Shown one piece after another: positions 1-64,000 of a DNA stretch of 64,000 bases. The stretch lies in NCBI GenBank assembly GCA_021234155.1, contig JAJEKV010000295.1:248001-312000 (forward strand). Direction: 5' to 3'. The notes beneath the pieces are model-generated. The model was not told where the DNA came from, ran no database searches, and worked only from the letters and a program-made list of their open reading frames with translations. Source of the stretch: Isoetes taiwanensis (taxonomy: Eukaryota; Streptophyta; Lycopodiopsida; Isoetales; Isoetaceae). Within the stretch, counting starts at the first letter, position 1. Each line of letters opens with the position of its first letter. A program made the translations under genes and the position numbers.

Positions 1-797
1 GAAAGTCTATGCATAGGCCACCAATCCATAAGTATGCCTTCATTCTATACTTGATGGTTGTTAATCGTTTAGGACAATTTTTAGCGAAGTAGCAACTATA
101 TGGAAATTACATTCTCAAAAAATTGGTCAGTTACTTTCCCAATTAAGTTAGGCTGTAATTGATTATCTGTAATGTACATGTAGGGCATCTTCAGTTTGGA
201 TGAGCATAGTATACCTTGCTATCCATGATGGAAGAGCCAGCCTGAAGACTATTCCTTTTTGGTGTCTGCATATTCATCTTTTGTTTGTGTTTGTCAACCT
301 ATTAAACAATATGGATGAGAATGTAAAAAGGCTGTACAGGCAAAACTGGAAATGCAATTTGGTGTGCTGATTCTGAGCAATTGGCATCATACTGTTAACG
401 GCTCTTGAGTTAGAGAGACTAGAATCAGACTGTTAGCTTCATCTGGTGCCTAATAAATAACGGGAAGGATTTTATGGGCTTCTCGGATGCCCTGCACTGC
501 CATAACTGAAAAATGGAAGCTACGAATTAAAATTCCAAATCCTTCTAAATTCCGTGTGGTACCTAGTTTGTGGCAACGCGTATTGCTTTGTAAAGGGTTT
601 TTTGGTAGGTGTGAAGCAAAAGAGATTCAAATGCTTTTGATTCAAATGTTCTGCACTGCCATATTAGGATGAGATCAACGCAAATGATGAATTGAGAATC
701 CATGAATGTGCCTAAGCAATGGCCGCCTTGCTGTTGGCGATCTTGAAGGCTTTATTTAAGTGGTTACTTTGGAATCCATGCAAGTACATGCCAATTA
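1..797. other. Unassigned flank
   Basis: I see no recognisable gene, RNA or repeat end in this stretch. The short ORFs present (for example 487-672) have no familiar motif and no plausible splice context. It ends at the target duplication of the Mutator-like element that follows. Confidence 0.4.
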
Positions 798-806
798 TAT
801 TATCTA

Positions 807-1708
807 GGGAAAATTGTAAAATTGCCCCTGTATTTTTCTCTAATTGTAAAAATGCCCTCATATCTAGCGTAATTGTCAAAATACCCCTTTTTGTGCTTTT
901 CACGGCAGTTCCTTATCTTCTCTTCTCCATCTGCTTCTAGAATCTCCCGATTATAATGCAGACTCTTCCTCTAGTCTGCCATCTGCAAGTCGAAGTCAAA
1001 GCCCTTCCTCAAATCAACGCACTGCCGCTTTGCTTTCCGTTGTCTGCACTTGCCGCTTTCTGCAAGGGCCACGCTACTTACAGACTGCTTACAGACCATT
1101 TCTATGATAAGGACATCAACATAGCAGATTCCAGTCCTATTCCGTCTCCCTACAACAGATTTTGTCCTCAAAGCTGAATCCATCATATTACAAAGTGTTT
1201 TTTTTTCTAGAATTCCACAGAGGTGGACGATCTAAAGTAATAGAGATGTTCAATCTAGTGTGGTTTGGCAAAGCAGATGAGCTTTCAAAGTTACTAAAAG
1301 ATAGTCCGAATATGGTGGCGGTGAAAAGCAGTGAGAATAAGAGATAAAATGGGTGGATCCACAAAGGACGGAACCCATCTGTAAGGGAACACAACAGATT
1401 TCTTCACAACAGTATGTCTTTATTTTTTGCAAGTTTCTGTACTTATGGAACTGCCGATTTTGCCCATATACTAGAACGATTTGGTTGGATGCATGTCCAA
1501 GCAAGTTGAGGATATTGTATTCGAGAGTTCACAGTTAAAACTTCTGGTACAGTTGCGAAGATGGAAATTGTTTTCCCAAGTTGAATCCGATTTTGGGATT
1601 GACGCGTTTGTAGTCGTATCCAATACAGGGGCATTTTAACAAATTCAAAAAATACAAGGGCATTATAACAATTTCAAACAAAAAAAGGGGCATTTTTAGA
1701 ATTTTCCC
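807..1708. mobile_element. Non-autonomous Mutator-like (MULE) DNA transposon
   Basis: The 902-bp element begins GGGAAAATT and ends AATTTTCCC, giving inverted termini. It is flanked by a perfect 9-bp direct repeat, tattatcta, at 798-806 and 1709-1717. Nine-base target duplications are the hallmark of the Mutator superfamily. Inside each end are two or three degenerate copies of a roughly 30-bp motif containing TGTAAAAATGCCCC, in opposite orientations at the two ends (about 807-895 and 1622-1708). No transposase is visible, so it would depend on an autonomous relative. The interior (about 940-1620) is less AT-rich than the ends and could be captured host sequence (Pack-MULE); the small ORF at 1162-1347 has no recognised family. 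The element type is supported by the termini and duplication. The captured-gene idea is inference. Confidence 0.75.
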
Positions 1709-1717
1709 TATTATCTA

Positions 1718-3731
1718 ACTAAATATAAGATTACTAGATTTTTTTTTTTTTTTGAATTATCTATGGTTTTTGGGTTGCTTTTTCGGGGTTGTTTTCCGGC
1801 ATGTGTGGAGGTTAGGAACGGAGTGGTGGGCTTGGGCAAGCAGGAGAGTGTCCCAATTTTAAGTCTCCCAATTTTAAGTCTGTGCTTCTTGGCCATGGCT
1901 TAGTGAGATGTTTGCCACAGTTCAAGCAGATCTATTACTTAAATTTGAGAGCAAATTGTGCAAATTTTGGACCTCCAAGATCGAGATTGACCTCTGCAAT
2001 TTTGTGGTTTATAGACCCAAATTTGAGTGTGAATTCATAGATTGTCGGATTGAATTCTTAAATCAGAGGCACAGAGAAGGGAAAAGCCAAAGCACAAGAT
2101 CCAAATCAGGACCGACGAATTTGAGGCCATGGTTGCTCCGTCATGATTCATTTCGCACCTGCATCCTCAAATTTCTATCCTAAAAAGGCATGAGCCCATC
2201 GATTGTTGAACTGGGTATGGCCGATTTGCTTCCACATCCTATTTACCAATGCTTGAAGCTCATACAAACATAGGAAGGAACTTAGAAGAATGGCTTATAA
2301 AGACTGCTTATTTTAAGAGCAGGGCAAGAAATTTCCTGTGAAGAGAAGATATGCTGTAGAAGGTTCTCAATCGAACCCTCTACTCCTCTTTGAATAAATT
2401 ATTTTACGCTCTGTTCTTCTTTGAATAAATTATTTTGCTTATAAAAGAGGCAACTGCGCTAACAAAACAGAGAAGCTTGTCTGTCCAGCCTGGGATCCAT
2501 GGCTGGAAATTTAAGAATCCGACCCAAGAACTATGTCGGATCCAAAAAAACTCGGGCAAGAATAATGGGTTCTCCAAAATATTCTCCTCCGATGTGTGCC
2601 GACAGCATAGAAGAAGAGCATGTAGAAGAGAAGATCTGCAGAGGTATTTAAATACGCCCAACACTGTAGTATTTTGAAGATTAGCCTCAAAATCGTCAAA
2701 CAAAAGCTTCAACAGGCCTTCTAGAAGCAGGCTGCAGAGATTACCAAAAAGGGGGTTCCACATCTTACTAAGATGCAGAAGTAAACTCGTCCTCAAACCT
2801 CCGTCTTCAGATTTGTATCCTAAAAGACATGAGCCAAAGCCTGCTGTGTGCAAAAATACAGTTTCAGAAACAGAGCTCTTTCCCAAATCTGCAAAATCGC
2901 TCTTCAGTTTTGTCCCATAAGCTTCTGGCACAGATTATTATAGCCTAAATCCGTCTTTAACCAGGTCTCGATTAAATTCCCTACGCCTTAGCAGTATTAG
3001 AGCAAATCAGCCCTGAGTTCTTGCAAATTCCATAGGGCTTTTATGCTAATCCAGGTTGGATTTAATAATCTGCCCCTTTGAGCACTGCAGTGGGAAGAAA
3101 TTCGTTTTGCAATTTGAAGGGATGACTCAATGTTTTGTAAGAACGGCCTTGTGTTCTTGAAAAAAGAACACATTCATATTCAAAGGCGGCCCATATTCGG
3201 CCAAATTAGAAGGGACTTTTATGGAAGGCTTGCTCGGCCTGATCATTCGACCAAGAGGCAGAAGTTCAGATGGAAAAATTGCAAAAAAACAATGTCAATT
3301 GGGAGCCGTTCATTCTAGTTCTGCATCAAAATTCCTGAGCAGGGGTAGTTTAGAGAAATCGACTAGAGTTCCTTGAGGCAAGAATTAGTTACAATTGTGA
3401 TGCGATTTGCTAATCATTCTGCGGCTAATGCTGGAAAGGATAATCGATGGCTTGATACGAGTAGGTGGTTGCCAGAGGCTTACAGGATACAGAGTCCGTG
3501 GAGAAAAAAGTGTTGTGCTTCTAACATGCCTGAGGCGAATTATTCATTTGTTTTGTTTTATTTGGCCTATTTAAACCATAAATTTCAGAAACATGCACCC
3601 TGTACAAACTTTGTGGTCTTGCGCTTGCAATCTAGCTCAATTTCCATCTCCACCTAGCTCTTGAAAGGACAATTTCTAGGCACCCAAGTACGAGAAGTTT
3701 TTTCAGGTTAAAATGCCAAACAATGGAGCTC

Positions 3732-3734
<3 letters not shown>
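1718..3734. other. Unassigned region ending in a poly(A) run
   Basis: No gene is recognised. A 14-base T-run lies near 1740. A short direct repeat around 'tctttgaataaattatttt' occurs twice near 2388-2435. The longest ORF here (2404-2931, minus) has no known motif and is probably spurious. The stretch runs into the poly(A) at 3735-3765, so part of it may be the body of a plus-strand retroposed sequence, but no matching target duplication was found. Confidence 0.35.
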
Positions 3735-3766
<32 letters not shown>

Positions 3767-3800
3767 GGGGGGCCCTATAGCTCAATAGGCGTTGGCTCCG
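3735..3800 (+). repeat. Poly(A) run followed by a tRNA-like A-box
   Basis: A run of 31 A residues (3735-3765) is followed by 'tagctcaatagg' near 3777-3790. That fits the pol III A-box pattern TRGYNNARNNGG. No B-box follows at the expected distance, so this is not a tRNA gene. It may be a retroelement tail next to a SINE head remnant. Confidence 0.35.
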
Positions 3801-4398
3801 CCAGCGTGCTAAATTCTTGTATTAAAATAATATTGTACACAAAAAAAATTATAATGCATGGGAATTGGCATGTGGCAAGCAATGGTTGCACACCGACATA
3901 ATAAACCTAAGTTATTTAAAAAGGCACTGGTCTGGAACAGAAGGGGTCCCATGTTACTTGATAAGGTTTGCAAATTCTCTGGAGTATGATTCTGGCAATG
4001 GTTGGCCGACAAATGGGGGTTGTTCAGGTTTTTTTTTTGTGTTCCATGGTCATCTGCTGGGAGGTCGTGGCATGCACTATCCGAGCATGTTGGGCGGCTG
4101 ATCGGCTCTCCCATGTGCTTGGGCAGTTGGTGCCCATGCCGGACGGCCAGATGCTGTTGCTCCTTATTTGGAGTGTGCCTTGCATATGACATGCCAAGAA
4201 CAACCCGAAATATTGCCGGATTGTGCATAAAGGCCGGGGTGCAGGCTTTTGGATGCACAATCCATTTCAAGCTATGGTTGCTCTGTCTTTTCCAGCAGGT
4301 ATTGTCTGATTTGGAAAATGTTTCTTCGTAGGCTGGCCAGGGGTGTGTTCAAGGGATGTTTAGGTGATGAGGGAAGACCGTTTGAGAGTAGTGCAGTG

Positions 4399-5723
4399 GC
4401 AGCATGCCGTGATCTGTGGAAGGGATTCACATTGTCTGAAGATGTGAACATGCACAATAGCAGATTCGAGGAGGTTCCAGGGTCTGCTGCTGCAGGTGGA
4501 GGTCAGGCCAGCCATGCTTTTGAGCTGGTAAATTCCTCTAAGAACGATGTTTTGTTGGGTGGACAGAGGCCTGTACAATCGTCTGAGGCAGGTATTCGTT
4601 TGGGTGGAGAGAAGGCTATAGATTCGTCTTGAGCCCCAAGCTCTTGGGGATGGAGATAGGCTAGAGGCCTCTCCTGTGTTTCAATTCACTGGTGGGCTTC
4701 CTGTTTTTGAAGACAGGGGACTGGGAGACAAGTTTTTCCAGGATGTAGGAAGCTGGCAGTGAGGAAGGTCATTTCGAAGCCTCCAAGAGGCTCTTTTCCA
4801 GAAAGGGATCTGCCCTCCTCCTCGGATGTCAGTGTTACTGTTAGTATTGGGGGAGTAGATGTATGGGATGACATATACAATTGTGTGTGCAAGTTCTTAG
4901 ACATAGAGTGCTTCAGTGTAAAAATGTGACTTGAGAGAGGGTCAGACTTGGATCGTCTTCATGTGCAGTGCGTGTTTAGAGTAGGCTTGACTAGTCCCAT
5001 AGCAGTAAATGCGAGATTGAAGAAGTATTTGGGCTGGGATACGCACAAGCCAGCTGATGCTATTATTCTGTGTAAAGCATTGAAGGATACGAAGCTGCAC
5101 TGCTATGAGGGAATGTTGGGATACTGTCTTAAGGACATGGGAAAGATGCATCACAAGCACCACATGAAGTCTGTCACTGCAGAGCAGATTGAGCGAGGAA
5201 AGGAGTTATACGCACTGTATGGAGCCGGGAGATCAAGAATTGTGTAACACTTGATAATAGAAACCTGTTTGCCAAAGCTAAGCACTTCCAATCGTATCAT
5301 GGGAAGAGACAGTTAACTGCATCTCTCATTCAAACCATTTGCAGCATGCTCCGCACTGAGAAATTCATTTTGAGCGGGGCGTGGGTTCTTCCATCAAACA
5401 TGGCCTCCATTTCGCAGCAGCGTGTGGAGACTACATGGCGATTGACTATCAATCCGAAGCACGCCTCTCACGCCGATGTTAGAAGTGTGGTTTATGGACT
5501 TCCTTCTCGAATTGTGCCACTGGAGCGCGTGGGCAAGCGTAGAAGAAGATTTTGGGATGCTAAAGCAGTCATTAGGGATGTCGAGGAAGCTAATGAGAAT
5601 GAAGAGGATGGCAGTGACGAGGGTGGAGAGCAAGCAGATGGGCATCCTGCAGATGCACCCCTGGTTGGCTGTCCCTCTTACATCCCCCTTAATTTCGGCG
5701 ATTTCTCCCTCTCTGCTCAGTAA
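4399..5723 (+). pseudogene. Rep-like HUH endonuclease, left-arm copy (degenerate)
   Basis: The central part (about 4885-5250) shows an ERG tripeptide, then L-H-V-Q at 4957-4968, then G-Y-C-L-K-D with the tyrosine codon at 5122. This order matches HUH/HUQ motif II (H-x-Q) followed by the catalytic Y-x-x-K motif III of Rep-type rolling-circle nucleases. These cut one strand and stay linked through the tyrosine. Upstream (about 4399-4900) is a low-complexity Ser/Gly/Ala region and a segment with VTVSIGG and VWDDIYN. Downstream (5346-5723) is a basic patch (KRRRRFWD) followed by an acidic stretch (EEANENEEDGSDEGG). No helicase motif was seen. The reading frame is broken in several places, so the copy is probably inactive. 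A Replitron-like Rep is the best guess; a Rep of other origin is possible. Confidence 0.5.
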
Positions 5724-5746
5724 GTAGAGGTCTGTTTGCTTTTCTC

Positions 5747-6172
5747 ATGTACAAACTGTTTGGTTTCCGTGTAGGCATAGGTAGAGATGTTGATAATGCT
5801 GTAGGCGATGGCGAGAAGGATGTTGTGTTCAGCCCTGTCATAAACGTAGACACAGATTCAGACGAGGAGCTTGAGAAGCAAGCTCATGTTGCAGCTGACG
5901 GTGGGTCCGAATGCTTTCATCTTCATATGGATATAGACCTTCTCTCAAAGGAGACCATGATGAGCATCAAAGAGTGTAGAACAGCTATGTGTAACACTAT
6001 TCAGCAGCTGGAGGAGGCGTTGCATTGTTTAGACATAGAGGATTTGAAGGTGTCCTTGAAGCAACGGAGAGTATTTCGAGGTTACATGAACTTGATGCGA
6101 GCTTTGCTCATAAAACATAACAATGCTTTGGCGCGTCTTGGGAAGACGTATTTGCGGACCATGCAGGCGTGA
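5747..6172 (+). CDS. Conserved acidic/helical ORF of the inverted-repeat element, left copy
   Basis: An uninterrupted 141-codon frame directly follows the Rep-like region, 23 nt after its end. The protein has an acidic motif near residue 40 (DTDSDEELEKQ) and a C-terminal half that looks helical, with many Leu, Gln and Lys (for example ALHCLDIEDLKVSLKQRR). The right arm encodes the same protein with about ten substitutions and no gap, so this frame is better kept than the Rep itself. It could be the C-terminal exon or domain of Rep, or a separate accessory protein. No family is recognised. Confidence 0.5.
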   Translation: MYKLFGFRVGIGRDVDNAVGDGEKDVVFSPVINVDTDSDEELEKQAHVAADGGSECFHLHMDIDLLSKETMMSIKECRTAMCNTIQQLEEALHCLDIEDLKVSLKQRRVFRGYMNLMRALLIKHNNALARLGKTYLRTMQA

Positions 6173-6199
6173 CCTGCTCTTGGAGCTGATATTTCATAG

Positions 6200-6520
6200 T
6201 TTTTTTCTTCTTAACTACAATTCCATAATTTCCCTAACGTCTAAAGTCTCCTGTTTTTTACTCCTATTCTATAATATATAATAATGTATTTCTTCTAATG
6301 TATAAATTTACCAATTCTATTGGTCTAATGTTATTTGGATGATTTTTCTTTATAAAGTACGTATCATATTTACTGTACGTATTAATATGTTAAGTACGGT
6401 ATTAATAAAACAAGAGCTTAATTTGACCTGTTAACTTATAGGTATAGTACGTATAGTACTGTGAGAAAAGTACGGACGTATGTAAACGTAAAATACGGGT
6501 ACGTAAACAATACTGAGGTG
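6200..6520. mobile_element. AT-rich insertion present only in the left arm
   Basis: The sequence reads 'gctgatatttcat' then about 320 bp, then 'gctttgaagttacgg'. In the right arm the two flanks are almost adjacent (7430-7460, minus strand). The insert is AT-rich and repeats tacgta/gtacg motifs toward its right end. No terminal repeats are clear, so its type is unknown. Either it inserted after the arms duplicated or the right arm lost it. Confidence 0.5.
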
Positions 6521-6979
6521 CTTTGAAGTTACGGTTATGTACAGATCTTGTGAATATGCAGGTGCTTTATGCAGCTTCTTATTCATGAGGCTTTTGTGGT
6601 TTGTTGTTTTCCAAGTTCAATATGCAGGTGCTTTGTGCAGCTTCTTGATGAAGCTTTTGTAATTTCCTGTTTGCCAAGAGTTACTGTTGGAATGTGCATT
6701 TAGTGTGCAAAATGCAATCCTTTTGTTTGTAATGTCTCACGTTGTGAATATGTGCTAGTCTTTGACTGCCACTTGTTCTTATCGTCGTCATATGAATGCA
6801 ATGATCTTCATTTCTTATTGTTGTGTACACATTGCACTATAACATGTATATGAATACGTAAAAATACTTGTATGGGGTTGTATATGAATACGTAGAAATA
6901 CATGTATGGGGTCTTGCGCGGAGTTATATACGGGTGTGATGTGGAAATTTGATGGCCCTGATCTCGGTATGTGCATGAT

Positions 6980-7020
6980 ATAGTTCTTGATCCAATGATT
7001 CGTGATAGTCCAAGAACTAT
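6980..7020. other. Centre of the giant palindrome
   Basis: 'atagttcttg' at 6980-6989 is answered by 'caagaactat' at 7011-7020 with a 21-nt spacer. Strong inverted similarity continues outward on both sides, for example 'tgatggccct' near 6950 against 'agggccatca' near 7041. Intact, this would extrude a very long cruciform. Confidence 0.85.
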
Positions 7021-7473
7021 GCCATGAATATACCAAATCAAGGGCCATCAAATTTCCACATCACACCCCCTCAGATAACTCCGCAAGACCCATACGTGTA
7101 TTTCTATGTATTCATATACATGTTATAGTTCAATGTGTACATTGCAATAAGAAATGAAGATCATTGCATTCATATGACGACGATAAAAACAAGTGGCAGT
7201 CAAAGACTAGTACATATTCACAACGTGAGACATTACAAACAAAAGGATTGCATTTTGCGCACAAAATGCACATTCCAACAGTAACTTGGCAAACAGGAAA
7301 TTACAAAAGCTTCATCAAGAAGCTGCACAAAGCACCTGCATATTGAACTTGGGAAACATCAAACCACAAAAGCCTCATGAATAAGAAGCTGCACAAAGCA
7401 CCTGCATATTCACAAGATCTGTACATAACCGTAACTTCAAAGCAGCATGAAATATCAGCTCCAAGAGCAGGTC

Positions 7474-7897
7474 TCACCTGCATGGTCCGAAAATACGTCT
7501 TCCCAAGACGATCCAAAGCATTGTTATGCTTTATGAGCAAAGCTCGTATCAAGTTCATGTAACCTCGAAATGCTCTCCGTTGCTTCAAGGACACCTTCAA
7601 ATCCTCTATGTCTAAACAATGCAACGCCTCCTCCAGCCGCTGAATAGTGTTGCACATAGCTGTTCTACACTCTTTGATGCTTTTCATGGTCTCCTTTGAG
7701 AGGAGGTTTATATCCACATGAAGATGAAAGCATTCGGACCTACCGTCAGCTGCAACATGAGCTTGCTTCTCAAGCTCTTCGTCTGAATCTGTGTCTACGT
7801 TTATGACAGGGCTGAACACAACATCCTTCTCGCCATCGCCTACAGCATTATCAACATCTCTACCTATGCCTACACGAAAACCAAACAATTTGTACAT
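7474..7897 (-). CDS. Conserved acidic/helical ORF of the inverted-repeat element, right copy
   Basis: Same protein as at 5747-6172, read on the minus strand toward the palindrome centre. The start aligns exactly (MYKLFGFRVGIGRD). The frame stays open past the position where the left copy stops and runs on to 7301, because the last codons differ. About ten residues differ over the shared 141. Retention of an open frame in both arms argues that the ORF was under selection until recently or that the copies are young. Confidence 0.5.
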
Positions 7898-7915
7898 GAG
7901 AAAAGCAAATGACCT

Positions 7916-9206
7916 CTACTTACTGAGCAGAGAGGGAGAAATCGCCGAAATTAAGGGGGATATAAGAGGGACAGCCAGCCAGGGGTGCGTCTGCAGGGTG
8001 CCCATCTGCTTGCTCTCCACCCTCCTCACTGCCATCTTCTTCATTCTCATTAGCTTCCTCGACATCCCCAATGACTGCCTCAGCATCCCAAAATCTTCTT
8101 CTACGCTTGCCCACGTGCTACACTGGCAAATTCCAGGAGGAAGTCCATAAACCACACTTCTAACATCGGCGTGAGAGGCGTGCTTCGGATTGATAGTCAA
8201 TCGCCATGCAGCCTCCACACGCTGCTGCGAAATGAAGGCCATGTTTGATGGAAGAACCCACGCCCTGCTCAAAATGAATTTCTCATGTATGAGCATGTCG
8301 CAGATGGTTTGAATGAGAGATGTAGTCACCGTCCCTTCCCATGATAACGATTGGAAGTGCCGAGCTTTGGCAAATAGATTTCTATTATCAAGTATTACAC
8401 AATTCTTGATCTCACGGCTCCATACAAAGGTCGTATAACTCCTTTTCTCGCTCAATACCGCTCTGCGTTGACAAACTTCATATGGTGCCCTGTGATGCAT
8501 CCTTAAGACAATATCCCAACATTCCCTCATAGTAGTGCAACCAGATCCTTCAATGCTTTTACGGAATAATAGCACCGGTGACTTCAGGCGTATCCCACCC
8601 CAAATACTTCTTCAATCTCGCATTTCTTTGCTATGGGACTAGTAAAGCCTACTCTAAACACGCAGACCGCACATGAAGACGATCCAAGTTTGACCCTCTC
8701 TCCAGGCTCACCATTCCACTGAAGCACTATGTGTCTAAGAACTTGCATACACGATTGTATATGTCATCCCATACATCTACTCCCCCAATACTAATAGTAA
8801 CACTGACATCTAAGGAGGAGGGCAGATCCCTTTGTGGAAAAGAGCCTCTTGGAGGCTTCGAAATGACCTTCTTCCTCACTTCCGACTTCCTACCTCCCTG
8901 GAAAAACTTGCCTCCCGTGCCCTTTGCCTTCAAAAGTGAAGTCCACCGGTGAATTGAAACACGAGGAGGGGCCTCCGGCCTATCTCCATCCACAAGAGCC
9001 TGGGGCTCAGATGAATCTATAGCCTTCTCTGCACCCAAATGAATACCTGCCTCAGACGATTGTACAGGCCTCTGTCCACCCAACAAAACATTGTTCTCAA
9101 AAGAATTTACCAGCTCACAATCATGGCTGGCCTGACCTCCACCTGCAGCAGCAGACCCCGGAACGTCCTCGAACCTGCTATTGTGCATGTTCACATTTTC
9201 AGACAA
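7916..9206 (-). pseudogene. Rep-like HUH endonuclease, right-arm copy (degenerate)
   Basis: Counterpart of the left-arm Rep-like region. The N-terminal part (8727-9206) is open for 159 codons with a Ser/Gly-rich start, a basic stretch (KAKGTGGKFFQGGRKSEVRKK) and the VTISIGGVDVWDDIYN segment. The middle, which holds the HUH motifs in the left arm, is more damaged here (about 8480-8720), with the Y-C-L-K region still traceable. The C-terminal part (7920-8480) repeats the WRLTINPKHASHADVRSVVYG segment and the basic/acidic tail. It is probably inactive. Confidence 0.5.
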
Positions 9207-9726
9207 TGTGAATCCCTTCCACGGACCACGGTATGCTGCCTTTGCACTACTCTCGGGAGGTCTTCCCTCAAAGATCTAAACATCCCTGGACACAACCCCC
9301 GCCAAACCCCTACGAAGAAACATCTTCCAAATCGGATAATACTTGCTTTGGAGAAGACAGAGCGACCATAGCTTGAAATGGTATGCATCCAAAAGCCTCG
9401 TAGACTCGCTTTTATGCACAATCCAAGGCAATAAATAAACCGCCTGGGCACATGGGAGAGCCGATCGGCCGCCCGAACATGCTCGGACAGTGCATGCCAT
9501 GACCTCCCAGCAGACGACCATGGAACACAAAAAAAGCCTGAACAATTTTTTCTAAAACCCTAACCCCCATTTGTCGGCCAACCATTGCCAGAATCATACT
9601 CCAGAGAAAATTTGATAATTGTAACCTATGACAATACTTGATAATTGTCACTTTTCTTATTCTATGATTGAAATTTATTTGATATTGTAACCTATGACCA
9701 AATTGACATCCAAATGGTTGCATTTG

Positions 9727-9765
9727 GATAGATAGATAGATAGGTAGATAGATAGATAGCTGCAT
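9727..9765. repeat. GATA microsatellite
   Basis: About nine tetranucleotide units of gata, with one ggta variant, lie just outside the right arm of the inverted repeat. Confidence 0.85.
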
Positions 9766-9797
9766 TAAAACAATCTATCTACCTACCTTTGTGAAAA

Positions 9798-10090
9798 TTG
9801 TTCTAGAATCCAGTTTTGGTTAAGCTATGGGCAACTATGGGCAATGGTGTGCTTTTAGTACAAACATTTGAGAAACATGAACATGTTTGTTTTATGTGTT
9901 CATGCTAAAGCGATATATACTTTAAGCAAAGAATGTGGAAATTGTTCTATAATCCAGTTTTGGTTAAGCTAACTTTTTATCAATTTTTATTCTTTGCTTA
10001 AAGTATATATTGCTTTAGCATGAACACATAAAACATAAACATGTTCATGTTTCTCAAATGCTTGTACTAAAAGCACACCATTGCCCATAG
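9798..10090. mobile_element. Foldback (MITE-like) element
   Basis: 9835-9934 and 9989-10090 are about 100-bp inverted copies of each other, separated by a loop of roughly 54 nt. The outer motif 'ctatgggcaatggtgtgc' appears inverted at the far end. A direct repeat around 'aatccagttttggttaagct' lies at about 9808-9827 and 9950-9971, one unit before the left arm and one in the loop. There is no coding capacity. Confidence 0.65.
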
Positions 10091-10963
10091 TGCTTTGGCA
10101 CCTTGTTTCTTTAAGTTGCCTTTTAAAAAAGGTTAAAGACATAATGCATAAATGATTTTATTTTCTTCTATGAAATAGTAGCACATGACATTTCGTAAGC
10201 TTATTTTGTGTTGTAAAGACTTGTGTAACCAGTTTCAGCATGTGGTTTTTATGTGTCGGATTGTAATTTGTTTTATATCTGCTTGTACATGGTGCTATTT
10301 AAGGTTCATGATTTATAAAAAAAAAATTGATAAACAAAGTACAACAAGTAAAAAAAATACCTATAATAGTTGAGAACTCCATTTTTAAATTAAAAGATTG
10401 AAATTTACATTCCAGCAGTTCTTGTTCCTGTCTGTTTTAGTTCCAGTTTTGGGAAGAAGGTCCACGTAATGAAAACGTTCATGATCAGGGAATCTGTGGT
10501 CCATATGCATAAATTTAAATTTCAACATAAACTGCTATGGCTGTCAATGAGAGTTATGAATTGCACATTACAAGTCATTTCAAATTTGATTTAGAAATGA
10601 AAACTTATGTGCAACTCATCATCTCACAATTGAGTTCCTTTTACTTGTTTGGGAATTGTTTCCTTACCTATTCTATGGAGTCATACCTACGAATCATATT
10701 AGTCTTATTCCATTTTGTTTTGAAACCCCCCATGAATCACTATGTCAGATTTCATATGGTCCTCATTTAGCCTTCTACGATCTCTTAGCAACTTATCAAC
10801 ACTAAATCATTTCAAGTTACTTAGATCCCCAATCTACAACGTACCTTTCAGTTCTGTGTTACCTTCTTTATGGAGGGGATACTTCAAATTGTGACGATGT
10901 CTCACCCGAGAGCAACCTGTGATCCTAGAAAGTAGTCCTGATGCTAAGTACAAATTCATTTTT
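10091..10963. other. Unassigned; right end probably internal sequence of an LTR element
   Basis: No gene is recognised. The last 100-200 bases lead directly into the polypurine tract at 10964-10976 and so should be the 3' internal end of the LTR retrotransposon whose LTR begins at 10977. No conserved domain is visible. Confidence 0.35.
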
Positions 10964-11084
10964 AAGGTGGGGAGAATGTGACGTTCTAGTACTTTGTGCG
11001 AAGTTCGTACAAATACGTGATCCCTCACCATGAATAATTAATAGTTACTAATTATTCATGCTAATAGTTGATATGTCAAGGTTA

Positions 11085-13075
11085 GCGATACAAGTCTTTG
11101 TCGCAGCGGCAATCGCCGCCGCTAGTTGTTCTTTTTAGTGGGTGCATATGTGTACAAACAACTAAAGAAACAACTAAGTTCTCGTGTTACTTCAAAAGCT
11201 GACGTGAAGCACCTCTGGGGCTAATATTACTACCAATTTATTATCTCTAGAGGAGTCGACTGTAAGCAATCTCCCTTATTTGCTAAACCCTATCAGCAGT
11301 TATGATAGAACAAATAGCAAAAAAATTAGTCAATCTCGCAACTACTTCCATCGCCGTAATGATTGCTCTACAAATGGGTCTCGTTACATCTAGAAAGATC
11401 CGCTCAATTCGTTAGATTAGATAGCAAAATTAAATCAATCCCAATTGACTAAAATGCTGATGTCGATATGGCATGTGCGCAAACTTGGCGGGATTCCACT
11501 TCCCACGTAGTTTCATCTCTTAATGAAGATCACGTATCACGCTAGACTTTGTACCCACCACCAAGGACTCTGGTAAACTATGCAACCAGCAAGGATAAAG
11601 ATCTTGTGTCCCAATAGGTTCACAGCATATACCAATATTTTCAAGCATAACCATACATTATATTTTCTAGCATAGGTGGAAGTTAATTCCAACTATTCAT
11701 GATGTCAAATGCACGATGCCATTGGAAGCATTCATCCCCATTTCTGTTGTTATAAGATACAAATCATTCCCAACTCTGTTGTTATAAGATACAAATCTAT
11801 GTTGTAAGATACAAATCTACAAACACATCTAAGTTGTAAGATACAAATGGGGCACTCTTTCCCTTGAAGGCACTGCTTTAAGAATAACATTGTCAGAAAA
11901 TAGAAGAAATTTTGCCTATTGTCCCCTTTTCCAATATTTTTCTTTCCAAGTTGAGCTATGGCGTTCTAGCAATCCAGTACCGTGAATCCAAAGAAAAAAC
12001 AAAATTTGTAAGAATGCCTTCACACTTGCGTCTACATTCAAGCCAGGCTTCTCTGAGCTTTTTTACAAATGCATCTAATGTGGCACATCTTTGTAAAAAA
12101 TTTAAGAATGACAGCATCCTTTACCATGGCAGTGAAGTGGAGATAGCACTGTGAAATCCTTCAGTGCAAAGCAATGGTATGGGCTAACAGTGATAATGGA
12201 TTTTTAAAAGCACAAGCAATCAGACAACTTTAACTTGCACCTCTGCATTATCTTTTGTTTTCCTGCCATGGAGATAGTTGATCGATTTGCTAATTGGCTG
12301 CCATTTCACAAGCTAAAAGCAACACTTTAATGCACCCATGTAAACTGCTCGCCTCTTGACCCCGAAGATGGTTATAAGGTTCTGCCATCCGGTCAACTAA
12401 CAACATCAAGATGACACCATATCCACAAACCATGTTATATTGTTCGTTTGCTTTTAAAGCTCAACACATGCTTATCTACAAAGCTACAACAAACAAAAAT
12501 CGCATTTTTATATTGTCCCAAAAGCTGCACTGCAACCTGCTATTCAGCAAGACCATATTCTAAGGCCATTTCCATTTGTAATTAATCCTGCCATCTTGCG
12601 ATTGGTTTTGTAAACTCTTACCCAACTTCCAAAGCCCTTGCCATCTGTAATTGATCTGCCATCTCACAGCCTATTTGAACTATTGTTTAAACTATCAATC
12701 AATGCACAAAACCTATAAGAATAGATATCAAAAATCATTTTTGCATTGTGTCCTTTTGTGTGTCATGGTAATGCACCTTGCATCCTAACCAAGGCCCTCA
12801 AAAAATATCTGCAAGAAATGGCGCCTAGAAAAGTGGACACTAGCAAAAATAAACACCAGAACTCACCCTTTAAATAACATATTATCGACAGGAATTTGAA
12901 GCGGAATTTCAAAGCTTTAAAACAGATGAAGCGAAAGCACTGCAAGTCGCGATCTGGCAATAAACCTTCGAAATTGCCTTGTACGTCAGTCGTTTGCTTC
13001 AAAGTCTGTCCGTGCTAATCTGAGTTCGAACTCAGTGGTAGTTGTCCATAAGAATAGGCTTTCCAAGCAAATAGC
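11085..13075. other. Part of a nested insertion in the LTR; nothing recognised
   Basis: This stretch interrupts the family A LTR. It has no recognisable coding domain. It contains a GC-rich imperfect palindrome near 11103-11123 (gcagcggcaatcgccgccgc) and a short repeat cluster at 11746-11850. The outer limits of the insertion are not defined by a clear duplication. Confidence 0.35.
11746..11850. repeat. Short tandem cluster of 'gttgtaagatacaaat'
   Basis: Four degenerate copies of a unit reading gttgt(ta)taagatacaaat occur at irregular spacing. There is no evident function. Confidence 0.6.
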
Positions 13076-15940
13076 TGTAACGAACCTAGTGACCTTGGGG
13101 GTATGGTTTTAGCAAATTTATCTTTTATCTAAACATTGTGTAATGTAAGGGGTCCTATATTGGCTTTTCAAATTTGGTGAGCACCATAAAAGCGGGGCTA
13201 CCAAAATCATCGGAAATCCCAATTTGCCTGCCATGCAAAATGTGGCATCCCAGCATGCCGAATGGGCATCTGGCGAGATGCTCTGGCAGCAGGATAGATT
13301 GCCAGGTGGAGATTTGATCACCTGGGCAAAGCGTATATAGCCTAAGAGGAAGGAGAGGCGGGCTGATTGGCAGAAACCAGAAGGAAGCTTGAAGATTGGA
13401 GAATCTGAAGCTGGATACAAAGAGGCGGAGACTAATTTGAAGCAGAGGCATATCTGAAGAACTAAGGTGGGGATTCTATTGGTGTGAGGATTGGGTTGTG
13501 ATTTCTGATTTTTGTGAATCATGGAAGGGGCAAAGCCATCTCTGGGAGCCGATTGATAGCCTGTCTCTGTAATCTGCCATACAAACTGATTGGGTCATCT
13601 GAATCCTGCTCCTTGCTGTAGAAAATCGGCCCTGTGGCTGCAGGAAACCATTCTTATCTCATGGAAACTTTGTCCTTCTGTCTGCCGACCTCGGATTGCT
13701 GATCTTAGTTTCATGCTCTGTCTTAAGCTATGTAAATCCAATTCGATGCCAAGGCCCGCTTTTTGTGAAAGAAGAGAGCACGTTGGAGGAGCTGGGAGCT
13801 GGCCGCCTTGGTTGCCGTTGCTCTTCCTGTTACTGTAACTTGTTTAAGGGGGATACCAAGGTCCGGTATCCCCATACATAGATATTAAATTAGTGTTTAA
13901 GGTTTGAACCATATTAAATCATTTATCAACACGTTCTAAGCTATTAAAACTAGTTAAAGCCTTAGGGCCTTAAGTTGAGTCTTGGAGTTCCTACCATCAA
14001 TAAACCTTATTAGGCAATAAATCTTATGATGGCGAAATCCTAGCTAGCTGGGAACCTTGAATGCTCCCCGTGAGAAACTTAATCATATGCCATGCTTGGA
14101 ATTTGGTAAACTAGTACAGTTGTATGAAACTATCTGTCTTGCTAGTCTCTGACACGGAATGTTTGTACAAGTACATAGGGTTTTTCCATGGCTTGGGTCG
14201 CTTGGTAGAATTTATAGAAAAGATAGGGAAGAGAAGTAGGGAATTGAATGGAATATTAGTATAGCTAAGGGAATCATTGGTAAATGTCAAATGTGTGATG
14301 CCGAGGGAAGAGAGGTCTTGAACGGCATGAGAGCTTCTGGCCATAGTGGAGCCAGAGGACCTTATGAGCTTAGTCGGAAACATGTTTATGTCCAGTAGTA
14401 AACAAGTTAACTAGTAAAATGAACCATAATCGAGATAAGTTGCTATATTCTAAGCTATTGAACATAGCTTTAGGTTATACTTAGGGGGCAGCCCAAAACT
14501 ATTGTGCCATGCCTTTTATTGGTGGGAGGGCTTGTTGTGTATGTATCTCCATGGCATTGTTGATAACCTATCTATCTTGACCTGTATGCTGGCCAATGTG
14601 GCATGTGTTTATTTGTGCGCCTAGATAGCTAGTATATGAATTGAGTATGAAGACTCTTACGAACCTTTTTAAGATATCGTATTAGAGTTCTTTGCTCCAG
14701 GGTTGTACCATTGGATGTAGCCTGGTTCAGGGAACCTTTAAGAATAGAGGCTAGCTTGATAACTGTATCTTGTGGAAGGTATACCGCCAGTATTTTGTTA
14801 GAGTAGCATGTGGATTCTATGATGCTAGAATAGATGGCGCATGGGTGTTGTGATCTCTTTTGCTATGGATATGGTAAGGACCATCTTGTGGTATTAGACG
14901 TCATGATGAGGTAGAATGAATGTCATTATCTCTAGACATTAGTTTGATTAAGATATTACATGAAAGTTATGGTTGCTTATATGTTAAGAGAGTTCATGTT
15001 CTTGCTTTGAGATGTGCAATGAGATGTGGTCACTTGGTTATGAAATATCTTGATGAATCTCATTCTATTGTATTGCATTGCTCTGTGGCTATTCTTGGAA
15101 GTAAGATGCATGAGGATTCTATGATATCTCGTATTGGATCAATATGTAAGGTTATTGGTGATATTCTATCTTGTAAAGTCATGATGGATGATGTTGCATC
15201 TTGCAAACGGCCCACCTTCGGAGGGGTGGGTGGCGTGAGACTCGCAAGATCCGTTCTAGATGGCTAGACGGATGGCACGCTGCATTTACGGCTCACCTTC
15301 TGAGGGGTGGGGTGGCGTGTAACTCCGCGATCCGAGCCGGATGGCCCGACGGATGAGTTAAACCCCTCGACGCATGATGGAGAGTGGTCTCCTTGGGGTC
15401 GCAACCCAAGGATTACGCTTTTGGCATATGTGCATACATACGTAAGGTTGATGTGAATGTAAACCCGCTTGTAGTCCGAAGTTCTAACTAATGCGGGGGC
15501 ATAGTGGAGCGGGTAAAATTATTGTTGTTCTTATCTTTTATGGATATGCTAGATTACTTTGTGGGTGATGTTATATGTGGGATTTTGATGTTGTGAAGGT
15601 TCCCGAAATGTTTCCTCCCCACTTAGTCCTTGTGGACTAACCCCCTTATATTCTGTGTATGTTTTAAGAGGGTACGTCCTGAGCTGAGAATGCGGTATTC
15701 AGAGGAAGAGACTGGGCATGAAGTTGCACGAGCAGAGCATTTTCCCGAGTCATCCTCAGTGACCTATAAGGAGGAGAATTCGGAGTGACCTGTTGAGCTA
15801 TAGGAGTTGTAGTATGCCAAGACTCAGAGAAGTTTGGTCTTGTACGAAATTATCTTATGAATGAGAGTATTAATATTGGGATGTATCTGTAAGTCTTATG
15901 AATATGCAACAGCCTAGTCTAAGGGGCTAGGTCCGTTTCA
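13076..15940. mobile_element. Candidate solo LTR nested inside the family A LTR
   Basis: The 2865-bp sequence starts TGTAACGAACCTAG and ends CTAGGTCCGTTTCA, so the ends are TG...CA with matching subterminal inverted bases. It is flanked on both sides by the 5-bp direct repeat atagc (13071-13075 and 15941-15945). There is no PBS, polypurine tract or polyprotein inside, as expected for a solo LTR left by recombination between two LTRs. Two imperfect copies of a GC-rich unit with 'ggggtggg..tggcgtg' lie at about 15205-15360. It is long for an LTR; a large non-autonomous LTR derivative is the alternative. It is a fossil with no coding potential. Confidence 0.5.
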
Positions 15941-15945
15941 ATAGC

Positions 15946-16460
15946 TTTCCAGGCAAACCTATTCTCCAAGGAATCTGCTACTCCTGCCGAATCAATTCAC
16001 TGCTATTGAGTAGAATAGGAGTAGTGCAAGCCTTGCTTTTCTGCAGCAGACTAGCAAAGCTTAAAGCTTCTAGCTTCTATTCCTTCCAGTCTTGCCGAAG
16101 CCCTTTCTAGAATAACCTTTGCTTCTTATAATTCGTCTAGCTATAACCAACGTTAACTCCAATTTTGATTGGACAAATGCCTGCTGCTCCTCTTTATATA
16201 AAAACAAAGAAAACTCTAGATCCATCCAGAAGAATCTGTGGCCGAAGTATCTAGAAGAAACCGAACGCCCAATCGGGTCCTCTAGAAGAATTGAGACCTT
16301 CAGAAGCACCTGCACTCTTCGAAAATATTTTGGTTCTTACACTAGTCAATTCTAAACATAGAACAATCTAGTAGCTTCCATTATACTATACGCACTATTG
16401 AAATATCTAAATTTTAATGTCCAACTATAGAACATTCTAGAATCTACCCTATGATAATTA
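15946..16460. other. Remainder of the nested insertion; nothing recognised
   Basis: AT-rich sequence between the solo LTR and the point where similarity to the family A LTR resumes (near 16460). No gene or repeat end was identified. Confidence 0.35.
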
Positions 16461-17159
16461 TATCTTAGAGATAAGTATAAGTATTAATTAATAGCTAACT
16501 ATGCTAGACTAGAAAGTTTTTGATGGTAAGTTAATTATTAATGAAACCTAGATTAATAGTTGCCAGTTGTCCCAAATCAATTGGACAGAGGAAAACTGCT
16601 AAATGGAGTCCATCTCAATTGCGACCCATCCCCAATTTGCCCCAAATCAATTTGGGGAAGCTTGGAGGAGGTGAAGCATCCATACTCACCTAGAAGATGG
16701 GGACCCTTTGAGACAACAACTCAAGCCAGGAAACTGGTTAGTAGATTAGATAGCTTAAATTTTTAGGTAGGAACTAACCCTTGTTTGAATAGATGGATGT
16801 TAAATCTTATATTGAATCTTAGTTTGAGATGTATGGTAGTTCTATCTTTGCACCTCTTGTCTTGTGGGAAAATGGGGTACAGATCTAAAAGCTAGGATTA
16901 TAGATGTTTCTAGCTAGAATCCCCATAAATCCCAATAAGTGCGGCTGTGCATAGAGCCCACCTGGGTTGTATATGCTATGCTATTGAGCACCGGACAATG
17001 AACACAATGGTAATGTGGAGGTGGGGCCTTCTTTGCGCATATTCTTTGGAGCCCCTATAGTATGCTGGTCATTGAGTGTGGACTAGGTCTGGGTATGCCC
17101 CTCTCACCTCCGGGAAAGGGGCATTGTCTTGTGCTCAAATAGGATGTGGGTGTTCCCAA

Positions 17160-19880
17160 CCTTTTTTTTTTTTTTTTTATGTTATGTACATGAACATGTA
17201 TTAACAAGTGTTAAAAAATGCAAACCAAGTTGGTGCCTATGCCTACATAAGGCAAAACCAACATATTGGGAAGGACATATGAGTTAACTCAAGTAGAGCA
17301 TTATGTGCTAAGAAATATCGAACATGCAGGTGATTTGAGCAATATGCAAGACAAAAACCCAGGGAAAGAACTATGGATTAATTGAAGAATGGTATTACAT
17401 GCTATGGAGAATGGTAAGGCTTAGGCATGATATGCCAAAGTTGAATATCTAAAGAAAATGATCTATAGGACATTGAAATATTTTGGCTACTAAAGGCCCA
17501 AAAAATTAAATGAATAATCTAGGGTTAAAATGCTTTTGGACCTGAAAAGCAAATGCTGGCATGCATATGATTGAAGATTTTCGTGGATAATATCATAGCT
17601 TGGCAAAAAGATATGTAAAAATTAAATATGCCTAAAAATTAAAGCTTATTGGGTCGAATTTCTCAAAAAAGCTCTTAGCTCTTGAAATATGATATGGCGT
17701 AAGCGCATGTAGGGTTCATGTGCGGCTTATGACCTGCGATCATGCATGCATGCCCAATGCAGAGAATAAGATCTGATGGGGCTGGTCTTGTAACCATTGT
17801 AGAGAAAAAAAATGATGAATAGATGCAAAGTATGAATGTGTGAAAGCAGATACAAACAGATGGCGTGTGCACGTATAGCATGAACAGTGGAGGCTTCAAT
17901 AGAAGACAAGCCGGTTCTCACAAAATAAATGCAAATCTTGGATCAAGATATCTCAAAAATATTTTGATAAGGATATAGGCTCTTATTACAACGAAGTCGG
18001 TATGCCTTCATGATCTCAGTATTTTCACATTTAAGAACAAATGGCGGATATTAGGAAGGTGTTTGTTATCATACAATTGTATCTACAGATGCTTTGCTTT
18101 GCTTGTTCGGATAGAATACTATGCAAGCAAAATGATTTCCTAAATTTCTTAAGGAAGGCATTAATGTGTGCGGTTTAAGGGATGTTCCAAGAAGGGCAGA
18201 TTTAAAATAGCGTGGCTTTGAACTAAGTGTATAGTAGCGATAGTGCTATATCACCAAAAAAAATTCTTAGCTTACAAATGCTCGATAAAAAGGAAAATAG
18301 ATCCATTTATTTTGTCCATGAAATCAGGCGTGTATGTCTTATAGATTATGTATCCATGGAAAAGAGTCCAAGTTTTACATCTTAAATGGTAACAAGGTGT
18401 AAGTTTTTTCGGACAAAGCTTTTGATTTGATTTATGCTTTCTTAGTAGGCTTTTACTAATCAAGAGCAAAAGGTACAATGGGTGAGGGGCTAAAAGCCAA
18501 GAATTACCCAAAAGTACCTTTTGGCCCTTTGTATCATTAATGGAGATTATCGCTAATGTTTACTTGATTGGCTGCAGTACGTGGTATTCTTCTCCCATTG
18601 TCCTGGTTTTTTTGTTATGGTGTGTTCTAGCTCAAAGGATTGCATGGATCAAACAAAAAGCGTGGTGGTTGAAGAACCGCTTATTCAGCCGATTGAATAC
18701 ATATATGGAATGCCTTACAAGCTACTTACATGAAGTTGCATTGGGGTATCTTTGATTATGTTAAAACACTAGAAGTAAATGGTTTTCTATTTACGCAAAG
18801 CATTCTTGTTGTTAAATAGCATGAAATAGTAGTAGAGCATGTGGTTCTGAAGCTCAACACAAACAGGTACATTTGGCTCCAAAACTGTGTGTACTTGTAG
18901 GGCAATAGATTTTGCCAGAAAAGAAAAACTAAGTTAACGTTGTATTCTCCTTCTTTGCAATTAAGGTACTACTTTTATACAGACATAAGCGAGTGTTTCA
19001 GCAGGATTCTGTAGTAAATATTATGCAGCAGATCCACAATATGTGGAGACAAAAGACATGTAAATTATAATTTAGAATGGATAACTTGATTTAGATGTTG
19101 TTTCAACCATAGACCACCCTAAAGTTAAGGGTTATGTGGTGTAGATACATGCCTCTGTTCCTAAATTAAAATAGACCAGAGATTTGAACATAAATTGCAT
19201 GTTGCATGCAAGTGAAAAACCTTGTAAATCAGAAAGAATAAGAATATGAACAAGTTTATATTGTGATAAAATAAATAGAGCATTTTCTAAGACTTGTAGC
19301 TTTGGCTTAGAAAATGCATGGGATAAAGGGATTCCATTGTCGAGAACCTATGAAAGGTTATTAAACAAATATCTTAAGCTCGCATGATCCAAATAGAAAA
19401 CTTTTTCAAGATACAAATAGGAGTATAAGGATCAGCAAAGATGCTAAAAGAGATGCTTTATTGATACGTGTATTATGCAAGCATAATTTTATGGGGTAAA
19501 CATGCAAGTGCATGGCTTAAGATCAAATGTTTAAAGTTACTTGCAAGTGTGGAACTTGATAATGAAAAAAGATAGTAAATGGCTAAAGTTATGGAACGTA
19601 TGGAATTTTGCTATAACCTGCATGGAAAAATAGAATTAGACCATAGAAAGGTCGTTTTGGTGGAACATGCGAGATGAATAGTATTGGGCCATTGAAATTT
19701 AGGAAAAATTCTAAAGTTATTTAACTTTTGACCATTGTATGATGCACCATCTTTAGTCCGCTCGATTATTGTATGGAACGATAAGGCTACCGAGGGATTG
19801 GTGATGTAGCTTGTGTATCGCTAGTAGAGTTGTTGCTTGACTAGCTGTTGCAGGGTTTTTTTTTTTTTTTGGGGAAGTGG
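17160..19880. other. Second insertion within the family A LTR, unclassified
   Basis: The family A LTR is interrupted here for about 2.7 kb. T-runs mark both ends (18 T near 17162, 15 T near 19857). No terminal repeats, target duplication or coding domain is clear, and the sequence is AT-rich with only short ORFs. The left T-run could be the tail of a minus-strand retroposon, but this is not established. Confidence 0.35.
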
Positions 19881-20509
19881 GAGAGGGGAGTTTAAGTTGG
19901 GCAACGGACGTGTGTCGCCACAATCCTCTAGCCACCCACGAAATCATTGTGCTCTATTTTGCCTCATCGGACCCGATGAGATGTAGTCCCAGTAGTTCCA
20001 TAAGGTGACTCCCCTGGGATTACATCTCCGAAGGCTACAATCACAAGATAGCATGTTTCAAATTTATCCGCAAAATTGTACACAAGAGGGATGGATGGAA
20101 TGGACGACCTTAGCCAAAGTTCTATGCCGCCCAATGCCATTGTTATGGCCCCTGTTTTTGTTGTTATCTAGAGGCATTGACTATCACTTGACCCCCTTGA
20201 GTCTAAGCCCAGGGTAGAACCCTCATTTCTGATGCATATATATGTTTATGTGATAGTGATGATGGATGGGCTACCCTTCAAGATGGTATATTACTTATAT
20301 ATAGTGTTGCTAGGTGCTAACAAGCACGCATACACTTCCACAGTATAGGATATCTCGTAGGGGAATGAAGCCAATGACATTTGTGTTTTTCGCCGGATGC
20401 TTGGCCATCACAAGTGGTCCGAGTCCAACCGAGGTCTTTCCTAGTGATAGTGTTGGGAGAAGGGATTTTTCGTATTTATACAATGGGAGCATCGTATAGG
20501 TTCGCCACA

Positions 20510-22700
20510 GGCTTAATCCAACAAATCTTGTTGAGCATATGCTATGATCATCATGTTGCATATAACAACATCTTAAACATGCATTTGTCTAAATCACATT
20601 GGCACCCTCTTCTAACTCTCCATATTGAACATAAGCCCCAATTATTATGCTCCAAGAAAAGGAATTTCTTGACTGTATACCATCAAAACTTCACATGCAT
20701 GTTCTGAGGCTCCATCTTTACCATACATTTGGATTACAAGATTGTGCATATATCTAACATGTCCTAATCCATTTTACATAATTTTATGGATCCTCTTACC
20801 TTCTTCCGCATCCCTACATCGTTTCAATTGAGACACCATTGCATCTATGGAAAGCTTATTTACGTTTCATGGAAATGTGTACTCCATCCAGAACGGATTT
20901 GCCAGTAGATTCTTCCATGCTTCTTTGAGATTCTCTGCAGACAGGAAACAAAAATGATGCACCAGGGTTACCAAGAAGTTGCGATTCCATCAAAACACAG
21001 AGGAAGGAATACCATAACGAATGGTCTATTCTATTTACATGTGCCTGCAGGTATGCACTATATATTTAGGACCTGTAAATGATGAACGTAGGTTATCTCA
21101 AACCTCTCGATGCTTAATGGATGGTCTGCAACCTAGATGTAGAAAGCAAAGCAGAACCTAGTAGAGAAGAAGTTGGGAACATCTTACCATAAATCACAAC
21201 CTAGAAGATAGCTGTGAGCTCGAACTGAAGAGCTTCATATTTTTTTTTCTGGAGACACGAACGGGCAAGTTACCTGCAACAATAGGTTTAGGCTAGATAC
21301 AAAGAATATTTGGGCATGTACTAGAATATACCTGAAATATATTTTTTACCTACACGAGCAAGGTTTTGCTCTAAGGGCACCCCAAAAATAATCATGATAA
21401 CGCGTTGGTTGCATTGGCCAAAATAGTTTTATTAAAAAACTTGAATTATTTTGGCAAAGGTTCGAGTGCTCATACTTTACATTCAAAAACCTTAGGTGCA
21501 TGTGTATTTTTTATTTCAAAATCATACGCACCCTCATTAGGTTCAAGTCTCCTTATTTTATATTCTAAAACCTTAGATGTATTTGTATTTTCTACACTTA
21601 TATAATTGATTTTAGCCAGATTCGATTCCCATACGGGGAAAAAATCGTGAGGGAAATTTTTTTTGGAGAAAAATAGCAGAGGAAGCCACGTTTTTGTGCT
21701 TATCCGCTTGGGAGGAATCCGCTCCGTCAAATCCTCTCCTTAAGGTTCTTGCTTTCTCCAGTAACTCTGTCATGTGCTCTCGCACACTATGGCGATCCGG
21801 TGCGGCTAAAGCCTGTGCATTTGGGTTTTTGAGCATCTGCATTTTGGGTTTACCTGCATTTTTGCGACAAGTTTTTGAGCATCTGCATTTGGGTTTACCT
21901 GTTTTCTCTTACGCCCAGGTTAAATGCCGGAAATAGAAGCTCGTCCTAAATGCAGGGCCTTTTTGAATTGCGTATAGGGGTAAAAGCATATAGCTGGGGG
22001 ACACTTTTCGTGTCAACGACACTTGGTGCTTGTAGGGTGCTTTATACATGGCGATTAAAATTTTGGGCCCGTCATGAATAATGGCTCGACGGGTGTTCAT
22101 GGCGCGCAAATTTTAGAATCTGGCGCCAGGAACTGGGTTCTCCCGCTCTTTCGCAGATTCTACCAATTTCAATTTAGAATCAAACTTAGAATCCTGCACT
22201 AGGGGCTGGGTCTCTAGCTCGATGGCCATTTTTTCATTGAATGAAATTCAATCGATCTGCTTGCAATATGTGCATTTGGAGGCGACTCATCCAAGTTCAA
22301 ACTGCAATACGATGTGAACACTCCTGAGGTACTTCATCTCAAATTCTTGTTCAGAAGTTTCCAGGAATTTTAGCTTGGTTTGTATACAGTCGTTGTAAGC
22401 ATGTTTTTGGGTGCCGTATATTGCTTGCTAATGTCTTACAGACTATTGACCCCTCTCTGACAGGTATGATCACTGCAAGAAGCTAGCTTCTGAATAGAAG
22501 AAGGCAACAAAAACCTTAAGGCAAAAGTGAATCTTAGACAATGTTGATTGTGATGCTGAAAAGGTGATGTCTCCACATTTGGTCATGGAAAGGCAGATTA
22601 TTTGTGATTCAGTGTAAATCGTTTGCATCTTTTTTATTGTTAGAACAACACTTTTGTCATTGTATCATCAAGATTTATAATGTTTTCTACATTCTGCATT
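20510..22700. other. Unassigned spacer
   Basis: No gene is recognised. Minor repeats are present: two copies of a unit with 'aaccttagRtgYatKtgtatttt' near 21480-21600, and two copies of 'tttttgagcatctgcattt' near 21828 and 21873. The minus ORF at 21612-21842 has a plausible composition but no known motif. Confidence 0.35.
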
Positions 22701-22707
22701 GGTACAG

Positions 22708-24493
22708 GAAGAAATGGAAAACTGTATCGACACCCCCCATGTCATACTCATATGCGAATGTTTCTTCCTCACTGCAAGGGTGCTTAATTTAGGTCTTTTG
22801 AAAGCACTATCGGACTTCAAGAATCTTATCCAGGTATATTTTCTGCGTTGGCCTGACATACAGGAAAATGGCCATTTCTTAAACTAACCTGCAAGCTTAT
22901 TATTGCAAGAGCTGCAATTTTTTATTTCAATTGTTAATCTTTCATGTCAATTGTAAGCAGGAGATTTCAAGACAAAAGGATAGTCTGAATGTGCTGAAAG
23001 CCATGCGTGGAGGTCCAAAGATCTTCTAACTAGAGCGAGAGATTGAGCAAAAGAGGCTACAATAAAAAAAATTATCTAACATAGTTTTTGCTATGATGCA
23101 CAACTACTGTGGTGAGATTTCGCTGCACGGATGCATGCTTATAGAGGCAACAACATCTACGTAGATGATAATGCTGATTAATGGACAATCTATATCGTTA
23201 TGGAGTGATAAGCAAGGAAAAGAAGATGAGATTGTTAACCAACATATGACTAAAAGGTGTTAAATCTCATTGCATTTAGTCTCTAGTAGGTAAAAGGCCC
23301 GCACCTCAAAAAATTGCATCTAATGTTCCGTGTGTTTTAACACATCAAAAATTCACACATAAAAACATGATCAGATGCTTGAGTTCCCCTGCGGTCGACA
23401 TATTTTTCCTTCTGAAAAAGGATACAGGATCAAGGTGCGTAAACAAGGAATCGTGATACTACAAGTTGATGATTGTGTGGCTTGTTAGCCTTGTTGGTGG
23501 GTTTAGATACCCTCTTCCAAAGACAATGTCCTATGGAATTTGCGTCTATGCCCGAACATTATTTTGTGGAAGATGCAATGGAGCTTCTCTTGTTTGCAAA
23601 GACGTGTTCCCAAAGCCTTAGATGGGATCTTCTTTGGTATGATTTTGTTCCGTGCTAGTGAATCTGCATCTTTGTTTTGATGTTTTATACTTCCCCGCAT
23701 CTTACTGGGATGATTTTATGAGTTTCATTGTCATGTTTATGGGGAGTCCCTTGTATGTGAAGAACCCTTATTTACGGGCAAAAATGGTTGAAGTTCTTAA
23801 TGCTTGGATGCCTTAAAAAAGGTACAGTTTCATGTTATATTGTTATATTTACACATGCATTTAAAAACAAACTCCTTGGGAGTTCTTAATGTATTTGGCG
23901 TATGTATGCAGCTATATGCCAACATCAGCAAGCTCAATGGCATCACTGTTTGAAGGCCACCCTTTAGCAATGGACCACCTTGTCCCCAATCTTTTGAAGC
24001 TTTATGTTTTGTTATATTTCTACATGACATATTGGGCTCACGAGCAGATGGAAGAAACAAGATATATTTAAGACTGTTGCAGTGAGCTTCTATGGTTAAG
24101 AGTTCATGGACGGATCATAAAGCAGCATAGAATATTGAATTATAGATCCCATGAGAAAGCGATTTTGTCAATGATAGTACACTGAGCAACAATATGGGCG
24201 GCAGCAAAGACATTTATTAATCCCGTTAATGATAAACAAGCAAATAGCTTGGAGGTTTTAAAAAGAAAAAAGGAGTCTGGAGGTTTTGGGATGACTTTAG
24301 CTTTTGGGTTTCCATCTATCTTGACCACATTTTCATTTTGACTTTGCTAGGTACTTTTGGGCACTTGCTAGAGGCAGTCATCTTAGAGCAAAGCTATCGG
24401 TGGAGGATATGGCTATCCCGCTCTTGTTGCAATCGAATGTGAAAAGGGAGTCTATGCCCTCTTAAGAGTTTCTTTAAGCTATGTAAGTACATC
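22708..24493 (+). pseudogene. Ubiquitin conjugation factor E4 (UFD2/MUSE3-type) pseudogene, internal exons
   Basis: Several exons align in order to the core of plant UFD2-like E4 factors, which extend ubiquitin chains. Exon 22708-22833 (phase 0, AG acceptor and GT donor) encodes ICECFFLTARVLNLGLLKAL and neighbours. 22961-23060 gives EISRQKDSLNVLKAMRGG. About 23085-23110 retains CYDAQLL. 23464-23640 gives VWLVSLVGGFRYPLP then CPMEFASMPEH..VEDAMELL. 23690-23821 gives DDFMSFIVMFMGSPLYVKNP. 23911-24030 gives SSMASLFEGHPLAMDHLVPN. About 24400-24493 gives EKGVYALLRVSL. Introns are kept, so it is not a processed copy. Frame breaks (for example an in-frame TAA after GGPKIF and a shift before CPMEF) and the missing N-terminus and C-terminal U-box show it is broken and partial. 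Confidence 0.8.
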
Positions 24494-26190
24494 CGTGATT
24501 TTTACAAAATGATGTGTGATAATTAGATGTTATCCTTTGTACTTCTAGTTGTTGTTACCAAACACCGAAAGCATTAAAACATTATGAAAAAATCATTTAG
24601 AAGTATTGTTGTTTGAATTGAAGAATGGAAACTCGTGTTGTCTCTATCAAATAAATTGACTCTTTTGAAACATGTTACAAGGTTGCATTTGATCTATGAG
24701 GAATGATGATAAATTGGGAATAATTTGTAATCTTAACTAGAAGCAAGGGATCATCTTTGTAGCTGAATGAGATGAATTTATCGCAATACTGAGGACAACA
24801 TTCAGAATTAATGACAGGTAAAATTGATGATTGTTACATTACAATAAACCTGCAATTTCTCCTTGTGCATTCGAAGGGTCACAATTAGTAACCATCCTTT
24901 CATTTTTTATGGAGAGGGAATTTGCCAATGACATCAAGACCAAATGGATTGGGACTGTTTTAATGGAATAGAGGTAAGTTATAATGCTTTTCCATGTGTA
25001 GTTGGCATTACTATTAATGAGATCTCTTGTGCTTATTTAGAATGATACAGTTGGATGCTTTTGAGCGCATTGCATGTTTTGTGGTATTACCTTCTTATAT
25101 CACTGTACTGAGTTTTATAAAAGTTATCACAATTACTTGCTTTTAGACTGAATATGGAGTGAGCTTGAGACTGCCTCTTCATTTGCAGATTTTTGGGGAC
25201 TACTATAAGTTGCATTTTCATCTTACTATCTACGGAGGCCTCCTTACTATCCCTGATATCAACATCATTTGATACAGAATTTAAACATCTCAAGTCCAAA
25301 TACGTGCCTGCAATATTCAACAAGAGTTGAATCAAGGTTGTGATTATGAAAATTTCCATTCTGATATTTCATTTGTACTCTGATATTTTTTATCTTTCTT
25401 TCATCTTAAGCATGATACGGAAAAGTTCTATCTATTGACCAAACTTAAGAGTTTCTAGATTTTCCTTCATTGGGTAGTTTTCTGTAAACATGGAGCAATG
25501 CTTGCAATCCTCATTTTCTGAAGCAAAATAAGAAAGTATTTTAAGGAACGGTTGAGCAAGAGTAAAGCAAATAAAATCAGAGGAAAAAAACACGAGTTGA
25601 ATACATCCTTTCCTTCCTCCGAAGTTTATCCACAAGAGGTTTGAAACTCTCGTCGGACATCGATTGAATCATTGTCGATGAATATGCATCTAGTGTCGCA
25701 ACAGAGGAAGCCGCGCAAAAAATGCGAAGGGCAATGACGGGCAAAATACTTTAAAAAAGAGTCTTTAAAAAATCGTATAAAGGGTGCTTAAGGGGTGCTT
25801 GGCTGGCGCAAAAGTGACCCCCACCTATATGCTTTGACCCATAGTGATGAGCAGAGCATGGTAACTAAAGTATCGACTAGCGGTTCCCTATTTATTGGAT
25901 CAACAAAACATGGACTGTATTTTCGGAAGATGCTTGTGTGGGGAAACAGGTAAGCAAATAGTCTCACTATGGGTGCTATAATCAGGTCTGGCTTTGTAAA
26001 TTTTGCCGGATTTTTGTCTTCAAACCGGTGTAAATTTTGCGAAATTTGATGTAGAATCAAAGGTAAGAGTTGCATGTTTGAAGTAGATTCGTTGTGTCTG
26101 TTTCAACTTTTTTACTTTTAATCGTTGCATTTGCTCTGGTATCTCACTGATATTACACTTTGCCATAGCAAGTGTATGCAAGCTGTCTAT
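24494..26190. other. Unassigned spacer downstream of the E4 pseudogene
   Basis: I looked for the remaining E4 exons (C-terminal core and U-box) and did not find them. No other gene or repeat was recognised. Confidence 0.35.
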
Positions 26191-27075
26191 GGATCTTAAC
26201 TAAGAATAATACTTGGGCCTGAGTAATACTAAGCTATAATGTATTAGGACGTGTATAAAAGATGTAATTATGAAGGGAAAGTTTCTTTGGAAAATAAGCC
26301 CGGTGAAAATCTAGTGATAGGATCTTAACTAAGAATAATACTTGGGCCTGAGTAATACTAAGCTATAATGTATTCAGATGTGTATAAAAGATGTAATTGC
26401 GTAAGGAAAGTTTTGTCGAAAATAAGCCAAATAAAAAATATAGTGATAGGAATTGAATTTTGAAATGTTAGGCCGATGAATTTTGAGTGCTTATTGAGTT
26501 TTGCTTCCACCTCCACATCGATTATATACCAAAGATATATACTCGGGATCTGTGTAAAAAAGACGAATCGCAGAAGGGAATGTTCGCGGCTTGCATTTTC
26601 AAATACTAGCGTTGTTATTACGAGGGGAACCTTCGAGTCATGGGGCATAGGCCACCAAAATGTCCGGGTATGAAGAAGGTGGAATTGTTAAACCACAACA
26701 GATTGGGTGTTTCTTTTATTACGTAAAGGAAAGTTGTGATTTTGGGATATAGGCCGCCAAAAATCTACCGGTAGGAAGGAAGGAAGGAAGGAAGTTTATT
26801 TTAACGTCCACGGAGGCCGAGAGGCCTATGAGACTAAGCACATGCGGGGATTTAAGGTGGAATTGTTAAACGATAAGAGATTGGGTATTTCTTATATTTG
26901 CAGATTGCCAGAAGATGTACTCAGATGTGTATAAAAGATGTAATTGCAGAAGGTAAAGTTTTGAGTCGGAAAATAAGCCGGTGAAATCTAGTGATAGGAA
27001 TTGAATTTTGAAATGTTAAGCCACATGAATTTTGAGTGTTTCTTAAGTTTTCGTCCATCTCCACACTCGGATGTG
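26191..27075 (+). repeat. Degenerate tandem/dispersed repeat, about 129-bp unit
   Basis: A unit starting 'ggatcttaactaagaataat' at 26191 recurs at 26320 (period 129). A partial third copy lies at about 26915-27075, aligning with 26375-26520 (shared 'gtgtataaaagatgtaatt', 'aaaataagcc', 'ggaattgaattttgaaatgt'). Between them two related segments share 'aggtggaattgttaaac' (26678, 26849). A ggaa microsatellite lies at 26775-26792. There is no coding capacity. Confidence 0.7.
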
Positions 27076-29190
27076 CTTATCTCCGTGATAAATTTGAGGA
27101 GCCCCACAATTTTGATCGATTGATTCCTATTGTCTAGCCGTTTATATCTCTAGTGAGCGTAAAGAGCGCCTCACATTGTAACTCCTAACGGTATTACTAG
27201 CACTGAAGACTACATTTACCAAAATCCATGATCTAAACTAACACCAAAACCGGTGATATGCATTTTTGGTTGCAAACTAGTGAGCTCTCTATAATTTGGG
27301 CTTGATTCTTCCAATCCATCTTGCTTTTGATAGACCTGGTCATTTTCGATAGTATCGTGCAAGCCACCACTTGCATTTAATGGCGCATAATTCCAACCGC
27401 ATGGAGACCAACCCACTTGCAAAAAGATTAGCACATGTAATTTTAAATTTGCCCAAAGTTGAATTTCATTTATCTTTGGTTATACTAGGTGATGGCATTT
27501 ACTAGAAACGTTTTTTGCTCGCCTCATCTTCTAGATGGTCTCCTTTATTGCATTCTTTGCACTAATTTCCTGAATGTAGTAGACGGATGAACCAATGCAC
27601 CTATTCATATCGCTTGCCAAAGACGCCATGTTTAAGCTACAATCGCTTGTCTCTTATATTTACATCGATCATCATAGACACACGGTATGCTCGTCTAGGT
27701 GAATTCCTATGCCTGTCTTTATATTACATCCTAATATACTTGGTAGTTTAGAATTATTCAGTGTTCTTACGGGACTTCAGTGTGATAGTTGTCACTGATC
27801 TTGAGATGAATCCAAACGTCTTTCAGAACGTCGAAACAATCTTGATGGTGGAAGTTGGATAGATTTTGTCAACCTGAACTATTCCGGTCATTACGAGCAC
27901 TTTATTTTTTCTTTGGAGCTTAAGGTGCAAGAAAGTATCAGTAAACAGATAACATCCTTGAACTCCTACGGTTTGCACAAAAATAGAAAAACCAAAACCG
28001 GAGAGATTTGAACACTATTTAGGGCGAAAAAACAGAGGAAATCGCAAGTTTTTATTCAAAATTGTAGGCATACAAAAATCTAGAGCAACGACAAGAAAGA
28101 ATGGTTAAAAGCAAAGGCATTTAGCTGTGGTATGACGTTAAAATTACTACCTATCTTTGAAAGTCAGTTCCCTATTCTTTGAGTATTTCTTTCCCTTCAA
28201 TCTCTTACTCCAGTCCATCCCACGTACATGTTGCCAACGTGCATTAGCTCTGTCTCATCTACTGGCGAGCTCTTATCAAACGGGAAGTATTCCCTATCTC
28301 ACGATATAATTCAACAATTTATTGCTCACCAGTAACAAACTGTGCTCTTATCTTATGCATTGAAAGACCATTAGATTGCTCCTTGCAAGCCTATTCAATT
28401 TGGTGCGTGCAAAGACTGGACCCTTCACTAAAGGAGCTTTTCTCTGCACACATTTTCTCATAGCAACGATTTGATAACTTGGTAACTTATTGGCCCAATC
28501 TCTAACAAACACGTCGTGTAGAATAAAAACTGAAATAATCTTTCAAGGATAATAGTTCGTATCATTTCAAGGGTTGTTGACCCATATAATAGACGTAAAT
28601 GTAGAAATATATAACTATTGGAAAGCAATTTGTTGTTTAGAGGTGAGACTTTTATTTTCAAATTGACCTTGGTATACTTCCTTCTACCGGCAAAGAGAAG
28701 AGCATAACTGAGCAAATAAAAAATCCAACGGCTACCTCGACAAAAGAATCCACACAGGAGGGGCTTGGTGGGATTTTTCTTCGCGTCTCCCCGTTTAAAC
28801 AAAAAGAAATGGTAAAAGTTAGCTCTCTAATTGGGAATTTCTCACCATTGGACGTTATAGTGGATTTAAATGAACAGGTTAGGAAGATTATAATGGATGC
28901 AATTGAATAGGCTAGGAACCAAAGAAATGTTCGCGGCAGCCTTGGCCGCCGCGATAAATTTCTTGTATATTTAAAAGTTACAGGCACCCCCAATCATAAT
29001 AAATGGCCACAATCGAAATGAGCGGCTCCTAGAGACCCAACATGCACTCTGGACGGATCCAACGACAGAGACATATAAAGTCCAAGAGACTTGGTGCACT
29101 CTCATTTTTGTCAATACGTTCCACACAAATTCTCCACTAATATTATTTCCTCCATCTTGACTTTTCTTACAATTCTATCAAGCAACCCCT
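27076..29190. other. Unassigned spacer
   Basis: No gene is recognised. It contains one copy of a dispersed 45-bp palindrome (28923-28967, listed separately) and ends in a tttg microsatellite at 29190-29220. Confidence 0.35.
28923..28967 (-). repeat. Dispersed 45-bp imperfect palindrome, copy 1
   Basis: On the minus strand it reads acaagaaat, then a GC-rich palindromic core (gcggcggccaaggctgccgc), then catttct. The same arrangement occurs at 49558-49603 and 50272-50320 on the plus strand. Confidence 0.65.
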
Positions 29191-29210
29191 TGTTTGTTTG
29201 TTTGTTTGTT

Positions 29211-31648
29211 TATTTGTTTGATTTTTTTTTTTTTTGAAGGATCAGATTAACTAATATTAATTCAGAGAAATACAAGAAGAGCGGTATTAGGGTACTCCTG
29301 CCCACACCAGGGCAAGGACCCACCTAATAAGTGTGCCTATCTACAACTCATGCCACAAATCTCCCCAGAGTGTCTACAATGTGGAGGGTTCTTTCCCCTG
29401 AACCACGCCTTGACGCTCTTTCCAGGGGATGCGGATCACGATAGATATAGCTTGTACCTCAGTTGCGGGACCAAAGCCACGAGGCTGCATCTGCATTCCC
29501 GAACACCTTCATGCGCGTGCCGCTTCGGATGAGCCACAACAACCCGGGCTTTACACGGATGAAGGCCGGACTCAAGGTGGGACCACCTACTAGGGTACAC
29601 CCCCAAAAAAGGACCTCTTGATTTGCGGAGTGAGGTATGAAAGAGGCAGCTGAACCCTTTGCCATAAATTTGGATATCGAACAGGAGAGAAACATGCAAA
29701 GTGTTCAAGGTCTCCTCCACGACCACCACCACACATGGGACATAAGTCGTTGATCCGAGGGTTGATCTTGTGAACCCATGTGTTCACCCTCGAGCGGTGC
29801 ACAATGTCGCCACAGCAATACCGAATCTTGGGGGCGGTAGATTGGGTTCCACACCCACCTCGATAACGCCCCACTCATCCCTGTGCACTCAAGACTCCAT
29901 CCATCCGAGGGAGGCAACTCATCTTGAACCGCCCGAAGCTCATAACGGGGACCCTCACAAACTTTGAGGGATCCACTTTCGCGGCACTTCCACACACGCC
30001 CCCGATGCATGGAGGGATTGGTAGAGCATTAGCCACCGTGCCCGTGATAGTGCGATCCCGTTCGAAGCGAAATCTATAACGAAAACAGGTTGCCGGGGTG
30101 CTAGCCGCCCATCCATATACCAATCGGGCCACCGTCAAAAAACCCTTTTTACTTTGCGCCCATGCTCATACTGACGAGAGGGATCAACGAGGTCGCCAAT
30201 TTCCACAGTGCGTGTGGTCCAGGGGGATCCACGCTGACGCTTCCAATCAACGCGCGCTGATGGCATCAAGTGCAAACAATGGACGGACCTGCTCCCAGGC
30301 TCGCAGGAGCCCCTTCAAAAACGGCGAGGCATGAGCATACGGCCTGATATCCACAAACAACGCCCAAGGGAGCCGCGCGGGCACGGACGGCTTGTGGAAA
30401 ACTATGGAATGAGACAGCGACTCGTGAAGCAAGACCATGCCCGGGGAGTCGAGCGCGTTCTCAAGAATAGCAAAAACAAACTTAGACAGGAGGACCTTGC
30501 CATGCAAGCGACAGATCAAAAAAGCCGAGTCCGCCTGACCTTTTAGGAGGGACGCACTTCCACCTGTGCCACCTTCACTACCGCCCCTTCCTCATTGCCT
30601 CCCCACACAAAGTTACGAACCATAGCAGAGATTTCCTGCACCTTACTTTCAGGTGCCAGGATGATAGAGGCCATATAAATATGAGTCGAGCAAAGGACAG
30701 ACTTTCGGCCTTTGTGACCCACGCCCGACCATGGGACGACTTCCCCCTTTCCACCAATTGAGATGCCGACGCCTTAGCGGTCAAACCGAATGTCTTCCCA
30801 CACCAACAGGTCGAGATATCAATGCCAAACGGAATGCCCAAAAGCCTAGAGCAGGTGTGTCTAGGGTCGTTCGGCCATGGGAATTGGGACACCACCACCG
30901 CATGGGCTCGGTACTGCCACCCGCGATCGAAAGCACTTCACCAATTCATAAGGCACCCTGTAAGCAAGGGAAAATGTGTCCAGCCCGGCTCCTTCAGATT
31001 CAACAGTTCGCCTCATCGCTAGAAGAAAGAGGGGAATGAATCGTCCGCATACCGACTCCCAATCTGGCTGCGATCCATCGCCATCCTCGGTCCCTCCACC
31101 ACACCGGCCTCCCAATGCAAAGTCAACAATCTGGTAGAGGGCCTCCGCTACAATGGTGAAGAGGAAGGGGCCCGAGGGCATCCCTGACGAACTCCACGCC
31201 CCACCCCAAAGATCGGAGAGGACTCACCGTGACACAGGAGGGTCGCTCTGGCGGACACTAGGAGCTTCATAACCACTGCCGTAAAGGCCTCCCCACATCC
31301 AAAGGCCAACATCATCTTTTTCAAGAACGTCCACCGCACACTATCATAGGCCTTTGCGAAATCCAGCTGCAAATACACAATCTGCTGACCAGTTTTACGT
31401 GCCCAGTGAATGCCCTCAAATGCCATTTGCTACATTCTTGAGAATCACTTTTGCCGGAATGAAGCCGCATCGCATGGTACTAATCGTTTCTTTCAAGACA
31501 ACTTGCAGTCTAAGCGAAAGTGCCTTCGCAATAATTTTGTAAACTGCCGCCAGAAGGGTGATGGGGCGCCAATCAGAAATGACAGCTGGCTCCTTGACCT
31601 TGGGTATCAACGAAATGCAGCCCGTATTGAGCCTATTTGTTTGATTTT
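29211..31648 (-). mobile_element. 5'-truncated L1-type LINE
   Basis: Flanked by a perfect 15-bp duplication, tatttgtttgatttt, at 29211-29225 and 31634-31648. A poly(A) tail (T-run to 29235) marks the 3' end, with CCTTC just before it. Minus-strand reverse transcriptase motifs are visible: SDWRPITLL (about 31560), motif A LDFAKAYDSV.W (about 31340), motif B GVRQGCP (about 31170), and motif C YADD at 31040-31051. The 3' part encodes a zinc-ribbon RVT domain (HRSRVNTW...CPMC...H..C, about 29700-29830). The endonuclease and ORF1 are missing: the copy starts within RT. Frames are broken between motifs, for example between PITLL and motif A and around motif C. It is a dead copy but with a clean insertion signature. 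Confidence 0.9.
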
Positions 31649-31689
31649 GGTTTTGCCGAACCTACTACTAGCTTACGTATTTTCATATA

Positions 31690-31847
31690 GGCTCTTCAAT
31701 ATATATACAGTACACAATGTCTGCACAATTAATTTTGTACCATTTTGTATTGGCATATAATGTTAGTAATGAAAATTTTAGGGCGTCGTTTCTTTGTGAG
31801 GGCAAAACATCAGGACGCAAGTTTGCATATTCGGAATCTCAGCCATA
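31690..31847 (+). promoter_or_regulatory. Putative promoter/5' leader of the Jagunal-like gene
   Basis: Only 199 bp separate the LINE duplication from the ATG at 31848. A TATA-like 'atatatatacag' lies at 31696-31707. A possible 3' splice site (ttttag then ggcgtc) lies near 31781, so the LINE may sit in a 5'-UTR intron rather than in the promoter. Both readings are inference. Confidence 0.3.
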
Positions 31848-33093
31848 ATGAAGACTGGAGCAGTAGCTGGGAGGCCGATGGGCACTGATGGTTCTGATTA
31901 TGCCTTTCGTATGACTATAGATAATAGTGGGTTCTTTCCTTCAGTTAAATTTGCTTTGATGCAGGTTCTTTTGGTTTTAAGATGGGATCTATATTTTAAA
32001 TTAATGATAAAGTTCCTCAGATTTCACTACACTTAGACATCAAATCCGTATTGGAGGTGAATTTATGCAGAATATCATAAGATAGCAGATGGAAAGCGGT
32101 ATATGCGAAAAATTCTAGCAGTTCAGGTATTTTTGCCCTCTTGTGATAGTTTATATGACCTTATAAAAGTTTGATCCGCTTACATTTTTGTAGGCAGCTT
32201 TTCTGATTGTCAAAGCATTGTGGGACATCTTGAATGGTGAAAGCTTAAATAACGTTTCCATTCTTTGTTATGTCTGTGAAGGAGCTGCAGTGTTGCTCGG
32301 TACTTTTGGTAAGTGCTCTATTCTTTCTGTTCTACACCTTCCACATTGGAATAATATTTATAATTCTTTTCATAATTTTAAGAGAAAATCAGCTCCAACT
32401 GTAGAGTGAACTGAACATGCTCTTATCCATATGTTCACGCATTTTCTTCAGGTTTACCTTTAGATTGATTGTGGCACTAGTTTGCACTTGTTAGCTTCTT
32501 CTTATATTTGTTTTAACAGTTCTATGTCTGCCTAACGTCAGTAAGCTTATCTTTTGCATGCTTTAGTAAGTATTCATATATTGTTATTTATGGATAGGTA
32601 TGAAAGGCAGTGCATCAACTCTATTGAGGACGTACATACTACTGACGACAGTAGCCATCTTTGGAAGCATGTTGAAAAGCAAGCTTTTGAAGGTAAAGCT
32701 ATTTTGCAAAATCATACTAAGTTTACGTCTCACTATGAAGCGACAACAAATAGTTTGATTTTGTGTACATGCATGAAACTAGAAACAGGTGGTAGACTCA
32801 TTTTTCTGACTTATTTATCTGGTTTCTTTAGTGGTCTCTAGATGTGCAGTTCTTTGAAGAGGTGAAAAGTAATAGTGGTACTGCACTAGACCAAGTGATA
32901 TTTATGATTCGGGAAATTGCAGGTAAGTACCTTATGATTAATTGTACTTAAGAAAAGGTTTTATTTAACAAAAAGAGGTCGTTTACATTGGTTGCTGTTT
33001 GTTCTTTTTCTAGCTATTATGGTACAAAGTGTTGGAATAACCACAGCCATGTCTTTATCGAAGAACCTTGCATTCAAAAAAGGATCTGCCTGA
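31848..33093 (+). CDS. Jagunal-like ER membrane protein, six exons
   Basis: Six exons splice in frame with GT-AG borders: 31848-31926, 32071-32126, 32194-32308, 32598-32692, 32832-32922 and 33014-33093 (stop TGA), giving 171 aa. The N-terminus has AGRPMGTDGSDYAFRM followed by YHKIADGKR, matching my memory of the Jagunal signature GTDGSD plus a YQ-K-R segment. Four hydrophobic segments follow (about residues 39-57, 66-84, 92-110, 136-159), and the protein ends in a basic tail (KNLAFKKGSA). Jagunal proteins are small four-pass ER membrane proteins involved in ER organisation and secretion. No frame break was found, so it looks functional. A LINE lies just upstream, and the convergent Rab2 gene begins 1.5 kb downstream. 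The family name is moderately sure; the gene structure is firm. Confidence 0.75.
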
Positions 33094-33836
33094 AAAGTTC
33101 CCATGCTGTTGATGCTTCTGCATTTAAATCTCCTATAAATTTTGTCCAGAATTTTAATTGGTACAACATGGAAGTGCTTCTACAGTCAAGAGTTTCTGGC
33201 AGTCCGCACACGGGTTAAATGTAGCAGGCAGAAATTTTGGAACATGATACAACTTGATTGTTCACAGGGTTTGCTGTTCCTTCTCCTTAGGAATTCGAAA
33301 TCTAAATGTTCTTCAAAACAAGAAATGTGCATATAAATGAACAATTTTTGAGCTTTTGAAGCCGACATACAATTTGCTTCTTTTATTAATGTGTTAATAA
33401 TACAATTTGCTTTTTTTATTAAAGTGTTCATAATATGCTTTTGGAACTTAAGAACCAAGTTCCATAGCTCAGCCTCTGCACCCTCAATCACAACCGCCGT
33501 TTGCTTCCGTTGCTTCTCTACCTACTGGGTACGGGAGAATTGGATGCTCTCCCCAAACAAGCGAGCTTTTTATTTGGTTGATGACCACGAAGGCTGCAAC
33601 ATTACAAGCATTTCTAAATATTTATGTAATGGCTCCTATTCTAATTGTTTGGAATTCAGAAGTTTAAGAGAAAATTGTAAGTACAGCTGCCAGCCATTTA
33701 ACTGTGAGAATTGGATAACTTCTCTCTGGATACCTCATCCAAGGATTAGTAACTTCATAGACGTGTTCCAACGAACTGAAATGTTCAGGTTATTAATGGA
33801 ACCTCTTGTCGGCTCTCCCTAAAATATTGGCATACT

Positions 33837-33975
33837 TCTTGAATAAATAAAGGTAATAGAGATTCATGCATAAACCTACAAACTTTGGTTTTGGCGGAGA
33901 CGGGATTTGAACTTGTGACCCCCCTTGTCCCCTCTTGGCACAAGATTAGAATCCTAGTTCCCTCTTTTGAAAAAT
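33837..33975 (-). repeat. Possible tRNA-derived SINE remnant
   Basis: On the minus strand, 'agttcaaatcccg' near 33903-33915 resembles a pol III B-box (GGTTCGANTCC). A weak A-box-like segment lies about 40 nt upstream. No clear tail or target duplication was found. Confidence 0.25.
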
Positions 33976-34254
33976 GTTGGCCGATAGTTTTTTTCTCTAT
34001 GTCGACCATGTTTTGAAAGAAGCAGCCACCTGGTAGTTACCGCAAAATGTTTTTTCCTCTTCTTTAGGAACCATTATTAGCGGTTGGCTAACTCGATCAC
34101 CCCGCTCAAACTGTTATTGAGCCTTTTAGTATAGAATTAGTTATGATTATCACTGAATTGCAAAGTTGATGGAGTTTGATTATAGAATTGAGTATGAATC
34201 CAATGTATGGCACATGCTACATCGCTTGAAGGCACCCTTCAAGATGTGTTTTGG

Positions 34255-34552
34255 TCCCTGAAGTTAGTTACAGCTGCTAACATGACGTGTGATGATACCA
34301 AATTAAGAATCAAGCTTAAACAATTGACTGTACATTTCACATAATAAAATGTTGCATAGAAAATGAACAGCTTTATGCCTCTATACCCTGAATTAGTTGC
34401 AGCTGCCAACATGGATGAGGTCACTCACCCAACACACATGGTAATTGATGATTTCAAAGCGATACTATTGAGAATCTCTACAATCTCAAACTTAAAACAA
34501 TGGACTGTACATTTCACATAATAAAATGCTGCATAAAAAATGGACAGCTTAA
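34255..34552. repeat. Imperfect tandem duplication downstream of Rab2
   Basis: 34255-34372 and 34386-34552 share 'ccctgaa.ttagtt.cagctgc.aacatg' and the tail 'actgtacatttcacataata'. The second copy carries about 50 extra bases. It lies within 350 bp of the Rab2 stop codon and may affect its 3' UTR. Confidence 0.65.
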
Positions 34553-34613
34553 AATAAATCTGTAAAATGCTATAGCTTCTTCAGGATGCCATGTATATCA
34601 CAAAATGAGTGAA

Positions 34614-36384
<1,771 letters not shown>

Positions 36385-37075
36385 GTTGGAATGTTGAAAA
36401 CCCAGAAAAGATGAAAGCCTTGGAGGACCTGTTTGTGACACAAAGATTCTTCGCAGTTTCGTGTCTAAGTCGATTGCCTTCAATGGTTTAACAACACTTT
36501 GTATATCAAGCACAATAAAATCCTCCAAGCATGCCCTAAGTTAACATGCCTCTCTTTAAGTAATGGCCTCCAGAAACGTGGCAATATTGCTCACAGCTTG
36601 AATGCCAAATTGATTGTTAAACACCGGCCACTGGGACACAGTAAAAATGATATTAGAAAAATAGTTATGCACTTTCTACATTCTTTCAGATATGCAAACT
36701 GTTGCATCATTTGCAATATTCAGCAAGACACGGCCATGGATGGGATCCTTTCAAGGAAACTTTGGCAGCCTTGTTGGTTAACATAATCTTTGCTTTCTCA
36801 ACAACAATGAACCACGAACTGATTGAAATTCGAGAATTGGGCCTAACTTAAATTAACGCAGAACAAATCATAACCTGTAGTTCTGCTTTCCAATTAACAA
36901 AGATCCCAAATACAGGCTCCTTATTTGACAGCCTAGAGATCTTACATTAACAGACTATAACCAATCCTGCACTCCGGATGTAAAAACCCTCTTCTGGCAA
37001 GTGCGATGGCATGCACAAGCAAAATAGTTACCTCAAAAATAAACATAATGAGGCGCTTACCTTCAAGAATCCGAG
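36385..37075 (-). promoter_or_regulatory. Rab2 5' UTR, probably with a leader intron
   Basis: Upstream of the ATG, 'aaacag' then 'gtcctcc' forms a 3' splice site, with a UTR exon from 36428 to 36385. A matching donor (cttgaag then gtaagc) lies at 37061/37060 and ends a candidate non-coding first exon. Leader introns are common in plant Rab genes. No TATA box is obvious upstream. Confidence 0.4.
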
Positions 37076-37289
37076 GCGCTGTCATAGGCCGGATCTGAGC
37101 TCAGAATGCTCAACTTCTCGCTTGGCACGATGTTAAATTGATACCTTTCTTTTGGGGTCTGGTAAAATACGGAGGTATTCGACTTACCTTTTATGGTGAA
37201 AGGTAGCTAATAAAACTATGTACATGACACCTCATTTCCTTCAATCTACACGGCTTGCTGTCCAATACGTCACCCACCTTTTTGGACAT

Positions 37290-37373
37290 CCCACGTAAAG
37301 TTGGGGGAAACAATAACAAAAACACTAACAATGCCGCGTGGCATAAAATTTCTCCCTCTAAACTTTACGTGGG
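37290..37373. repeat. Hairpin with 13-bp arms
   Basis: cccacgtaaagtt (37290-37302) and aactttacgtggg (37361-37373) are perfect inverted copies. The arms contain ACGT cores. It may be a small MITE or fortuitous. Confidence 0.5.
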
Positions 37374-37378
37374 AAAAA

Positions 37379-37476
37379 TGTGCCGGGACGAGGCATTTCA
37401 TCTGGTTCCAACCTATTTCATCTAGCTCCGACCTGGCTCGCCCTAACTTGCCAGGCGAAATTGCCTCCTCGGCACA
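37379..37476. repeat. Hairpin with ~20-bp arms
   Basis: tgtgccgggacgaggcatttc (37379-37399) is answered by an imperfect inverted copy at 37457-37476. The loop holds two copies of 'atttcatctRgYtcc'. It abuts the foldback element to its right. Confidence 0.55.
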
Positions 37477-37484
37477 TTAACCCT

Positions 37485-37916
37485 AACGTAAAAACGGGTT
37501 AGAAAATGCGCTTGCGCATCAATGGCATGCGCCCGTGGCACACATTCAAACCTCGAATGTAAGCCCTTTTTGAGTTCCTTCCCTCTTTGCGGCGTTTCTT
37601 GGCCGCTCGGCGGTTTACCAAATGATTTGAACATCTACCCCCGCATTCTCACGAAGTTTACCTGCGATTACGAAGATCTACCCCGCATTCTACGGAGTTT
37701 ACCGCGATTCGTCAGTAAGGGTTTTCTTGTGGCGTAATTTTCTCTAACTTTTTTTACGTAAGGGTTTCTCTAAAGCTGCCGGAGCGACCAAGAAACGCCC
37801 TTGAGAGGGAAGGAACTCGAAAAAGGGCTTACATTTCGGGGGTTTGAATGTGTGCCCGTGGCGTGGCGCTATTGGATTGGATGCAAGCGAATTTTCTCTA
37901 ACCTTTTTTTTACGTT
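37485..37916. mobile_element. Foldback/MITE element with ~135-bp inverted arms
   Basis: The left arm (37485-37617) and right arm (about 37776-37916) are inverted copies. Shared blocks include 'aacgtaaaaa', 'cacacattcaaac', 'gtaagccctttt' and 'gagttccttccctct'. The terminal segment 'ttttctctaac.ttttttacgt' is also repeated directly at 37739-37760. There is no coding capacity. Confidence 0.7.
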
Positions 37917-37918
37917 TT

Positions 37919-38018
37919 AGAATCACCTCTTACTGTGATTACGGTGTGTCAACGCCGCCTCCGCTTTAACGGCGTGGCGGCGCTTCCACACCGTAATCAC
38001 GGTGTAAGAGGTGATTCT
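37919..38018. repeat. 100-bp near-perfect hairpin
   Basis: agaatcacctcttac at the left pairs with gtaagaggtgattct at the right, and gtgattacggtgtg pairs with cacaccgtaatcac further in. The GC-rich centre (cgccgcc...ggcggcg) also pairs. It could be a tiny MITE or, if transcribed, a stable hairpin RNA. Confidence 0.7.
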
Positions 38019-39359
38019 TATATGGAGAATGTTTGATGGTGGGATTATTATAGGATTTTCTTACATTTAATAATGGCCTAAGGGAGGCTTTACATGCACC
38101 TATCGCCTCTGACGGTGCCCTGTTTTGCCTTATGCAAAAAAAAAAAAAAAAAGAGAGAGATTGTGTGATGGTCCTCAAAAAATGGCTCGCTATTTTTCAT
38201 GACCTCATGCCTCTCGATGACGCATGTAAAGTGCCCCTAAGGCATCTGAATGGTGGTCACATGATGTTATCGTGGCATGAGATAGCAACACGTGCATTGC
38301 ATGGTACAAATCTGCCTCCACCCGTCCATTATGTGGCTTCCACCGTAGGCTCTTACCTCGTCTCACGTAAGAGCATGTAGCATACCCATTTTTAACAAAA
38401 TTGAGGGAAAATAAGTTTAGCATTGCCTCTATGCAAACCCCATGCACAAGGATGAACCAACAAAATGGACATGCACGTGAATTTGATTACCATGTCAATT
38501 ACTTGAAGGAACAAGGTGTTATTGCACTATGGACTGCCCTAGCTAATCCTAGATTTATGCAAGTTAAGGATGATATTAGAGTTTGCATTCTAGTTGGTTG
38601 TGTATTAGATTGATTTGGGCCTTAATCTTTCCAGCCGCGAGTCTTTGTACATGAATACAACCAATGCTACTAAGGGAATGGGAGCATGGTTGGGACAATG
38701 AAGATTGGCATGTATGTGCATTTTTGGTCAATTTTCCAGAAATTGGGGGCATTTTGGTAATTGTCCCTTTCAAATACTTGCTAGATTTACCTAGCGCTTT
38801 CAACCTAGAGGGTCTTAGATGAAGGAGCTTTGATGGATCTCATAGACCCTAAGCGTCTCATGTAGATGTTAATAAACTCTTTCATACCCTAAAAACCCTC
38901 AGCCAAATTATAGGTCGGCAAATCTGATGCAACTTGCTGCTCTTTGATGAGTGATTGTTTTTGTTGTTTGGACATGTAAAGACGCAATAATGTTTTTGGG
39001 TTGCCCCTAGGGGGGCAAACCTTCGTTTATGTGGGTATGTGGGCATATCCAGGTATATGCCGGCATATGCCTAGCATATGCTGGTGACTGCTCCAAACTG
39101 GCTGCTGCCTGTAAACTCTCGGTCATCCAGCCCCATTCCTTGGCACGCCTGGCTATGGCGCAGCTCGACCCTTCTTCTTCTTCCAAGCATTTTCTTCCGG
39201 CTTCCAATAGCATGGCAGTTGTTTACCATACTGCTTTGAGTTTGGATGTACAAACAGCAAATGCTGTAAATGATTGTGCTATGGTTCTGCAATGAGGACA
39301 ACTACATAACTTCAGAATCCAGTATCGGCTGATAACTGGTCGAGAGGATAAAAATTAGT
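38019..39359. other. Unassigned spacer
   Basis: A 17-base A-run starts near 38136. No gene is recognised. The right part (from about 39000) is presumably the upstream region of the gene at 39360. It has repeated 'gcatatgcc' motifs near 39050-39080. Confidence 0.35.
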
Positions 39360-40068
39360 ATGGCAGCTCTTCTTCACTTACAAGCTGCCATTCAGATTGC
39401 GATTCCTCCTGCTCCTTTTTCAATTCAAAACTTTAAAAAGGGCGAGCTGAGCAGATGGACTTGTTCCATTAGCAAAAGGAAATGGAGCGTCCATTCTTCT
39501 CAACAGGACTTTTTCCTCCAAAATTTTGGAAGGCGATGTGATTGAATATGATTCGGACGATTTGGGTAATCTTGCCGTTGGAGTGGTTGTAGATATTGGG
39601 AGAGGATCTTCTGCCACGTTGTGCCTGGAGCCCCTCACCCAGGAGGTACTGTACTACAATTCTAGGAGAGTCGGAATCTTGCATTTAATTTTTGGGGACA
39701 ATAACATAGAAAAAGAAGATTCATAGAATTTCTTAGCATTGCAGTTTAATAGTCAGACGCATTGTATCGACCAACAAGTTTATTTGTTAATCATATGATA
39801 TAGGGACTCATTAAGCTTTCTATGATCAGGATCCAAATTCCCATGAATGGGTTATTGATTCTGAAAAAGATCCAGTAATTATTCCCCAGAAGAAGGTAAC
39901 ATTCTGAGTTATGCTGTATTCCGTGATTTATTATCATCTTTCACTAAATATCTGCTTCAGGTTCGTTTATTGAAGTCATGGTACATGCAAAGAATGGTAC
40001 CTGATCGAATTAGTAACCCTCACGGGGAACATGCTGAAAGTGTTTGGTTAATTGAGGATCACTCGTGA
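39360..40068 (+). pseudogene. Unknown, possibly plastid-targeted three-exon gene with a frame break
   Basis: The ATG at 39360 opens a Ser/Arg/Lys-rich, acid-poor N-terminus (MAALLHLQAAIQIAIPP...) that looks like a chloroplast transit peptide. About 55 codons in, the frame must shift to continue as LEGDVIEYDSDDLGNLAVGV (from about 39526). From there three phase-0 exons join cleanly: up to 39645, 39830-39895 (DPNSHEWVIDSEKDPV...) and 39961-40068 (VRLLKSWYMQRMVPDR..., stop). I do not recognise the family; the DVIEYDSDDLGNLAVGVVVD stretch resembles a small beta-barrel domain. Conserved splice phasing suggests a real gene. The shift means a recent pseudogene or a sequence error. Confidence 0.45.
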
Positions 40069-42468
40069 TACAGATCGTTTGCCAGAATGTTGTAGATTGT
40101 ACCTATCAGTTCTCACTGCTATGCTTTCTGTTGTTTCCCTGAATGTTTGTAAGGTATGGCATCTCCTTGGTAATTGATGTTATGCAATTTAACAGAAACA
40201 TATGTAATTTTCTCCTAGAAGATTTTGCTGACTTTTATAAGCAGGATAAGAAGAGTTTATGTTAGCTAAAGAAAACTACTTGAGAACATTTAGCTAAAGA
40301 TAGATGGGAAAACCTAATGATAATTTTATACAAGAGATACTTGCAAGAATCAATTTTTTCAAGCATATGTTACTGTCAAGGACTTTGTAATTCCAAGTAC
40401 ACGATCGAAGGCTAAATGAGTCATTGATTGATTATAGTTTTTTCTTTTCTCCAAAAAAGTAAGGCTCTGGCTTGTCCAGGTTGTAAGCTATCCACGGAGG
40501 TTGATCAAGCATGGGAAGCAGCAGAATGATATACAGTTAGAGATCCACGTTCCATGCACTATGAAAATGCAGCAAATGGTCAGACTATGATCAATGCACC
40601 TTTCATTGGGATTATGGAATTTGAATGCATGGAACATCTGATGAATTGACAATTGCTAGCATGCGGTACACATGAAAGCATGCTCCCGTAGGAATATGGA
40701 GCTGAGGCCCAACAATTGGTGGATGTTAGTTCCAATCGTTTTATGCCAAACATGGTAGTCTGCAGGAAGCATGTCCCATGTATTCGAAGGGTTGCAAAAG
40801 ATGTGGTATCATGGAATGCAAGATCTCAGCATATAAAACTCATCTTGTCATAAAACATACATTTGGAAGGATTTAAGACGGTCAAATAGGGACTTTGGTT
40901 GAAGGATTAATGAGTGGGGAACACAGAGAGCAAGAAATAAAATTGAGCTTCAACATGCCATGGCTTTCACTGGCTAATCAAATAGAAATGCGGTAATGCA
41001 AGGTCCTGAACCCTTTGAACAGCAAGGTAACACGGCAATTGTGGAATACCATAGTGTCATGCAGGATGCAAAGCAGTTTGGCTTTGACTACATGTGAGTG
41101 AAGGAACCACTCAAGGCAAACCTGGCTTCCATGAGCTAATGATAAACAGAAACCTTTCTCTCTCCCCTCCAAATCAAAGACATGACCTGGTCTGAAAGGC
41201 ATGAACACGAGCCCGACTTTTTTTTAAAAGCCACTTTGTGGCTACAATATTGAATCTGAACAAATGTCACATCATTTAGGAAGGTACCTTCCTTCCGATA
41301 CAATTATTGATCGCTGGTGATTTTCAAACATGCCCACGCCGGCATATAATGTGTCTTTTTGCATTTTCAAGTCCAACACCCTTGCCATACATCTTGAATA
41401 GCAGTTCCAACGACACATTTTTATGCGTGCCATTGCCCCCAATTATTACTTTTTTCTTTGTCGTCCGCTAAGACAAATGCTAACAAAGGTAATGGCATCG
41501 GTCTTCTGCCGCATGTGATCAAAAAGTGTATCGCCAAACTATTATGTCCTTGTAGAAAACCAAGATTCTAATAGGTAATTTATTAAAAGCATAGCATGGA
41601 GCTTCAGTTCGAATTGTTTTACACACTGATAGTGGAAGATCCGAGATCCATCTTAAAATTAAATCCATACTTTAATATATGTGCATGCATCCACTTATCG
41701 TGGTCTGGTGTTAGATAACCATGGCATGCATTCAAAGGTAGCGTTATATTTTCCTGCTGATTTTCTGCTATGTTTTCCTCTTTGTATATTGACATTAACG
41801 GTATTTATGGAGTCGGGTAATGCACAAACCGCAGATTCTGCCGGTCTTTCTCTCATTATAATGCACAAACATAATCTAGCACGGGGACTTTGTCAAAACC
41901 GAGAGACCTCCTCCATCTTCGCAACATTTGCCATGCAAGTACCATGCAAGTTACAAGAACAAGAACAGATAATTTATTTCATTGCATGAATTTGTAATTA
42001 CTAGGTTATGACCATTGACCCTATGGTTCACCCATGGTTCCATGAGCCCATGTAAGCTCTTTATTCCATGAAACTTTCCCTGGTCCTTTTCTAACCCGTG
42101 AGTTTCAAGCATATATCTTCTCGGTTGGAATAAAAACTCTTTGGAGCATCATCTTTTCACCATATTAGGGTTGAGTAGGAGATCACAGACAAACTGATGG
42201 AAATGTTTTTCATGCGATAAATGAAGCCGGTCTTAGCCTTTCCGGGTCTTTGTAGAATTTATCATATGGGAACATGCGCTTTTTCTCCAATTTCAAACTG
42301 AGGTTCTTAGGAAGGGGCTAGGAGACCAAGGAATCTCCAGTTTGTACTAGAAACTAACTCATTGCTTCATAGTATCATAATGCAATAAACTGACTATGAG
42401 GTCCTCCTGTTTCTCCATCCTCTGGCATATTCACACAAACCATTAACACAAAACTACTATTAACATTA
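40069..42468. other. Unassigned spacer
   Basis: No gene is recognised. About 40500-40620 has an open stretch in one frame (VRDPRSMHYENAANGQ) without family or splice support. The rest is AT-rich with short chance ORFs. Confidence 0.35.
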
Positions 42469-42860
42469 TTAACACAAACCATTGCATTTGACACATTTAA
42501 ATTAAAATCCCCCTTAAACCCCCTTTGGTTTGGGTGCATATTCACACGGGGGGTTACGTAGGGCAGCGAGAGCCCCAAAAAATTTACAATACATGTACAA
42601 AATTAACACCATTATGTACATTCTCTCAAACCTTATAGTATTTTGCAAACCTTAATATACAGTATACAAAAATTTGTACATGTATACCCCACAAACGAGG
42701 ATCGCTATGTACGGTCCAGATCTTGGAATAAAGGGCAAATATGCCCATCCGACAGCTCTCGTTGCCCGGAGTAACCCCCCCGTGTGAATATGCACCCAAA
42801 CCAAAGGGGGTTTAAGGGGGATTTTAATTTAAATGTGTCAAATGCAATGGTTTGTGTTAA
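42469..42860. mobile_element. MITE with ~89-bp perfect terminal inverted repeats
   Basis: 42469-42557 and 42772-42860 are inverted copies with no mismatch seen by eye (for example ccccctttggtttgggtgca against its complement). Similarity fades inward over about 15 further bases. The interior is AT-rich with repeated 'tgtaca' and 'aacctta'. There is no coding capacity. Near-identical arms suggest a recent insertion or conversion between arms. The target duplication is unclear because the left flank itself repeats 'aacacaaa'. Confidence 0.75.
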
Positions 42861-43303
42861 ACAGCTATCGATTTAAAATATTTATCATACCTTTTTTTAA
42901 AGAAATTGATTACATAGCCTCCTGGCAACCTCATGCCCTGCAGAACGGACTCAAGCAAGCCACTACACACAAAAGATACAAAAGCAGTGCATATGAAATG
43001 CGGTACACTAACAAAACCATTATTAGGAATCAGAAGGATAAAAATTCGAACAGCTGCCTGACCATGGAAATGAGAAAGGGTTGTAATAAAGCATTTCATT
43101 ACTTCTCCCAATACAATATATTTCTGGTACCATTGATTTTTTGCATGCCTTATTTATAGGTCAGACATACTAAAGTCCCAGTTTAAGTTAGCCACACCCT
43201 TTGTGCCTTGAGGCAAACGCAACTCGTAAGATATGCAAAGTGGCAGGTCTTCTGTATACTTTTGCAGCTGAGAAGCATGCCTTAGCAACCGCATGCAAGC
43301 AGA
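42861..43303. other. Unassigned
   Basis: Nothing recognised between the MITE and the minus-strand ORF. Confidence 0.35.
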
Positions 43304-43720
43304 CTACAGCTCGTCAGGCCTTAAATTCTTGTCAAAAGTCAAGTTCCTTAGGCAAAATTTCTTCCTGACATGAGATTTTAGATCATCAATTTTCACCTCT
43401 TCCATCTTGAATTTTCTCCTATATTTCAAGGCTTCTCCAGCTTCTTCAATGAATTCATATATACTTGCTATATCACTCCAGATAGGCACAGCCGCATAGC
43501 CCATGCTTTCATCTATTGAAAATGGTTCTTTCTCTGGATACACATCTTCTACAATGCAACTTTTATTGTTAGACGCAACATCTATGATGCGAATAGGAAG
43601 TTCATAGAACTTTCCCCCTCCTCTGACCCCTTCTTTTCTTTGCATCTCTCGGAAGGTGGTCAAGGAAAGACATATATTCATCTCGGACACCAAGTGAATC
43701 ATTTGCAAAAATAATTTCAA
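43304..43720 (-). CDS. Hypothetical protein, 138 codons
   Basis: An open minus-strand frame of 138 codons with ordinary protein-like composition (EDVYPEKEPFSIDESMGYAA, then a Lys/Glu-rich stretch KYRRKFKMEEVKIDDLKSHV). No family is recognised. It lies about 0.5 kb downstream of the SPIKE1 fragment on the same strand but does not resemble the DOCK sequence I remember. It may be an exon of an unrelated decayed gene. Confidence 0.35.
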   Translation of the reverse strand: MKLFLQMIHLVSEMNICLSLTTFREMQRKEGVRGGGKFYELPIRIIDVASNNKSCIVEDVYPEKEPFSIDESMGYAAVPIWSDIASIYEFIEEAGEALKYRRKFKMEEVKIDDLKSHVRKKFCLRNLTFDKNLRPDEL

Positions 43721-44239
43721 CCTCCATTAAATGAGCCACCTGAAATTAAATGAGCGGTGAAATTCCTTCAAGTGTGTCGGTTTTTTCTTGCAGACCCGCG
43801 ACTCTAATCGCGATTCACGTTTCACCTCATTAAGATAATCTATCCATTGCTCAAAGATGATTTGCCATAATCAAGACATAAATTACCCGGTGTATCCATA
43901 CCATAATGACTACCAATAACAATTGTGCAACCTATGAGTTTAGTTTTTGTGGCAAAGATCTATCGCTTTTGCTAATTGTTGTAATGCATCAAGTTTTTGG
44001 ACATCGATAATGCAGTCTTGAGCAGTCAAGAAATTTTTGTACTTAATCGTAATGCATTTTAACTACTATCATCTGTTGCTCAAGATTCGAGAAGAGAGCT
44101 TTCTCCGGAGGAAGCATAGTAATTGGAGATTGTTGCATAACGCATAATCTTCTTTGTCGTGGAAGTGATAGAAAGAACACTTTGCATGAAAAAAAAACAT
44201 GAATATTTAGTCATTATCCTATGAAAACTCAGACTTTGG
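43721..44239. other. Unassigned; weak traces of further SPIKE1 sequence
   Basis: On the minus strand near 44170-44200, FFMQS follows at about the place where SPIKE1 has YFMQT, but the next residues do not align. Nothing else is recognised. Confidence 0.3.
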
Positions 44240-44599
44240 AAGGAAATGCTTACTCGGACAAGAATGCGGGCTGACAACCGCCTTTCATGCGGATAGATTC
44301 ATTCGTAAAAACGCAAAAGCCGCAAAAAGATGGAAAGCTATTTGCTTCAAGAAGCGATCATTCTCCCTACCCATCAATGTGGCTCCATGACGGCTGAAGA
44401 GGTTATTAAAGACTGGAACAAATGCATTCCAGAGGTCAATGGCTGACTGCGACTCAGAAAACCTGTGAATATTGCAGTAACACAATCAAGCTTCACATAG
44501 TCTGTGGCAGTGCATAACTGCAGCCACATGTGTGAACTTCTCGGCAATTTCAAGAACTTGAAGGCTTACTGCTGCACTCAAGTTTTCCTCCCATACTTC
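44240..44599 (-). pseudogene. SPK1: SPIKE1 (plant DOCK-family GEF) pseudogene, one exon
   Basis: SPIKE1 activates ROP GTPases during actin-dependent cell shaping. The minus strand from 44599 (after an AG acceptor) reads WEENLSAAVSLQVLEIAEKF. In shifting frames it continues TDYVKLDCVTAIF, GFLSRSQPLT, WNAFVPVFNNLFSRHGATLM and RENDRFLKQIAFHL, then a degraded end near ILVR with a GT donor at about 44252. This collinear set matches the SPIKE1 segment before the DHR2 domain. At least three frame shifts and one in-frame TGA break it. A splice acceptor is retained, so it derives from genomic rather than cDNA duplication. A possible earlier exon (about 44696-44745) is too short to be sure. Confidence 0.75.
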
Positions 44600-44759
44600 C
44601 TACAATATAAAAGACGATGTGATCCGTTATATCCATCACTTTGGATAAACTTAGAAACTAAATGAATAATACTAGAAATAAGAAGCTATACTCACCCGCT
44701 TACGCGCCTTAGCAAGGGATGTAAGCTCTCTCGACCGATAGCTTACGCCTACAAATTAA

Positions 44760-45979
44760 ACTTTAAGCCACTTACATAACTTGCTCACGATTTATCCTTG
44801 CATAAAAGGCAAAATCAGAAGTTGAGCATGCCTTCAAATAGCAACAAAGATGTACCTGTCGATGTGCACACCTCAAAGCTCAGGGACTGTCTCCTTTGGC
44901 ACAAACTTGACACAACGAATAGCAGCCCATGTTGGTGCAGGATTCTGTTCTACGCTCGACCTGCTTCAAGCAATCATTTTGAGCAAAGACTGGTATCAGA
45001 TGGTTCTAGAATAGCAAATCCACTTTGTAACATGAGAGCTTGAATGTGTTTGGTCAGACTTGGACGCTGCTGCATAGATGTGTCTGGTCAGACTTTGACT
45101 GCATAGATAGATCTGGCAGGCGGAGGCCAGAATGCCAAAGAACTCGTCGAAGAAGTGCAGCGCTGCATTTTTCATTCCTTTACTACTCTTCGATTAACGC
45201 TACCCTAAAGTATCCTTCTTCGATTAACCCTAAAGTATCCTTCATCGAGCCTTGCATGCTTCGATTGGAGATATCCTCAAAAATCATAGGTGTAACCATT
45301 AAAAAATGTCATAAAGATTAATGTGAGCGTATGCGCACTCTAGAAGTACGCATTAGTACGTCTTCAAAATACGGCGATCAAATCTTAGCAAAACCATAGG
45401 AAAAAATGTACAAAAATACAAAAGTAACCCCCTGTTATTATGCTACATATTCAACATTATTTCCATACATTCGCACTATCCAGCTTCAATTTTGCCGTTG
45501 ACCATCAAATTGAAAGTGAGCCTTCCAAGCTAATGATGTGCGATACCTGCTGAAAGAGCCATTTCAAAAAATCTTCTTGATTTAATAGATAAGTTTAGGA
45601 AATTTTCTACTACTATAGATCCTTTTTAGTTAGAGAAGAGATCAGAGACAAACTTGCAGATGAATGTGAATTCACACAACTTAAATGAAACAAAGGATTA
45701 TGGCATTTTTGTTTCTTCAATTTTATTTTTTACTTCTTCCTTGTATAATTATTTGATATGCTGTTCCAGCAGGATGGATATGTCTCCTGCTCCTAGACTA
45801 GCTTACTGCGTGTCAATTTCAGTATAAACTATTGTGGCACAGAATCATTATGTTTTTCATATTAACTCAAAATAGTGTAATTCCCTGGGCAAAGGGAAAA
45901 CATAGGTTTATTCAAATTTCCCAAAACAAAATACAAAAGCTTATCAGAATCCCTCTTTATTAGCCGCTCTAACAATACA
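44760..45979. other. Unassigned spacer
   Basis: No gene is recognised. A short duplication 'cttcgattaac.ctaaagtatcctt' lies at about 45188-45245. The two plus ORFs at 44798-45321 carry no known motif. Confidence 0.35.
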
Positions 45980-46590
45980 GGAGGCTAGTACCATGAGTCA
46001 CTGCCCTGAATGATATTTTCAATGCACAGTGATATATCTCGAGCTAGCACAAAGTGGATTTGGAGCCTTGATGTAGCTGCTTAGATGCCCAAATAGTCGT
46101 ATATGGTAACTGTATTCTGGCTATAGATTCTTTGGCAATGTCAAATGGTTGTAATCCTGCAAAGCCCCCGCCTTACGCCATCATTTGTATAGATATTTTT
46201 TTCTTAAAAATCCCGAAGGTAGCTGTTGCGGTAAAGCAAACATGCTCCTATGCCGCCATTTCATGGATCACGAGAATAAGAGCGGATAATGGCGGTGCTA
46301 ATAATATCTGAGGGAGGCTAGTACCGTGAGTCACTGCTCTGAATGATATTTTCAATGCACAGTGATATGTCTCGAGCTAGGACAAAAGTGGATTTGGAGA
46401 CTTGATGTAGTTGCTTAGATGCCCAAACATTCGTATATGGGAACTGTATTCTGGCTATAGATTCTTTGGTAATGTCAAATGGTTGTAATCCTGCAAAGCC
46501 CTGCCACGCATGCTGTATGGATATTTTTTTTCTTAAAAATCCCTGAAGGTAGCTGTGCAAACATGCTCCTATGCTGCCATTTCATGGATG
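45980..46590. repeat. Tandem duplication, 333-bp period
   Basis: The unit at 45980-46312 (gaggctagtaccatgagtca...) is repeated at 46313-46590 with scattered substitutions and small deletions. The first unit has about 40 extra bases at its end. No function is evident. Confidence 0.8.
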
Positions 46591-47031
46591 CTTAGTGCTT
46601 AAACGACCTTTGCACTTCAGATGCACATGAATCGATGTTCTTTACTTAGGTTTTGGTGGCTGGGATGGATGGCCGATGTTGTTTTTCACAACCTTGGTTC
46701 ATCTGCTTATACAAAGTGGTTTTCATAGTTTAGCTATGCCATACCGTGGTTATTCTAAGATGCCAAGGAGAGAATAGCAAAGCTTGCTTGTTGGAAAATT
46801 TTCACAAAAATGCTTGAAAGAATTATGAGGCAAATTGATCCAAACAAGATGATGTGATACAAACTACTCCATAACAGATTATGTTGCATTACTATTTTTG
46901 AGATGATGCATACATCCATCATTTCTTCTCCAAGAATCTAAATCTTGTTGTGTTTATATAACTAAATGTCTATGTAAGTGCTTTTTTTTTTGCTCTGTGT
47001 CATAAAAAATGCATTGTCCATTTGTCTGCAG
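46591..47031. other. Unassigned
   Basis: Nothing recognised. I looked here for upstream exons of the sulfate transporter fragment and found none. Confidence 0.35.
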
Positions 47032-47330
47032 CTGTAACTTATATTGACTCAAGCACATTGCATGCCATCAAGGAACTCCATCAGGAATACAAGACCAGAA
47101 ATATATAGGTACGTTTTTCTTGTTCACGTAAATAGTTGTTTGCATCTATGAGGCTTATTGATTGGTTGATGCTGATCTTTTATCCTCCCTTGGTTATGCA
47201 GATAGCATTCTCTAACCCCAATGACAATGTGATGAAATTATTTGCAAAGGCTGGAATCCCGGAACTGATAGGCAAGGATTGGTACTTTGTTGCGAATCCA
47301 TGATGCATTTCAGGTTTGTCTTCGATGGAA
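47032..47330 (+). pseudogene. Sulfate transporter STAS-domain fragment (two exons)
   Basis: Exon 47032-47108 encodes VTYIDSSTLHAIKELHQEY, the phosphorylatable-loop region of a SULTR STAS domain. It follows an AG acceptor and ends at a GT donor. Exon 47202-47330 encodes IAFSNPNDNVMKLFAKAGIP and ELIGKDWYFV, then, after a one-base insertion, RIHDAFQVCLRW. These match the C-terminal STAS part of plant SULTR proteins. The last codon of the first exon is TAG where Gln is usual. The transmembrane part is absent, so this is a broken fragment that kept an intron. Confidence 0.75.
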
Positions 47331-47345
47331 ATAAACAAGATTGTT

Positions 47346-48044
47346 TGGAAGTATAATGTGTTTAACATGTGTTGCCTTATGCAGGTTGCACCGATTCCTC
47401 AGGGGCTCCCTTCCTTGACTTAATTCCCAAAAAGCCCTTCGTATTTTTAAAATTTCCAAAATGCCCTTAAATTTTAAATATTTTCCCAAATAGCCCCAGT
47501 ATATTTTATAGTTCGAAATTAGCGTGTGTTCTTTATTTTCACGGGTTGCTAAACTCTTTAGTGCATTTTGGAAGATAAAGGTAGTTAGATTGGCTCTGAG
47601 AGGATTTCGTTTCTAAATGTTCGGAGTTACGGTTTTGAATTGATTGTCAAAATATGACTTTGAACTATGATTTAAGCCACTTCACCCGCGGCCATGGAGG
47701 GCAACCCTCCGTGCACAGCACCTTGTTTACTATCTTTATCTTTATATTCTAAAATTTTAGTACGTGCGTTTGTGTCTTCAAACTTCATCTTGACATTTGC
47801 TTCATTGTTCCGATCCAACGACCATGCTTTATTTATCCGAAGGTTGCAAAATTAAAAAAAAAAAGGGGGCCCCTAAAAGTTTTAGTGTGTGTGGCTAAGG
47901 CCTCTTTGCCCAGTAGCGGCTATGGCTACTCTACTCCTTCTTGGCATCCTCGGGTCTTACACCGAAAGACCCCTACTTGGAAAATCATGGCTGGGCTTAC
48001 ACTCCCACCTCAGCAACAGATTGCATGGAAATAGATTCAAAGAA
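47346..48044. other. Unassigned
   Basis: Near 47421-47500 are degenerate tandem units of 'ttcccaaaaNgccc' that recall the subterminal repeats of the Mutator-like element at 807-1708. No inverted partner was found. Nothing else is recognised. Confidence 0.35.
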
Positions 48045-48057
48045 CCCTATCTTCATA

Positions 48058-49140
48058 ATTTTTTTTTTTTTTTGAAGGAAAGAAATTTTTTATTAAAAGA
48101 TAGGAAGAATTACAGCATAGGTCTCACATAGACCAGATATAGTTTAAGCACAAAGATCACATGCAGATCAGATTTTATATCCATAATTTCTGTACTGATC
48201 TGCCTTTCTCAACATCTTCTTCTATCTATCCAGTACTACATGATTAAAACCAATCTTCCTGTTTAGATAAAATTAGCACAAGCTTTCCAGAAACTACAGA
48301 TAAGTCATGAATGCTCCAAAAATTCAAAAGTCTTCTTGCAAAACTAAAAATGAAGAGAAAAGAGCTGAAGAGTAATCTGACCAATTCTCAACTTTGCTTT
48401 CGAGAAGCCCATTTGCTTCAAACTATGATCCGATTACGCAATTTTTCTGAATCGCGAAATTAAAAGGAGATCTTTGCATTGTCGGGATGTGCGGTCGACC
48501 AACTTTGTAAAGCTAGACACACAGCCCAGCACCAAAACCTCCCTAAATTTTGGTTCATGATATCTTGATCGATATGGAAGCGTCTTCCTGGACACAGTTA
48601 TCTCCCTAGCTCGGCAATCTCAGAAAAATTAAGCATCCTGTTTCTAAACTGTAAAATCAAAATCAAGAATTTACCCTGACTCCTTCCGGAACAACATTCT
48701 TAGATCTTTCCGCTAGAAAGAAAGAGCAAGAGGAAGGGGAAAAAGCCAAGAACTCAGAGGATCCGTTGTTTGATGAGGCAGCCCAAAAATCATACAACTC
48801 AATTGCTCTCCTCACATTTCTGCTTAAAATCTGAATCTTTCGGTGCTTTTTACTCAAACAAGAGAACTTACTTGACAGAAAGAACCGGAAGTAAATGGCA
48901 AACTGGCATGAAATGAAAGGACCGCCTTGAAGCAATTCTGATTGAAGAATCCGACCCACCTTTGAATAAACGAAATCCAAAGAGAAAATTGTGCAAAATC
49001 CCTCTAGCAGCAAATCAAAAGGGACTCTGATCTTCAGGAGGATTGGAGCAGTGCCGGAAGGAAGAGGGAGAAGGGCGGCCTTCCCTCTCTGCCGCCGCCC
49101 TAGTTCCAGGCGCCAAGAAACGCGCCAACGGCCATTTCTC
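48058..49140 (-). mobile_element. Retroposed sequence with poly(A) tail and 13-bp target duplication
   Basis: The duplication ccctatcttcata occurs at 48045-48057 and 49141-49153. The T-run to 48074 is the poly(A) tail, preceded on the minus strand by an AATAAA-type signal and CCTTC, the same end as the LINE at 29.2 kb. The 5' end is GC-rich with a gcggcggcagagagggaagg stretch like a plant 5' leader. The longest minus ORF (48663-49013, 116 codons) has no recognised motif. It is either a processed pseudogene or non-coding RNA copy, or a non-autonomous element using LINE machinery. Confidence 0.75.
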
Positions 49141-49368
49141 CCCTATCTTCATATTTGCTTGGGCATGTGATAGTTCGATGAATAGGTATGGCACTCTATC
49201 TTTGCTGAAAAAAGTAGCCATATTCAAATGGCTTCTTAATCTCTATCTACAACTTTATCTACAAGTTCACAGTATCTATTCTACCCACCCATTACCCAGT
49301 AGCGTTGGGCACCATTTCTAGTACTATATAGAATAGGAATAGGGTTTTTATCGTCCACGGATACCACT

Positions 49369-49475
49369 TGGCCTATGGGACCCAATAAGAGAGCGCGACG
49401 GACTTATTGCTATCGGGGTTAAAAAACCCCGCCCAGAAAGTTTTTCGAAGGAAAAACTGTGGCAGTAAAGATGCT
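49369..49475 (+). repeat. ~105-bp repeat, copy 1
   Basis: From 'tggcctatgg' to 'ggcagtaa' it aligns with 59300-59400. It contains the small perfect stem cggggtt/aaccccg at about 49414-49432. Origin unknown. Confidence 0.6.
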
Positions 49476-49557
49476 TGTATTAATAGGTGGTGCTTGTATT
49501 ATTAAGGTGTTTTGGACTTTGTTATATGAGAAGTATAAGACAATCGCTTATTCCATA

Positions 49558-49603
49558 CAAGAAATTCACTACGGTAGCCAAGGCCACCGCAAACATTTCT
49601 CTT
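49558..49603 (+). repeat. Dispersed 45-bp imperfect palindrome, copy 2
   Basis: acaagaaat, GC-rich core with gccaaggcc, then catttct; same order as at 28923-28967 (minus) and 50272-50320. Confidence 0.65.
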
Positions 49604-49848
49604 TACTGTCGTGAAGATTTGTGTGTGTTCAAATCAGGGCAAGAGACACTCTTGTGAACCTCCTTCAAGGTTCTATAAAGATTGTCCACGTTTCCTTGAG
49701 ACTTCATGAAGATTTTCGTATTAAAGTATCTTGCAAATTCCTTGCGATTTCTCGCGTATTCCCAAGGTTTATGAGATTCTCTCAACATTTTGAAGATTCT
49801 TTGAACATGAATCTCACTATGCCGTGGGAAATGAACGTACCATTATTT

Positions 49849-50060
49849 TACCAAATGTCATTACTTGCACAAATCCACTTGTCACTCTTTCATATGGCTT
49901 GTCCACTTTCTTTAGACACTTGTTCATGCTTAAAACACAATATTGAGAAAAAACTACTATCTTACCAAATGTCATTAGTTGCACAAATCCACTTGTCACT
50001 CTTTGAAATTACTTTACTTCTTTAGACACTTGTCCACGCCTAAACCACAATGTTTGAAAA
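49849..50060 (+). repeat. Tandem duplication, 123-bp period
   Basis: 'ttaccaaatgtcatta' starts at 49849 and 49972. Both units continue with cttgtc/ttgc-acaaatccacttgt and a 'tttagacacttgt' segment. No coding meaning is evident. Confidence 0.75.
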
Positions 50061-50271
50061 AAAAAAGATTCGAGTTCAAAATCGGTACACCTCATGTTTG
50101 AAATGGATTCAATATGTACTTGACACCTAATGTTAAAAAGAAATCAAATTTCTTAATATGCCAAATGTAGCTTTACAAGAAGGAATAAATAAAGGGATCT
50201 TTTCTGTAAGAAATATAAGATGTATAGTTGCATAGTTTCTGATATTAGTATAAATTTATTATGTATTGTCT

Positions 50272-50320
50272 TTACAAGAAATTTATCAAGGCGGCCAAGG
50301 CCGCTGTGGACATTTCTCTT
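50272..50320 (+). repeat. Dispersed 45-bp imperfect palindrome, copy 3
   Basis: Same structure as copies 1 and 2: acaagaaat, core ggcggccaaggccgc, catttct. Confidence 0.65.
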
Positions 50321-51398
50321 TTCCATGCTCTGTTGACATGTAATAAGTGTGTACCGATTTGGCAGCACTCATGATTTGAACTCGCACAATTGCCTTGTGT
50401 TCCCATGCCTGTAGAATTGAAACCGGATTTCAAACTAAGAATTTCAACCTCTAATCTTTTGTAGTTGCTTTCCCATCCAATGGTAGGTAGTGGAGTTTAA
50501 TGGAGAATGTACATGTGATTTAGAATGCACCTGCGTTATATGAAATGAACATAGGCAACTCGGTGCGCAATTTAGCATCGACATTTAACTAGATATGGTT
50601 GCAAATATACCTTTCGGCCTACATTAGGCATCAAGAGCTGAAGTTATAACCATGAAATTGCAACTCTATCTATTTTTGCATAATGTTTTTATTACATAGT
50701 AGGTGGATGTGAAATCGTTGTACTCCCAACTAAAATAAACATGTGACTGAATATATTGGAAAAGGAAGAAAGAAGAGAGAGCAAGATCCTTAGCTGTGAC
50801 GCTCCCCCGACCTATACGATGCTCCCATCGTATAAATACGGGAAATTTCCCTCCCATGGCGACTCCATCACCACAGAAAGGCCCTCCGTCTGACTCGGAT
50901 CACTTGTGATGGGCAAGTATCCGGGTGAAGAACACGGAGGTGTCATTCGTCGTATGGGAATCCTATATAGCGAAAGCATATATACATGTTAGCACCTGTC
51001 AACAATGCAAATAAATAATATACCACCACGAAGGGTGGCCCATCATCATCAATACAAATACAACAGAATACCAACGTAACAAAGGAAATGCACCATAAAT
51101 AAGGGCTCTACCCCGGGGTCGACTGACAGTCAAGGCCTCCGGATAAGAGCAGACAAAAGTATAACATGGTGTTGGCTAGCATAGAACAATGGCTAGGTAG
51201 TCCACTCCATCCGCCCTCATGTGCACACTTTGCAGATAGGCCGAATCATGCTATGGCGTGGTTGTAGCCTTCCGGAGACGCAATCTCATGGATTCACCCT
51301 ATGAGGCTACTTTGGGTTACATCTCCCCGGGTCTGATGAGGCAGGAAAGGGATGAATCCACTCTAGAATCACAATGGTTCCATGGGTGTGCTAGAGGA

Positions 51399-51747
51399 TG
51401 TTGGAATATAAATATGCTGACTAAGCATAATGTGCTGAAACAGCAGTGGTTCAACACTTAGCACACAGGTACTGAGAAGATGCTGAAATGTACAGAAGGC
51501 AGCACTTTGTCAGCACTGAGCACCGACCCTAAATCAGTGCCGTAATTAGTGGACGGTGGTTAAACGGTAGACTACTATTCTTAGTCTCACCAGTTGTATA
51601 TATTGATTGTACGTTATGTACTATGCAATGCTCAGAAGTAGAGATTGTATTTCCTATTGCTTTTCTCAATAGATTTGTTCTTGTCTTCTATTCTATCTCT
51701 TGAGTCGATCTTACGGGTTTGTGCTGGTTTTGCACTAGTTCTATCAT
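51399..51747 (+). repeat. 5' LTR of the Copia element
   Basis: Starts TGTTGGAATATAAATATG and ends TTCTATCA. It is 349 bp and followed at once by the tRNA-Met primer site. Confidence 0.9.
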
Positions 51748-54700
51748 GGTATCAGATGCTTTCTTGAGGGAAGAATAGAGCAAGCTATTGGAAAAGCATC
51801 CAAATTGGATTGGCCATCGTTTCCGGAGTTCTTTGGCTGAGATTTGGTTGTGAAAAATCTCTTTTGCGGTATTGGAGAAGATTCTTGCTTTTTGGCCTGG
51901 AGGAAGTGTTTTGGGAGAGTGATTCGGATTTTCCAGCAAGTTCTGGTGTGAGATTCGAGTTTTCCAAGATCTTTTTGGCGACAGAATTCAAGATTCAACT
52001 TTTCTAGTGGGTGGTGACGAATTTATTTTCTCAACCATCTTTTTGGCTGCTGAAAACAGGAGAAATTTATGGATCCATTCAAGTTCTCACTGAATGCAAA
52101 GCTCACTAATAATAATTACCATGCTTGGGATATTTAGTGACATGGGAGCGGTGTTTGATGAAGATTTTATCCGCACCAAGTCGGTGAGATCTTTGGCGGG
52201 GATAAACTAGAAACACGCTCTTGTCAAAATGTTGGCTGAAGAGACAATTGGTCATGAAATCAACCATTTTACTGAGTTTAAGGAGATGTGGTCTCATTTG
52301 AAGAAGTCTCTTGACAACAAGGGTATGGCTACTCAAATGCTGATCCAGAACAAAATGAGACATGCCCAATTACGTGATTTCAAATCTGTCACAGCATACC
52401 TTACTCAGATGAAGCAATGGCGCTTGGATTACATGGCTGCTGGTGGAGTGCTGTCTGAAAAACAGCTGATTCAAGATATCTTGGTTGGTCTTCCTCCTTC
52501 GTATGATATTATCTCTTCGAAGATCAGGTACAAGGAGAAGATTGATATAGCCAAAGTAACCATTCTACTGCAACAAGAGGAGTTGGTGCAGAAGCAAAGG
52601 GATGGGAGAGTGGACCATGCTAATCTTGTGTCTACTTCTCGAGCTGACACCAAGAAGAAGATTGCTGATAGCAAAGACTCTAGGAAGTCAGAAAATGTGA
52701 AGTCTGAAGGTAAGAAATCCAAGGAGTTCAAGTGCTGGAATTGTGGTGAAAAGGGTCACTACAGTTCGAATTGTAAGAAGGAGAAGAAAAGCTCAAAGGA
52801 TAGTGACACGAGAAGCACAGCAGTCAACTCTAAGGGAGAGATTGCAGCAGCGGCCAGCACCCTACAGAAGGACTGGATTTTGTACTCAGGAGCCAGGAGC
52901 CACGGTTCATCTTACCGGAGATTCAGATGTGTTTTCTGAACTTGAACCTCGATCTGGAGGTGATGTGAAGATGGGTGATGGATATTCTCTTCCTATCACA
53001 GGAAAGGGGATTGTAGCTTTTCAATTGCATGGACATGATGTAGTTAGTAAGGTGAGGAATGTCATGTTTGCTCCCGGATTACAGTCTAATATCATGTCTG
53101 CCGCTGAGTTTGATAAAGCATGCCATTACATTGTTCTCAAAAATCGAAAAGCCTATCTGCTGGGCAGAAATCCACTTGAAGGAATTGACTTGAAAAGTCA
53201 GTGGACGCTGCAGAATGGCTTATATGTCTTTGATGGTTCAGTTTATAAGACTGAACATGGTCTTGTATGTGCTGATTTGGCTGCTGAGCATCTGTGGCAT
53301 GCTCGTTTTGGTCATGTTGGAGGCACTGCTGTACATGCTTTGTACAAGAACAAGATGGTTACATGTATTCCCTCTCTGAAATGTGTCAAGCTTGAGTGTG
53401 CTGCGTGCCATCTCGGAAAGCAACCTCAATAGCCTTTTCCACAACAGGCTATTCATCGAGCAACTCAACCTCTTGAGCTGCTGCATTCTGATTTGTGCTA
53501 TATGCCTGATGTTTCACTAGGTGGAAAGAGATATTTCTTGACCTTGATTGATGATTTCAGTAGGTACACTTGGGTGTATACTTTGTACTGCAAATCTGAG
53601 GTGCTTGGCAAGTTCAAGGCCTTCAAAGCAGCAGTCGAAAAGCATACATGGTTAGTAATAAAAAAGTTGAGAAGTGACAATGGAGGTGAATATGTTTCTA
53701 ATGCATTTGATGAGTTTCTCATGGAAGAAGGTATTGAAAGACAGTTAATCATTCCTTATGCTCATCCACAAAATGGTGTAGCTAAAAGGAGGAATAGATC
53801 TTTGCTTGATTTGGCAAGATCTATGATGAGTCACAAGCAACTGCCTGAATCTTTTTGGGGAGAGGCGTCGTGGCAATAAACATATTTGGCAAATAGGTAA
53901 GCCTACTAAAGGCGAGTCGAGGATGTGACTCCTTATGAAGCATTTTGGAGAATGAAACCAGATGTGTCTCATTTGAGGGTGTTTGGGTGCTTGGCTTATG
54001 CTTCCATACCTGCTGAGAAGCTGAAAAAGTATGGAAAGTTGCATGACAGGGCTGTCAAAGCCATCTTCATTGGGTATCCAGAAAATCAGAAAGGTTACAA
54101 GTTGTATGATCCTTCCAACAAGCAGGTTATTGTGGTGTCGATTCGAGTTCGTTGAAGATGATGTGTATGATGGTATATCTTCCGGTGATTCTCTGCTAGT
54201 TCACAATGGCGGCGGCTTGGATGTTGGAGATCGATAGCGGTGCTAGTAGACCTTTCTCTCCCTCTCCAATGGTTTCTCCGGTGAACTCACATTTGCCCTC
54301 AAGTAGTGGCGCGGGGATGATCCCAATCCCACTCGCCCTATGGTCCATGAGCAGGTTGGTTCCTTTCACGGGGAGTCCAGCACACATGAAGGTACTGTAG
54401 CACCTGATCCAGCACTTATTACAGCACCTATTGTAGCACCTGCTATACCTCCTGTTGTTGAACCTAGGGGATCAGCACGTCTCAAGGAGAAACAAATTGT
54501 TGCGTAAACCGGTTGCGGCTTTGTTGTTGAACCTAGGAGATCGGCGCGCGATGGAGAAAGCGGGAGAAGTCTAATGGATCATGTAACCTTGCCTTAATGG
54601 CAAAGGTCCGGGATCATGTTGATCCACAAACCTTTCATGAAGCGACTAGTGATCGGGCGGTGGCGGATGCAATGGAAGAAGAATACTCTCAATTCTTTGA

Positions 54701-56133
54701 AGCAAGGCACATAGGAATTGGTTGAACTCCCGGTGATAAGCACATTATCGGGTCGTAAATGGGTGTTTAGAACCAAATTTCATGCTGATGGGACAATGTC
54801 AAAGCACAAAGCTAGACTTGTAGCCAAGGGTTTAGCACAGAAAAAATGCTTAGATTATGATGAAGTCTTTGCTCCTGTAGCCAGAATGTCCACTATCAGA
54901 TCAGTTATAGCTCTTGCTACAATGAAAGGTTGGCCAATGTTTCAAATGGACATTAAGTCTGCTTTTTTGAATGGTGATTTGGAGGAAGAGGTATATATGA
55001 CTCAACCTCCAGGATTTGTTGTTCAAGGGAAGGAGCAGTTGGTTTGTCATTTGAAGAAAAGCATTTATGGCTTGAAGTAGGCTCCAAGATGTTGGCATAC
55101 GAAAATTAATGCTTTCTTTCTTGAGCAGAGGTTCAAGCGCAGTGAGACCCCAATCTTTATTACAAATCACATGAAGGCGAATGTGCATTGTGGTTTTGTA
55201 TGTTGATGATTTGATCATCACGGGGAGATCTTGATCTTGTTGATTTCTACATTGAAGTTGAAGTTATCTTCGCCCCTTCGAGATGACTGACCTTGGCCTT
55301 ATGCATTCTTGTTTAGGTGTAGAAGTGTGGCGGCACTTTCGGATGGCATCTATCTTTTCGCCAGAAATATATCAAAAGAAATGTTACGGTGATATCGTAT
55401 GCAAGATTGCAAGGCGGGTGGCAAGTCCTTTTGATCCAGGCACAAGGCTTGAGCTTGATTTCGATGGTGAGGAGTAGTCGAAAGCGATTCATGAGCAATT
55501 CAGTGCGCGACCGGAAGGCTGCTAAAGATCTGGCGGCATATCTGAAGGGGACTTCACGGGAAGGTCTCTTTTATCGAGGTCCTCGATTTCCGGTGAAAGT
55601 CTTTGTTGATGCGGATCATGCTAATTGTCATGATAGCGGGGAGGTCCACAACAGGAATGGTCACGTTCATAGGGCCTAACGTCTTCGACATGGTTGTCCA
55701 AAAGACAATCTGGTGTCAATCCCACCACGGAGGCGTAATTCAAAGCACTTCGGTGTTGGGATGCAGGAATTATTGTGGCTTAAACATTTGTGGACAGATC
55801 TACTGTGTACCTCCATCCTCTACATTGTTATCTTATGTGACAACACAAGTACCATCCATCTTGCCAAGGATGCTAAGTACCACCCAAAGACAAAAACACC
55901 TTGACACCCACTTGTGTTTTGTCCGTGAGCGGATCCAAATGGGATCTTCTCAACTTGTTCATTGCTCCTCACGGGATGGGTTTCTTGATGGCTTTACCAA
56001 ACCATTAGTTGGATCTAAGTTCATCAATGTGAAGGAGAGTTTGGGCATGAAGAAATTGCATTTGAAGGGAGAGAAGGATTACCATAGTTTCAGCTGATTT
56101 TCTTCTGCTTAGTCAGCAACATTTAAGGGAGAG

Positions 56134-56489
56134 TGTTGGAATATAAATATGCTGACTAAGCATAATGTCTTTGAAACAAAGAAGATGGTTCAAGACTTAG
56201 CACACAGTCTTTGAGAAGGTCTTTGAAAAATGTATAAAGCTGACACTTTGTCGTAAGATCGAGCACCCGACCCCAAATCGGTGCCGTAATTAGTGGATGG
56301 TGGTTAAGCGGTAGACTACTATTCTTAGTCTCACCGGTTGTATATATTGATTGTACGTTATGTACTATGCAATGCTCAGAAGTAGAGATTGTATTTCCTA
56401 TTGCTTTTCTCAATAGATTTGTTCTTGTCTTCTATTCTATCTCTTGAGTCGATCTTGCGGGTTTGTGCTGGTTTTGCACCAGTTCTATA
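56134..56489 (+). repeat. 3' LTR of the Copia element
   Basis: 356 bp. Its start and 3' half match the 5' LTR closely; the 5' half is more divergent. The duplication agagga follows. Confidence 0.88.
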
Positions 56490-57397
56490 AGAGGATACGT
56501 GCCACTAGGTGCACACGCATTCGTACCCGACTTACCCCCTAAATCTACGCAAAGTCTAGGACGTCCATATAGGCACGTATCCTGCAACCCAGGGGGTGTC
56601 AGACCCATACCTGGCCCACATGTAGTGACCGACTATAAGTCTAGCACATTGTAGGAGCCCCAGTAGCCATGCTCAGCAAGGCTTCGCCCGCACTTCACCA
56701 GTTGTGTCTGTTATTTGGTGTTGAACCACATCATATCATCTACAGCCTGGTGGGCTCTTGTGCACAGGCCGTATTTAATGGGATTTAAACTAGGAGCATC
56801 TCTAGATCTAGATAGCATCTAGGTCTCTATCCCCCTTAATCCAATACAACACAGGAGGTCCATAGCTTCGAATAGAACATAAGAGAGAGATTAACCACAC
56901 ATCTATTCATACATGGTTTAATCCTAGCTATCTTCTAGGCATACAAGGGTTAATCCTATGCCTATCTAAGAATCCAAGTTATCTACGTCCTAACCGGAAT
57001 CATAGCTAGATCCACTATCTCTCTGGTTCTCTATCCTTTTGGCTGGAACAGGGTTGAACAGCAGCTCCTCCTCCACCAATCTCCCCCAATTCAAATTGGG
57101 GCAAATTGGGGTGCCCCAATTTGGGTGTTCCAAATTAGCAAGTCTGTCTTGCCCAATCGATTTGGGCCAAGCAGCAACTCTAGATTGATTATTATTAGCT
57201 AATTTAATATTTTAACCCCTTTTAATATTAGGTTAAGCCCTAAATCAAATTAGGGTTTAGGGTTAGGTTTCCACCTTAATAATTAATGATTAACATAGCT
57301 ACGCTTAGCTTATGAATAATTAATGAACCATTAATTATTCTTAGTGACGTGTCATGTATTTATACCCAAAAGGCATATAAATACGTGGAACGTCACA

Positions 57398-58396
57398 TTC
57401 TCCCCACCTTGAAAATGATGTTGTCCTCAGCATCAAGATTATTCTTGACATGTTGGAAGCAAGTCTCCTCACCTTAAAGAGGTAACGCGAAATTATAAGT
57501 CACACAAAAGTTGTCATGTTCAAGGTGATCAAGTTTGAAATGGCGCGTATTGTGCAATTTATAACTTGACGGAAGTGAACGGTAATTAATGGAACAACGT
57601 TATGTGGAAGGGGATATAACGATTTATGTTAACTTACAAGGAAAATTGAATTAAGGAAGGTGGACAGATTTAGGTAGGTGATATAAAAGATACATATATA
57701 GACCGTACACTATCATCGTGTAGGACCGTAGTCCTGTCAAAATCGACACTCAAGATATAATAGATAAGCAAGCACACTATTGGTCCTCGATGGTCCTGGT
57801 AATGCAAACAGAAAAGAGGTATCACAACAAGAACATTGGCCCAGAATGACCCTTAGAAGAACTGCAGGCGCTAAACTATACGCTTTTGGCTTGCAAAATT
57901 ACAAGACATTAGTATTTACAAAATAATTTATATGTTGTGGTTGAAGGGCCCACCCCCTTTGAAGAAAAAAATGGAATACTACTTCACTGGCCAGTTGTTG
58001 TGTCATATTCTAGTTTATCAATTTTGAAAACTTCCTGTACACTACTCTAAATCCTTTAGATTCCCCTAGTTTGCCCAACCAGTCTTTGATATATTCGAGA
58101 GACCTTGGTTTTTCAATCTTTTAATTATCCAACCAACTGATGATTCTGCCAGCTGACCAGTTAATCTATTCTCAAAGCTTTGTTCTTAAGGTGCAACGAG
58201 CCCAATTTGCAGTTAAGGATTTATGAAATGGTGACACTACTCCTCTCTGCAAGATTGTCAAAAAATTCAAGTTGTTTGATCTCCTTTTTTATCTTCTATC
58301 TGTTGAAAGATTATCAAACAAATCAAGTGTTTCGTTGTTTTTCTCATCTTCTACTTTCTTTTTGGTTCAGAAATACAACCAAAAATATATGTATCA
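57398..58396. other. Internal end of family A copy 2, then unassigned
   Basis: The first bases are the complement of a polypurine tract and the 3' internal end of the minus-strand LTR element. Beyond about 57700 nothing is recognised. It may also hold the 5' part of the LINE that follows. Confidence 0.35.
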
Positions 58397-59296
58397 ATGG
58401 AATATCATCTTCCAAGTTCAAGTAACAGCAAAGTTATCATGGTTTACACCAAAACTTGTACAGTCAAGGAAAGTCCTGAAAGAGAATTGGCGGCAAATAT
58501 GGTTCATCAAGTGGCTGTTGATTGGGATAATGTGTTTATGGAATATATTGGAGTTGACACAAACTTGACAAGTCATGATTCTACCCTCTCAAGGCAATTT
58601 CAAGTTAATTTTCTTCCTATTAAGGATAATAATATAAACTTAAATGTCCCTTCTACTTCTCCTGTATATACAAACAAAATGTTTGAGTTTGTCCCGTGGG
58701 GAGGGGGGGAGGGGGGGGAGGAGGGGAGGGGATCTCAGATGATAGTGATTGTGAACTGGATAAGGAAAACTGGGAAAAAGATGATTTTTTGTTTGACAAT
58801 TCTCTTTCTTCTGACATAAACAAGCAGGCTATATATGTGCCTTTAAATAGAAAGGCCAAGGCTAAAAGAACTGTTTTATCTTTAGTAGACCTCACCAACC
58901 TGAACAACACACCTACTACCAATACTAGAAGTAAAAGTAAAAAAGAGAAGGGGGAAAAAGGATCTGCCAGAATTTGGGCTTTCTTTTCTACTTCTTTTTT
59001 CTCTGACTTTTGTTGATCCTATTGCTGGTCCTCTTATGAATATTCTTACTTGGAATGTTAGGGGTATCAAAGGCCCTCTCAAAAAAAGGAGAGTTATCTC
59101 TCAAATCAGAAGTTATAATACTGACATTATCCTTCTTCAAGAAGTTAAGCTCCCTAAGTTTGAAGCTTCCAACCTTTATGATTGGATTTACCCTGGAGCT
59201 TCATCTACTTGGATTGAAGCTAATGGGATGAGTGGTGGTCTTGCAATTATTTGGAGAAACATTAAACATGTTTCCTTTTTCAATTCTCCCTCTAAG
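58397..59296 (+). mobile_element. LINE fragment: ORF1 end and AP endonuclease
   Basis: 59036-59290 encodes MNILTWNVRGIKGPLKKRR, IILLQEVKL and MSGGLAIIWR, the N-terminal endonuclease motifs (N, QE, GG) of plant L1-type ORF2. Upstream (58397-59016) is an ORF1-like region rich in Ser, Asn and Lys, with a G-rich stretch inside (58697-58731). The endonuclease stops abruptly near 59296, where a different repeat begins. RT is absent. This copy is unrelated in sequence to the LINE at 29-31 kb, which keeps only the other end. Confidence 0.75.
58697..58731 (+). repeat. G-tract with quadruplex potential
   Basis: 'gtggggaggggggg' and further runs give at least four tracts of four or more G within 35 bases, in the ORF1-like region of the LINE fragment. 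Confidence 0.7.
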
Positions 59297-59299
59297 ATG

Positions 59300-59403
59300 T
59301 GGCCTATGGACCCAAAAGGAGCGGAACAAACTTATTATTGTCCGGATTAAAAAACCCCCGCCCCGAAGGATTTTCGAGGGAAAAACCGTGGCAGTAATAA
59401 GAA
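59300..59403 (+). repeat. ~105-bp repeat, copy 2
   Basis: Aligns with 49369-49475 (tggcctatgg...acttatt..t...ggcagtaa). It begins where the LINE endonuclease similarity ends. Confidence 0.6.
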
Positions 59404-60275
59404 TGTTGTCAAACTGTACAAGTATATATCATCATGAAAATAAGTAGTGGTTAATAGTCGGGTTGTGTGTTCCTAGTTATGTTATGGAGACTCGGGGGTC
59501 TAGAAGGCTTAGAGAAGAAGAAAATGAATCCCATGTTGTGAACGAAGGGGATGAATTAAACAGAGTCCATGAGTTATTTGAGGAACCCCAAGTTATCTTT
59601 GATGGCATTAACCAAAAGAAATTATAAATGATCTTGAACCTAAAAAGAAAAAGAAGGATAACAAGAGTCTTGAATTTAAAGAAGGAACAATCTTATGACT
59701 TTTTGAAAGATCTAGAAAATCAAACTCTTTCTTCCCCACCTTTTTAAGGTGCTCGTTGACCCACAATAAGATTGAAGAAAGAAAAACCAAGACCTCCAAA
59801 CCTAGAGGGAAAAGCTGGTTCGATCATTGCAGATTACCACGCCATCTTGTCTTCATCGCTAGACTGGCCAAGAACAGTTTGTTGCCAACCATTTGAACTG
59901 GTTCTGCAACACAAAGGCACAACACAATCCACTGAACCATAATCCTAGCCAAAAAGCTAAGGGGGGAAAGGTCTAAAGTGCATGATCGATGCATTGGGTA
60001 GAACAAATAGATCAAAGAAGCCATCTCAGGTAGGAAGCTTGTGGAGCCCAATAACAAAAAAAAGGAAGCTCAAGAGAATACCAATGAATGAAAATGAGAG
60101 AAGAGGCAGTATAAATAAGAGATGCAAGGAAAGACGTCCCTATCCAAGGAATGTCGGTTCTATTGCTATCACAATAGAACCATGGCGTTATGAGAACAAT
60201 AAAGCAACAACACAACAACAAGACTAACAAAGTGATCTTGAGCGAACCAGATATAACGGCGCCAGTGTTAATTTT
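59404..60275. other. Unassigned, possible retroelement coding debris
   Basis: From 59485, METRGSRRLREEENE begins a Glu/Lys-rich frame that soon breaks and continues as Lys-rich pieces. It could be gag or ORF1 debris; no motif confirms it. Confidence 0.3.
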
Positions 60276-60710
60276 GAGTTCTTACCATACTTCTTGCAAT
60301 AGCAGCCCATGATTGCCGGATACTATAAGCCTGGCAGGCTCAAGATCATGAAACAAGAACAAAGAGACAAATATGTACACAAAATATGGAAAATGCGCGC
60401 CAATTGAGGCTCTTTAAATATGAGATCAAACCTGAGTAGATCTGAAAGGATCTGGTCTAATATAGTGTAGACCGCAAATCTAAGCCGTACTGTTGAGTTC
60501 TTGGCATACACCATGCAGCAGCAATCTATGACTGCCGGATGCTACAAAGCTGCCATGCTCATGACCACAAAATAAGAACAAGAGAAACAAATATGTACAA
60601 AGAGTGAAGGAAGCATACGCCAAATGAGGCTCCCCAAATATGAGATTAAGCCTGAATACATCTGAAGAGGCTCTAGTCATATATAGTGTAGACCGCAAAT
60701 TTGAGCCATG
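60276..60710. repeat. Tandem duplication, 219-bp period
   Basis: Units 60276-60494 and 60495-60710 share 'gagttctt', 'gactgccggat', 'acaaatatgtaca', 'aaatatgagat' and 'tatagtgtagaccgcaaat'. Divergence is moderate. Confidence 0.8.
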
Positions 60711-63249
60711 CATCTAGCTAAATCTAAGTCGTACACTTATGCTAACCTAAACATGCCAAGTGTAGTTTGCCACCACTGACACCTAGCATGTGCACAATGT
60801 TAACCTGGTTAACACTGCCTCCCCCTAAAAGTTTTTAGCACGAAAACATGTACAGACTTTTATAAAAGAAGTCTGCCATTTACAACATGGTGCCAAAAAA
60901 TTCCCGAGGGATTCACCTTTCATTAGCATATAACCCATGAGAGTTCAACGGAGGGGTGTTTTTAGGCACTGATCTAGAGCAATATCTATACACATAGGGG
61001 TCAAATTGCCTTTTAAAAATGTGTATACAAGGGGGATTTTTTGCTACCTTCCGAGCGTAGATGTCATTACCCCATTTATGTATAAGTGCATCCCTTGGAA
61101 AAAAAAAAAATTAGGGCGTAAATAATGGTAATGGTTGGGTTTTGTCGCCGAAAGAGGTGGCGAAAGTGAATGCCCAAATAATGTTGATGTTGATGGGCCA
61201 TAATCAATATAAGTTGACTAAAAAGATGTGACGACTATACCGTCATATCATAAGAAAATCCCACTTAAAAACAATAAGAATATAAGGGGCCTTAAAAAGA
61301 TGAACATTATAATGCAGACCCCGTAATCAGCCATATGATAGTATGGAGCGTGGACAAATTCTGTTTGAACATTGACCAAGCGTGTGCATGAGCGTGGCTC
61401 ATGGGCTGAATAGGCGTGGCCATGGGCATGGCCCGTGGACTTAACAAACATTGGCGTGGGCGTGGCTTTGCGTGGGTACAAGCGTGGGCAAAAATGTCAG
61501 CATGGGTGCCCAACAAAAAGGTCATTGTGTGGGTCCAATGTTGGAGCGTGAATAGGGCACGACGTGAGTGCAGTGTTGGGCAAAGTTTTTAAACCCAATC
61601 GGAAATTTTCCTACTCTTTCATCAAATAGCTGTATATTTTTAGTTCCCAATCGGAAATTTGTATTACTCTTATATAAATATGCATAAAAATCTACTGGAA
61701 TTTTTCAAACAATGCGCTAACTCAACCCTAAATTCTTACTTTCAACCGGAACAAACCTTCTCTGCTGCTCAACACTAAGCATAACCTAAAAATTTGCAGA
61801 GGCCACCTAAGCCATTGAATAGAGCGACCAAATCTGAACCATCAGAATAAAACCCTAGCATGAAGGAATTTTGATCAGAGTCTTGAAGCGTGAACTCCAG
61901 ATTGGACAACCGGATTTGCTATTTTAGATGTTGCGATAGGTGTTTGGTTCAGCTGAAATGGTAGCAAGAATCGATGTAATGGATATGGAAACTTCATCAA
62001 ACCATATTAGCAATCTTGACCACAGAGCCGTAACGGATATTTTCTGTGTATTTCCTGAATTCAGATGGTGGTGCCAGCACGAATAGCTTGGAAGGCAGAT
62101 TTGAAGTGTAAGTTATCGAGTGCTACTCGGCGTGTATGATGAGGCGGCTGGGAAAATCGATGTGCTTTGTGCCGGATAAAATGTGAATAATAGCCACTTG
62201 TTTGTGAAAGCTTGATCAGATGAAATAGCCGAAATAAACGCCGCCTTGATATTTTCGGCTTTTTTTTGCCTTGTTTTAAAATCGAAACTTTCACGATGCT
62301 TTCCGATTTTTGGTGCCAAAATGTCGGCGGAAAAAAATTTGACAGCCGGAAATATCAAAGGCGTTTATTTTCAAGAAATTCTTTCTTGGCCGGGAAATTT
62401 CGGGTAGCGCTGTGCTCAAGGTACTGGCCGCCAGGCTTTCCAAATTTCCTGCCGGCAAGAATTACCTATTCCGAAATCGTGCTGTCTAGCTTAAAAGATA
62501 AAAGATCTGACTCTGCTACACAAATATTTTTGAAATAAAGCTTCCAGTCTTGACTGATGAAAATATGTGCTTATTTGAGGTGATTCGACTGAAGGCTTCA
62601 AGGATGCAGTGACTGATGTGTTTGCTTAAAGACGAGTTCTTTGCAGCCAGTACATGCTTGGGCAGGTTGATGGGGGCTAGAAAAAGTGTTGCCCCTCTTG
62701 AAAAAACTCAATAAGGAATGCATCTTGATGTTGCAGACTGAAGATATGCAGGTACGTGTGAGACTTGGCCAGAATAGTTGTTGATAAAGAAATTTTGGAC
62801 TTCCCTTCTGTATGTATCATTGTGCAAATGAAGCTTATGACGATAAAAAAGATACAGCCTGAAGAGATATACTCGATGGATGGGAACAAGCCTGCACCAA
62901 ACTCGAACTGCTGTAAACTTGATATGTGTGAAAGAATTCTTATTTGTATTTTCTCCAACTAAATTGATCAGAGATGAATTGTAATGCTGAATTGTAATGC
63001 AGGTACAGAGATGGTCTTCATAAATCATGCTGCTACGTCTTCTTGTGAAGAGAGTATGCGGGCTAGCCAAAGTGCTGGCCCTCCATAAACATAAAACAAG
63101 AAAACCTTATAAATGTTTTGCAGATGCCAAGAGCTAAGCTTTCTAGCACATAGCTGTGCCTAATAAGATCACCCCCCCTTTTTTTTTCAATGTACAGAAA
63201 CAGCCTTGGCAGAAAGCGATAAGATGCATCTCGGTCGAGTCGAGGAGGA
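60711..63249. other. Unassigned spacer
   Basis: No gene is recognised. 61381-61560 is rich in 'gcgtgg' and 'catggg' motifs (irregular repeat). Short ORFs near 62700-63070 on both strands have no known motif. Confidence 0.35.
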
Positions 63250-63569
63250 ATGAAGACGATCCTGCCTATTACGAACGGAGCTGAAAATAAATTCGAACGG
63301 AATTTTGGTGTCCTACTCGAATATGTATACGGAAAAAAATCCGAAGTTTTGTATGAACCCTGGTTGATTGAATCTTCGTCAAAGAGTGATTTGTTTTTTA
63401 TTCGTCTCGAATCATTGAATAATTACGAGCTATGCTGCACGAATTTTCTAAAAAATATAGATGAAAAGAAGAATCCAAGGATTTTTTAATTTTGCTGAAA
63501 GACTGAAAAGAATCAAAGATTTATTTTTTTTCTAAGACTCATGCAAGGAGGAGTGCTGTCACCACTCTA

Positions 63570-64000
63570 GAAATCCTTGTAGTTGATAGTGGAGCTGAGA
63601 GATCTGTAGTAAGATCTCTGGACATGCTTAAAAATCAAACATCAGCTAAATACATGTAGAAGTTGGAAATGGAGACTTATAAGCCATAGAAGGATGTGGA
63701 ATGTTGGAGCTGCTGGATATTGATGGAAATAAAGTTAATATTGAGAATGTATTATGTGTTTCTAGCTTGATAAAAAACCTAGTATTAGTGTGTCAGTTAG
63801 TAGACTTGGGTTACAAAATCTTCTTTGAGAAGAAAGTTTGTAAGATTTTCATGAATAATGAATTGAAATTTTTGGCAAATTGAGTTGGAAATTTGTTTCA
63901 AATTGAAAATGGTCTTATTGATGGAGTTAATGCTAAAGTTAATGATTGATATGGAGACTTGGCATAATAGGCTGGCTCACACACATTACAATAATGTGAA
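63570..64000 (+). mobile_element. Second Copia remnant, cut by the window edge
   Basis: A protease-like VDSGAERSV (about 63579-63605) is followed by a stretch with ENVLCVSSLIKNLVLVCQLV and GYKIFFEKK, the usual sequence between protease and GAG-pre-integrase in Copia, and then a histidine-containing segment at the edge. It is a different lineage from the 51-kb element. It is a fossil with a few breaks, and the rest lies outside the window. Confidence 0.7.

Follow-up and report, generated by a model that had tools for sequence, protein, structure and literature searches.

Two decayed Replitron copies arranged tail to tail in Isoetes taiwanensis, with a centre that suggests fold-back at the end hairpin

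The Replitron superfamily was reportedly described by Craig in PNAS in 2023 (e2301424120), a study cited in PMC13253262. Helitrons also depend on an HUH nuclease, and their ends are of the form TC...CTRR. According to PMC10741241, Replitrons are characterized by short direct terminal repeats (5-11 bp), target site duplications of 2-8 bp and no terminal inverted repeats (TIRs), and are found in green algae and in land plants without seeds, lycophytes among them; the same source places the hairpin of Helitrons 10-12 nt before the right end. No literature on Replitrons in Isoetes was found. The locus presented here, in a window that comprises the whole analysed stretch of 64,000 nucleotides from I. 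taiwanensis (contig C898), is made up of two decayed Replitron copies joined tail to tail, a shape which suggests that a single copy doubled back at the hairpin of its end. In common with the superfamily it has an HUH Rep domain with HxQ and YxxK, and its single-copy relatives in the genome also have the short direct terminal repeats, the absence of TIRs and a length of 2.65-2.85 kb. Unlike Replitron single copies, however, the locus is an inverted dimer that keeps the left ATAAGG only, without the right-end ATAAGG in either arm, and both of its reading frames are broken. Helitrons resemble it in the HUH nuclease and in a hairpin that precedes the right end by about 10 nt, but the nine arm ORFs gave no Helitron or helicase profile match (Pfam, E up to 1), and the family has direct terminal repeats and ATAAGG ends. 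Long-TIR or foldback DNA transposons have similarly long inverted arms around a short loop, but the arm ORFs of this locus show no DDE match, and the dimer shape was seen, in limited searches, at only one locus, on two contigs. A transposon of that class was rejected, given that TIRs are absent in 8/8 single copies tested (terminal 150 bp), where the only inverted matches are chance words of 7-8 bp with E of 0.24 or worse.

The assignment to Replitrons follows from the left-arm ORF, whose match to Pfam PF21859 (Replitron_HUH) lies well above the cut-off of 28.5 bits, with 56.4 bits as it stands (E 5e-15) and 60.8 bits with an in-frame TGA read through (E 2.2e-16). This supports the proposal, made earlier from the sequence only, of an HUH Rep nuclease in a Replitron-like transposon, and rules out the undescribed lineage that had been offered as an alternative. 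All 11 aligned copies match the same profile, and no other family reaches significance with the Rep ORFs, the runner-up in the search of these 11 members being Tox-SHH (0.018, in three of them). The Pfam scan of the nine arm ORFs gave no helicase, DDE or RT match, the PDB profile search of Rep returned no significant sequence match (best E 0.59), and the single-sequence AlphaFold model of Rep has a pLDDT of 40, neither of which confirms the HUH fold. Genome-wide, the Replitron_HUH cut-off was passed by 150 of the 150 matches scored, out of 2165 candidates, and by none in the 14 control genomes. Both motifs proved to be conserved among other copies: of the 34 loci covered at H-x-Q (all but L034), 30 retain it (the misses are L019, L021, L035 and L036), as do 33 of 35 for Y-x-x-K (misses L036 and L038), for loci picked by profile or DNA similarity and scored as positive if any aligned piece keeps the motif.

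The features of the locus are the following, C910 being a second contig that is described below:

3961..7010, plus strand: left arm, a Replitron copy that begins at the left terminus ATAAGGTTTGCAAAT and stops about 3 nt before the position expected for the right terminal ATAAGG
3961..3966, plus strand: left terminal short direct repeat ATAAGG
4711..5247, plus strand: HUH part of the left-arm Rep gene (Pfam Replitron_HUH), with H-V-Q, then G-Y-C-L-K-D
5193..6172, plus strand: remains of the downstream coding sequence of the left arm, split over two frames and belonging to the later part of the Rep gene, with no significant Pfam match
6198..6518, no strand: A+T-rich insert of 321 nt, in the left arm only, present in C910 too
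6983..7017, no strand: palindrome centre, stem GTTCTTG/CAAGAAC around a 21-nt loop, which consists of right-end sequence of the element itself (a degenerate form of the terminal hairpin)
7011..9614, minus strand: right arm, an inverted Replitron copy that lacks about the last 10 bp up to the left terminus
8440..8850, minus strand: right-arm HUH remnant, with LHVR at about 8668-8679, frameshifts, and GYCLKD at about 8500-8517
8727..9275, minus strand: right-arm upstream part of the Rep gene, an open frame without Pfam match

The sequence-only reading had placed two long inverted arms with convergent genes at 3945-9640. Arm-versus-arm alignments bear out the inverted dimer (4211-6197 and 7447-9433 are 89.7% identical in inverted orientation, 6519-7444 is self-complementary at 85%, and the outer ends 3975-4118 and 9448-9608 match as inverted arms), and the genes of both arms do point to the centre, but the limits have to be corrected, since the arms span 3961-9614. 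Among 21 relatives having a left end, 17 place it at 3959-3963 in their alignments and, as only about 10 bp separate the end of the inverted copy from the left terminus, the palindrome is bounded by element ends on both sides. The wider limits take in a 10-nt word, TACTTGATAA, which is found on both sides of the dimer. It is unproven as a target duplication, because a shared word as long occurs in 46 of 20000 random pairs of same-size stretches, four of its bases lie within the element, and no empty site was found: among 40 scored candidates for the left flank, only in C898 and C910 does the flank continue as far as the element. Located 22 kb upstream, a partial repeat of 49 nt stops about 12 nt before the element, and there is no empty site there either. 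Rfam and tRNA scans of the window gave no matches, and the search for the source of the 1130 bp at 9606-10735 led nowhere.

Regarding the Rep gene, the left-arm frame contains its TGA at 4927-4929, 11 codons upstream of the H of HxQ, and LHVQ precedes GYCLKD by 52 residues (Q86 to Y138 of P0002), close to the roughly 50 first estimated; an intron near 5720-5784 is possible, judging by eye. The claim that both arms encode L-H-V-Q does not hold, as the right arm of the window reads LHVR, separated from GYCLKD by frameshifts and stops, and the right-arm ORF from 8727, suggested for a profile check, corresponds to the upstream part of the gene. In C910 the right arm reads LHVQ and GYCLKD, with the domain broken into two pieces, so part of the damage in the right arm of the window may be an assembly error.

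Single, non-inverted relatives with defined ends, whose search had been proposed as a check, do exist in the genome. They start with ATAAGG or a near variant, and their right end consists of a hairpin followed, after 9-11 nt, by the first right-end ATAAGG; a unit of about 14 nt is iterated 1-3 times at this end. Both ends were recognised in 13 of 25 scanned loci, seven with exact ATAAGG at both and six with a left-end variant (AGAAGG in four, ATAAGA in one, AAAAGA in one), and the left-end pattern has 192 genome matches (nested ones included) versus one for the reversed-pattern control. A clear target site duplication of 8 bp, ATGTGATG, is present in one of these 13 loci (L019), the other 12 having 0-3 bp. 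Short relatives have both ends in common with the Replitron family. Since the superfamily is already known, the locus adds little by itself, the folded-back pair looking like an unusual one-off; what it gives is a clear definition of the ends of a large Replitron family in this genome, and one junction relevant to how Replitrons move.

The second contig, C910, carries the same dimer with the same flanks (98.9% and 99.4% alike), and the left arms of C898 and C910 are 99.6% alike; the same pair within the same flanks means that both represent one event. The dimer as a spreading unit was rejected, having been found, in limited searches, on these two contigs only, and nothing indicates that it is mobile as a whole. 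Could the palindrome have been created by nanopore fold-back reads? The assembly is nanopore-based, according to PMC8566536, the right arm of the window looks under-polished and the palindrome middle is turned round between the two contigs. Nonetheless, the arms differ from each other by 5.5% in C910 and 9.5% in the window, the dimer stands on two contigs and its outer flanks, left and right, are unlike each other, which makes such an origin highly improbable; a pure artefact was rejected on the arm divergence and the second contig. A local error is another matter, to which the excess on the right arm of the window points (tree branch of 0.048 vs 0.0009 in C910).

Two Replitrons of the same lineage might instead have inserted independently, adjacent and in opposite orientation, with the middle later trimmed by deletion. 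Family members are indeed found near one another (C1101 and C1049 have neighbours on the same strand, C1019 has a head-to-head pair and, read by eye, the 150 matches listed include three same-strand pairs within 10 kb), and the left arm of the window shares 92.05% raw identity with the single copy L011 but only 90.55% with its own right arm. However, the C910 arms are 94.46% identical to each other vs 92.31 and 92.88% to L011, and in a tree with 14 other copies the four arms, two from each contig, group together in a single clade (support 1.0), so that, on this phylogeny, the arms are sister copies among those sampled. Moreover, the centre holds neither a foreign base nor ATAAGG, its loop being one single copy of the element's own end. 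Independent insertion is, for these reasons, improbable.

It is only the junction that is unusual. One arm continues across the end hairpin, comes within about 3 nt of the expected start of ATAAGG and then folds back, at about 7009-7011. Between GTTCTTG and CAAGAAC the centre reads GATCCAATGATTCGTGATAGT, where single copies read GGATAGTGCAATAAGG. The best explanation, whose chances we consider about even, is that a single Replitron was copied by snap-back, starting at its 3' end. While the element moved replicatively, a single strand, displaced or nicked, whose end lay at the terminal ATAAGG or just before it, would have folded over at the end hairpin, so that its terminal CAA-3' paired with a TTG located about 21 nt upstream; from this paired 3' end, synthesis would have proceeded in reverse over almost the full element. 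Joining of the product to the target would have been precise on the left and ragged on the right, and decay followed. The palindrome centre lies at the right-end hairpin and the right-end ATAAGG is gone, both in support of this. Against it count that there is one event only, that the left arm of the window is closer to L011 in raw identity, that the proposed priming site differs by one base (GTGCAA in single copies, GTCCAA in the dimer), that the L011 hairpin is no stronger than shuffles (z +0.43) and that the loop is turned round in C910, so that either arm may have been the template. That the junction is, more specifically, the fossil of a transposition intermediate, in which a free single-stranded 3' end at the inner ATAAGG snaps back, is copied and is integrated as a whole dimer, is a tentative reading; an intermediate with a single-stranded 3' end would gain support if further junctions were to fall at this position.

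Template switching and snap-back events commonly take place at hairpins, and the same centre could come from host template switching there. A normal single insertion would then have been inverted-duplicated by host replication or repair, with no role of Rep. This fits with the terminal hairpins of L022 (z -4.0) and L036 (z -3.0), which fold better than shuffles, but not with that of L011; in addition, copying by the host would be expected to go on into the left flank, and the inverted copy ends about 10 bp before the left terminus is reached. We regard such a duplication as rather unlikely. Coming back to the snap-back copy and to how rare its centre is, no other full match was obtained with the centre as a DNA query among 40 scored of 130 candidates, and of two exact centre patterns one led to C898 and C910 only and the other to no match. 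A pattern for fold-back at the hairpin has nine matches: C910, which is the dimer; C1045, which holds ATAAGG; and seven of the plain terminal hairpin word, four of them with ATAAGG after it (C1025, C1026 and, twice, C1030) and the remaining ones in C268, C301 and C1048.

The element carried by both arms of the dimer is a Replitron, ordinary in kind, and what is unusual about it is the junction between the arms, which was seen once. The sequence-only reading had suspected a Replitron-like transposon behind the HUH motifs, and correctly so: in a profile search, Pfam PF21859 (Replitron_HUH) hits the left-arm ORF (4930-5244) at 5e-15, with about twice the bit score of the cut-off, and the whole domain is recovered at 2.2e-16 when the in-frame TGA (4927-4929) is read through. 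In nine scanned arm ORFs, no other Pfam family was significant, and the helicase, integrase, RT and DDE models gave no match at E-values up to 1. Across the same genome (1,658,258,908 bases, 1110 contigs) 2165 candidates were obtained and all 150 that were scored exceeded the Replitron_HUH cut-off, with no match in 14 control genomes. The conservation of the two motifs among genomic copies was also checked: H-x-Q is present in 30 of the 34 loci covered there (L034 is not; the misses are L019, L021, L035 and L036) and Y-x-x-K in 33 of 35 (all but L036 and L038), in loci picked by profile or DNA similarity and with one aligned piece bearing the motif sufficing per locus. An alignment of eleven members shows no change at H, Q, Y or K. 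The single-sequence structure model of the Rep protein (pLDDT 40) was too poor for use.

Single-copy relatives with defined ends, another check proposed by the sequence-only reading, were found, both ends being recognised in 13 of 25 loci scanned (7 have an exact ATAAGG pair and 6 a variant left end). The left end reads ATAAGGTTTGCAAAT, and its start aligns with window position 3959-3963 in 17 of the 21 relatives where a left end was found; the right end comprises a hairpin (CTTGGATCCAATGATCCAAG in locus L022), 9-11 nt and then ATAAGG, which often recurs at 14-15 nt steps. The unit of ATAAGG plus about 8 nt is iterated 1-3 times after the hairpin, in numbers that differ between elements (L014, L019, L023, L027, L028). 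A clear 8-bp target duplication, ATGTGATG, flanks one of the 13 loci (L019), and the other 12 have only 0-3 bp. Eight measured single copies span 2650-2853 bp and lack terminal inverted repeats. PMC10741241 describes Replitrons as elements of 0.9-4 kb, known from lycophytes, with direct repeats of 5-11 bp, target duplications of 2-8 bp and no terminal inverted repeats. A genome-wide search, nested matches counted, located the left-end pattern 192 times against 1 for its control, and the right-end pattern 163 times against 0. Among the matches listed, some left and right ends lie 0.8-1.3 kb apart (e.g., C1029:5982315-5983105 and C1025:13262672-13263935), so there are short relatives, which are presumably non-autonomous. 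Also among the matches listed, three left ends form a same-strand series at C974:7979576-8004962 (spacing about 12-13 kb) and another three at C1032:13930180-13939644 (about 4-6 kb), suggesting tandem duplication.

The inverted arms are real and lie where the sequence-only reading had placed them:

4211-6197 (+) against 7447-9433 (-): main arm pairing, inverted, 89.7% identity
6519-7444: inner segment, 85% self-complementary
3975-4118 (+) against 9448-9608 (-): pairing of the outer ends, inverted

A second contig, C910 (2028000-2037999), also carries this dimer between the same flanks (98.9% identical on the left, 99.4% on the right) and therefore represents the other haplotype or else a segmental copy; the left arms of the two are 99.5% identical. 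The arms are sisters from a single event; in a tree that included 14 further copies they form one clade with support 1.0. Arm-to-arm identity is 94.46% in C910 and 90.55% in the window. What speaks against sister arms is that the window left arm is nominally more similar to locus L011 (92.05%) than to its own right arm, which the tree attributes to a long private branch of the latter. Between the window left arm and the C910 right arm, 67 of 111 differences are G-to-A or C-to-T changes, as would be expected of a methylated, silenced transposon.

The centre lies at the terminal hairpin. The left arm retains ATAAGG at 3961 and passes the degenerate hairpin to GATAGT and then CCAA, where single copies have GATAGTGCAATAAGG; beyond CCAA follows the reverse complement of a segment ending in GTTCTTG, about 21 nt upstream. 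In the window the loop measures 21 nt; C910 has a 20-nt loop on a perfect stem (GTTCTTGG/CCAAGAAC). The centre contains neither a right-end ATAAGG nor foreign sequence. With 9614 as its last position, the inverted arm misses its own left terminus by about 10 bp, so that each of the palindrome's two limits lies at an element end. The favoured origin of this arrangement is inferred: one strand, its 3' end free at the inner ATAAGG or immediately short of it, would have folded at the terminal hairpin and primed itself (CAA on TTG), synthesis then copying back almost to the left terminus before the product was inserted. A loop made of just one copy of the element end makes two independent insertions a poorer fit. 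The main rival to such self-priming is host template switching, which would act at the same terminal hairpin. Relative to the flanks, the loop is turned round in C910, so the template arm and the copied arm are indistinguishable. TACTTGATAA occurs on both sides of the dimer, but it is not established as a target duplication, since 46 of 20000 random pairs share a word as long and its ATAA is the element's own.

Part of the difference between the contigs likely lies in the assembly. The window right arm has a private branch of 0.048, compared with 0.0009 for the corresponding C910 arm; its alignment shows 65 gap columns, and its substitutions are clustered. The flanks differ by about 1%; a consensus error local to the palindrome is therefore likely, and the right-arm frameshifts accordingly carry little weight. 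Compared with C910, the middle (6932-7068) is 96.4% identical inverted and 83.1% in place, the left tail (6519-6931) 97.1% and 94.2%, and the right tail (7069-7444) 94.9% and 96.9%; the outer arms match no better when inverted. The inverted match of the centre could stem from inter-arm recombination or from an assembly choice. Window 9606-10735 (1130 bp) is absent from C910, with the breakpoint within the right arm, and was probably lost there, because element homology in the window extends past the breakpoint. This segment contains a fold-back repeat (9834-10091, 86% over its length), and parts of it recur across the genome.

With the centre as DNA query, no further tail-to-tail dimer appeared among 40 scored of 130 candidates; an exact pattern with a centre gap of 81-141 nt matched only the window's contig (C898, of which the window is 248001-312000) and C910, and one with 141-201 nt had no match, all these searches being blind to diverged dimers. 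Read by eye, the 150 Replitron hits listed, a set biased to well-kept copies and without the window's arms, include three same-strand pairs but no opposite-strand pair at distances within 10 kb. A head-to-head pair, L056 (C1019:5252500-5257600), forms a palindrome of about 4.57 kb at 90.8%. In its plus copy, the left ATAAGG is intact and sits exactly at the palindrome centre, and the right end is full; since this copy is complete and the minus copy is truncated at both ends, L056 may be a nested insertion and not a fold-back. A short inverted segment adjoins its plus copy. Elsewhere in the window, a Copia-type retrotransposon remnant (52211-53432) encodes gag, zinc-knuckle, Pol beta-barrel and GAG-pre-integrase domains in two overlapping frames.
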